From the IMG/VR virus record IMGVR_UViG_3300008266_000817, positions 1 to 32,574 of that record: a DNA stretch of 32,574 nucleotides, one strand, 5' to 3'. The notes below the pieces were generated by a model. It made no database searches. It saw only the letters and a program-made list of their open reading frames with translations, and was not told the DNA's origin. The stretch comes from a virus. This document shows, piece after piece, positions 1-32,574 of the stretch. The translations under genes and the position numbers were made by a program. Within the stretch, counting starts at the first letter, position 1, and each line of letters starts with the position of its first letter.

Positions 1-2
1 AC

Positions 3-491
3 ATGGCTAGAACAAAAAGAACTAGAACAACAAAAGCATTACTCTATTTCTTCTTAGAGGGCAAGATACATAAATCCCTTTATGTGTCTCGTGCAAAAGA
101 TGAGGTAACTGCTTGGTGCTATCCTGATAAACGAAGAGTTATGTATAATTATTCTTTAGTTAAGAAGTATATGAAAAGGGCCTATACTTTAAAAGAAGCG
201 GCTAAAGTATTAAATAAACATAAGATTACAATTGAAGATTATATTTTGGCGGGCAAGATCCAAGCTCCAACTAAAATATATCCAATTAGTAATCCTGGAT
301 CTACGGGATGGTCTCAATATATGTTAACGGAGGAAGATATCTTAAAGATACATCAGTTTATATTAGATGATGGATATTCTTCCTCCACCCCCTCCCGCAC
401 AGAATTAGTTGCCCTTCTCAGAAACGATATAATATTGTATACTAAGACAACCGATGGTCGGTTCATCCCAGTATGGAAGGCGGAAGATTAA
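3..491 (+). CDS. HTH (MerR/excisionase-like) DNA-binding protein
   Basis: This 162-residue protein is basic at its N-terminus. Its central segment (about residues 60-85, TLKEAAKVLNK...TIEDYILAGKI) has the shape of the small MerR/excisionase-type helix-turn-helix, followed by a downstream helix (LTEEDILKIHQFI). The likely role is a sequence-specific DNA-binding or regulatory protein at the head of the replication genes; this is inferred from the fold pattern alone. It begins with ATGGCTAG, the junction that elsewhere in this window marks an 8-nt overlap with an upstream gene, so an upstream gene probably ends at about base 10. The next gene starts on its stop codon. The true start could lie upstream, outside the window. 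Confidence 0.6.
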   Translation: MARTKRTRTTKALLYFFLEGKIHKSLYVSRAKDEVTAWCYPDKRRVMYNYSLVKKYMKRAYTLKEAAKVLNKHKITIEDYILAGKIQAPTKIYPISNPGSTGWSQYMLTEEDILKIHQFILDDGYSSSTPSRTELVALLRNDIILYTKTTDGRFIPVWKAED

Positions 492-598
492 TGGCTAATA
501 GATTTGTTTTATGTGATATTTGTAATAAGGAAATAGAATTACGTTGGGGTATATTTGGACACGATGCCTTGAGTAGACATAAGAAGGAGCACAAATAA
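491..598 (+). CDS. 35-aa C2H2-type zinc-finger microprotein
   Basis: This 35-codon ORF starts on the last base of the previous stop codon (TAATG) and ends on the first base of the next start codon (TAATG), so it fits exactly between its neighbours. The residues CDIC near position 8 and HxxxxH at the C-terminus (SRHKKEH) form a classic CxxC...HxxxH metal-binding pattern. It is probably a small zinc-binding protein that contacts DNA or protein. Its function is unknown. Confidence 0.65.
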   Translation: MANRFVLCDICNKEIELRWGIFGHDALSRHKKEHK

Positions 599-807
599 TG
601 TCTGATACAAAAGTAAAGGTTGAATTGTCGTTTACCAGAAACCTAGGCAATTATGAAAGCATAAGAATTGGATTAGGCGTAGAAGATATCGTAAGGTCTG
701 GAGAGAACGTGACTTCGGCGACTGAGCGTGTATATAAGTTTGTTGAAGAGAAGCTAATTGAGAAGACTCGTGAAGTAGAAGAGGAATTGCGTGGCAGTAA
801 AAAATAA
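598..807 (+). CDS. conserved hypothetical phage protein (69 aa)
   Basis: The start is supported by an AAGGAG site at 584-589 and by the TAATG overlap with the zinc-finger gene. The protein reads as a small alpha/beta domain: two amphipathic strands (KVKVELSF, ESIRIGLGVED) followed by a charged C-terminal helix rich in E, K and R. I recognise no catalytic motif. It lies just before the helicase genes in a tightly overlapping operon, so a replication-associated role is possible but unproven. Confidence 0.6.
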   Translation: MSDTKVKVELSFTRNLGNYESIRIGLGVEDIVRSGENVTSATERVYKFVEEKLIEKTREVEEELRGSKK

Positions 808-1114
808 AGAACCCTACATGCTAATAGCCTACTATGAAGATTTGTATTCTCAAAAATATAGCAGGAAGCCAAAGATAAATAGGTTTCGTGAGAAGTGGGC
901 TATGCAAGATGTCATTGATAGTGTAGGATATGACCGTGCAAGAGAGCTGCTCGATTATTATTTTAGAACAGGAAAGAACGGACATCCATTGAATTTCTTT
1001 TTTTACAACTTTGATAGAATGGATCAGGTTGAGAAGGAAAGAGAGAAAGACAGAATTAATAGGTCTATGCTAAGGCAGCAGACTAAGACTCTAGTAGAAG
1101 GCGGACAGGAATGA
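791..1114 (+). CDS. hypothetical protein upstream of helicase; possible helicase loader
   Basis: The GTG start at 791 overlaps the upstream gene by 17 nt and has an AGAGGA site just upstream. The 107-residue product is helical and ends in a highly charged tail (KEREKDRINRS). No ATP-binding motif is visible. It lies immediately before, and overlaps by ATGA, the DnaB-type helicase; in many phages that slot holds a helicase loader or a DnaD-like organiser. That role is inferred from position only. Confidence 0.6.
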   Translation: MAVKNKEPYMLIAYYEDLYSQKYSRKPKINRFREKWAMQDVIDSVGYDRARELLDYYFRTGKNGHPLNFFFYNFDRMDQVEKEREKDRINRSMLRQQTKTLVEGGQE

Positions 1115-2364
1115 ATATAGAGGCTAAGGTAATAACGTCAGTATGCAAGAATAAAGATATTAGCACTCTACTGACTTCAAATGTTGATGAGCTATTTACC
1201 GCTTATCGTGATGTGTGGGAGAGTCTAAAGAATTATTATTACAAGTTCAAGTCTGTTCCAGAGGTTGGTATCCTTATGGAAAGACACAAAGACTTCGAGC
1301 CAGCACCTGATGTTAAAGGAGAGACAGGCTACTACCTTGACCAGCTAAAGAATGATTATGTATCTAGTAGGCTTAAGACTATTATTTTACAGGCAGGCTC
1401 TGCATTAAAAGAAGATTCACCCCCAAGAGTTCTTGCTGAAATGCAAAGCAGGTTGGCAACACTAAGTCGTCATACAAATAATATTAGAGACGTAGATCTT
1501 ACAGATGTTGAATTAGCAGAACAGCATTTCTCTAATGTTAAAGAGCGTTCTGCAGTAATGGGCGGAAGTCCAGGAATTCTTACAGGCATTGAAGCAATCG
1601 ATAAAGCATATCCTACAGGCATGGCACCAGGACATTTAATTGTTGCTATTGGCTGGCCAGGAAAAGGTAAGACTTGGTTTACCGCATACCTTGCATGTAA
1701 AGCATGGGAACTAGGATTCAAGCCAATGATTGTGTCCCTAGAAATGTCACCAGAGAATATGCGTGATCGTATTTATACTATCATGGGTTCAGGACTATTT
1801 AAGAATAGCGACTTCTCCAAAGGTGATGTGAATATTGATGACTTTAGAGCGTGGGGTAAAAAAAAGTTTGAGAATAAGAACGGTTTCATCCTAGTATCTA
1901 ATGAAGGCCTTGCGGATGTTACTCCATCTGTTGTGCAGGGCAAGATTGACCAGCATAAGCCAGATCTAGTTATCCTAGATTACCACCAGCTATTTAACGA
2001 TAACAAACGAAGCAACTCAGAAGTAGAGCGTAACCGTAATATTTCTCGTGAGTTTAAATTGCTTGCCGTATCAAATAATATTCCGATTATCGATATCACC
2101 GCTGCAACGGCAGACGATATATCGGACCAAGATGAACCGCCAATGATGAGTCAGGTTGCATGGTCAAAGGCAATTGAATACGATGCCGATATGGCGATGG
2201 CTATCCACAAATATCCAAATACAAATATGATTGAAGTGGTTAGCAGAAAGAATCGACATGGACATGAATTTGATTTCTATCTTGATTGGGATATTAATAG
2301 GGGAATTATCAAACCCATCTACGAGAATTTGCCAAGTTTGAATAATGATTCACAGGCCAATTAA
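1111..2364 (+). CDS. DnaB-type replicative DNA helicase
   Basis: This 417-residue protein is a hexameric RecA-fold helicase that would unwind DNA at the fork. The Walker A motif GWPGKGKT is at residues 181-188. The Walker B segment LVILDY has its aspartate at residue 290, followed by a DnaB-like H-motif region. The GxLTGIEAIDKAYPTGMAPGHL segment before Walker A matches the DnaB C-terminal domain entry. The N-terminal 130 residues are a reduced, helical primase-interaction-like domain. It overlaps the preceding gene by ATGA and the next gene by 20 nt. A primase, an SSB-like protein and a polymerase follow in order, which supports the call. Confidence 0.9.
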   Translation: MNIEAKVITSVCKNKDISTLLTSNVDELFTAYRDVWESLKNYYYKFKSVPEVGILMERHKDFEPAPDVKGETGYYLDQLKNDYVSSRLKTIILQAGSALKEDSPPRVLAEMQSRLATLSRHTNNIRDVDLTDVELAEQHFSNVKERSAVMGGSPGILTGIEAIDKAYPTGMAPGHLIVAIGWPGKGKTWFTAYLACKAWELGFKPMIVSLEMSPENMRDRIYTIMGSGLFKNSDFSKGDVNIDDFRAWGKKKFENKNGFILVSNEGLADVTPSVVQGKIDQHKPDLVILDYHQLFNDNKRSNSEVERNRNISREFKLLAVSNNIPIIDITAATADDISDQDEPPMMSQVAWSKAIEYDADMAMAIHKYPNTNMIEVVSRKNRHGHEFDFYLDWDINRGIIKPIYENLPSLNNDSQAN

Positions 2365-2644
2365 AAAGTTTCAAGTAGATGTAGAGTTCGCCGACGACTC
2401 AGATATGATAAGAGTTAGAAATCAATTTGAGAATTTGCTAACTCATGATATGAGAATAAAAGGATATGCACGGGTCCTTGACATTGACCCCGCATTTTCA
2501 GTACAATTTACAGGCGAGACATGGAAGTTCCTAATGACTATCCATGGTATATATGTAGGAAAGAAGAAGGCATGGCAATCAGAGGGGATTACACAGGGCA
2601 AGCTGATACCTCGCTCTATGCGCCCAACCACATTAAAGCAATAG
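2345..2644 (+). CDS. conserved hypothetical protein between helicase and primase
   Basis: This 99-residue ORF starts inside the 3' end of the helicase gene and overlaps the primase start by 73 nt, which is long even for this compact genome. The first half carries a ferredoxin-like strand-helix-strand pattern (KFQVDVEFADDSDMIRVRN). The C-terminal part contains GKKKAWQSEGITQGKLIP. No catalytic residues are recognisable. The position inside the replication operon suggests a replication accessory role. The depth of the overlap makes it slightly less certain than its neighbours. Confidence 0.55.
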   Translation: MIHRPIKKFQVDVEFADDSDMIRVRNQFENLLTHDMRIKGYARVLDIDPAFSVQFTGETWKFLMTIHGIYVGKKKAWQSEGITQGKLIPRSMRPTTLKQ

Positions 2645-3570
2645 TCAAAGGACTAGGACTTAGAATTGTTGGTGGCTCAAACAATAACATAATACTGTAT
2701 TGCCCATTTCACAATAATACTCACACGCCATCTTTTTATATTAGCGAAGAAACTGGAGCTTGGCTATGCTTTAATCCGTCATGCGGAGAGTCGGGCGGCA
2801 TAAAAGATCTCGTAAAGAAGATATCAAATAAGAATGAATTTGAAACTCTAAGATTTATATTGTCCAAGAAGTCAGAGGCATCAGATGCATTTCAGGATAC
2901 CTTAAATTCATTATTTGATGAGAAGCCAGACTTTGAAGAATTCTCACAAGAAGTATTAGATAATCTATATAATGAACTGGGCACAAACCAAGAAGCAAAA
3001 GATTATTTCCAATCAAGAGGAATAAATGAAGAGTCAATGCAATACTTTAGGCTAGGATATTCTTCTAAAATGGATATGGCCATTGTCCCAGTACATAGCC
3101 CAGATGGTCTGCCAGTAGGACTTGTAGGCAGGTCAATAAAAGAAAAGAAGTTTAAGAATAGTACTAACCTACCTAAGAATAAAACAATGTTTAATATTCA
3201 CAGAGCTAAGCGTATTGGAGAGAATATTGTTATTGTTGAATCTACATTTGATGCCATACGTGTTCATCAGGCAGGATTCCCAAATGTTGTTGCAACTCTA
3301 GGTGGACATTTATCAAAAGAGAATATTAGTTTACTTAATAGATATTTTAATAGAATAATAATAATGACAGATGCAGATTTGGCTGGCAGAGAATTAGGTC
3401 TCAGTATTGCCAGCCGATTAAATAATAAAGACATCTTGTGGGCTTCTTACGAATATGGTAAGATATACCCACATGAAGCAAAAGATGCAGGCGATATGTC
3501 TGAAAAAGAAATTATCGCATGTATAAAGAACGCAGTTTCTGATATCGAATATCGATCCTGGAACTCATGA
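2572..3570 (+). CDS. DnaG-type DNA primase (CHC2 zinc finger + TOPRIM)
   Basis: The protein synthesises RNA primers for the polymerase. From the ATG at 2572 (GAAGAAGG site just upstream) it has 332 residues. The N-terminal zinc finger has ligands C44, H47, C66 and C71 in the order CPFH...CFNPSC. The TOPRIM domain shows the catalytic Glu at 223 (VESTFDAI) and the metal-binding DAD at 267-269 (TDADLAG). It is shorter than cellular DnaG (about 580-640 aa), lacking the C-terminal helicase-binding region, as is usual for phage primases. An in-frame ATG at 2521 exists, but 2572 has the better ribosome site. Confidence 0.88.
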   Translation: MAIRGDYTGQADTSLYAPNHIKAIVKGLGLRIVGGSNNNIILYCPFHNNTHTPSFYISEETGAWLCFNPSCGESGGIKDLVKKISNKNEFETLRFILSKKSEASDAFQDTLNSLFDEKPDFEEFSQEVLDNLYNELGTNQEAKDYFQSRGINEESMQYFRLGYSSKMDMAIVPVHSPDGLPVGLVGRSIKEKKFKNSTNLPKNKTMFNIHRAKRIGENIVIVESTFDAIRVHQAGFPNVVATLGGHLSKENISLLNRYFNRIIIMTDADLAGRELGLSIASRLNNKDILWASYEYGKIYPHEAKDAGDMSEKEIIACIKNAVSDIEYRSWNS

Positions 3571-3576
3571 TATAAT
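3568..3576 (+). promoter_or_regulatory. extended -10 promoter before the SSB-like gene
   Basis: TGaTATAAT is a perfect extended -10 element directly after the primase stop codon. No convincing -35 is seen. Transcription would start near 3583, giving a leader of about 39 nt with an AGGAG site at 3611-3615. Short arms ACGG (3587-3590) and CCGT (3598-3601) flank an AT stretch just after the start. Confidence 0.6.
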
Positions 3577-3621
3577 GAATACACAGACGGATATATACCG
3601 TACACTATAGAGGAGAAATAA

Positions 3622-4296
3622 ATGAGTATAGTAAAAGGTCTAAAGGACCTAAACAAAGCGCTAGACAAGCCTACCTACACTGGTGGAGAAGAAAATAAGG
3701 GTCGCTGGTTAAAGATTGAAGACGGCGAAAGCATTAAGATTAGATTCCTACAGGAACTAGATCCAGATTCACCAAATTATAATGACAAGCTCGGTTGTGG
3801 ATTTATCGCATTAGAGCACACAAATCCAAAAGATTACCGCCGTAAAGCTCTAGATACAATGGAGACAGAAGGCCGTGATTGGGCACAAGAACAACACCGT
3901 AAAGATCCAAAGGCTGGATGGAAAGCAAGACCACGTCTATACATTAACGTGCTTGTTGACGATGGCAAGAACGATCCATACGTAGCAATCCTTTCTCAAG
4001 GAACAAGCGGAAAATCTGTTACACCAACTCTAATTGAGTATGCTGGTGAAATGGGAAGCATTACAAATCTAATGTGGAGAATTAAGAGAACTGGCACAAA
4101 GACAGACACCAGTTACACAATTATTCCACTTGCAAAAGATGAGAAGCCTTTTGATTTCTCTAGCCTAGAGTTATTTGATCTAGAGAAGACAGCAGTAAGA
4201 AATGTTCCTTACGCTGAGCAGGAAGCTTTTTATACAGGCGATAGTTCACAAGAAGAATACAGCTCTGCAACTGGCAGTAGCGAAGTCTGGGCATAG
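3622..4296 (+). CDS. single-stranded DNA-binding protein-like
   Basis: This 224-residue protein has features of phage SSB/gp32-like proteins: an early GRWLKIEDGESIKIRFLQEL segment, which is the common start of the OB-fold core, aromatic-rich middle strands and a flexible Ser/Glu-rich C-terminal tail. It has its own promoter and a strong ribosome site, as expected for a protein needed in stoichiometric amounts, and lies between primase and polymerase. No zinc ligands of the T4 gp32 type are obvious. The assignment rests on motif shape and context, not a strict signature; another abundant replication protein is possible. Confidence 0.6.
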   Translation: MSIVKGLKDLNKALDKPTYTGGEENKGRWLKIEDGESIKIRFLQELDPDSPNYNDKLGCGFIALEHTNPKDYRRKALDTMETEGRDWAQEQHRKDPKAGWKARPRLYINVLVDDGKNDPYVAILSQGTSGKSVTPTLIEYAGEMGSITNLMWRIKRTGTKTDTSYTIIPLAKDEKPFDFSSLELFDLEKTAVRNVPYAEQEAFYTGDSSQEEYSSATGSSEVWA

Positions 4297-4309
4297 ACCA
4301 GTAATATTG

Positions 4310-4329
4310 TGGGGGCCTTCGGGCCCCCA
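4310..4329 (+). terminator. GC-rich hairpin with TTCG tetraloop
   Basis: An 8-bp perfect stem, TGGGGGCC / GGCCCCCA, closes a TTCG tetraloop between the SSB-like gene and dnaE. No T-run follows (the next bases are TTAAGG), so it is either a weak or partial terminator that lowers polymerase expression relative to SSB, or an RNA 3'-end stabiliser. Confidence 0.65.
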
Positions 4330-4340
4330 TTAAGGCGGTT

Positions 4341-7300
4341 ATGAGTTTCATACATTTACACGTTCACAGCCATTACTCTGCAATGGATGGATTAAATTCA
4401 CCAGAGGACTTGGTAAAACAGGCTAAGATACTTGGCATGCCTGCAATCTCAATAACTGACCATGGAACATTGTCGTCACATCGTGAAATACAAATTGCTT
4501 GTGACGTATATGGAGTAAAACCAATTCTTGGAGTAGAAGCCTACATTTCCCCAACAGATAGATTTGATAGATCATCATTTAAAGATAAAAGCATTCAAGC
4601 GTATAATCATATTATCCTTCTTGCAAAAAATAAGAAGGGGCTAGAAAATATAAATAAACTACAAGAGATAGCATGGACAGAAGGATTTTACTCCAAGCCA
4701 CGTATTGATAGAGAAGTATTAAATGAGTACTCCGAAGGGATTATTGTCTTATCTGGTTGCCTAAACGGTATTGTCAGCAAGGCTATTGAAAAAGAGAATT
4801 ATTCAGAGGCTAAACTTCTTCTTAAGAATTTCAAGCAAACCTTTATGGATGATTTTTATGTTGAAGTACAGTCTCATAATCCGCCACAAACAAATCAAAA
4901 ACTTTTAGAATTAGCAGATGAATTAGGAATAAAGGCGGTGGCAACAGGAGATATACATTACGCCAGAAAAGAAGATAGACTTTTAGAAGAGGCTCTATTA
5001 ATTATATCCACAAATCCAAAGGCAGACAAAGATGCCGATTTTGAAATGTCCCGTCAAATAAAAGATATGGCAGATAGATTTGATTATTTATATCCTGACC
5101 GCCGCATGTCATTTAAGGGCATGAATTTATTTATGCAGACTCGTGAGGAAATTGAGGCGGACTTTAAAAAGGCTGGAATAAATAGAACCGATATATTTGA
5201 TAATACCCTAGAGATAGCAGACAAGGTTGGCTCATATGACCTAAATCGTAACCTAGACCTCCTGCCAGTCCCAAAGACCAATGCTGATGAAAAGCTACGG
5301 GACCTAGCTGAAAAGGGCTTAGAAGGGCTAGGGAAGGCCTCAGATGAGGTCTATAGGGCTCGCCTAGAAGAAGAATTGCAGGTTATTAAGGATAAAAACT
5401 TTGCCTCATACTTTTTAATAGTTGCAGATATGATTAATTGGGCAAAGTCCCAAGGTATATTAGTTGGACCAGGACGTGGTTCGGCAGCAGGATCGTTGGT
5501 CTGCTATACAATTGGAATTACAGATGTAGATCCAATTGAATATGGCCTCCTATTTTTTAGGTTTATTAACCCAGATCGTAATGACTTCCCAGATATTGAT
5601 ACGGATTTTGAAGACCGCCGTCGTAAAGAAGTAAAAGATTATTTAAAGAAGAAGTTCAAGCACGTTGCATCTATTTCTACATTTACTTATTTTAAGGATA
5701 AGGGTGTAGTTCGTGATGCTGCTCGTGCTTTTATGGTTCCGCTTTCTGATGTTAACCACGCATTAAAGTCTGTAGATACATTTGAAGAATATGCCACTTC
5801 GCCAAATACAAAAGAATTTAGAATGAAATATCCTGAAGTAACTTGGCTTGCAGAAAATTTACGTGGCAAGATAAGAAGTACAGGTATTCATGCTGCTGGA
5901 GTCGTGGTGGCAAAAGATGATATTAGAAATTATGGTCCAGTAGAAACTAGAGAAGACCGTGAAGATAAGGCTTCTGGAAGAATTCCAGTAATTGCATATG
6001 ACATGGACACGGTTGCAGATATTGGTCTAATTAAAATCGATGCCCTAGGACTTAAGTGCCTATCCGTAATTGCAGACACATTAAATTCTATTAAGGAACG
6101 AACTGGCAAGGAAATAAAACTATCAGAGATAACTCTTGACGATAAAGAAGTTTATAAGATGCTTACAGAAGGATATACAAAAGGTATATTCCAGGCAGAA
6201 GCAACTCCTTATACAAACCTGTTAATTAAAATGGGAGCAAATGTATTTGAAGATTTAGTAGTCTCAAATGCTTTGGTTCGTCCAGGAGCTATGAATACAG
6301 TTGGATCTTCTTACATAAAAAGAAAACAAGGGGATGAGGCAGTAAATTATGTTCATCCCATAATGGAAGAATTTACCAGAAATACTTATGGAGTTATTAT
6401 ATATCAAGAACAGGTTATGCAGGCTTGCGTACACCTAGGTGGAATGACTTGGTCTGAGGCAGACAAGGTAAGAAAAATTATTGGAAAGAAAAAGGATGCA
6501 AAAGAATTCGACCAGTTCAAGGATAAATTTATTGAAGGTGCTTCAAAGCACATTTCTAAAAAGCAAGCAGAAAAGCTCTGGCATGACTTCGAAGCACACG
6601 CTGGATACTCGTTCAATAGGTCTCACGCTGTTGCTTACTCTATGCTTTCTTATTATACCGCTTGGCTTAAGCTACATTATCCTTTGGAGTTTATTTTCGC
6701 AGCGCTTAAAAACGAAGGAGAAAAAGACACAAGAACCGAATACCTAATAGAAGCTAAAAGATTGGGATTAAAGGTTCAACTGCCACATATAAACGAGTCT
6801 GATGTATACTTTTCTTTACAGAAAGACTCTTTGCGATTTGGGTTGGCAGAAATTAAATTTATATCAGACAGTATCGCAAACAAAATCATAGAAGGAAGAC
6901 CATATGCAAACTATAAAGACTTTATTGAAAAAGCCTCAAAGAAAGGAAGCGGCATTAATAGTAGGGCTATTAGCTCTCTTAATGCTATTGGCGGTGCTGC
7001 CTTTGAGGATAATCCTAGGAGCGGTAAAGAAAAAGAAGGATACTACGAATACCTAGGCATACCTTCATTTGATATAAAGAATATTCCCCCAAGAGTTAAA
7101 GCTCAAGCCTTAACAATAGATCAATTTGATCCAATAGGATCCTTTGTAATGTTCGGAATGGTTAAAAGTATTAAGCGTGGCAAGGGTTGGGCACGGGTTG
7201 AATTGGTAGATGAAACTGGCGGCATAGGTTTATTTCATCATGAGCAAACTCAAATTGAAACAGGCAAGATGTATTTTATTCTTGTCGGAGACAATCGTAT

Positions 7301-7610
7301 TGCTAGATATGTTGATGTAAACGATATAAACCCAGACTCTAAAGACCTATTTGTAGACTTCCTATACCGTAAAGAATATGATCTTGCGGAGGACGAGAAG
7401 ATTGTGGTAAACTTTACACCATATCAGACAAAGGCTGGCAAGACAATGTCACACATTGTTATGTCTGATAGGGACAAAAATTTGACCAGAGCCATTGCAT
7501 TTCCTTCAATGTATAAAATAACTTTAGCTAAAATGCGAGAAGGAATGAAATGCAAGCCAGTGCTATCTAAATTAGATGACGGCACATTAATGATTAAGGA
7601 AATAAAATGA
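4341..7610 (+). CDS. dnaE: DNA polymerase III alpha subunit (DnaE-type, PHP domain intact)
   Basis: This 1089-residue C-family replicative polymerase starts at an ATG with an AAGGCGG site. The N-terminal PHP domain retains all nine metal-ligand positions: H7, H9, D16, H41, E66, H90, C140, D204 and H206. The polymerase core has GPGRGSAAGSL, the catalytic PDIDTDF (D418, D420) and the third aspartate D567 in KIDALGL. A helix-hairpin-helix region and an OB fold (about residues 930-1000) follow. The length is close to that of cellular DnaE1 (about 1160-1200). It overlaps the next gene by ATGA. The PHP residues predict built-in 3'-5' proofreading, as known for mycobacterial DnaE1; no separate epsilon-type exonuclease is present here. 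Confidence 0.95.
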   Translation: MSFIHLHVHSHYSAMDGLNSPEDLVKQAKILGMPAISITDHGTLSSHREIQIACDVYGVKPILGVEAYISPTDRFDRSSFKDKSIQAYNHIILLAKNKKGLENINKLQEIAWTEGFYSKPRIDREVLNEYSEGIIVLSGCLNGIVSKAIEKENYSEAKLLLKNFKQTFMDDFYVEVQSHNPPQTNQKLLELADELGIKAVATGDIHYARKEDRLLEEALLIISTNPKADKDADFEMSRQIKDMADRFDYLYPDRRMSFKGMNLFMQTREEIEADFKKAGINRTDIFDNTLEIADKVGSYDLNRNLDLLPVPKTNADEKLRDLAEKGLEGLGKASDEVYRARLEEELQVIKDKNFASYFLIVADMINWAKSQGILVGPGRGSAAGSLVCYTIGITDVDPIEYGLLFFRFINPDRNDFPDIDTDFEDRRRKEVKDYLKKKFKHVASISTFTYFKDKGVVRDAARAFMVPLSDVNHALKSVDTFEEYATSPNTKEFRMKYPEVTWLAENLRGKIRSTGIHAAGVVVAKDDIRNYGPVETREDREDKASGRIPVIAYDMDTVADIGLIKIDALGLKCLSVIADTLNSIKERTGKEIKLSEITLDDKEVYKMLTEGYTKGIFQAEATPYTNLLIKMGANVFEDLVVSNALVRPGAMNTVGSSYIKRKQGDEAVNYVHPIMEEFTRNTYGVIIYQEQVMQACVHLGGMTWSEADKVRKIIGKKKDAKEFDQFKDKFIEGASKHISKKQAEKLWHDFEAHAGYSFNRSHAVAYSMLSYYTAWLKLHYPLEFIFAALKNEGEKDTRTEYLIEAKRLGLKVQLPHINESDVYFSLQKDSLRFGLAEIKFISDSIANKIIEGRPYANYKDFIEKASKKGSGINSRAISSLNAIGGAAFEDNPRSGKEKEGYYEYLGIPSFDIKNIPPRVKAQALTIDQFDPIGSFVMFGMVKSIKRGKGWARVELVDETGGIGLFHHEQTQIETGKMYFILVGDNRIARYVDVNDINPDSKDLFVDFLYRKEYDLAEDEKIVVNFTPYQTKAGKTMSHIVMSDRDKNLTRAIAFPSMYKITLAKMREGMKCKPVLSKLDDGTLMIKEIK

Positions 7611-7795
7611 CCGAAGACGTAGTTCAGTCTATGAGCCTAAATAAGATATTGGTAGCATTACTTGAAGAGTATGGGACTTTAGCAGTTCCGACCACTAGAT
7701 TTGTAAATGCTGCTAATGAAGATAAAGAACTAGTAGTAGAATATGACGATCAAGATTTGACGTTTAAATTTAGTCTAAAAGGAAAAGATGAATAG
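7607..7795 (+). CDS. hypothetical protein (62 aa)
   Basis: The start overlaps the dnaE stop (ATGA) with an AAGGAA site at 7595-7600. The product has an N-terminal helix (LNKILVALLEEYG) and a beta-rich C-terminal half (KELVVEYDDQDLTFKFSL), suggesting a small folded domain. No known motif is seen. It is translationally linked to both the polymerase and the downstream MazG-like gene. Confidence 0.6.
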   Translation: MTEDVVQSMSLNKILVALLEEYGTLAVPTTRFVNAANEDKELVVEYDDQDLTFKFSLKGKDE

Positions 7796-8135
7796 TCAAG
7801 ATATTCTCAGCCAGTACGGACTTGACGCTCTTGCTGCAGTTCTACATGAAACGGCAAAAGAAAAAGGTTTTTGGGATGGCGATTACAGCAACGATAAAAT
7901 CGGAAATAAGTTAGCTCTCGTACACTCAGAAGTTACTGAGGTGCTTGAGGCAATAAGAAAAAAGCAGGGCTCAGAAAAAATTGTTGAAGAAATAGCAGAT
8001 ACAATAATTAGATTATTAGATGTATATGCAGCAATGAGAAATGAAGAGGCAGTCTTGCATAGCCTAGATGATGTCCTTCACCAAAAAATAGAAATAAATA
8101 AACAGCGTCCACCCCTTCACGGGAACCTGTTCTAA
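7788..8135 (+). CDS. MazG-like NTP pyrophosphohydrolase
   Basis: This is a 115-residue all-alpha protein. The pattern LALVHSEVTEVLEAIR (ExxE, about residues 47-50) followed by EEIADTIIRLLDVY (ExxD) is the metal-binding signature of the MazG/all-alpha NTP-PPase family, which cleaves nucleoside triphosphates to monophosphates and pyrophosphate. In phages such enzymes are linked to nucleotide-pool control or to lowering ppGpp. It overlaps the upstream gene by 8 nt and has an AAGGA site. The C-terminal RPPLHGNLF tail resembles that of phage relatives. Confidence 0.8.
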   Translation: MNSQDILSQYGLDALAAVLHETAKEKGFWDGDYSNDKIGNKLALVHSEVTEVLEAIRKKQGSEKIVEEIADTIIRLLDVYAAMRNEEAVLHSLDDVLHQKIEINKQRPPLHGNLF

Positions 8136-8145
8136 ATGCTATAAT
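8116..8145 (+). promoter_or_regulatory. promoter of the recA-like operon
   Basis: TTCACG (8116-8121), 18 bp, then an extended -10 TGcTATAAT (-10 hexamer 8140-8145). The start would be near 8152, leaving a short leader with an AGAGAAGAAAG-type ribosome site before the ATG at 8169, so this transcript is not leaderless. Confidence 0.7.
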
Positions 8146-8168
8146 AGTAGAGAGAAGAAAGATAAATA

Positions 8169-9173
8169 ATGACAATTGTCCTAGATGACATATTAGCAAA
8201 GCTAGACCCTAAAACAAGATCAAGAGTTCAGTCTGCAGTAGATGTGCAGGTTGAAAAACAACTTACTCCAAGTATTGGTTTAAACAAAGCCCTAAAAGGC
8301 GGATTTGGATTTGGTAGACAAGTCTTAGTTTGGGGAAACAAGTCTGCTGGAAAGTCTTCCTTCTGTCTACAAATGATAGCGGAAGCACAGAAGAATGGAA
8401 AAACATGTGCCTGGATTGATGCAGAAGCATCTTATGATCAATCGTGGGCAGAAAAACTCGGAGTAGATTCATCAGAATTGATTTACTCATCAGCAAAAAC
8501 TATTAATGACATGGTAGATGTTGCTACACAATTAATGGAGGCAGAAGTAGATATTATTGTAGTTGATTCTATATCCGCTCTTCTTCCCGCCATCTATTTT
8601 GAGAAAGATAGTTCAGAACTCAAGAAGCTTGAGGATACTAAACAAATCGGCGCAGAAGCAAAGGATATGACCCACGCAGTCAAGATGTTAAACTATGCAA
8701 ACAAAAATACATTACTTGTTCTCATTTCACAACAAAGAAACCAATTTGGATCTATGCATGCTAGCCACATACCCACGGGCGGAATGGCAGTTAAATTCTT
8801 TTCCTCTACAGTTGTTAAGCTCTGGTCTTCAGAGGCCGAAGCTAATGCTATTAAAGCTGGCGTTGCGGTTGGTGACAAAATTATTGAACAAAGAGTTGGC
8901 AGACCAGTCAATTGGATTATTGATTACAACAAACTCGGTCCCCCAAATCTATCGGGACAATACGACTTCTACTACCAGGGAGAGTCTGTAGGAATAGATT
9001 ACGTTGGAGAAACTTTAGATGTTGCCGAAATGTATGGCCTTGTAGAAAAGGGTGGCGCATGGTATACAATAGAAGGAGAGCGGCTACAAGGAAGAGCAAA
9101 GGCTGTTCAATATCTACGTGACAATCCAAAAGTCGTAGAGAAATTGACAGAGAAAATCAATGCCAAATCTTAA
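8169..9173 (+). CDS. recA: RecA-like recombinase
   Basis: This 334-residue strand-exchange ATPase has Walker A GNKSAGKS at residues 56-63, the DAEASYD segment (catalytic Glu region) after the second strand, Walker B DIIVVDSISALLP, and an L2-like SQQRNQFGSM stretch. The length matches bacterial RecA (about 340-350), with divergent ends typical of phage homologues. It would load on ssDNA to drive recombination-dependent replication or repair. It heads its own promoter and overlaps the following small gene by 14 nt. Confidence 0.9.
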   Translation: MTIVLDDILAKLDPKTRSRVQSAVDVQVEKQLTPSIGLNKALKGGFGFGRQVLVWGNKSAGKSSFCLQMIAEAQKNGKTCAWIDAEASYDQSWAEKLGVDSSELIYSSAKTINDMVDVATQLMEAEVDIIVVDSISALLPAIYFEKDSSELKKLEDTKQIGAEAKDMTHAVKMLNYANKNTLLVLISQQRNQFGSMHASHIPTGGMAVKFFSSTVVKLWSSEAEANAIKAGVAVGDKIIEQRVGRPVNWIIDYNKLGPPNLSGQYDFYYQGESVGIDYVGETLDVAEMYGLVEKGGAWYTIEGERLQGRAKAVQYLRDNPKVVEKLTEKINAKS

Positions 9174-9342
9174 TGAGTTTATTAGCAAAAAGCCAGAAGA
9201 TCCTAGTCTTCAAAAAGTTGAAGAGCCTAGACCATGTGCTTCTTGCAATAAAGACTCAGAATTTTATTATTGGAATGAGGCTTCTATGGAGATGACTTGG
9301 ACTTGCCCAGACAATCATAAGAATTCTTATAGGATTAATTAA
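9160..9342 (+). CDS. small zinc-ribbon-like protein (60 aa)
   Basis: Two metal-ligand candidates are visible: CASC near residue 27 and CPDNH near residue 50, giving a CxxC...CxxxH arrangement in an otherwise polar protein. It overlaps the end of recA by 14 nt and ends on the first base of the next start codon (TAATG). Its function is unknown; a DNA- or protein-binding role in recombination is a guess from location. Confidence 0.6.
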   Translation: MPNLNEFISKKPEDPSLQKVEEPRPCASCNKDSEFYYWNEASMEMTWTCPDNHKNSYRIN

Positions 9343-9641
9343 TGTCAGAAAGATCTGAAGCTAAGCGTGACGGAGCCAAACAACAAAAGAATAGTGGCAG
9401 GGGGGATTACCAAAAAGGTGATGCTATCTGGAATAAGTTTGTTGTGGACTATAAAGAGTCTAAAAAGTCTGTTGCTCTTTCAAAAGAAATGTGGGCAAAG
9501 GTTTGTACCGACACATTTAAGGTTAGCAGATCAATGCATCCAGTTTTAAAATTAATTATAGGCGAGGGAAATAGCAAGACAAGATTGGCAGTAATAGAAT
9601 GGTCTTTACTGGAACAGTTAATAGAAGGAGAATCCAAATGA
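9342..9641 (+). CDS. small protein with PD-(D/E)XK nuclease-like pattern
   Basis: This 99-residue protein begins with a basic, glycine-containing arm (KRDGAKQQKNSGRGDYQKGDA), then FVVDYKESKKSVAL and a C-terminal helix. The order glycine/lysine arm, GD, then hydrophobic-V-D-x-K resembles the catalytic core of small Hjc/VRR-type resolvase nucleases (E..GD..(D/E)xK). The surroundings (recA, a Cas4-like nuclease, a RuvC-like resolvase) fit. The match is a pattern only; the protein could also be a non-catalytic DNA-binding protein. Confidence 0.45.
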   Translation: MSERSEAKRDGAKQQKNSGRGDYQKGDAIWNKFVVDYKESKKSVALSKEMWAKVCTDTFKVSRSMHPVLKLIIGEGNSKTRLAVIEWSLLEQLIEGESK

Positions 9642-9796
9642 AAGAAATTTTAATGACAACATTTGTAGGGGCTATGGTTGGCGGAATATTTAGCTTATTT
9701 AAGTTGCCTATCCCTGCACCGCCAGTATTCGCTGGACTTATGGGTATTGTTGGGCTTTGGATTGGATATGCCCTTGTGACTAAGGTAATGTCATGA
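9638..9796 (+). CDS. XapX-domain small membrane protein
   Basis: From the ATG at 9638, supported by GAAGGAG at 9624-9630 and ATGA overlap with the previous gene, this 52-residue protein has two membrane helices joined by LPIPAPPVFAGLMGIVG. That PAPP-x-AGLMG turn is the hallmark of the XapX/DUF1427 family, small inner-membrane proteins of unknown biochemical role. An in-frame TTG start 39 nt upstream exists but is less likely because it lacks the ribosome site. Confidence 0.75.
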   Translation: MKEILMTTFVGAMVGGIFSLFKLPIPAPPVFAGLMGIVGLWIGYALVTKVMS

Positions 9797-10128
9797 GCGA
9801 TAAGAATACCTTAGAATTAATTAACGATATTACAGAGTTCAATGATCTTCATGAGTATATGAAAGATCAGCATTTGGATAAAGCCTTGGCCATTACAGTT
9901 AAACTGCTCATGAGTCCAGATGTCCCACCCACTAAAGCTCCAAGCCTTATTATAGAACTTCAAGCCTTATCTACAAAGTTTTCTATGCTTGCTGCGGTTT
10001 ACTCTACCATAGCAAAAGATAAAGCTGGAACAATTAATAACAATAAAAAGAATGTATACTATTCAGCAAAGGAGTCGATAGATAAACTTGTAGATGCACT
10101 CAAGTATATCGTTCGTTATAATGGCTAG
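9793..10128 (+). CDS. conserved hypothetical phage protein (111 aa)
   Basis: This all-helical protein overlaps the XapX gene by ATGA and the downstream nuclease gene by 8 nt. The segments (LHEYMKDQHLDKALAITVKLL, APSLIIELQALSTKFSMLAAVYSTIAK, SAKESIDKLVDALKYIVRYNG) read as three long amphipathic helices, a bundle or dimeric coiled coil. Tight coupling to the Cas4/RecB-like nuclease suggests it may be a partner or DNA-binding helper of that enzyme. No signature motif is recognised. Confidence 0.6.
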   Translation: MSDKNTLELINDITEFNDLHEYMKDQHLDKALAITVKLLMSPDVPPTKAPSLIIELQALSTKFSMLAAVYSTIAKDKAGTINNNKKNVYYSAKESIDKLVDALKYIVRYNG

Positions 10129-10903
10129 AGAAATTGTAAAGAATTTAAAATTTAAAAAGTATGAAGGTAAATTTGATCCAAAAGAATTTGCCAAGATGCT
10201 AGATGATGCCTACCTTGCCACAAAGCGGGCAGATGGCGACATGACAAAATATACTTTTAGTCCAAGTAGTTTTGGATATGGTCATGGCAATTGCCCAAGA
10301 TATTGGTATATGGCATTTAGTGGAGCTAATTTTGTAGACAATAATGATGCACAGGCAGTTGCTAATATGGCTAATGGAACCTTGGCCCACGAAAGAATAC
10401 AAAATCTAATTAATAAAATGGGCGGGCCAATAAAATCAGTAGAAACAGAAATTGAAATAAAGAACGAGTATCCACCCATTAGAGGATTCATGGATCTTAT
10501 AATTAACTGGGATGATGAGAATGTAATCGGTGAAATTAAGACGGCTAAGCAAGAAGTTTGGGATGTAAGACAGGCAGAGATGGCTCCTTCAGCAAATCAC
10601 CTTCTTCAACTTTTAACATATATGAAACTAAAAGATGTCAAGGAAGCATTCTTTCTTTATGAGAATAAAAATACTCAAGAGCTCCTTATCATACCAGTTC
10701 AAATGAATGCCAAGAACAAGGAGATAATTGAAGAATTGTTCCTGTGGCTATGCGAAGTATATGACAATTTTAAAGATGGGGATATTCCAATTAGGCCATT
10801 TGAGAAAACAAGTTATGCTTGTAAGGGTTGCCCAATTAAAAAAGAATGCTGGAAGGGCGAGACTGGCACAGTACAAATAGAAGCATACAAGGTTCCCAAG
10901 TAA
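10121..10903 (+). CDS. Cas4/RecB-type PD-(D/E)XK exonuclease with Fe-S cysteines
   Basis: From the ATG at 10121 the protein has 260 residues. The RecB-nuclease motifs are in order: GTLAH (H90), GFMDL (D125), GEIKT (E138, K140) and QLLTY. Four cysteines, C58 (NCPRYWY) and C234, C237, C243 (CKGCPIKKEC), bracket the nuclease as in Cas4/AddB-type Fe-S nucleases. It would resect DNA ends for RecA-mediated recombination or packaging repair. The start overlaps the previous gene through ATGGCTAG; an in-frame ATG 27 nt upstream is possible but neither has a clear ribosome site. No CRISPR or cas1/cas2 is nearby. Confidence 0.85.
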   Translation: MAREIVKNLKFKKYEGKFDPKEFAKMLDDAYLATKRADGDMTKYTFSPSSFGYGHGNCPRYWYMAFSGANFVDNNDAQAVANMANGTLAHERIQNLINKMGGPIKSVETEIEIKNEYPPIRGFMDLIINWDDENVIGEIKTAKQEVWDVRQAEMAPSANHLLQLLTYMKLKDVKEAFFLYENKNTQELLIIPVQMNAKNKEIIEELFLWLCEVYDNFKDGDIPIRPFEKTSYACKGCPIKKECWKGETGTVQIEAYKVPK

Positions 10904-11187
10904 TGATTTGTGCAAATAAAGAATGCCCAAATGGCAAAGAGTTTACCCCAAAAACACATAATCAAAAGTATTGTTCAGATGAATGCTGCCGAATTGCTAC
11001 AAATAGAAGGATTATGGAAAAGTATTATGAAAAGAAAGCAATTAGGGGCGGGGCAAAAAGGTCATGCGTTAAATGTAATTCCAGGTTAAGCAGATACAAT
11101 GAATCTAATATTTGTGCGGCATGTCAAAAGAAAGTAGACATTTCTCAGAAGTCCAAGCTATTAAGGATGATAGATGAAATTAACTGA
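10903..11187 (+). CDS. double zinc-ribbon protein (94 aa)
   Basis: It starts at the TAATG overlap with the nuclease gene. Two Cys clusters are seen: an N-terminal CxxxxC...YCSDEC ribbon (residues 3-30) of the kind found in rRNA- and DNA-binding small proteins, and a C-terminal CVKC...CAAC ribbon (about residues 58-78). A basic helix (IATNRRIMEKYYEKKAIR) joins them. It probably binds nucleic acid. It overlaps the RuvC-like gene by 14 nt, which suggests co-translation with the recombination enzymes. Confidence 0.65.
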   Translation: MICANKECPNGKEFTPKTHNQKYCSDECCRIATNRRIMEKYYEKKAIRGGAKRSCVKCNSRLSRYNESNICAACQKKVDISQKSKLLRMIDEIN

Positions 11188-11740
11188 TTTAATTAAGACT
11201 AAGGCTAATAGAGTACTTGGTATAGATGCCTCTACAAATTCCGTCGCATTTTGTTTAATGGAAGATAACAAGCCAGTCAAATGGGGAAAGATAGAATTAA
11301 CTGGGGCTAATATATATGAAAAGATATATGATGCTAAAGTTAAAACTTCGGTTATGCTAGATGAATTAAAAAGTGATTATATTGCCGTAGAAGGAGCAAT
11401 CCTTGTCAGATCCCCAGATGCCGTGATAAAATTATCCTATGTATATGGTGTCGTTATCGCTGAGCTTATGTCTACTGGTGCTTCCGTTATTACTATATCC
11501 CCTAGTTCTTGGCAGGCATATATTGGAAATAAGAACCCAACCAAAGAAGAAAAGGCGGCTATCAGAGTAAACAATCCAGGATACGCAGACTCTTGGTATA
11601 AAACTCAATTACGTAATATGCGTAAACAAAGAACAGTTGACTACTTCAACAACAAATACAATCTTTCATTAACAGATTATGACGTAGCAGATTCATTTGG
11701 AATTGCTCATTATGCTAACAAGGTATTAACAGAACGATGA
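11174..11740 (+). CDS. RuvC-like Holliday junction resolvase
   Basis: This 188-residue RNase H-fold nuclease has an AAGGA site before its ATG. The acidic catalytic residues are in the family order: D18 in VLGIDAST, E73 in YIAVEGAI, and D170/D173 in DYDVADSFGIAHY. A basic stretch (about residues 120-150) would contact DNA. It would cut four-way or branched junctions before packaging. Length and motif order match cellular RuvC (about 170-190 aa). It is coupled to the downstream HTH microprotein by ATGA. Confidence 0.85.
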   Translation: MKLTDLIKTKANRVLGIDASTNSVAFCLMEDNKPVKWGKIELTGANIYEKIYDAKVKTSVMLDELKSDYIAVEGAILVRSPDAVIKLSYVYGVVIAELMSTGASVITISPSSWQAYIGNKNPTKEEKAAIRVNNPGYADSWYKTQLRNMRKQRTVDYFNNKYNLSLTDYDVADSFGIAHYANKVLTER

Positions 11741-11877
11741 AACTATATAAGAGCAAAGACTGGCTATACAGACGATACGTTGTCCAGCGTAAGACTATGG
11801 AAGAAATAGCAAAAGAGTGTGGCGTAACAACTATGACCATATACAGGTCTCTTAAAGATCACGGGCTTATAAAATGA
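11737..11877 (+). CDS. 46-aa homeodomain-like HTH microprotein
   Basis: This ORF overlaps the resolvase stop by ATGA and the glycosyltransferase start by ATGA. The sequence (DWLYRRYVVQRKT-MEEIAKECGVTTMTIYRSL) is a complete helix-turn-helix of the Hin/resolvase or sigma-70 region-4 type. It is large enough only for DNA binding. It may regulate phage transcription or assist the resolvase; the target is unknown. Confidence 0.7.
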   Translation: MKLYKSKDWLYRRYVVQRKTMEEIAKECGVTTMTIYRSLKDHGLIK

Positions 11878-12569
11878 TATTTACACATAAGGTATTTCAT
11901 CTAGATTCAGACTCAGAAAGAGATTCGCTAGTAAAATCAATAAACATTTATTTGTCAAAGTATTCTGTTGAGATGAAAACACCAACCATACAGATAAGTT
12001 CTGATGAAGATTTACACAGCTTCTATACTCATAATCCAGATTTTAATATTGATCCTAATGGATATAATTTACATGGAGTTCAAGGATGGAAATATGGAGA
12101 GCTGGGAATATGGGCGAGCAATTATATAGCATGGAAAAACTTTTTAAAAACAGATAGCGATTATTTAATATTGATGGAAGATGATATTGACTTTAATCAA
12201 GATTTTTTTCTTTTATTAGAAAAATATTTGGATGAATTACCAGAAGGATGGGAATTCTTTTCTTTCTTTAGTCCAGCTGATCAGCATCACAAGTATAATG
12301 CCTCTATTTCTTGGGGGGAAAACACATCTTTTATTTATCAAGACTGGTCTTGCCTTTGCTATATCCTAAGCAGAAAAGGCGCTGAAAAAAGTTTAGCTAT
12401 GATGAATAATAAAGTTAGTCTACCTCTTGATTGGTTTTTTTATAGACAAAAAGAAAAGTTTTATGGATACTCAATAAAGCCAGATAGCCCAAAAGGCTGT
12501 ACGCTGGCAAGTCTTGAATCAACATTTCAAGGAAAACATGAAAGGAGAATTATAAATGGGATTTTCTGA
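11874..12569 (+). CDS. GT25-family-like glycosyltransferase
   Basis: This 231-residue protein shows the pattern of glycosyltransferase family 25: GELGIWASNYIAWKNFL, then YLILMEDDIDF with EDD at residues 102-104 as the metal/nucleotide-sugar site, and a later CYILSRKGAEKSL segment. Such enzymes transfer galactose-type sugars to glycans or hydroxylysine. It is the first of three consecutive sugar-related genes. Likely targets are the virion surface or the host envelope; the sequence cannot say which. Confidence 0.75.
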   Translation: MIFTHKVFHLDSDSERDSLVKSINIYLSKYSVEMKTPTIQISSDEDLHSFYTHNPDFNIDPNGYNLHGVQGWKYGELGIWASNYIAWKNFLKTDSDYLILMEDDIDFNQDFFLLLEKYLDELPEGWEFFSFFSPADQHHKYNASISWGENTSFIYQDWSCLCYILSRKGAEKSLAMMNNKVSLPLDWFFYRQKEKFYGYSIKPDSPKGCTLASLESTFQGKHERRIINGIF

Positions 12570-13068
12570 TCCAACAAACAAGCCATGGACTCAGCAAAAA
12601 ATAGCTGAACTTAATCCTAAAACTGTTTTAGACGTGGGCGCAGGTCAAGGAGTTTACTTAAATTTAATAAGAGATTCGTTAGGGGAGGATGTAAAGATTA
12701 ACGCAGTAGAAGTATGGCCTCCATATATAGAGCAATTTAATTTAAGAAATAGATATGATAATCTGTTTGATATAGATGTTAGAGACATGGAAAGTTTTGA
12801 CTACGATTTAGTTATTTTAGGAGATGTCCTAGAGCATATGCCAGAGCCAGATGCTATCAAGTTGTGGGATAGAATATCTAAAGAGGCCAAATATGCAATT
12901 ATATCTATTCCAATAATACATTATCATCAAGATGCAATTAATGGAAATCCATATGAGGTACATGTGGATGAAGACTGGAATACAGAAAGAGTTCTAAAAA
13001 GTTTTCATAGCATTATTGAGCATATAGAATTTCCAGTTACTGGAGTATTTGTGGCGAGATTTAAATGA
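12556..13068 (+). CDS. SAM-dependent class I methyltransferase
   Basis: This 170-residue protein has an AAAGGAG site before its ATG. Motif I VLDVGAGQG (residues 24-32) binds S-adenosylmethionine; DLVILGDVLEHMP is the motif IV/post-IV segment of the methyltransferase 11 group. No DNA-methylase NPPY/DPPY motif is present, so a small molecule, sugar or protein substrate is more likely than DNA. It lies between two glycosyltransferases, pointing to methylation of a glycan. Confidence 0.8.
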   Translation: MGFSDPTNKPWTQQKIAELNPKTVLDVGAGQGVYLNLIRDSLGEDVKINAVEVWPPYIEQFNLRNRYDNLFDIDVRDMESFDYDLVILGDVLEHMPEPDAIKLWDRISKEAKYAIISIPIIHYHQDAINGNPYEVHVDEDWNTERVLKSFHSIIEHIEFPVTGVFVARFK

Positions 13069-13778
13069 TACCAAAAATTATTTGGCAAACATATAAAGAC
13101 CCTTATAATGTATTGCCACAATATCAAAAAGATGCTACTCAAACATGGAAAGATTTAAACCCAGAATATGAATGGCACTACATGGATGACTCTCAGGCAA
13201 AAGAATTTATATATTCTGAATACGGACAAGAGTGGTTAGACATTTTTAATAATTGTCCAGTTGGAGTAATGCGTGGCGATCTTTGGAGATATTTAGTTAT
13301 ATATGCATTCGGTGGAGTCTATTCAGATCTAGATACACTTTGCTTATCTTCAATAGACAACTGGCTTTTAAATGATAAAGAATTTATTGTATGTCCAGAG
13401 ACTAGCGAACATTTTTGTCAATGGACATTTGCAGCAACCGCAGGAAATCCTATATTAAAATCAGTTTTATATGAAATTAAAGAAGCGTTTAAGAATCCAA
13501 TATATGGACAACCTCATTTTGTACACAGTATGACTGGACCATCAATTTGGACTAAAGGGATATTAAAGGCATTAGATCTAAATGTATCAAATTTAATTGA
13601 TGATTACCTATTGATAAATTCTTCGGATAATGCTAAACTTTATAACTTCCATAATTATGGCGGAGAAGAATGGAGAAAATTTCATTTTGTAGATGTTAAG
13701 CATATATATGGGAGTCAAAATTGGAAAGATGGATATGTTCAATGGATTGAAGATCCACTAGTGAAAGGTACGAGATAA
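13065..13778 (+). CDS. GT32-type glycosyltransferase with DXD motif
   Basis: This 237-residue enzyme opens with IPKIIWQTYKD, the typical start of the OCH1/Gly_transf_sug (GT32) family, and has RGDLWRYLVIYAFGGVYSDLD with DLD at residues 88-90 as the Mn2+/nucleotide-sugar motif. It probably adds a hexose to an acceptor glycan. It overlaps the methyltransferase by ATGA and abuts the next gene, so the sugar genes are co-translated. Confidence 0.85.
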   Translation: MIPKIIWQTYKDPYNVLPQYQKDATQTWKDLNPEYEWHYMDDSQAKEFIYSEYGQEWLDIFNNCPVGVMRGDLWRYLVIYAFGGVYSDLDTLCLSSIDNWLLNDKEFIVCPETSEHFCQWTFAATAGNPILKSVLYEIKEAFKNPIYGQPHFVHSMTGPSIWTKGILKALDLNVSNLIDDYLLINSSDNAKLYNFHNYGGEEWRKFHFVDVKHIYGSQNWKDGYVQWIEDPLVKGTR

Positions 13779-14101
13779 TGTTAGAACCAGTATTTCCAGA
13801 TTCACCACAGTTTAAATGTGAAGATTTATATTTATTAACTGTAGGTACAGAAGCAGGCAGAGAGATATTTGAAACCTGCCACGAAATTGCACACATGCTA
13901 GTCAAGAAGAATATTGCCTACGGCAACTCAGCCTTAGACCCTGTGCGTATATTTTCGAAGGCGGGACCAAGAGAACAACTCCACGTCAGAATTGATGATA
14001 AATTAAATAGATTAATGAAAGGCACCGAATATCCAGGCGATAATGATATCGATGATTTAATTGGATATTTAATATTACTAAAAGTCGCTAAATCCATTTG
14101 A
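13778..14101 (+). CDS. nucleotide-modification-associated (Nmad1/DUF1599-like) protein
   Basis: This 107-residue protein has the segment KKNIAYGNSALDPVRIFSKAGPREQLHVRIDDKLNRL and then DDLIGYLILLKVA. The order YGNS...F....RIDDKL.R...D...DLIGYL matches the phage DUF1599/Nmad1 group, proposed to act on nucleotides or modified bases. No other hypermodification enzyme is recognised nearby, so the substrate is open. It ends just before the terminase promoter. Confidence 0.55.
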   Translation: MLEPVFPDSPQFKCEDLYLLTVGTEAGREIFETCHEIAHMLVKKNIAYGNSALDPVRIFSKAGPREQLHVRIDDKLNRLMKGTEYPGDNDIDDLIGYLILLKVAKSI

Positions 14102-14126
14102 TATTTTAGTTGACTAAGAGTACAAT
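14098..14126 (+). promoter_or_regulatory. terminase operon promoter, predicted leaderless
   Basis: TTGATA (14098-14103), 17 bp, TACAAT (14121-14126). The ATG at 14135 lies 8 nt after the -10 box, so transcription should start at or within 1-2 nt of the start codon. No Shine-Dalgarno sequence is present. The -35 lies in the loop between CTAAA (14088-14092) and TTTAG (14105-14109). Confidence 0.75.
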
Positions 14127-14134
14127 GGTTACAT

Positions 14135-14671
14135 ATGGACATTGAATTAGCTGATCATTTTGATCGCATGAATAAGGTTGTTGAGGAATTACTTAAGGGA
14201 AATAACCCTACCCAGATTGCCGCCCTGACGGGTTTTAAGCGGGCAGAAGTGTTAGGGTATATAGATGAGTGGAAAGATGTCGTTAAAAACGATTCTGGGG
14301 CCCGTGAGAGGGCAAAGCAGGCCATCTCTGGAGCAGACCAACACTACGCTATGCTTATTAAAGAGGCGTGGAAGACCGTAGAGGACGCAGACCAAGCAGG
14401 TCAATTAAACGTCAAGGCTACCGCCCTAAAATTAATTGCAGACATTGAAGGCAAAAGAATTGGCATGCTGCAAGAGGTTGGCTTATTGGACAATGTGGAA
14501 TTGGCAAATCAAATTGCGGAGACGGAACGCAAGCAAGAAATTTTGGTTGGTATACTAAAGGATGTCTCAGCAGAATATCCGCAGGTAAGAAAAGAAATTA
14601 TGCGTAGACTTGCACAGATAACTGGAGTTGTAGAACCTATAGAGATAATTGAGGAAGCTAGTGGATCTTGA
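14135..14671 (+). CDS. terminase small subunit (TerS)-like
   Basis: This 178-residue protein has an N-terminal HTH (about residues 20-50, GNNPTQIAALTGFKRAEVLGYIDEW), then long charged helices suited to oligomerisation. This is the layout of small terminases, which recognise phage DNA and feed it to the large subunit. It directly precedes and overlaps the large terminase gene. Identification rests on domain order and position, since TerS sequences diverge widely. Confidence 0.75.
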   Translation: MDIELADHFDRMNKVVEELLKGNNPTQIAALTGFKRAEVLGYIDEWKDVVKNDSGARERAKQAISGADQHYAMLIKEAWKTVEDADQAGQLNVKATALKLIADIEGKRIGMLQEVGLLDNVELANQIAETERKQEILVGILKDVSAEYPQVRKEIMRRLAQITGVVEPIEIIEEASGS

Positions 14672-16451
14672 TTTTTCAGATCTCATTGATATCCTAGACG
14701 GAGAGGAATTTGATGAAAGACCAGTCGATTTACGAACATTTGTCACAGGAACAAATTATCTTGGACTCCCGCCACTTTCGGAGTACCAACATACGCTCAT
14801 CGAAAAAAGCTCTCAGATCTATAAAGAATCCACTCTTATTAAATTATTTGGAGAAGAAGAAGGCCGACGTCGCTTCAAGCAAACCTGTAACGAAGTAATT
14901 GCACAATTAGGAAAAGGTAGCGGCAAAGATTATTGCTCAACAATTGCAGTATCTTATATGGTTTACTTGTTGCTCTGCTTGAAAGACCCAGCAACATATT
15001 ATGGAAAACCTCCTGGAGATTCAATAGATATTCTTAATATTGCTATTAACGCACAGCAGGCAAACAATGTTTTCTTTAAAGGATTTAAAACTAGAATAGA
15101 TAGATCGCCTTGGTTTATTGGTAAGTATGAAGCAAAGGCTTCTGAGATGAAATTTAACAAGGCAATAACCGTTCACTCTGGACACTCTGAGCGTGAGGCG
15201 TGGGAAGGTTATAACGTAATAGCAGTTATCCTTGATGAAATTTCAGGATTTGCTACAGAGAATACAACTGGGCATGACCAAGCAAAAACAGCAGATGCAA
15301 TATACGATATGTATAGAGGATCGGTAGTTTCACGTTTCCCAGACTACGGAAAGGTTATTCTTTTGTCCTTCCCCCGTTTTAAGAATGATCCAATACAAAA
15401 GTTTTATAATTCTGTTATAGCTGAAAAAGAAGTAATCCTAAGAAATAAAGTCTTAAAGATGGACGAAGGTTTGCCAGACGGCACAGAAGGAAATGAAATT
15501 GAGGTGGAGTGGGAAGAAGATAATATTATTTCCTATAAGATACCTAAAGTATATGCATTAAAAAGACCTACATGGGAAGTCAATCCAACTAAAACAATAG
15601 ATAACTTTAAAGTAGAATTTTATAAGAATATGCCAGATGCTATGGGAAGATTTGCATGTATGCCATCAGAAGCAATTGATGCATTTTTTAAATCTCGTGA
15701 GAAGGTTGAGCGGGCATTTAACAATATGTCCTTAGCCGTAGATAATTTTGGCAGATTTGAAAACTGGTTTTTGCCAGACCCAGATAAAGAATATTTTATA
15801 CATGTAGACTTGGCACAAAAACATGACCATTGTGCTGTGTCTATGGCACATGTTCAAAAATGGGTTAATGTTAAAGTAACTGATACATACTCACAGCCTG
15901 CCCCAATTGTAGAAGTTGACGCAGTAAGATACTGGACACCGACTTCAGATAAGTCCGTAGACTTCACAGAGGTTAAAGATTATATTCTATCTTTAAGAAC
16001 AAAAGGATTTAAGATAAGAGTCTGCACATTTGATCGCTGGAACTCTCACGATATGATGCAGCAATTAAAACAATATGGAATAAATACAGAGACTTTATCT
16101 GTAGCCAAAAAACATTACGACGATATGGCAATGGTGATTGCTGAGGATAGGTTGAGCGGACCACATATTAAGCTTTTAATTGATGAGCTTTTACAGCTTA
16201 GGATTATGAGAGATAGGGTAGACCATCCAAGAAAAGGTTCAAAAGACTTGGCGGATGCAGTTTGTGGTTCTATATATAACGCTATAAGTAGAACTAGATT
16301 TGAAAGTAATGAAGAAATTGATGTGCATACCTATGATTCATTAATGCGTAGGCCATCAAAAGAGCAGGATGAAATTGTATTAAATATGGTTAGGCCGCCA
16401 AGAATGCCTTCAAAATTGGCAGACGCTTTAGAGGGTATGGAGATACTGTGA
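14661..16451 (+). CDS. terminase large subunit (ATPase-nuclease)
   Basis: The motor packages DNA into proheads. The chosen GTG start at 14661 has GAGGA just upstream; a TTG 12 nt earlier is in frame but lacks that spacing. In the 596-residue product, the Walker A-like GKGSGKD is at 84-90, Walker B VIAVILDEISG has D192 and E193, and the RNase H-like nuclease shows D383 (FIHVDLAQKHDH) and D529/D532 (KDLADAV). The length is typical. It overlaps TerS by 11 nt and the next gene by GTGA. No portal gene follows, which is unusual. Confidence 0.9.
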   Translation: MDLDFSDLIDILDGEEFDERPVDLRTFVTGTNYLGLPPLSEYQHTLIEKSSQIYKESTLIKLFGEEEGRRRFKQTCNEVIAQLGKGSGKDYCSTIAVSYMVYLLLCLKDPATYYGKPPGDSIDILNIAINAQQANNVFFKGFKTRIDRSPWFIGKYEAKASEMKFNKAITVHSGHSEREAWEGYNVIAVILDEISGFATENTTGHDQAKTADAIYDMYRGSVVSRFPDYGKVILLSFPRFKNDPIQKFYNSVIAEKEVILRNKVLKMDEGLPDGTEGNEIEVEWEEDNIISYKIPKVYALKRPTWEVNPTKTIDNFKVEFYKNMPDAMGRFACMPSEAIDAFFKSREKVERAFNNMSLAVDNFGRFENWFLPDPDKEYFIHVDLAQKHDHCAVSMAHVQKWVNVKVTDTYSQPAPIVEVDAVRYWTPTSDKSVDFTEVKDYILSLRTKGFKIRVCTFDRWNSHDMMQQLKQYGINTETLSVAKKHYDDMAMVIAEDRLSGPHIKLLIDELLQLRIMRDRVDHPRKGSKDLADAVCGSIYNAISRTRFESNEEIDVHTYDSLMRRPSKEQDEIVLNMVRPPRMPSKLADALEGMEIL

Positions 16452-16699
16452 GCATATATCAAGAAAGAGCAAAAGAATGTAAGTGTTGTGGTAAGCATGT
16501 GCCCCTTCCTACTGTATTAAAAGAGTATGAGGGAAACACGTTATGCCCAACAACATTTGCTAATGTAATTGAATACAAGAGACTGTGGAAATCTCTTGGA
16601 GCACGACCACCAGGAAGCGTTAGAAAACATTTCTCAGATTATGTACAACAGTTGGTAGAAACAACTATTGACAAAAATGAGGACGGGACAATACAATAG
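16448..16699 (+). CDS. small Cys-cluster protein after terminase (83 aa)
   Basis: The GTG start overlaps the terminase stop (GTGA). The N-terminus carries CKCCGKHVPLPTVLKEYEGNTLCP, a CxCC...C metal-binding-like cluster. The rest is a polar helical region (DYVQQLVETTIDKN). Its function is unknown. Translational coupling to the terminase suggests a packaging or head-assembly accessory role. Confidence 0.6.
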   Translation: MSIYQERAKECKCCGKHVPLPTVLKEYEGNTLCPTTFANVIEYKRLWKSLGARPPGSVRKHFSDYVQQLVETTIDKNEDGTIQ

Positions 16700-16705
16700 G
16701 GTTAG

Positions 16706-16779
16706 GTGGCGTTAGCTCAGTTGGTTAGAGCCCCAAACTCATAATTTGGCCGTCGTAGGTTCAAGTCCTACACGCCACA
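16706..16779 (+). tRNA. tRNA with CAT anticodon, probably elongator tRNA-Met
   Basis: A 74-nt cloverleaf can be folded by eye: acceptor GTGGCGT/ACGCCAC (7 bp), D stem GCTC/GAGC, anticodon stem CCAAA/TTTGG with loop CTCATAA, a 5-nt variable region, T stem GTAGG/CCTAC with loop TTCAAGT, and discriminator A. The anticodon is CAT. The first acceptor pair is a matched G-C, unlike initiator tRNA, so it reads as elongator Met; lysidine-modified tRNA-Ile2 cannot be excluded. CCA is not encoded. Confidence 0.92.
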
Positions 16780-16795
16780 CAAAAGAGAGTATAAT
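16767..16795 (+). promoter_or_regulatory. leaderless promoter overlapping the tRNA 3' end
   Basis: TATAAT at 16790-16795 sits 6 nt before the ATG at 16802, so +1 coincides with the start codon. A weak -35 (CCTACA, 17-bp spacer) lies inside the tRNA T-arm/acceptor. No ribosome site is seen. Confidence 0.6.
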
Positions 16796-16801
16796 AATAC
16801 T

Positions 16802-17119
16802 ATGGATGAAGAAAGAGAAGAAGAGATGCAGTTAGAACATTATCTAGAAATTGGTGCCATAAGTTTAGCAGGTGTGGATGAAAATGGAGAAATTATTTAT
16901 GCCATTGAAGATAAGGCAAAAGAAATTGCACCAGAACTTTGGGAAGCCCATATTAGATATGTAGACGAATCTCTTATGAAGCTTTATGAAAAAGGTTTAT
17001 TGCAAGTAGAATATGATGAGAATCTTGAAGCTATGCTTCACATCAGTCCAGAAGGACAAAAGATCGCAAAAGAAATGGGGCTGATAGAAATGAATCTACC
17101 AGAACCCCCTAACAATTAG
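16802..17119 (+). CDS. acidic hypothetical protein (105 aa)
   Basis: The start codon lies at the predicted transcription start. The protein begins with a very acidic run (DEEREEEMQ). It continues with a helix/strand pattern (AHIRYVDESLMKLYEKGLLQVEYDENLEAMLHISPEGQKIAKEMGL) that resembles a winged-helix DNA-binding domain with a beta hairpin. No family can be named. A good TAGGAG site at its end serves the next gene. Confidence 0.65.
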   Translation: MDEEREEEMQLEHYLEIGAISLAGVDENGEIIYAIEDKAKEIAPELWEAHIRYVDESLMKLYEKGLLQVEYDENLEAMLHISPEGQKIAKEMGLIEMNLPEPPNN

Positions 17120-17128
17120 GAGAATAAA

Positions 17129-17311
17129 ATGCCTTGGGAAATTAAACAAAACTTTGCGGGATGCAAAGGATACGCTGTAGTAAAACAGGGATCAAACGAA
17201 TTAGTAGGATGTCATGCAGGAAAATCAGCAGCCTCTGCCCAAATGAGAGCCTTATATGCCTCAGAGGCAGATGAGAAAAAGATGCACGACAAGAAGAAGA
17301 AAATTTACTAG
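17129..17311 (+). CDS. small conserved phage protein (60 aa)
   Basis: The start has a TAGGAG site at its correct distance. The segment CKGYAVVKQGSNELVGCHAGKSAASAQMRALYASE reads as a beta-hairpin with paired cysteines followed by a helix. I have seen this GCH..K..A..Q..ALYASE style in phage proteins near head genes, but cannot attach a function. The tail is lysine-rich (KKMHDKKKKIY). Confidence 0.6.
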   Translation: MPWEIKQNFAGCKGYAVVKQGSNELVGCHAGKSAASAQMRALYASEADEKKMHDKKKKIY

Positions 17312-17337
17312 ACTTAAAAAATCTAATTTGCTATAAT
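17309..17337 (+). promoter_or_regulatory. promoter of hsp20
   Basis: TAGACT (17309-17314), 17 bp, then an extended -10 TGcTATAAT (hexamer 17332-17337). The start is expected near 17344, inside the 5' arm of the hairpin at 17339-17367. The leader is about 53 nt. Confidence 0.7.
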
Positions 17338-17338
17338 A

Positions 17339-17367
17339 TATGTGGGTCGCCAATAGGGGCCCACATA
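17339..17367 (+). repeat. inverted repeat/hairpin at the hsp20 transcription start
   Basis: TATGTGGGTC pairs with GGCCCACATA (10 bp with one G-T pair) around the loop GCCAATAGG. It begins 1 nt after the -10 box, so it could act as a DNA operator or, in part, as a 5'-terminal RNA hairpin. The octamer CCAATAGG of the loop recurs in the hairpin at 30389-30423. Confidence 0.65.
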
Positions 17368-17396
17368 TTAATTTATTCGCTTAAAGGAGGAATAAA

Positions 17397-17747
17397 ATGG
17401 TAACAACATTTGCTATGGATCTTTTTAGAGATCCATTTTTTATTGGCTTCAATCGTGAAGTAGAAAGAGATTCATATCGTGTATCTTTGGCGGTGGCAGG
17501 ATTTGATAAGAAGGATATTGAGGTCTCAGTAGATAATCAGACTCTTATTGTTAAGGGTGAAGTTACTACAGAAGAGACTGGAGAAGTTCTTCACAAAGGA
17601 ATTGCCGCCCGTAAATTCACACGCACATTTGCGCTTGGTGAATATATGGAGGTAGTCGGAGCGGAATTTAAAAATGGCATGCTACACATTGATGTAGATC
17701 GTCTAATTCCAGAAGACAAAAAGCCAAAGACAATCAAGGTCAAATAA
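17397..17747 (+). CDS. Hsp20/alpha-crystallin small heat-shock protein
   Basis: This 116-residue ATP-independent chaperone contains the crystallin core: RVSLAVAGFDKKDIEVSVDNQTLIVKGE, then KFTRTFALGEYMEV and GMLHIDVDRLIPEDKKPKTIKV, the last with the G-x-L motif and the terminal IPE..KPK.I signature. The N-terminal arm is short. It has the best ribosome site in the window (AAAGGAGG) plus a strong promoter, so high expression is likely. Phage Hsp20 proteins are known from cyanophages, where they are thought to support assembly under stress. Confidence 0.92.
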   Translation: MVTTFAMDLFRDPFFIGFNREVERDSYRVSLAVAGFDKKDIEVSVDNQTLIVKGEVTTEETGEVLHKGIAARKFTRTFALGEYMEVVGAEFKNGMLHIDVDRLIPEDKKPKTIKVK

Positions 17748-17755
17748 GGTATAAT
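17727..17755 (+). promoter_or_regulatory. promoter of the FmdB-like gene
   Basis: AAGACA (17727-17732, inside the end of hsp20), 17 bp, TATAAT (17750-17755). The start is expected at 17761-17762, the first base of the hairpin at 17761-17778. The leader is about 90 nt, long for this genome. Confidence 0.6.
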
Positions 17756-17760
17756 GGTTC

Positions 17761-17778
17761 TGTCCATGTAGATGGACA
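17761..17778 (+). repeat. perfect 5'-terminal hairpin in the FmdB-like leader
   Basis: TGTCCAT-GTAG-ATGGACA: a perfect 7-bp stem with a 4-nt loop starting at the predicted +1. A second weaker stem GAGCA (17811-17815)/TGCTC (17827-17831) lies before the ribosome site. The leader may be structured for stability or control. The ATG inside the stem opens only a 9-codon frame. Confidence 0.65.
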
Positions 17779-17851
17779 CGGGCCGAATAGTTACGCCTTA
17801 GGATACACCTGAGCATGTGTATAAACTGCTCATTAAAATTTAGGAGAGATA

Positions 17852-18034
17852 GTGCCAGTTTACGAATATAAATGTGTTCTATGTGAACATGTTAAGGAAG
17901 TTACCAAGTCAATCAATGACGCATCAGTTGTTGAGCTTTGCTCCAATTGTGGCTCTGCAATGATCAAGCAGTATGGTTCATTTGGCATTCAATTCAAAGG
18001 TTCAGGCTTCTACAAAACAGATAACGCTAAATAG
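17852..18034 (+). CDS. FmdB-type zinc-ribbon protein
   Basis: This 60-residue protein starts at a GTG with TAGGAGAG upstream. MPVYEYKCVLCEHVKEV followed by CSNCGSAMIKQYG is the FmdB/putative regulatory zinc-ribbon family (CxxC...CxxC), ending in the usual GSGFYKTDN. Cellular members are annotated as regulators without known mechanism. It has its own promoter and a structured leader. Confidence 0.85.
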   Translation: MPVYEYKCVLCEHVKEVTKSINDASVVELCSNCGSAMIKQYGSFGIQFKGSGFYKTDNAK

Positions 18035-18039
18035 TTCAA

Positions 18040-18048
18040 TGTTATAAT
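18040..18048 (+). promoter_or_regulatory. extended -10 promoter of the PA14 gene
   Basis: TGtTATAAT immediately after the FmdB-like stop codon; no usable -35 is visible. The start would fall at about 18055, the first base of the palindrome that follows. Confidence 0.65.
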
Positions 18049-18054
18049 TAACTT

Positions 18055-18071
18055 GTTACAAAAGTTGTAAC
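18055..18071 (+). repeat. perfect palindrome at +1 of the PA14 gene
   Basis: GTTACAA-AAG-TTGTAAC: 7-bp arms, 3-bp centre. Its position at the predicted transcription start suits either a repressor operator or a 5' mRNA hairpin just before the GAGGAG site. Confidence 0.75.
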
Positions 18072-18084
18072 GAGGAGTTTTTAA

Positions 18085-20199
18085 TTGACTGGAACTAAGC
18101 TATGGAGACTATCATTAGCCGCAATCTTAGGATTTGGATGGCTGTTTCTCGCTCCTGCTCAAAGTAATCCAGACGAATTAACGGCGGCTGCTCAAGAAAT
18201 ACAAGAATTAAATAATAGCGTACCTAATCTTGGATATAAAGAAGAATTTCAATCTTTAATTTCTGTAGCTGAAGATAAATATGATGTGGCAGTTGCTGCA
18301 AAAGAAGATAAAGAAGATAAAGAAGATGCTTATGATTTAGCATTAGCAGCAGAAGCAACAGCCTTATCAGAAAAAGAAGCATCTGAAGCCGCAGTTGATA
18401 CTCAAACTGCAATAGTGGCAACGGCATTAACAGATAAAAATAATGCTCAGGATGCCCTTGATATAGCAAACATAAATCTATCTACAGCACAAACATATGT
18501 GCAGGGTGGGGTAGGACTTGAATATACTGTTTATAATCTATTAAGAGACGGCTATGTTAATGGACAGCATATAGCAGTACCTGGTTCTGTTATATGTACT
18601 GGTGTATGGAATTCAAATTCAATGAATCTCCCAGTTTGTGGATATTACGAAGATATCATTGTTAAGTTTACTGGGCGTATAACTGTTCCTTCCTGGTTTA
18701 CAACAACAAAATTTGCAGGATATACAGATGATGGTTTTAGAATGTATATAGACGGAAACCTTGCAACAAATAATTGGGTTGAGCAGGGAGCCACATGGAG
18801 TCCATATTCACCTATATATGATGTAAGCTTAGACAAGACTTTAGATGTAGAAATATGGTGGTATAACGGTGGAGGCCCAGGATCTTATCATCTTGGATGG
18901 GCGATTCCTGGAGGCTGGACTGGAGCAGGATGTGACTATGCTGGAGATCCAAGGGTGTGGGGGCAAAACTTTAGCTGTAATTTAAATACATTCTCTCATG
19001 GAACTCAAGCAACTCAAGAACAAATTGATGCATACAATACTGCATATGCTGCACAAGTAGCAGCAACTACGGTTCGTAACAATAAACTATCTATTTATAA
19101 TCAAGAAGTTGCAAAATTAAATGTATATAATCAAACTTTAACAACTAAAACAACGTCATATAATAATTCAATAACTACAACATCTAATGCCTTAACTGCA
19201 AAAAATAATGCTATTAGTGTTTATGAACAGTCAATTATAAATTTAACAAGTGCCATTGAGGATGCCTGGGATTATTATGAAGAACAGATGGCTAGAGAAA
19301 TTGCCACTGCTCTTGCACAAGCCGCCGCTGCAGCAGCTAATCAGCCCACTCCTGATCCAAGCCCTGAGCCAAGCCCTGAGCCAAGCCCTGAGCCAAGCCC
19401 TGAGCCTTCTTCAGAACCAACAGAGGAAGCTACTCCTGAGCCTTCACCACAGCCATCACCTGAGCAAACTGAAACAGTCGATCCCACTCCTGAGCCAACC
19501 CCTCAAACCACAGATGAACCGAAGCCAGAACCAACTGATGATCCTCAGCCCACTCCTGAGCCTTCACCAGAGCCTTCACCTCAGACAACGGATATAGATC
19601 CAAGCCCAACTCCTGAACCTGAACCATCTCCGACTGAACCTTCTGAAGAATCACAAGATAATGTTATCATAAAAGATAAAGAGTTGTTGGCATTAATTCC
19701 AGAAAAAGGGACGGGAACCTCAGAAGATCTTACTTCCGTTATAGCTAATTTAACAAGCAAAGATAATAAATTAATTGTATTAAGCCCAGAACAAGTTGCT
19801 GCAGTTAGTCAAACACTAACCGCATTAACAAATGAAGCAAAGATTGAGGTCGCAGAAGATCTTGGAATTAAATCATCTGAAGTTGCAGTAATTGCAGAAA
19901 CAATGAAATCTAATCCTCAATTAGCAACCGCATTTGTGGAATTTAAAGATAGAGAGGCAGCAGCAGAAAACGCCACAATGCCTTATACTTTAGCAGACGC
20001 AACTACAGAGGTTCAAACAGAAGCATTTTTGGCGGATCCAATAGGATCATTAACCAATATAGATTTAGAAAAAGTCCTTAGCCCATCAGAATGGGGTAAA
20101 GATATGACTGACGATCAAAGAGAAAAGGCGCAGGAAGTAATTGTGCCAGTAATTATTGCATCTAATATTATTGCTGCCGCCATGACAAGGAGGATATAA
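18085..20199 (+). CDS. secreted PA14-domain protein with Pro-rich linker
   Basis: This is a 704-residue protein with a TTG start, supported by GAGGAG at 18072-18077. Residues 1-25 form a signal peptide (basic KLWR, hydrophobic core, APA-Q cleavage site). A helical Ala/Glu/Lys-rich stretch follows, then a PA14/GLEYA-like beta-sandwich (about 144-275, with YTDDGFRMYIDGNL and several Cys), another coiled-coil-like region, a Pro/Glu/Ser linker (about 419-522) and an acidic helical C-terminus. PA14 domains bind glycans. It looks like an exported envelope-associated adhesin or glycan-binding protein; a receptor-binding virion protein is an alternative, although a signal peptide is unusual for one. 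Confidence 0.75.
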   Translation: MTGTKLWRLSLAAILGFGWLFLAPAQSNPDELTAAAQEIQELNNSVPNLGYKEEFQSLISVAEDKYDVAVAAKEDKEDKEDAYDLALAAEATALSEKEASEAAVDTQTAIVATALTDKNNAQDALDIANINLSTAQTYVQGGVGLEYTVYNLLRDGYVNGQHIAVPGSVICTGVWNSNSMNLPVCGYYEDIIVKFTGRITVPSWFTTTKFAGYTDDGFRMYIDGNLATNNWVEQGATWSPYSPIYDVSLDKTLDVEIWWYNGGGPGSYHLGWAIPGGWTGAGCDYAGDPRVWGQNFSCNLNTFSHGTQATQEQIDAYNTAYAAQVAATTVRNNKLSIYNQEVAKLNVYNQTLTTKTTSYNNSITTTSNALTAKNNAISVYEQSIINLTSAIEDAWDYYEEQMAREIATALAQAAAAAANQPTPDPSPEPSPEPSPEPSPEPSSEPTEEATPEPSPQPSPEQTETVDPTPEPTPQTTDEPKPEPTDDPQPTPEPSPEPSPQTTDIDPSPTPEPEPSPTEPSEESQDNVIIKDKELLALIPEKGTGTSEDLTSVIANLTSKDNKLIVLSPEQVAAVSQTLTALTNEAKIEVAEDLGIKSSEVAVIAETMKSNPQLATAFVEFKDREAAAENATMPYTLADATTEVQTEAFLADPIGSLTNIDLEKVLSPSEWGKDMTDDQREKAQEVIVPVIIASNIIAAAMTRRI
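19357..19404 (+). repeat. four perfect 12-bp tandem repeats encoding PSPE
   Basis: CCAAGCCCTGAG is repeated four times without change and encodes PSPE x4 (residues 425-440). Degenerate PEPS/PEPT copies continue to about 19640. Identity at the DNA level suggests recent slippage expansion of the linker. Confidence 0.95.
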
Positions 20200-20393
20200 T
20201 GAAAATAATCAAGGCTATATTTAACTATGCCTGGGAAGTAATTAAGGAGAGCATTGCCCAAATATTTACCCTCCTTGGATTCTTTATCGCATGGCTTACC
20301 CTGACAGGCACAGCCCAGCAGGTAGTAGGCGTAGCAACAGTAATTGCTACTATTATTTGGCTTGCTACGATCCCTCTTCGAAAAGAAGAGTAG
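20199..20393 (+). CDS. small two-helix membrane protein (holin candidate 1)
   Basis: It starts at TAATG over the previous stop. The 64 residues contain two hydrophobic segments (IAQIFTLLGFFIAWLTLTG and QVVGVATVIATIIWLATIPL) and a charged RKEE end, the size and layout of small holins. It is the first gene of the lysis neighbourhood: lipoprotein, second membrane protein and endolysin follow. Holins have no sequence signature, so the call is by context. Confidence 0.55.
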   Translation: MKIIKAIFNYAWEVIKESIAQIFTLLGFFIAWLTLTGTAQQVVGVATVIATIIWLATIPLRKEE

Positions 20394-20405
20394 AAATGCT
20401 ATAAT
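20377..20405 (+). promoter_or_regulatory. leaderless promoter of the lipoprotein gene
   Basis: An extended -10 TGcTATAAT (hexamer 20400-20405) lies 6 nt before the ATG at 20412. The -35 (TTCGAA, 17-bp spacer) is weak and falls in a hairpin, CTCTTC-GAAAA-GAAGAG (20374-20390), that overlaps the end of the upstream gene. Confidence 0.7.
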
Positions 20406-20411
20406 AGAGGC

Positions 20412-20633
20412 ATGAGAAAATTAGGTGCCTCATTAGCTAGCATAATGCTAGCCCTCACAGTTACATCGTGTAATTTTGATGGTTCATTCCGTTATGAATG
20501 CCAGGACCCAGCAAACTGGGAGAAGGCAGAATGTAATCCTCCAATTTGTGAGACTACTGGAACCTGTTCAAGAGATTTAGTTGGGCAGGAAGTATGGGAT
20601 GAGTACCAGAAATCAAAGGTAAAGAATGGCTAG
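20412..20633 (+). CDS. phage-encoded lipoprotein (73 aa)
   Basis: The N-terminus MRKLGASLASIMLALTVTSC is a lipoprotein signal peptide with lipobox TVTSC (Cys at residue 20), so the mature protein of about 54 residues should be lipid-anchored outside the membrane. It has five further cysteines (YECQDP, AECNPPICETTGTCS), likely in disulfides. Small phage lipoproteins often block infection by related phages by acting at the receptor or injection step; that role here is inference. The gene has no ribosome site, consistent with leaderless translation. Confidence 0.8.
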   Translation: MRKLGASLASIMLALTVTSCNFDGSFRYECQDPANWEKAECNPPICETTGTCSRDLVGQEVWDEYQKSKVKNG

Positions 20634-21036
20634 AGAAAGATTAACCCCACAAGATCTTGATGCAAGATTAAAGTTTATTCTTGGCATCACGCTTGGAACA
20701 ATTTTATTGTGTACATCGCTAGGTATTTTGTACGCTCTTATATTTGTAACCCAGCCAATTGGAGCACAGTCAGAAAATGATAAAATGTTTTTTAATGTGC
20801 TTGGTAGCGTTGCAACATTCATCACAGGTACACTGGCAGGATTGCTAATTGGACAATCTGGTGCTAAAGATGTTATGGCGGCACAGTTAGCAAATAAAGA
20901 AATGGATGCTAAAAATACTCAAGCAGATAAAAAATTAGAAGCAGAAATTGATGAAGCAGCAGCACGTAGAGCTGCTAAGCCAGCAGATCAAGTTCCTGCT
21001 CCACATGAAGTTGATGAAGATTGGGATAAGGAATAA
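20626..21036 (+). CDS. two-helix membrane protein (holin candidate 2)
   Basis: This 136-residue protein overlaps the lipoprotein gene by 8 nt (ATGGCTAG). It has two membrane helices (about 17-42, FILGITLGTILLCTSLGILYALIFV, and 57-80, VLGSVATFITGTLAGLLIG) and a long polar, charged, Ala/Glu-rich cytoplasmic-type tail. It sits 2 nt before the endolysin gene, the classic holin position. The tail is longer than in many holins. Confidence 0.6.
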   Translation: MARERLTPQDLDARLKFILGITLGTILLCTSLGILYALIFVTQPIGAQSENDKMFFNVLGSVATFITGTLAGLLIGQSGAKDVMAAQLANKEMDAKNTQADKKLEAEIDEAAARRAAKPADQVPAPHEVDEDWDKE

Positions 21037-21038
21037 TT

Positions 21039-21572
21039 ATGGCAGATCAAGGAACAGCAGAACGTTTAGTTGAAGTTGCTAAAGCAGAAGTGGGCGTAGT
21101 TGAAGGTCCAAAAGATAATGAGACTAAGTATGGTAAATTTACTAAGTCAGATTTTCAACCATGGTGCGGAAGTTTCGTTATGTGGTGCGGTAATGAGGCT
21201 GGCGTAAAAGTTCCTAATACTGTTTACACTCCAGCAGGGGCAGCGGCATTTAAAAAGAAAAATGCATGGATTGACGGAGACTTAGCTGATCCAGAGCCAG
21301 GAGATATTGCCTATTTTGATTTTCCAGCAGATGGTGTTGATAGAATTTCCCACGTAGGCATTGTTATTAAAGACAATGAAGACGGAACCGTTTGGTGCAT
21401 AGAGGGCAATACCACAAATAGAAAAGGTGGAAGCCAAAGAAATGGCGGAGAAGTATGTAAACAACTTCGTGCATTTAAAAAGAATAAAAAGGGAGTTCAA
21501 ATATCAATCGTAGGATTTGGACGCCCTAAATTTAAGAAATCTGGCGGCGGGGCAGACGAACTAAAAGCATAA
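21039..21572 (+). CDS. endolysin, CHAP-domain peptidoglycan hydrolase
   Basis: This 177-residue protein has an AAGGA site before its ATG. The CHAP cysteine-peptidase core has the nucleophile C43 in PWCGSFVMWC, H105 in ISHVGIVI, and E122/N124 in WCIEGNTTN. Such enzymes cleave the peptide stem or crossbridge of peptidoglycan to release virions. No signal peptide and no separate cell-wall-binding domain are visible, only a short basic C-terminus, so export would depend on a holin. It overlaps the next ORF by 1 nt. Confidence 0.9.
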   Translation: MADQGTAERLVEVAKAEVGVVEGPKDNETKYGKFTKSDFQPWCGSFVMWCGNEAGVKVPNTVYTPAGAAAFKKKNAWIDGDLADPEPGDIAYFDFPADGVDRISHVGIVIKDNEDGTVWCIEGNTTNRKGGSQRNGGEVCKQLRAFKKNKKGVQISIVGFGRPKFKKSGGGADELKA

Positions 21573-21715
21573 TGAAAAATTATAAAGTAAAGCTAGAAGT
21601 AGAAGCAGAGGTAGAAGCTTTTGACGAAGGTGATGCTTTAGACTATGCCAATGATATATTTGGCGTAGATGATGAAATTAAAAACGTTAAAGTAGTTAGC
21701 GTTAAGGAGAAATAA
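21572..21715 (+). CDS. 47-aa acidic microprotein
   Basis: It starts at TAATG over the endolysin stop and ends 1 nt before the next ATG. The sequence (KVKLEVEAEVEAFDEGDALDYANDIFG...IKNVKVVSV) is a strand-helix-strand fold like small beta-alpha-beta DUF proteins found in phages. Its function is unknown. Confidence 0.65.
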   Translation: MKNYKVKLEVEAEVEAFDEGDALDYANDIFGVDDEIKNVKVVSVKEK

Positions 21716-21716
21716 A

Positions 21717-22829
21717 ATGGCTAAAGAAGGATACAAACCCACCTCTGGAATGAAAGCTGCAGCAAAAAGAGCTATTCGCTGGAAAGAGCAGGGTAAGGCA
21801 ACAGGTGCTGGAACCGCAGTAGGATGGACTCGTGCAGGACAACTTGCCCGTGGTGAGACTCTTAGCTTATCAACAGTTAAAAGAATGTACTCTTTCTTTT
21901 CTAGACATGAAGTAGACAAGAAAGGTAAAGACTTTTATAATACTTCTAATCCTTCAAATGGTCGAATTATGTGGGACGCATGGGGCGGAGATGCTGGATT
22001 CTCTTGGTCTCGCAAAATTGCAGAGAGAGAAAAGAATATGAAAAAGTCTTATGTACAAGAGGACTTAATTGAAGAAATTAAAGATATGCTAACAGATGTA
22101 GTAGAACCATTTGATACTGTAGTTGAAATTGATGATGACGAAGAAATTAAAAAAGCCCTACGTCCAGAAATTACAAAAGAACAGCTCGGAATGGTAATTG
22201 AGCATTTGATGGAAGTGATTGAGGGAATGATCGAAGCCCCAGAGGAAGAGGAAGAAGAGGAAGGCGAAGAAGATGCTCCAAGCATGGAAGTAGAAGACGC
22301 CAACAGCTCTAATCCAGCCCCAATTGGAGATCCAATGAAGAATGAAATAAACTGGCCAATTGCAAAAGCATACGAAAATTGTGGATGCGAAACATGTAAG
22401 GCAATGAATGTTTCCTGTGACAAGTGCCCAGTATGCTCAGAAGAAATGAGTAAATCTTATGAATCAGATAATGAGGAAGAAGATAAATGGGACAATATGG
22501 AGAAGGCCTGCTGGTCTGGCTACAAACAAGAGGGAATGAAAGAAAAGAATGGCAGAATGGTCCCAAATTGCGTACCAGTCAATAAATCATATGATGAAAA
22601 AGATGAAGATTTAGATAAAGCAAAAGATAAATTTAAAGAGGTAATCTCTGATCGCAAAGGAGAGCCAGCAGACAAACAGCTCTATGCCAGAATTGTTGCT
22701 GAGGCTAAAAGAAAATTTGATGTCTATCCATCAGCATATGCAAATGGATGGGTTGTCCAAGAGTATAAGCGCCGTGGCGGCAAATATACAGTTAAAAAGT
22801 CCGTTTGGAACGGAACTTTTATTAAATAG
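21717..22829 (+). CDS. modular acidic phage protein (N-terminal conserved domain, Cys cluster, DUF5872-like C-terminus)
   Basis: This 370-residue protein joins several blocks. Residues 1-105 (GMKAAAKRAIRWKEQG...RMYSFFSRHEVD...WDAWGGDAGFSWS) form a block I associate with phage head or portal neighbourhoods. An acidic Glu-rich linker follows (about 150-205), then a CGCETCKAMNVSCDKCPVC cluster, a WSGYKQEGMKEKNGRMVPNCVP block, and a C-terminal VYPSAYANGWVVQEYKRRGG block typical of DUF5872. It looks like a mosaic structural or DNA-associated protein. The exact function is unknown. Confidence 0.6.
   Translation: MAKEGYKPTSGMKAAAKRAIRWKEQGKATGAGTAVGWTRAGQLARGETLSLSTVKRMYSFFSRHEVDKKGKDFYNTSNPSNGRIMWDAWGGDAGFSWSRKIAEREKNMKKSYVQEDLIEEIKDMLTDVVEPFDTVVEIDDDEEIKKALRPEITKEQLGMVIEHLMEVIEGMIEAPEEEEEEEGEEDAPSMEVEDANSSNPAPIGDPMKNEINWPIAKAYENCGCETCKAMNVSCDKCPVCSEEMSKSYESDNEEEDKWDNMEKACWSGYKQEGMKEKNGRMVPNCVPVNKSYDEKDEDLDKAKDKFKEVISDRKGEPADKQLYARIVAEAKRKFDVYPSAYANGWVVQEYKRRGGKYTVKKSVWNGTFIK
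22795..22820 (+). terminator. terminator-like hairpin inside the 3' end of the gene
   Basis: AAAAGTCCGTT pairs with AACGGAACTTTT (11 bp with one bulged A) around a TGG loop, followed by ATT. The A/T-flanked GC stem suits Rho-independent, possibly bidirectional, termination. It overlaps the last codons of the upstream gene and precedes a strong promoter by 12 nt. Confidence 0.6.
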
Positions 22830-22832
22830 TCA

Positions 22833-22862
22833 TTGACATAGCCGCAGCAATTCCTGTATAAT
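22833..22862 (+). promoter_or_regulatory. consensus promoter of the WhiB operon
   Basis: A perfect TTGACA (22833-22838), 18 bp, and a perfect TATAAT (22857-22862), the strongest promoter in the window. The start is near 22869. It is flanked by the inverted repeat at 22842-22884. Confidence 0.85.
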
Positions 22863-22884
22863 ATATATCAGTGGGATGCTGCGG
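22842..22884. promoter_or_regulatory. inverted repeat flanking the -10/+1 of the WhiB operon
   Basis: CCGCAGCA (22842-22849, in the promoter spacer) and TGCTGCGG (22877-22884, just after +1) are perfect 8-bp inverted arms with centres 35 bp apart. The placement suits a dimeric or looping repressor. In the mRNA, ATGCTG (22876-22881) can also pair with CAGCAT (22900-22905), covering the start codon at 22904. Confidence 0.6.
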
Positions 22885-22903
22885 TTTAGTCATAAAGGAC
22901 AGC

Positions 22904-23131
22904 ATGTTAAATCTTAATGAATTAGGTGTAGAACTCTTTATCAAAAGGGCAAAAGACATATCCCCATTTTGGGATAATTATGATTTAGTTATATGGAAAA
23001 AGGATTCTTCTGGATTTACTGATAAAAACGGGATGTTCAGGAAAAACTCTTGGGGAATATCTAAGAGAATAAAAGTAAATAATATTGGAGTCTGGGAGCT
23101 CCCTAAAAAATATGTCAAATATTTTAGATAA
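22904..23131 (+). CDS. hypothetical protein (75 aa)
   Basis: The ATG at 22904 has an AAAGGA site 5 nt upstream. A GTG at 22871, in frame and close to +1, would give an 11-residue longer, leaderless version (MGCCGLVIKDS...). The protein is rich in aromatic and basic residues (FWDNYDLVIWKKDSSGFTDKNGMFRKNSWG). It has no recognised family. It overlaps the WhiB-like gene by 20 nt. Confidence 0.55.
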   Translation: MLNLNELGVELFIKRAKDISPFWDNYDLVIWKKDSSGFTDKNGMFRKNSWGISKRIKVNNIGVWELPKKYVKYFR

Positions 23132-23423
23132 TTTAGGGGTAGATCCAGAAGACTTCTCTTGGTGGCATCTAGCAGTATGTCGAGGAATGGAAACAAATCT
23201 ATTCTATGACAAGTACGAATCTGATGTTAACGTTGCCAAGAATATAGACGAGGCATGCATGTCTTGTCCAGTTATGAAAATGTGTTTTGATTCTGGAGTT
23301 AAAAATTCAGAATACGGAGTATGGGGAGGAGTTTATTTGTCATCTGGAGAAATAGACAAGTCAAAAAATTTACATAAGACCCCAGAAATCTGGAAGAAGC
23401 TAAGGAGTAAAGGTGTCGCTTAA
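23112..23423 (+). CDS. WhiB-family Fe-S transcription factor
   Basis: From the ATG at 23112 (103 residues) the four cluster-binding cysteines are C23 (LAVCRG), C49 and C52 (CMSCP) and C58, followed by the GVWGG turn at 69-73 and a basic C-terminus. This is the complete WhiB signature: a [4Fe-4S] protein that binds the principal sigma factor and alters promoter choice. The family is nearly restricted to Actinobacteria and their phages, so this is strong evidence for the host phylum. A TTG 27 nt upstream is an alternative start. Confidence 0.92.
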   Translation: MSNILDNLGVDPEDFSWWHLAVCRGMETNLFYDKYESDVNVAKNIDEACMSCPVMKMCFDSGVKNSEYGVWGGVYLSSGEIDKSKNLHKTPEIWKKLRSKGVA

Positions 23424-23742
23424 CGATAGTCAGCATTTTTACGACAATAATCATTTTAAGTATGGAATTAATCAATGGACGGGCGAACCCAATAAGCCAG
23501 TATTTTACACAGAAGAAATGAAGAAGCGGGTAAGAGAAATTAAAAAGCCTATGCTTCTTTTGATGGATGTAGCAATGTATCCAGACTTTCTAGCATTAAG
23601 ATTATATGAAGACAATTTTTTACAATTTGACGGATCTAAGAAAGAAGAAGTAATAGATTATGTTTCAAAGGTTAAAAAACTCATAGAGTCCTATGGAGTA
23701 AGATGCGAGCTGGAGGGTATACCGAGTGGAAGAGTATTATGA
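23413..23742 (+). CDS. hypothetical protein (109 aa)
   Basis: The GTG start at 23413 has an AAGGAG site and overlaps the WhiB-like gene by 11 nt. The protein has a mixed alpha/beta pattern (KPMLLLMDVAMYPDFLALRLYEDNFLQF then EEVIDYVSKVKKLIESYGVRCELEG). No catalytic motif is recognised. Its place in the WhiB operon suggests early or regulatory expression. Confidence 0.6.
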   Translation: MSLNDSQHFYDNNHFKYGINQWTGEPNKPVFYTEEMKKRVREIKKPMLLLMDVAMYPDFLALRLYEDNFLQFDGSKKEEVIDYVSKVKKLIESYGVRCELEGIPSGRVL

Positions 23743-23926
23743 AATTATCAATATTGTATATGTATACCCAGAAAAAGTATATGGAACAGTTGAACAACTT
23801 GGAGCATTTGCTTCGATGGTAAAGTATCAAAAAGATGGAACTGATTACGAAGTTCTTTTAGAAAATGACGAATTCGCAATAGTTGACGAAATCGTGTTTC
23901 ATCATGTAGAGGAAAATAATGAATAA
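23726..23926 (+). CDS. hypothetical protein (66 aa)
   Basis: The GTG start overlaps the previous gene by 17 nt, with GGAGG upstream. The product is acidic and beta-rich (EIINIVYVYPEKVYGTVEQLGAF...YEVLLENDEFAIVDEIVFHH), like a small beta-barrel. No homologous family is recognised. Confidence 0.6.
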   Translation: MEEYYEIINIVYVYPEKVYGTVEQLGAFASMVKYQKDGTDYEVLLENDEFAIVDEIVFHHVEENNE

Positions 23927-24155
23927 AATATTATGCTATAGTTGCAATAAAAACAAGCATAAATTAAATGCAAAGAAATCCTCTTTGCTGCCGATTAATT
24001 TGCTAATGTGTGAGACTTGCATAAATGCAAAATTAGAGCCAAGATGGGTTATAATATTGGCTGGCAGATCGAGTGGGGCAGATCATGTAAGAGAGTTTGT
24101 TCTTAAGAAGCGCTACTTGGGCGAAGAAATATCCGCCTCAGAGCTATTAGTTTAG
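23919..24155 (+). CDS. zinc-ribbon protein (78 aa)
   Basis: Two CxxC knuckles, CYSC (residues 6-9) and CETC (about 31-34), form a zinc ribbon. A hydrophobic strand and a basic helix follow (WVIILAGRSSGADHVREFVLKKRYLG). It overlaps its neighbour by 8 nt. It probably binds nucleic acid or protein; the role is unknown. Confidence 0.65.
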   Translation: MNKILCYSCNKNKHKLNAKKSSLLPINLLMCETCINAKLEPRWVIILAGRSSGADHVREFVLKKRYLGEEISASELLV

Positions 24156-24169
24156 GACTTAATTAAAGG

Positions 24170-24175
24170 TATAAT
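24170..24175 (+). promoter_or_regulatory. -10 element, predicted leaderless
   Basis: TATAAT lies 9 nt before the ATG at 24185. The best -35 (TTAGTT, 17 bp upstream) is poor. No ribosome site precedes the ATG, so a leaderless transcript is the simplest reading. Confidence 0.5.
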
Positions 24176-24184
24176 TAATCTATT

Positions 24185-24493
24185 ATGGATTATACCTCAA
24201 TCATTCTGGCTATTTCTGCCGCCATTTTAAGCGGCATGGGAACAGCAATTATTTCTGGAATAAGGGAAACTAGAAGAGAAAAGAACAGGCAGAATGAAAG
24301 AGAGCAGGACCAGCTTAAATTAGAGATAAAAGACCTTAAAATATCTTTATATAAGCTTGAGCGGGACCTGACAGAATGGAAAGACAAATATTATAATGCC
24401 ATTCAGGACCTAATTGTAGTAAAGTCAGAGCTTGAAAATGCCCTAGTACAATTAAATTTAGTTGAATTAAACGAGCTGGACTCCGAAATTTAA
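24185..24493 (+). CDS. membrane-anchored coiled-coil protein (102 aa)
   Basis: The N-terminal segment TSIILAISAAILSGMGTAIISGI is a membrane helix. The rest is a charged coiled coil with heptad Leu/Ile spacing (LKLEIKDLKISLYKLERDLTEWKDKYYNAIQDLIVVKSELENALVQL). The layout suggests an oligomeric membrane-tethered protein, for example a lysis accessory or an exclusion factor. No family is recognised. Confidence 0.6.
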   Translation: MDYTSIILAISAAILSGMGTAIISGIRETRREKNRQNEREQDQLKLEIKDLKISLYKLERDLTEWKDKYYNAIQDLIVVKSELENALVQLNLVELNELDSEI

Positions 24494-24505
24494 AAATAGT
24501 ACAAT
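24477..24505 (+). promoter_or_regulatory. leaderless promoter of the proteasome-like gene
   Basis: TGGACT (24477-24482), 17 bp, TACAAT (24500-24505). The ATG at 24513 lies 7 nt downstream, so +1 is at or 1 nt from the start codon. No ribosome site. Confidence 0.7.
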
Positions 24506-24512
24506 AGGGTAT

Positions 24513-25079
24513 ATGACCTGTATAGTAGCCCTCGCAGTTGGAAATAAAGTCTATCTTGGCGGAGACTCAGCCGCATCTGACGAAAAGTCTGGGCTAATTT
24601 TGCAAGTAACAGATTCTAAAGTTTTTAAAATAGGGCAATACGGCATAGGCTTTGTTGATAGTTTTAGAATGGGACAAATTTTACAATACAATTGGACACC
24701 GCCTATCTATAAGCCAACTACAGGATTTAAAAACTTAGATAAGTTTATGAGAACAAAATTTGTTCAATCCATAAAAGAGGCTTATCAGGAACATGGATAT
24801 GGAAAGTTTGGATCAAATACAGAAGATGGTGACGAAGGCGGAATTATAATTATTGCAGTACAAAATACAGGTAGAATTTTTATTATGGATGTGGACTTCC
24901 ATATATCTGAAGTAGATGTAGAATACTTAGCAGAGGGAAGCGGCCAGCAGGTAGCATTAGGATCATTGTTCTCTACGGCAGCTGTTAAAACTCCTCGCAA
25001 GCGTGTAAGAACAGCTTTAGAGGCGTCTTCTAAGTTCATAATGACCGTAAGAGGCCCCTTTACAATAATTGAAGTCTAG
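24513..25079 (+). CDS. proteasome beta/HslV-like Ntn hydrolase
   Basis: This 188-residue protein has the hallmarks of the proteasome-type N-terminal nucleophile family. Thr2 becomes the N-terminal nucleophile after Met removal (MTCIVALAVG), followed by YLGGDSAA (Asp17 in proteasome numbering), DSKVFKI (the Lys33-like base) and AEGSGQQVALGSL, equivalent to the conserved GSG...A.G. motif. Length fits HslV (about 175). No ATPase partner (HslU, Mpa) is visible, so it may work alone, with host factors, or as another Ntn amidohydrolase. It has its own leaderless promoter. Confidence 0.8.
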   Translation: MTCIVALAVGNKVYLGGDSAASDEKSGLILQVTDSKVFKIGQYGIGFVDSFRMGQILQYNWTPPIYKPTTGFKNLDKFMRTKFVQSIKEAYQEHGYGKFGSNTEDGDEGGIIIIAVQNTGRIFIMDVDFHISEVDVEYLAEGSGQQVALGSLFSTAAVKTPRKRVRTALEASSKFIMTVRGPFTIIEV

Positions 25080-25087
25080 AGTATAAT
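25059..25087 (+). promoter_or_regulatory. leaderless promoter
   Basis: TTTACA (25059-25064, inside the end of the proteasome-like gene), 17 bp, a perfect TATAAT (25082-25087). The ATG at 25094 is 6 nt downstream. No ribosome site. Confidence 0.8.
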
Positions 25088-25093
25088 AAAGAT

Positions 25094-25450
25094 ATGAAGT
25101 GGCTAAATAGATTGGCCGCCCTACTGTTCGGACTCATATCAGTAGGTTTAATTAGAGATTTCTTTGACAAGCACACAGTAGTTGTGCTTGATAAAAATTT
25201 TGAAGACGATGAAGAGGATGAGGATGAAATGGATGAAATAATTAATCTCAGACCAGATAATTATGATAATGCCATGGATCTTCGAGGAACCCCTACTCAC
25301 GTTTGCGCTTGTGGCTGTAACATATTTAATGTTAAAGTTATTTTTGATGATTATGAAATTGCTACATACTTTTTAGATATGGAATGTGCAAATTGTGGAA
25401 GCTTGGCAACTGCGCCAACGCCTATGGATAGTGAAGGATTAGATAATTGA
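25094..25450 (+). CDS. membrane-anchored acidic zinc-ribbon protein (118 aa)
   Basis: The N-terminal helix (LNRLAALLFGLISVGLI) is a membrane anchor or uncleaved signal, followed by a very acidic stretch (FEDDEEDEDEMDE) and a C-terminal zinc ribbon with CACGC (about residues 71-75) and CANC (about 99-102). Its role is unknown. The next gene overlaps it by 4 nt (TTGA). Confidence 0.6.
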   Translation: MKWLNRLAALLFGLISVGLIRDFFDKHTVVVLDKNFEDDEEDEDEMDEIINLRPDNYDNAMDLRGTPTHVCACGCNIFNVKVIFDDYEIATYFLDMECANCGSLATAPTPMDSEGLDN

Positions 25451-25629
25451 GAAAATCTGAAAGATTAAGGCTGGCTGAGATGGAAATAGTTAGACTTAAT
25501 TATGAATTAGAATACGTAAAAGCCATGCTCTCTGTAATTATAGAGATGGGCGGAGGCAAAACACCAGATTTAGACGCTGGAAAATGGTACTCAAAGAAAC
25601 AGAATAGGCCAGACATTCCAAATAACTAG
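25447..25629 (+). CDS. small coiled-coil protein (60 aa), TTG start
   Basis: The TTG at 25447 overlaps the previous stop (TTGA), mirroring the ATGA couplings elsewhere. The first 35 residues form a coiled-coil helix (RLRLAEMEIVRLNYELEYVKAMLSVI) and the tail is polar. Its stop codon TAG at 25627-25629 is part of the hairpin that holds the next promoter's -35. Confidence 0.5.
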   Translation: MRKSERLRLAEMEIVRLNYELEYVKAMLSVIIEMGGGKTPDLDAGKWYSKKQNRPDIPNN

Positions 25630-25632
25630 GTA

Positions 25633-25661
25633 TTGACCTACTGGCTACAATTTAGTAGAAT
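25633..25661 (+). promoter_or_regulatory. leaderless promoter of the subtilase gene
   Basis: TTGACC (25633-25638), 17 bp, TAGAAT (25656-25661); the ATG at 25669 is 7 nt further. The -35 lies in a perfect hairpin TAGGT-ATTG-ACCTA (25627-25640) that includes the upstream stop codon. Confidence 0.8.
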
Positions 25662-25668
25662 AGACCCT

Positions 25669-26583
25669 ATGAATAAAAAACTAATAACTGCCGTATTGGC
25701 AGCAGTACTCACCATCACAACAACACATACGGTTGTGGCAAATACACAACCTGCAACAGTGGCAATTTTAGATACAGCATTAAATGCTAGTTTGCCAGTT
25801 TTTAAGGACAAGGTAGTCCAAGAAGTATGTATTCTAGACTGGCCATCTTGTGCTAATGGTAAAAGCTTTATGGAGGGCCCAGGAGCAGCCTCTATGCCTA
25901 TTTCACAGATGCTTAGAAATGGCTTCAATCATGGAACTAAGATGACACATGCATCAGTTCTGACAAACCCAAATGTAAAGATCGTATTTATTAGAATTGT
26001 CGGAGCAACAGTAAATGGCGATAGACAAACTACCAATGAGTCAACATTTGTTAATGCTCTAACATGGGTATTAAATAACAAAGATAAATATAACATTACT
26101 GCCGTAGCAATGTCGCAAGGACACGGAAATTATTTACGTATAGCAGACTATTGCCCGAATACCCCAGCAACAAGAGGATTGATCTCGTCATTGAATCAGG
26201 CTGGAGTTCCAGTATTCCTGCCAGCAGGAAATGCAAGAGATTTGACTAGAGTATTTTGGCCATCATGCTTTACAGAGGCAGTAACGGTCAGCGCTAGTTC
26301 TGTCACGGGTGGCCCTGCAGTTTATACCAACTATGATAAAAATATTACAGATATGTTTGCCCTAGGAAGGCTAAGAGTATCTGATGCTAACGGAATGCTG
26401 TTTAATGAAGATGGAACTTCTATATCCGTTCAGGTTGCAGCAGCCGTATATTATGGCTTAAAGCAAAAAAATCCTACCTTAACAAGTTCACAAATCATTG
26501 ATTTGATGAAGACTAAAGGTAATAAGCTAACAAGCAAGACCATATCTGCAATAGTCGTAGATAAGGAATTGTTAAATGGCTAA
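25669..26583 (+). CDS. secreted subtilisin-like serine protease (S8)
   Basis: From the ATG at 25669 the protein has 304 residues. A signal peptide (1-24, basic NKK, hydrophobic core, VVA cleavage site) is followed directly by the catalytic domain. The triad is in S8 order: D35 in VAILDT, H88 in NHGTKM and S251 in GTSIS, with the oxyanion Asn N188 in PAGN. No pro-domain is visible between signal and catalytic Asp, which is unusual, because most secreted subtilases need one to fold. An in-frame TTG at 25633 falls on the -35 box and is rejected. The likely role is outside the cell: envelope processing or degradation of surface proteins. Confidence 0.82.
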   Translation: MNKKLITAVLAAVLTITTTHTVVANTQPATVAILDTALNASLPVFKDKVVQEVCILDWPSCANGKSFMEGPGAASMPISQMLRNGFNHGTKMTHASVLTNPNVKIVFIRIVGATVNGDRQTTNESTFVNALTWVLNNKDKYNITAVAMSQGHGNYLRIADYCPNTPATRGLISSLNQAGVPVFLPAGNARDLTRVFWPSCFTEAVTVSASSVTGGPAVYTNYDKNITDMFALGRLRVSDANGMLFNEDGTSISVQVAAAVYYGLKQKNPTLTSSQIIDLMKTKGNKLTSKTISAIVVDKELLNG

Positions 26584-26794
26584 TAATGTCACCGTTCTTG
26601 AGGGCATTATTGAAGATGTTGCTGTTGCGTTATATCAGAAATGGTATAACGCAATACCTTCAGGAAGAGTAAGTGAAGATTCAGAAGAAGCGCTAGCATT
26701 AAATAAAAATGCAAAAGAAGTTACATTATTTGTAATACAAATGTTTATGGATAAATTTAATGAAGAGGCGGAAAGATTAAAAAACGAGGACTAG
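26576..26794 (+). CDS. hypothetical helical protein (72 aa)
   Basis: It overlaps the subtilase gene by 8 nt (ATGGCTAA). It reads as two amphipathic helices (LEGIIEDVAVALYQKWYNAI and NKNAKEVTLFVIQMFMDKFNEEAERL) separated by a polar loop. No family is recognised. A role as a cytoplasmic partner or inhibitor of the protease is a possibility only. Confidence 0.55.
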   Translation: MANNVTVLEGIIEDVAVALYQKWYNAIPSGRVSEDSEEALALNKNAKEVTLFVIQMFMDKFNEEAERLKNED

Positions 26795-26817
26795 TATTGA
26801 CTAGTCTTTCATTATTT
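26789..26817 (+). terminator. terminator-like hairpin overlapping the next promoter
   Basis: GACTAGT-ATTG-ACTAGTC is a perfect 7-bp stem (26789-26806), followed by TTTCATTATTT. It covers the upstream stop codon (26792-26794) and the -35 box of the next promoter. Confidence 0.65.
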
Positions 26818-26825
26818 AGTAGGAT
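26797..26825 (+). promoter_or_regulatory. leaderless promoter of the glycosylase-like gene
   Basis: TTGACT (26797-26802), 17 bp, TAGGAT (26820-26825); the ATG at 26832 lies 6 nt downstream with no ribosome site. Confidence 0.75.
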
Positions 26826-26831
26826 AGGCAC

Positions 26832-27305
26832 ATGCAAACATTTTTACCAGAGGCGGACTTTGCAAATACTGCAAAGCATTTAGATCGCAAAAGACTTATC
26901 AAGCAGAGTGTAGAAAACCTGCAAGTATTAAAGTCTTTAGCTGGACTTTACAGTTCAGGTGCTTGGAAGAATCACCCAGCAGTCAAAATGTGGGAGGGTC
27001 ATGAAGACTGGCTCTTCTTATACAATGAGGCCATAGTCAAAGAGATCATCATGCGTGGCTATAAAAATAGCACAAGAAAGAAGTTTGATGAGATATATCA
27101 AGAGAACTTCATGTTTCTAGAGTCTCAGGAGCCTTGGTGGCTAGGAGAAGAGCCTTTACATTATTCCCATAAGGGCAGACTATACGAGAAAGATCCAGAT
27201 AAGTATTATTTTTATTCTGAATTTGCTGATTATAGGCAACTAGGATATACTTGCTGTGAATCTTGCAGTTACTACTGGCCTACTCACGTGGAGGATAATG
27301 ATTAA
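26832..27305 (+). CDS. pyrimidine-dimer DNA glycosylase-like (MSMEG_6728-type) protein
   Basis: This 157-residue protein matches the family pattern MQTFLPxxDFxxxAxxLDRKRLxKQxVExLQ, then WKNHPAVKMWEGHEDWLFLYN and RGYKNSTRKKF, and a C-terminal LHYSHKGRLYEKDPDKYY. This group is related to T4 endonuclease V (denV-type), which removes UV dimers. The family's second-position Gln and Glu/Arg residues are kept. The catalytic assignment for this branch is by homology only. UV repair would suit a phage of sunlit water. Confidence 0.75.
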   Translation: MQTFLPEADFANTAKHLDRKRLIKQSVENLQVLKSLAGLYSSGAWKNHPAVKMWEGHEDWLFLYNEAIVKEIIMRGYKNSTRKKFDEIYQENFMFLESQEPWWLGEEPLHYSHKGRLYEKDPDKYYFYSEFADYRQLGYTCCESCSYYWPTHVEDND

Positions 27306-27603
27306 TTTAACAAAAGAAACCTTCAGCAAGTCTTTAGGTGAAAATGATATAATGATAGTAGACTTCTGGGCGGATTGGTGTGGACCTTGTTTAAAGGTTG
27401 CTCCAATATTAGAAGAGTTAGAAGACGAGTACAAAGTACAAGTTTATAAAGTTCATGTAGATGAACAAACAGAGTTGGCACAAAAGTATGAGATAACAAG
27501 TATTCCCACCTTGCTAGTATTTGAAAAAGGAATACCAGTAAAGAAACTTGTTGGAGCATACCCGAAGCACAAGCTCGTAAAGGAGCTTGAAGGATGGATT
27601 TAA
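27298..27603 (+). CDS. thioredoxin
   Basis: From the ATG at 27298 (overlapping the upstream gene by 8 nt) this is a 101-residue thioredoxin: VDFWADWCGPCLKVAPIL has the redox-active WCGPC, and the cis-Pro is in TSIPTLLVFEKG. The length matches TrxA. It would reduce disulfides or, as in T7, could serve as a processivity factor, though the DnaE-type polymerase here makes the latter unlikely. It overlaps the next gene by 10 nt. Confidence 0.93.
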   Translation: MINLTKETFSKSLGENDIMIVDFWADWCGPCLKVAPILEELEDEYKVQVYKVHVDEQTELAQKYEITSIPTLLVFEKGIPVKKLVGAYPKHKLVKELEGWI

Positions 27604-27827
27604 CATATGATGAATGGATGTCTTACGGAGTAGCAAAAGGTTGGTGCGGAGCTCCAGTGTGTTACACCCATGACGGACTACCAATGTCCAACGAAGAAGA
27701 TGCGGAATTTGCTGAAGGGCAAGATCCATGTATGCATATTGTTCGTATGTACGAGGATATTGAAATGAAAAAAAGAATAGAAGATAATCATTCCCCATCA
27801 ATTTGGCGGAATTCGTACACAAACTAA
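27594..27827 (+). CDS. conserved hypothetical protein (77 aa)
   Basis: The segment DEWMSYGVAKGWCGAPVCYTHDGLPMS then EDAEFAEGQDPCMHIVRMY has three conserved-looking cysteines and a His. It is a small soluble protein of a type common in actinobacteria and their phages. Its place after thioredoxin, with an overlapping start, could hint at a redox link, but no function is known. Confidence 0.6.
   Translation: MDLTYDEWMSYGVAKGWCGAPVCYTHDGLPMSNEEDAEFAEGQDPCMHIVRMYEDIEMKKRIEDNHSPSIWRNSYTN
27760..27788 (+). promoter_or_regulatory. candidate promoter of the Ala-rich exported protein
   Basis: TTGAAA (27760-27765), 17 bp, GATAAT (27783-27788), inside the preceding gene. The leader would be about 80 nt with a stem TTCTG-c-CTC/GAG-a-CAGAA (27830-27852, one mismatch) before the AAGGAG site. 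Confidence 0.4.
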
Positions 27828-27873
27828 GTTTCTGCCTCAGAAAGAGACAGAATAAATAAGGAGAAATAAAAGA

Positions 27874-29031
27874 ATGAAATCATTCAAGAAAATCGCTCTA
27901 GCCGTGGTTGCAGCCATGACTATGGGTACTCTTATCGCAACACCTGCAAGTGCTGCTGTAATGACAGTCGCTGTAGATCTTAACGGAACAGCTAATACAA
28001 CTGCTTCCGCTATTGCTACACCTGCTGCATTGCCAGTCCCTGCAGACAATGAAGTAAATGCTGCAGACGCACTTCGTTTTGTAGCAACAGTAGATACAGG
28101 AACTGCAGTAACTGCAACATGCACAAACTGCACAATCGTGTCTGCTCTACATAGTGCTGCTTCTCCAGTAACTGCATCGTCAGGATCTTCATCTTTGACA
28201 GTTGCAACTGGAACAGGAACAACTGCAACGTTTTATGTATATACTAAAACGACAGCAATTGGTACAGTAGTTGTATCAAATCAGGGAACAACCCTAACTT
28301 ATTACGTACAGGGAACAGTGGGCAAGATTAATACTCTCGCCGTTGCTGCCCCAGCAAGCGGTGCTGCTGGAACAAAGCAGACCATTACAGTAACTGCTAC
28401 AGATGTATTTGGAAACAAGGTATCTGGAAAGTCTGTAACTGGTCGTGTATTTGGCTCTGGTGGAACTCTTGAGACAACAACTGCTACAACTGGTGCAACA
28501 CTTGCAACATTTGGAGCAGCGGAGTTTTCTTTAACTCTTCCAACTACAGCAACACGCTCATTAGTAGAGTTTTCTTTGACAACATCTACAGATGGTGCGA
28601 GCACAGTTGTTGGCTTAACAGCCCCAACTTTGTCTCCATATGCAGAAATTGCTGTTCGTGATCTTGCTGCAGAACTAGCAAAAGCACAGGCAGATCTTGT
28701 TGCAGAAAAGTCAGCACGTGCTGCTGATAAAACTGCTGCTGATGCTGCCGCTGCAACCGCTAAGGCTGCTGCTGATGCTGCCGCTTTAAAGGCTGCTGCT
28801 GATCTTGTAACTGCCAATGCAGAAATTGCTAAGCTTAAGGCTGATGCCGTAACCGCTAAAGTTTCTGCTGATAAGGCTCTTGCAGATGCACAAGCCATCG
28901 CTAAGGCAGAACTAGATGCAGTTAAGGCTGCAAATGCTGCTGCTATCGCAGAAATGAAGAAGGCATTCAATTCCCTTGCTAAGAAGTGGAATAAAAAGAA
29001 TCCAACTGCAAAGGTTACTCTCGTAAAGTAA
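27874..29031 (+). CDS. exported Ala/Thr-rich surface-type protein with C-terminal coiled coil
   Basis: This 385-residue protein has a classic Sec signal peptide (MKSFKKIALAVVAAM...PASA, cleaved about residue 27). Its Thr/Ala/Val-rich middle (about 28-255) looks like tandem Ig-like or S-layer-type beta domains (GKINTLAVAAPASGAAGTKQTITVTATD...GNKVSG). Residues 265-360 are an Ala/Lys/Asp-rich coiled coil. A basic end follows. Codon use is richer in GCT/GCA Ala and ACA/ACT Thr and less AT-biased than the flanking genes, and the architecture is that of an actinobacterial envelope protein, so transfer from a host is likely. It has a strong AAGGAG site and is followed by a strong terminator, fitting high expression. 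Confidence 0.75.
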   Translation: MKSFKKIALAVVAAMTMGTLIATPASAAVMTVAVDLNGTANTTASAIATPAALPVPADNEVNAADALRFVATVDTGTAVTATCTNCTIVSALHSAASPVTASSGSSSLTVATGTGTTATFYVYTKTTAIGTVVVSNQGTTLTYYVQGTVGKINTLAVAAPASGAAGTKQTITVTATDVFGNKVSGKSVTGRVFGSGGTLETTTATTGATLATFGAAEFSLTLPTTATRSLVEFSLTTSTDGASTVVGLTAPTLSPYAEIAVRDLAAELAKAQADLVAEKSARAADKTAADAAAATAKAAADAAALKAAADLVTANAEIAKLKADAVTAKVSADKALADAQAIAKAELDAVKAANAAAIAEMKKAFNSLAKKWNKKNPTAKVTLVK

Positions 29032-29044
29032 TCTGATTAAATAA

Positions 29045-29078
29045 GGGGCAGGACTCAAGGGTCTTGCCCCTTCATTTT
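29045..29078 (+). terminator. Rho-independent terminator
   Basis: GGGGCAGGAC / GTCTTGCCCC form a 10-bp stem (one G-T pair) with loop TCAAGG, followed by TTCATTTT. This is the clearest terminator of the window. Its 3' arm contains the -35 box of the next promoter. Confidence 0.85.
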
Positions 29079-29092
29079 ATAAATGGTAGAAT
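29064..29092 (+). promoter_or_regulatory. leaderless promoter nested in the terminator
   Basis: TTGCCC (29064-29069, in the terminator stem), 17 bp, TAGAAT (29087-29092). The ATG at 29099 is 6 nt downstream with no ribosome site. Confidence 0.65.
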
Positions 29093-29098
29093 AAGTAT

Positions 29099-29251
29099 AT
29101 GGAATGGGATAATTTTGTAGTTATAAAAAAACAATTTATAGATGACATTGTCCATGAACTAAAAGATTTACAATTACCTCCAGAGTGGAGTCCTAGAGAT
29201 GTAATAGGATATATTGTAAGAAAAATAGAAGATAAAGGAAATAAAATATAA
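29099..29251 (+). CDS. 50-aa hypothetical protein
   Basis: It starts at the predicted +1 and ends at TAATG with the next gene. The 50 residues form a helical protein with acidic and basic patches (VIKKQFIDDIVHELKDLQLPPEWSPRDVIGYIVRKIEDKG). Its function is unknown. Confidence 0.6.
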   Translation: MEWDNFVVIKKQFIDDIVHELKDLQLPPEWSPRDVIGYIVRKIEDKGNKI

Positions 29252-29451
29252 TGTTTAATAAGATTAAAAACTTTCTTTTTCCAAAAGAAGAAGAGTTTGT
29301 ATATAATGTATTAGTTCAGGCTGAGCCTGAAAGAAAGGTGGTAGCCGTGAAGAAAGCAGCAGCAAAGAAGCCAGCAGCCAAGAAGAAGGCTCCTGCAAAG
29401 AAGTCTCCAGCTAAGAAGACTGTAAAGAAGTCAAACACAAAGAAGAAGTAA
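29251..29451 (+). CDS. histone H1-like Lys/Ala/Pro-rich tail protein (66 aa)
   Basis: Residues 1-29 form a short ordered head (NKIKNFLFPKEEEFVYNVLVQAEPE). Residues 30-66 are almost only Lys, Ala, Pro, Ser and Thr in KKAAAKK/KKPAAKK/KKAPAKK repeats, as in histone H1 tails and the C-terminal extension of actinobacterial HU. It should bind DNA without sequence preference; condensation of phage DNA or competition with host nucleoid proteins is plausible. It starts at TAATG overlap. Confidence 0.7.
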   Translation: MFNKIKNFLFPKEEEFVYNVLVQAEPERKVVAVKKAAAKKPAAKKKAPAKKSPAKKTVKKSNTKKK

Positions 29452-29589
29452 ATGGGAAAACATCACGACAAAATAGCCGCCTCCCTTGAGATCCGACGCA
29501 GGAACCACAAGGGTCCTGGCGGTAAAGTTCCAGGATCTATGAATAAGAAGAAAACTGGATATAATCGTGTAAAGGCCAGAAAATCATAA
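29452..29589 (+). CDS. 45-aa basic microprotein
   Basis: It abuts the previous stop (TAAATG). It is strongly basic (IRRRNHKGPGGKVPGSMNKKKTGYNRVKARKS) and probably binds nucleic acid. No family is recognised. It follows another basic protein in the same operon. Confidence 0.55.
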   Translation: MGKHHDKIAASLEIRRRNHKGPGGKVPGSMNKKKTGYNRVKARKS

Positions 29590-29592
29590 AAT

Positions 29593-29715
29593 ATGGAATA
29601 TAAAGAAAGGTGCGAAATGAAGGGTTGCGATAATGAGTCAACCAGATTCACCAGCACAGAAAGCAAATTTATTTTCATTTGCGATGATTGTTGGCACGAA
29701 AAGTATAAAATATGA
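29593..29715 (+). CDS. 40-aa zinc-finger microprotein
   Basis: Two Cys pairs, CEMKGC and CDDC, with a following H (WHEK), form a compact zinc-binding site. It overlaps the next ORF by 4 nt (ATGA). Its function is unknown. Confidence 0.55.
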   Translation: MEYKERCEMKGCDNESTRFTSTESKFIFICDDCWHEKYKI

Positions 29716-29822
29716 TCGAAAAAATAGCTAATATTATCTGGAGGGCGGTAGAGAAAATCGCCGCCCTTCCAGACGACATCTTTGACATAGAAGATGACGA
29801 AAATGCTATAATAGAGGAATGA
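29712..29822 (+). CDS. 36-aa acidic microprotein
   Basis: The ATG overlaps the previous stop (ATGA). The product has an N-terminal amphipathic helix (IEKIANIIWRAVEKIAAL) and an acidic tail (DDIFDIEDDENAIIEE). The promoter at 29782-29812 lies inside its 3' half, so the end of this coding sequence is under two constraints. Confidence 0.5.
   Translation: MIEKIANIIWRAVEKIAALPDDIFDIEDDENAIIEE
29782..29812 (+). promoter_or_regulatory. intragenic promoter with consensus -35 and extended -10
   Basis: TTGACA (29782-29787), 19 bp, TGcTATAAT (hexamer 29807-29812). An ATG follows 6 nt later at 29819. The -35 sits in the loop of a hairpin CATCTT...AAGATG (29777-29796). Confidence 0.7.
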
Positions 29823-29857
29823 GCGGATTTCTAGAACCGCTTAAATACAACCTATAG
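29819..29857 (+). CDS. 12-codon leaderless leader peptide (candidate)
   Basis: MSGFLEPLKYNL starts at the predicted +1 and ends with TAG at 29855-29857. That stop is the first three bases of the TAGGAG ribosome site of the next gene, so ribosomes ending the peptide would sit on the downstream start region. The same design occurs at 30888-30926. Confidence 0.4.
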   Translation: MSGFLEPLKYNL

Positions 29858-29866
29858 GAGAATAAA

Positions 29867-30025
29867 ATGTCAGACGGATTAAACTTAACAGGATTTAACG
29901 ATACCAAGGCTGGAGCAACAAACAACCTTGACTTAAATCCAACTGGCCAAGAGCCAAAACCAGCATTCCCTGCAAAAGACGTGTCATCACAAGATGGCGC
30001 AGGTCTAGGCAACGGAGGCAAGTAA
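29867..30025 (+). CDS. 52-aa disordered hypothetical protein
   Basis: A TAGGAG site lies 6 nt before the ATG. The protein is rich in Gly, Asn, Asp and Pro (DGLNLTGFNDTKAGATNNLDLN...QDGAGLGNGGK) and probably lacks a fixed fold. Its function is unknown. Confidence 0.6.
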   Translation: MSDGLNLTGFNDTKAGATNNLDLNPTGQEPKPAFPAKDVSSQDGAGLGNGGK

Positions 30026-30026
30026 G

Positions 30027-30182
30027 ATGGACAAGAAGCCTACTGCCGATACTTTCGGCAGCCAAACTGGCGACGTAAGTGTTCCAGGAGGAGTGCTTAA
30101 CGTTTCAAGAGATGGCGAGTCAGGGCTTACGCTTAACATGACGGCAAGTCAACAGGAGAGATTGCGATTCATTAATGAATAA
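30027..30182 (+). CDS. 51-aa hypothetical protein
   Basis: It starts 1 nt after the previous stop. It has a beta-type middle (GDVSVPGGVLNVSRDGESGLTLNM) and a helical C-terminus (ASQQERLRFINE). It is probably a small folded partner of its neighbours; no family is recognised. The previous gene's GGAGGCAAG end supplies a ribosome site. Confidence 0.55.
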   Translation: MDKKPTADTFGSQTGDVSVPGGVLNVSRDGESGLTLNMTASQQERLRFINE

Positions 30183-30384
30183 TGGAACAGGAATGGACAG
30201 TCCTCCAACGGACCAGCCATCAGGAGCAGTCACTGCTGCAGAAGTTGGGCGAAAGAAACCAAGTCAGGGCAAATTTAGATCTGGAATACAAGAGAAGAGA
30301 CCTATTAAAATAGATCGTAATCGTCATGGTATTCGCAGAGAAACTACAATTGTTCCGAAGAAGACAAAGCCAAAGAAAGTATAA
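30175..30384 (+). CDS. 69-aa basic, Pro/Gly-rich protein
   Basis: The ATG overlaps the previous gene by 8 nt. The product is polar in the first half (GMDSPPTDQPSGAVTAAEVG) and strongly basic after (RPIKIDRNRHGIRRETTIVPKKTKPKK), suggesting nucleic-acid binding. No family is recognised. A GC-rich hairpin follows. Confidence 0.55.
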   Translation: MNNGTGMDSPPTDQPSGAVTAAEVGRKKPSQGKFRSGIQEKRPIKIDRNRHGIRRETTIVPKKTKPKKV

Positions 30385-30388
30385 AGAA

Positions 30389-30423
30389 TTCCCCGCTGGT
30401 CCCCAATAGGACTTGGCGGGGAA
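30389..30423 (+). terminator. GC-rich hairpin after the micro-gene operon
   Basis: TTCCCCGC/GCGGGGAA (8 bp) extended by G-T pairs and TCC/GGA around a loop containing CCAATAGG. Only CTTATT follows, so termination may be partial. The loop octamer is shared with the hairpin at 17339-17367. Confidence 0.6.
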
Positions 30424-30429
30424 CTTATT

Positions 30430-30528
30430 ATGTGTAGAGAATGTGGAGATTGCACGAAAGAGTGCACAAGAACTATCGATACGTCTATCGATGAATTAGA
30501 AGAGTTAGGATTTTTACATGCAGATTGA
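30430..30528 (+). CDS. 32-aa Cys-rich microprotein
   Basis: The sequence MCRECGDCTKEC has four cysteines in CxxC pairs, then a short helix (SIDELEELGFL). It is a minimal metal-binding knuckle. It overlaps the next ORF by 11 nt. Its function is unknown and the ORF is short, hence moderate confidence. Confidence 0.45.
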   Translation: MCRECGDCTKECTRTIDTSIDELEELGFLHAD

Positions 30529-30655
30529 GGCGGCAGTACAAGAAGAACGTAATCGCATATTAAAAGAAATAGATCAAATAGATATAAACTCTCCATCCCA
30601 GCTAAATGCTCTTGGGATGAAAATGTTAATTGTAGATATAATTAAAAAAGATTAA
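30518..30655 (+). CDS. 45-aa helical microprotein
   Basis: The ATG lies inside the previous ORF, 11 nt before its end. The protein is a pair of helices (IEAAVQEERNRILKEIDQI and SQLNALGMKMLIVDIIKKD), a size suited to dimerisation. No family is recognised. Confidence 0.5.
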   Translation: MQIEAAVQEERNRILKEIDQIDINSPSQLNALGMKMLIVDIIKKD

Positions 30656-30661
30656 TAGATC

Positions 30662-30847
30662 ATGAAATGTAAGCATGTCTATGAGTACGTTTATGCCAAG
30701 ATATGCCCATACTGTGGCTCAGAAACCTGTGAGCCCGATCATGAGAAGCAGCACGAGCTATTTGTAGAATACTATAAATCAGAGGCTCCAAAGGCCTATA
30801 TATGCCCTGTAGACGGCGGAACCATAAGGGGATGGTGGTCAATCTAA
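30662..30847 (+). CDS. zinc-ribbon protein (61 aa)
   Basis: Metal ligands are CKHVYEYVYAKICPYCGSETC in the first third, with C48 (YICPVDGG) later; CPYCG is a typical zinc knuckle. The stop codon lies in the loop of the hairpin that carries the next -35 box. Its function is unknown. Confidence 0.6.
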   Translation: MKCKHVYEYVYAKICPYCGSETCEPDHEKQHELFVEYYKSEAPKAYICPVDGGTIRGWWSI

Positions 30848-30850
30848 CCA

Positions 30851-30880
30851 TTGACTAATCCTCTATATATATTATATAAT
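30851..30880 (+). promoter_or_regulatory. near-consensus promoter, predicted leaderless
   Basis: TTGACT (30851-30856), 18 bp, TATAAT (30875-30880). A GTG follows 7 nt later at 30888. The -35 is in the 3' arm of a perfect stem GTCAAT-ctaacc-ATTGAC (30838-30855). Confidence 0.8.
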
Positions 30881-30887
30881 ACTCATT

Positions 30888-30926
30888 GTGACCAAAAGTG
30901 AAACGCAAAAGTGCGGCGAGAGATAG
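30888..30926 (+). CDS. 12-codon leaderless leader peptide (candidate)
   Basis: GTG at the predicted +1 opens MTKSETQKCGER, ending with TAG at 30924-30926. The G of the stop is the first base of the GAAGG ribosome site of the next gene (ATG 30936). It may be a translational coupling device or regulatory leader. It could also be an ordinary untranslated leader with a chance frame. Confidence 0.4.
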   Translation: MTKSETQKCGER

Positions 30927-30935
30927 AAGGCGGAT

Positions 30936-31223
30936 ATGAAATATAAGTATATGCCTCAAACGGGCATCAAATGTCCTGCTATCACCAGAAAGGGCAAAGA
31001 ATGCCCCATAGGTGGAGAAGAATGGCGTAATGGTTGGTGCCATGTGCATGATCCAAATGGTGAAATGGTAAATAAAACCAAGAGGAAGGTTAAAGCTTTT
31101 TCTCTTGAATACAATTTGAGAGAAATTATTGCCAGAGATATCGAGTCTCAATGTCCAGTATTAATTCAATGTGATTGTGCATTTCATTATGCAGCAGAGA
31201 TAGCACGAGGCAACAATGTCTAG
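30936..31223 (+). CDS. Cys/His metal-binding protein (95 aa)
   Basis: The GAAGG site is 5 nt from the ATG. The N-terminal half (CPAITRKGKECPIGGEEWRNGWCHVHDPNG) is a CxnCx..CxxH zinc-binding module common in phage small proteins. The C-terminal half is helical with CPVLIQCDC. Function is unknown. It overlaps the next gene by 8 nt. Confidence 0.6.
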   Translation: MKYKYMPQTGIKCPAITRKGKECPIGGEEWRNGWCHVHDPNGEMVNKTKRKVKAFSLEYNLREIIARDIESQCPVLIQCDCAFHYAAEIARGNNV

Positions 31224-31365
31224 ATATATGTGGTATGACTTTTTTGGGCGAGAGTGGCAGGGGATTTGCGCCTCATGTCGTAAAGAGCTCTTTGCGCCCA
31301 CAAGATCAGAATTTGTAGGCAATCGCCTATATCATACGAGAAATGAATGTGGAGGAGGATACTAA
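31216..31365 (+). CDS. 49-aa zinc-binding microprotein
   Basis: It overlaps its upstream neighbour by 8 nt and the next gene by 1 nt (TAATG). CASC (residues 18-21), then H40 and C45, could bind one zinc. The GGAGGAGGATAC end supplies the ribosome site of the following gene. Confidence 0.55.
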   Translation: MSRYMWYDFFGREWQGICASCRKELFAPTRSEFVGNRLYHTRNECGGGY

Positions 31366-31733
31366 TGAGAAACTTTTTAGATGATTCGGTTGTAGAGCAT
31401 AACTCTAGGCCACCCCTACGATGGATTGCAAATTGGGCGGGATCAAGAGCATCAGCAGCAGTAATGAGAGCGGCATGGCTAGATGAAGATGGAATAGATA
31501 GAGGAATTAGGCATACAATTAACTCTGCTATTTATAGGCTACTATGGCCTATGTATAGTAAGTATGGAACATTCTATAGGATGGATTGGGCTATGGATGG
31601 ACAAGCTTGGGAAGATTATGATGAAAATGGAGTTCCATATTGGGAGAAGACAGGAACAATTGATCCAGAATATAATCCTTGGAAATATGTAGATCCATGG
31701 ACAGGCGATGCATTTAGAATAATTAAGAAATGA
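31365..31733 (+). CDS. hypothetical Trp/Tyr-rich protein (122 aa)
   Basis: The chosen ATG at 31365 has GGAGGAGG upstream; an in-frame TTG or GTG-type start 18 nt earlier is less likely. The protein is rich in Trp and Tyr (WIANWAGSRASAAVMRAAWLDEDGIDRG...FYRMDWAMDGQAWEDYDENG...WKYVDPWTGDAF), which suggests a compact binding surface. No family is recognised. Confidence 0.6.
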   Translation: MRNFLDDSVVEHNSRPPLRWIANWAGSRASAAVMRAAWLDEDGIDRGIRHTINSAIYRLLWPMYSKYGTFYRMDWAMDGQAWEDYDENGVPYWEKTGTIDPEYNPWKYVDPWTGDAFRIIKK

Positions 31734-31864
31734 CAGAAGATAGGATAATTGATCTTAGTCAACCAGGAGTTATACATATAATATATCCATCTGGACTACC
31801 AGTTAATCCAAATATGATGGATCCAAATATCGGCGGGTGGCATAAAAGAGAGGAAGATAAATGA
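31730..31864 (+). CDS. 44-aa hypothetical protein
   Basis: The ATG overlaps the previous stop (ATGA) and the end overlaps the next start (ATGA). The sequence (IIDLSQPGVIHIIYPSGLPVNPNMMDPNIGGWH) is beta-like and neutral. No family is recognised. Both overlaps support its being translated. Confidence 0.55.
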   Translation: MTEDRIIDLSQPGVIHIIYPSGLPVNPNMMDPNIGGWHKREEDK

Positions 31865-31989
31865 ATTCAGTACTATGGTTTCTATTTGGGTTATTCTTAG
31901 GATTAGGGTTAGATTTTCTCCTAGTTTTACATATGCTCAAACCCTTGAAAGAGCGTCTGGATAAAATTGAGGCGGGGGAAACAAAATAG
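31861..31989 (+). CDS. 42-aa single-span membrane protein
   Basis: Residues 3-25 (SVLWFLFGLFLGLGLDFLLVLHM) are a membrane helix, followed by a charged cytoplasmic tail (KPLKERLDKIEAGETK). It overlaps the upstream gene by ATGA. It may be a lysis or exclusion factor; there is no family signature. Confidence 0.6.
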   Translation: MNSVLWFLFGLFLGLGLDFLLVLHMLKPLKERLDKIEAGETK

Positions 31990-32096
31990 ACCTCTTTGCT
32001 AGAATAGTATGGATATGGTTCTATGGTATGGGTATTATATTCTCAGGTATAGCCCTATATATCTTCTGGAATACTATAAAGATATGGAGAGAGTAG
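31986..32096 (+). CDS. 36-aa membrane microprotein with possible ATA start
   Basis: The frame IDLFARIVWIWFYGMGIIFS...GIALYIFWNTIKIWRE is a plausible membrane helix with basic ends. It ends with TAG directly abutting the next ATG (TAGATG). No ATG, GTG or TTG lies in frame upstream; the only candidate is ATA at 31986, in the same 4-nt overlap (ATAG) used by ATGA junctions, with a GGGGGA site before it. A 33-codon frame at 32009-32110 is the alternative reading. Confidence 0.35.
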   Translation: MDLFARIVWIWFYGMGIIFSGIALYIFWNTIKIWRE

Positions 32097-32273
32097 ATGC
32101 CATTTGGTAAATATAATCTGCGAAATCCTGGTGCTCGCAGTTCTCTCGGTAAGGCTCGAGATAGATATAATAGGTTATGTGGAAAAGTAATTATAGTCCA
32201 AAAGGCTGATCCAGATCAATTAGAAGCATATAGAGCCAAACAGAGAGCTTTGCGTAAAAAACGCACATCCTAG
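32097..32273 (+). CDS. 58-aa basic hypothetical protein
   Basis: GGAGAGAG precedes the ATG. The protein is basic (RNPGARSSLGKARDRYNRLCGKVIIVQKADPDQLEAYRAKQRALRKKR) and probably contacts nucleic acid. It is the last gene of this long + strand run and is followed by the non-coding control region. No family is recognised. Confidence 0.6.
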   Translation: MPFGKYNLRNPGARSSLGKARDRYNRLCGKVIIVQKADPDQLEAYRAKQRALRKKRTS

Positions 32274-32320
32274 GTTCCCCCCACCTTTTTACACCTCTTA
32301 TAAGCCATTCTGGCTATTTC

Positions 32321-32350
32321 TATGTGGAGTATTGTGGAGCATTGTGGAGT
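32321..32350 (+). repeat. three 10-bp iteron-like direct repeats
   Basis: TATGTGGAGT, ATTGTGGAGC, ATTGTGGAGT: the GTGGAG core recurs at 32324, 32334 and 32344, exactly one helical turn apart, 15 bp upstream of a promoter. This suits cooperative binding by an activator or initiator. Confidence 0.8.
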
Positions 32351-32364
32351 AAAATGGTTATAGA

Positions 32365-32393
32365 TTCATAACAAAATGTTATTGTATTATAAT
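32365..32393 (+). promoter_or_regulatory. promoter with internal operator-like palindrome
   Basis: TTCATA (32365-32370), 17 bp, TATAAT (32388-32393). A perfect palindrome ATAACA-AAA-TGTTAT (32368-32382) fills the -35 edge and spacer, the usual place for a repressor operator. The transcript runs out of the window. Confidence 0.65.
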
Positions 32394-32574
32394 TAAATAG
32401 ATATATGTGTAATTGAACAGCCTATATCAAATGTCCATCGTAATGTCAATACCCTACATGTGTGCATATGTTCCAGGATTTGTCAATAGCTCTCGTAAAT
32501 GGGCATTTTTGCCCTCAAATAACGAGATAAATTTTGACAGATTCTGTACATATTTCAGATTATTTTGATCTATT

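Follow-up and report, generated by a model that had tools for sequence, protein, structure and literature searches.

Introduction

The nearest solved fold to the protein described here is that of BPH, the betaproteobacterial proteasome homolog, which forms tetradecamers (14-mers) and whose loop between helix H2 and the next strand forms the pore. Mass spectrometry demonstrated that its start methionine is removed, exposing Thr1, and epoxomicin modifies this residue, yet BPH is inert on standard peptides and casein. HslU was absent from its pull-downs, and BPH is without a known unfoldase (PMC5777263). The family AAH was named for its range in alpha-proteobacteria and actinobacteria by Fuchs, Alva and Lupas (2021; PMC8665760). 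Their survey found AAH in many phages and in none from actinobacteria, and its table does not mark BPH in phages. It reports no AAA+ interactor that accompanies the new homologs and no informative gene contexts, and states that H3-H4 insertions are able to block double rings (PMC8665760). In the literature we found no experiments on any AAH protein and no published role for any phage-borne proteasome homolog.

Here we analyse positions 1 to 32,574 of the viral record IMGVR_UViG_3300008266_000817, a stretch of 32,574 nucleotides which is called the window in the following. An initial annotation, made from the letters alone, had read one of its genes as a phage-encoded proteasome-type Ntn hydrolase. 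Our comparisons support a phage-borne protein with a predicted proteasome fold that is likewise predicted to be catalytic. The features discussed are collected in Table 1.

Table 1. Features of the window that bear on the proteasome-type gene, in order of position.
Feature	Coordinates	Strand	Basis
DnaE-like DNA polymerase	4341..7610	+	56.9% identical, full length, to Streptomyces phage BillNye (Stanwilliamsviridae)
Terminase large subunit	14649..16451	+	63.6% identical to Streptomyces phage Gilson (Stanwilliamsviridae)
WhiB-family regulator	23085..23423	+	Pfam WhiB, E 4.5e-11; ORF start as listed
Promoter of the protease gene: -35 TGGACT (24477-24482), 17-nt spacer, -10 TACAAT (24500-24505)	24477..24505	+	Sequence and lineage-wide conservation
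Proteasome-fold N-terminal-threonine hydrolase gene (AAH / PHROG 1040 type)	24513..25079	+	ORF and translation, PHROG 1040, AlphaFold, PDB folds
Thr2 codon, predicted nucleophile (Thr1 after Met removal)	24516..24518	+	Aligned to HslV Thr1
Asp18 codon (Asp17 equivalent)	24564..24566	+	117/117 in alignment A6
Lys36 codon (Lys33 equivalent)	24618..24620	+	117/117 in alignment A6; aligned to HslV Lys33
Pore-loop region, residues 94-111 (HGYGKFGSNTEDGDEGGI)	24792..24845	+	In the model, the segment linking helix H2 (75-93) to strand 112-116
Membrane/zinc-ribbon neighbour	25094..25450	+	Sequence: acidic linker joining one apparent N-terminal membrane helix to a CxC...CxxC zinc-ribbon-like end
Subtilase neighbour	25669..26583	+	Pfam S8, E 1.6e-9; signal-peptide-like start; own leaderless promoter 25633-25661

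Results

The gene product comprises 188 amino acids and starts with M-T-C-I-V. It is matched by PHROG 1040, 'peptidase HslV family', over residues 1-186 (E 4.5e-14), and 170 phage records match it, 167 of them over at least 80% of its length. A first viral scan gave 162 relatives and later scans more than 500. Within the clade, dN/dS is about 0.1, which indicates purifying selection. Given the number of relatives, this selection and a confident structural model, the reading frame is far beyond chance. By itself, the Pfam Proteasome model PF00227 left the protein below its cut-off (E 0.011) and reported nothing in the window. A family profile built from 117 diverse relatives (alignment A6), in turn, matched HslV of T. 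maritima (1m4y) over nearly the full length with E 1.7e-10, the best sequence-profile match, and BPH, again nearly full length, with E 3.9e-8. AlphaFold (AF2) reached a pLDDT of 40 if supplied with close relatives alone; the diverse alignment raised this value to 95.2, with a pTM of 0.90. Among PDB folds, the model ranked BPH first (5ovs, 5ovt, 5ovu; E 2.3e-10, TM 0.73), HslV second and 20S beta third, and its top viral structure matches were the same kind of phage protein. Sequence, profile and predicted fold thus bear out the Ntn hydrolase reading, and the structural comparison that the initial annotation had proposed as its check returned proteasome-type folds and no different one. The novelty which that annotation implied is smaller, since PHROG 1040 and the AAH and PPH families (PMC8665760) already cover phage-borne proteasome homologs.

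In the profile match, Thr2, Asp18 and Lys36 align with Thr1, Asp17 and Lys33 of T. maritima HslV, and all three residues are invariant throughout the 117 diverse relatives. Loss of Thr2 in relatives had been named as a finding that would overturn the assignment; among 412 relatives position 2 is Thr in 411 and Ser in the remaining one. The oxyanion-hole glycine is kept in 110 of 117 family members. All motifs that had been listed as intact were found, namely Thr2, GGD (with Asp18), DSK (with Lys36) and GSGQQVALGSL (142-152), the last of which aligns with the GSG motif of HslV. However, the serine of this motif does not serve as a sign of intactness as had been assumed: of 117 members, 85 have Cys and 26 have Ser at this position, which is therefore no marker of activity here. 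The position corresponds to proteasome Ser129 (window residue 143, 24939-24941), is mostly Cys in AAH-type proteins and is occupied by Ala in some members of the window clade, with the nucleophile kept.

In the AF2 model the chain begins with Met-Thr, without a propeptide, and is ended by its last strand (184-187). It contains the helices H1 (51-60), H2 (75-93), H3 (145-154) and H4 (161-175), has no H3-H4 insertion and only a short S3-S4 loop without insertion, and lacks a C-terminal S12/H5, giving a compact subunit. The pore loop of the window clade comprises 18-19 residues, three to four of them acidic, and contains TEDGDEGG (T-EDGDE-GG). In bacterial AAH relatives it comprises 15 residues, mostly with a net charge of about -1, so that the window loop is 3-4 residues longer and more acidic. 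BPH carries EDEDD or EDKED (PMC5777263) at almost the identical place where the phage protein has EDGDE. The initial annotation had asked whether ATPase-docking residues are kept; the alignment places the acidic loop where HslV has its basic pore cluster Arg86/Arg89/Lys90.

Judged by the taxonomy of its hits, on which the assignment rests, the protein probably belongs to AAH (group I) rather than CPH. We found the Thr/Asp/Lys triad, relatives in alpha-proteobacteria and actinobacteria, a compact H1-H4 arrangement without propeptide, i.e., the group I layout, no AAA+ partner and an occurrence in phages, all of which resemble AAH. A search of bacterial genome contigs with the single protein, aimed at close relatives, found no host copy. 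The family alignment, applied to genome contigs, recovered 123 loci, the best 80 of which were mostly from Azospirillum, rhizobia and Frankia. Bacterial relatives from Azospirillum, Rhizobium, Mesorhizobium, Frankia and Actinomadura share 33-41% identity with the window protein, and AAH occurred in 26 of 297 genomes sampled from the actinobacterial class. Around the bacterial genes, a neighbourhood search revealed genus-level synteny alone and no shared partner, with noisy ORF calling in the high-GC loci. In the tree, bacterial AAH are intermixed with many viral copies, and the window clade and its sister clade form one branch outside this main bacterial mix (SH-aLRT 100). Since the nearest relatives are all viral contigs of the window lineage, no donor could be named.

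Other families were considered and rejected. Phage proteasome homologs (PPH) comprise about 140 residues and lack H2, whereas this protein has 188 residues and H2, and connectases carry a two-helix S3-S4 insertion and no H1/H2 in that place, whereas the loop is short here and both helices are present (criteria of PMC8665760). BPH is resembled in the acidic pore loop, in the missing propeptide and in having no known unfoldase, but the structural alignment gives only 15-17% identity and a single-sequence search only E 0.12; the profile match indicates homology, not membership. HslV shares the catalytic residues, but differs by the presence of HslU and of the basic cluster; in addition, the NCBIfam HslV models give no match to the window protein. 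Membership in 20S beta is contradicted by a best NCBIfam score of 15.5 bits against a cut-off of 224 bits (archaeal beta model) and by the blank PF00227 result.

Further phage homologs are more distant. Those of T5-like, Aeromonas, Vibrio and Geobacillus phages (PHROG 1040) are about 28-36% identical and have different neighbours (ThyA/DHFR, RNR, PhoH). The distant copies of the actinophages DSL-LC01, Pumpernickel and Hum25 match the family profile with E 1.2e-45, 1.7e-26 and 9.4e-19, and the copies of DSL-LC01, Pumpernickel and Hum25/Pitbull are annotated as 'protease' or 'HslV'. In DSL-LC01 a WhiB gene adjoins the HslV-like gene as well, but this copy shows 30% identity, a separate long branch and another genome context.

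The phage host is almost certainly an actinobacterium. This conclusion follows from sequence likeness: terminase and DnaE are closest to Stanwilliamsviridae (Table 1), and Gilson and the window share the order polymerase, RecA-like recombinase, Cas4-like exonuclease, RuvC, glycosyltransferases and terminase. The window also encodes WhiB, which marks actinophages (PMC6802176; PMC10202952). A freshwater habitat of the lineage is suggested by its likeness to published freshwater actinophages and by recognised IMG/VR sample numbers. WhiB and thioredoxin bound a non-structural region of Gilson, and in the window the protease gene lies between their counterparts and not among the head genes. Protease and subtilase are both missing from the three Streptomyces relatives tested, and thus represent either gains in the window lineage or losses in the others.

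Across related loci the neighbourhood is stable, with WhiB conserved in 76, the zinc-ribbon gene in 78 and the subtilase gene in 72 of 80. Both the subtilase and the membrane zinc-ribbon neighbour are present as originally described. The subtilase has intact Asp, His, Asn and Ser residues; in relatives, Asp and His are kept in 73 of 73 and Asn and Ser in 72 of 72, and no match was found among 50,697 named phage records. It is probably a secreted phage serine protease. An Hsp20-like chaperone (17397-17747) and the thioredoxin (27256-27603) are further protein-quality genes of the window. In several named distant phages the homolog lies beside ThyA/DHFR, ThyX, RNR or PhoH rather than next to head genes. 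A thymidylate-synthase/PhoH link was found at just 1-2 of 168 loci of the wider IMG/VR set (queries used); as it failed to generalise, it was dropped as a functional clue.

The protease gene appears to be expressed on its own. Its ATG starts 7 nt past TACAAT and the mRNA is predicted to be leaderless. Of the distinct upstream sequences, all 50 from the window clade and 46 of 54 from the sister clade have a TAGTANNNT box 5-9 nt ahead of the start codon. Among other viral relatives it was found in 0 of 86, and 63 of these carry Shine-Dalgarno-like motifs. A generic promoter scan by itself returned no more sites than shuffled sequence, so the case for the promoter rests on conservation. The zinc-ribbon gene (-35 at 25059, -10 ending at 25087) and the subtilase gene each have a leaderless-type promoter as well, and the protease gene thus resembles a single-gene unit. 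Spacing of the -35 and -10 elements and conservation of TAGTANNNT hence agree with the leaderless unit proposed initially. Including these three, a set of genes of the window (at 14135, 16802, 20412, 22871, 24185, 24513, 25094, 25669 and 26832) have their -10 box 6-9 nt ahead of the start codon and mostly no Shine-Dalgarno sequence, and others have clear Shine-Dalgarno sites, pointing to two start modes in one phage.

That no unfoldase gene lies nearby holds beyond the window: 17 related contigs, each 70-120 kb long, gave no match to AAA_2 or the ClpP family. In three related contigs an AAA motif gave weak, sub-threshold scores of about 16 bits.

Discussion

Taken together, we lean toward the view that the protein is an AAH-type, group I ring protease of freshwater actinophages that works in the cytoplasm without an unfoldase and degrades selected host or early phage proteins. 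According to this model, the protease would be translated from its own leaderless mRNA, and the host methionine aminopeptidase would cut off Met1 and thereby free Thr2 as nucleophile, assisted by Lys36 and Asp18. Self-assembly of the subunits would most likely yield a double-layered ring that encloses the active sites, as in BPH and HslV. With no dedicated AAA+ unfoldase, and presumably independent of ATP, flexible or unfolded chains would pass the acidic pore loop, which might act as a filter. Degradation of chosen proteins could then aid infection through takeover, shut-off or counter-defence, a role that would be neither virion maturation nor replacement of the host proteasome. As BPH is inert on standard substrates, activity may require an activator or a special substrate.

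The unfoldase might instead be supplied by the host. A phage peptidase ring could dock on an AAA+ unfoldase of the host, either Mpa/ARC or one of the Clp ATPases, and redirect targeted degradation during infection. Actinobacterial AAH carriers also have a 20S locus, actinobacterial hosts with such a locus probably offer a proteasomal ATPase, and the phage brings no recognised unfoldase of its own. Nevertheless, we regard such docking as unlikely, with an acidic loop in place of the basic HslV cluster, BPH pull-downs without HslU (PMC5777263) and the missing AAA+ interactor of the new homologs in the 2021 survey (PMC8665760). The 20S of actinobacterial AAH carriers, together with the actinobacterial host, could also invite poisoning or modification of the host proteasome by mixed rings or capping. 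However, identity to 20S beta is low (11-16%), the catalytic residues are strictly kept, which would be needless in a dead subunit that acts as a poison, and relatives in Salmonella, Vibrio and Aeromonas phages imply that the actinobacterial 20S is no common target, which makes this scenario highly improbable. Replacement of the host proteasome or HslV, another role suggested in the initial annotation, is unlikely since 8 of 9 AAH carrier genomes also contain other proteasome-family genes (adjacent pairs typical of 20S in actinobacteria, HslV-like genes in others); furthermore, the pore loop is nearer to that of the unfoldase-free BPH than to HslV.

Dedicated head-maturation proteases are common in phages, and processing of a scaffold, capsid or tail protein had accordingly been among the initial suggestions. 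Yet a separate HK97-type prohead protease (Peptidase_S78) is present in 16 of the 17 large related contigs; in the nearest contig it is located at 41 kb and the proteasome homolog at 100 kb, about 59 kb apart. Given this separate and distant enzyme, the position of the gene between WhiB and thioredoxin and the absence of AAH from the three Streptomyces relatives, virion processing is very unlikely. A sequence-specific enzyme rather than a general protease, for example a connectase-like transpeptidase or the processor of one regulator, would fit the inactivity of BPH on standard substrates (PMC5777263), and connectase is an example of the same fold turned ligase (PMC8665760). The model, however, shows H1/H2 and no connectase-type S3-S4 insertion, and we consider such an enzyme improbable as well. 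We thus retain an unfoldase-free ring protease with selected substrates as our preferred reading. A narrower version is put forward tentatively and with considerable doubt: a dedicated, unfoldase-free compartmental AAH protease, whose acidic gate is lengthened and whose gene has a promoter to itself, would remove specific host proteins, e.g., regulators of defence or growth, while the phages infect freshwater actinobacteria.

The AAH kind is already known from bacteria and phages and is catalogued as PHROG 1040. New details are a probably freshwater actinophage lineage with AAH, its longer and more acidic pore loop and its own leaderless promoter; compared with AAH as described in 2021, the window lineage consists of actinophages in which this promoter is conserved. 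The lineage supplies the actinobacterial phage with AAH that the 2021 survey noted as missing, and bears on the route by which AAH came into actinobacteria. It also provides a sharp test case: the gene is conserved in hundreds of copies, its active site is intact, the prohead protease is a separate enzyme, no ATPase partner was found and the three tested Streptomyces phages do without the gene. If a dedicated AAH protease indeed removed host proteins, this would be the first function assigned to any AAH protein and would add a new way for phages to take over their hosts.

Some distant homologs show features of their own. In DSL-LC01 (L420, 27507-27929), an AAA-family ATPase lies about 10 kb upstream of the HslV-like gene and may be either a partner or a replication ATPase. 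At two loci (L055, 12085-12567; L058, 9786-10202), the same phage encodes a second, DSL-LC01-like homolog with its N-terminal Thr, which follows the first one about 6 kb further downstream. Aeromonas phage 4L372XY (L424) carries two adjacent, divergent HslV-like genes (770-1321 and 1339-2166), both with an N-terminal Thr, and their products possibly form mixed rings.
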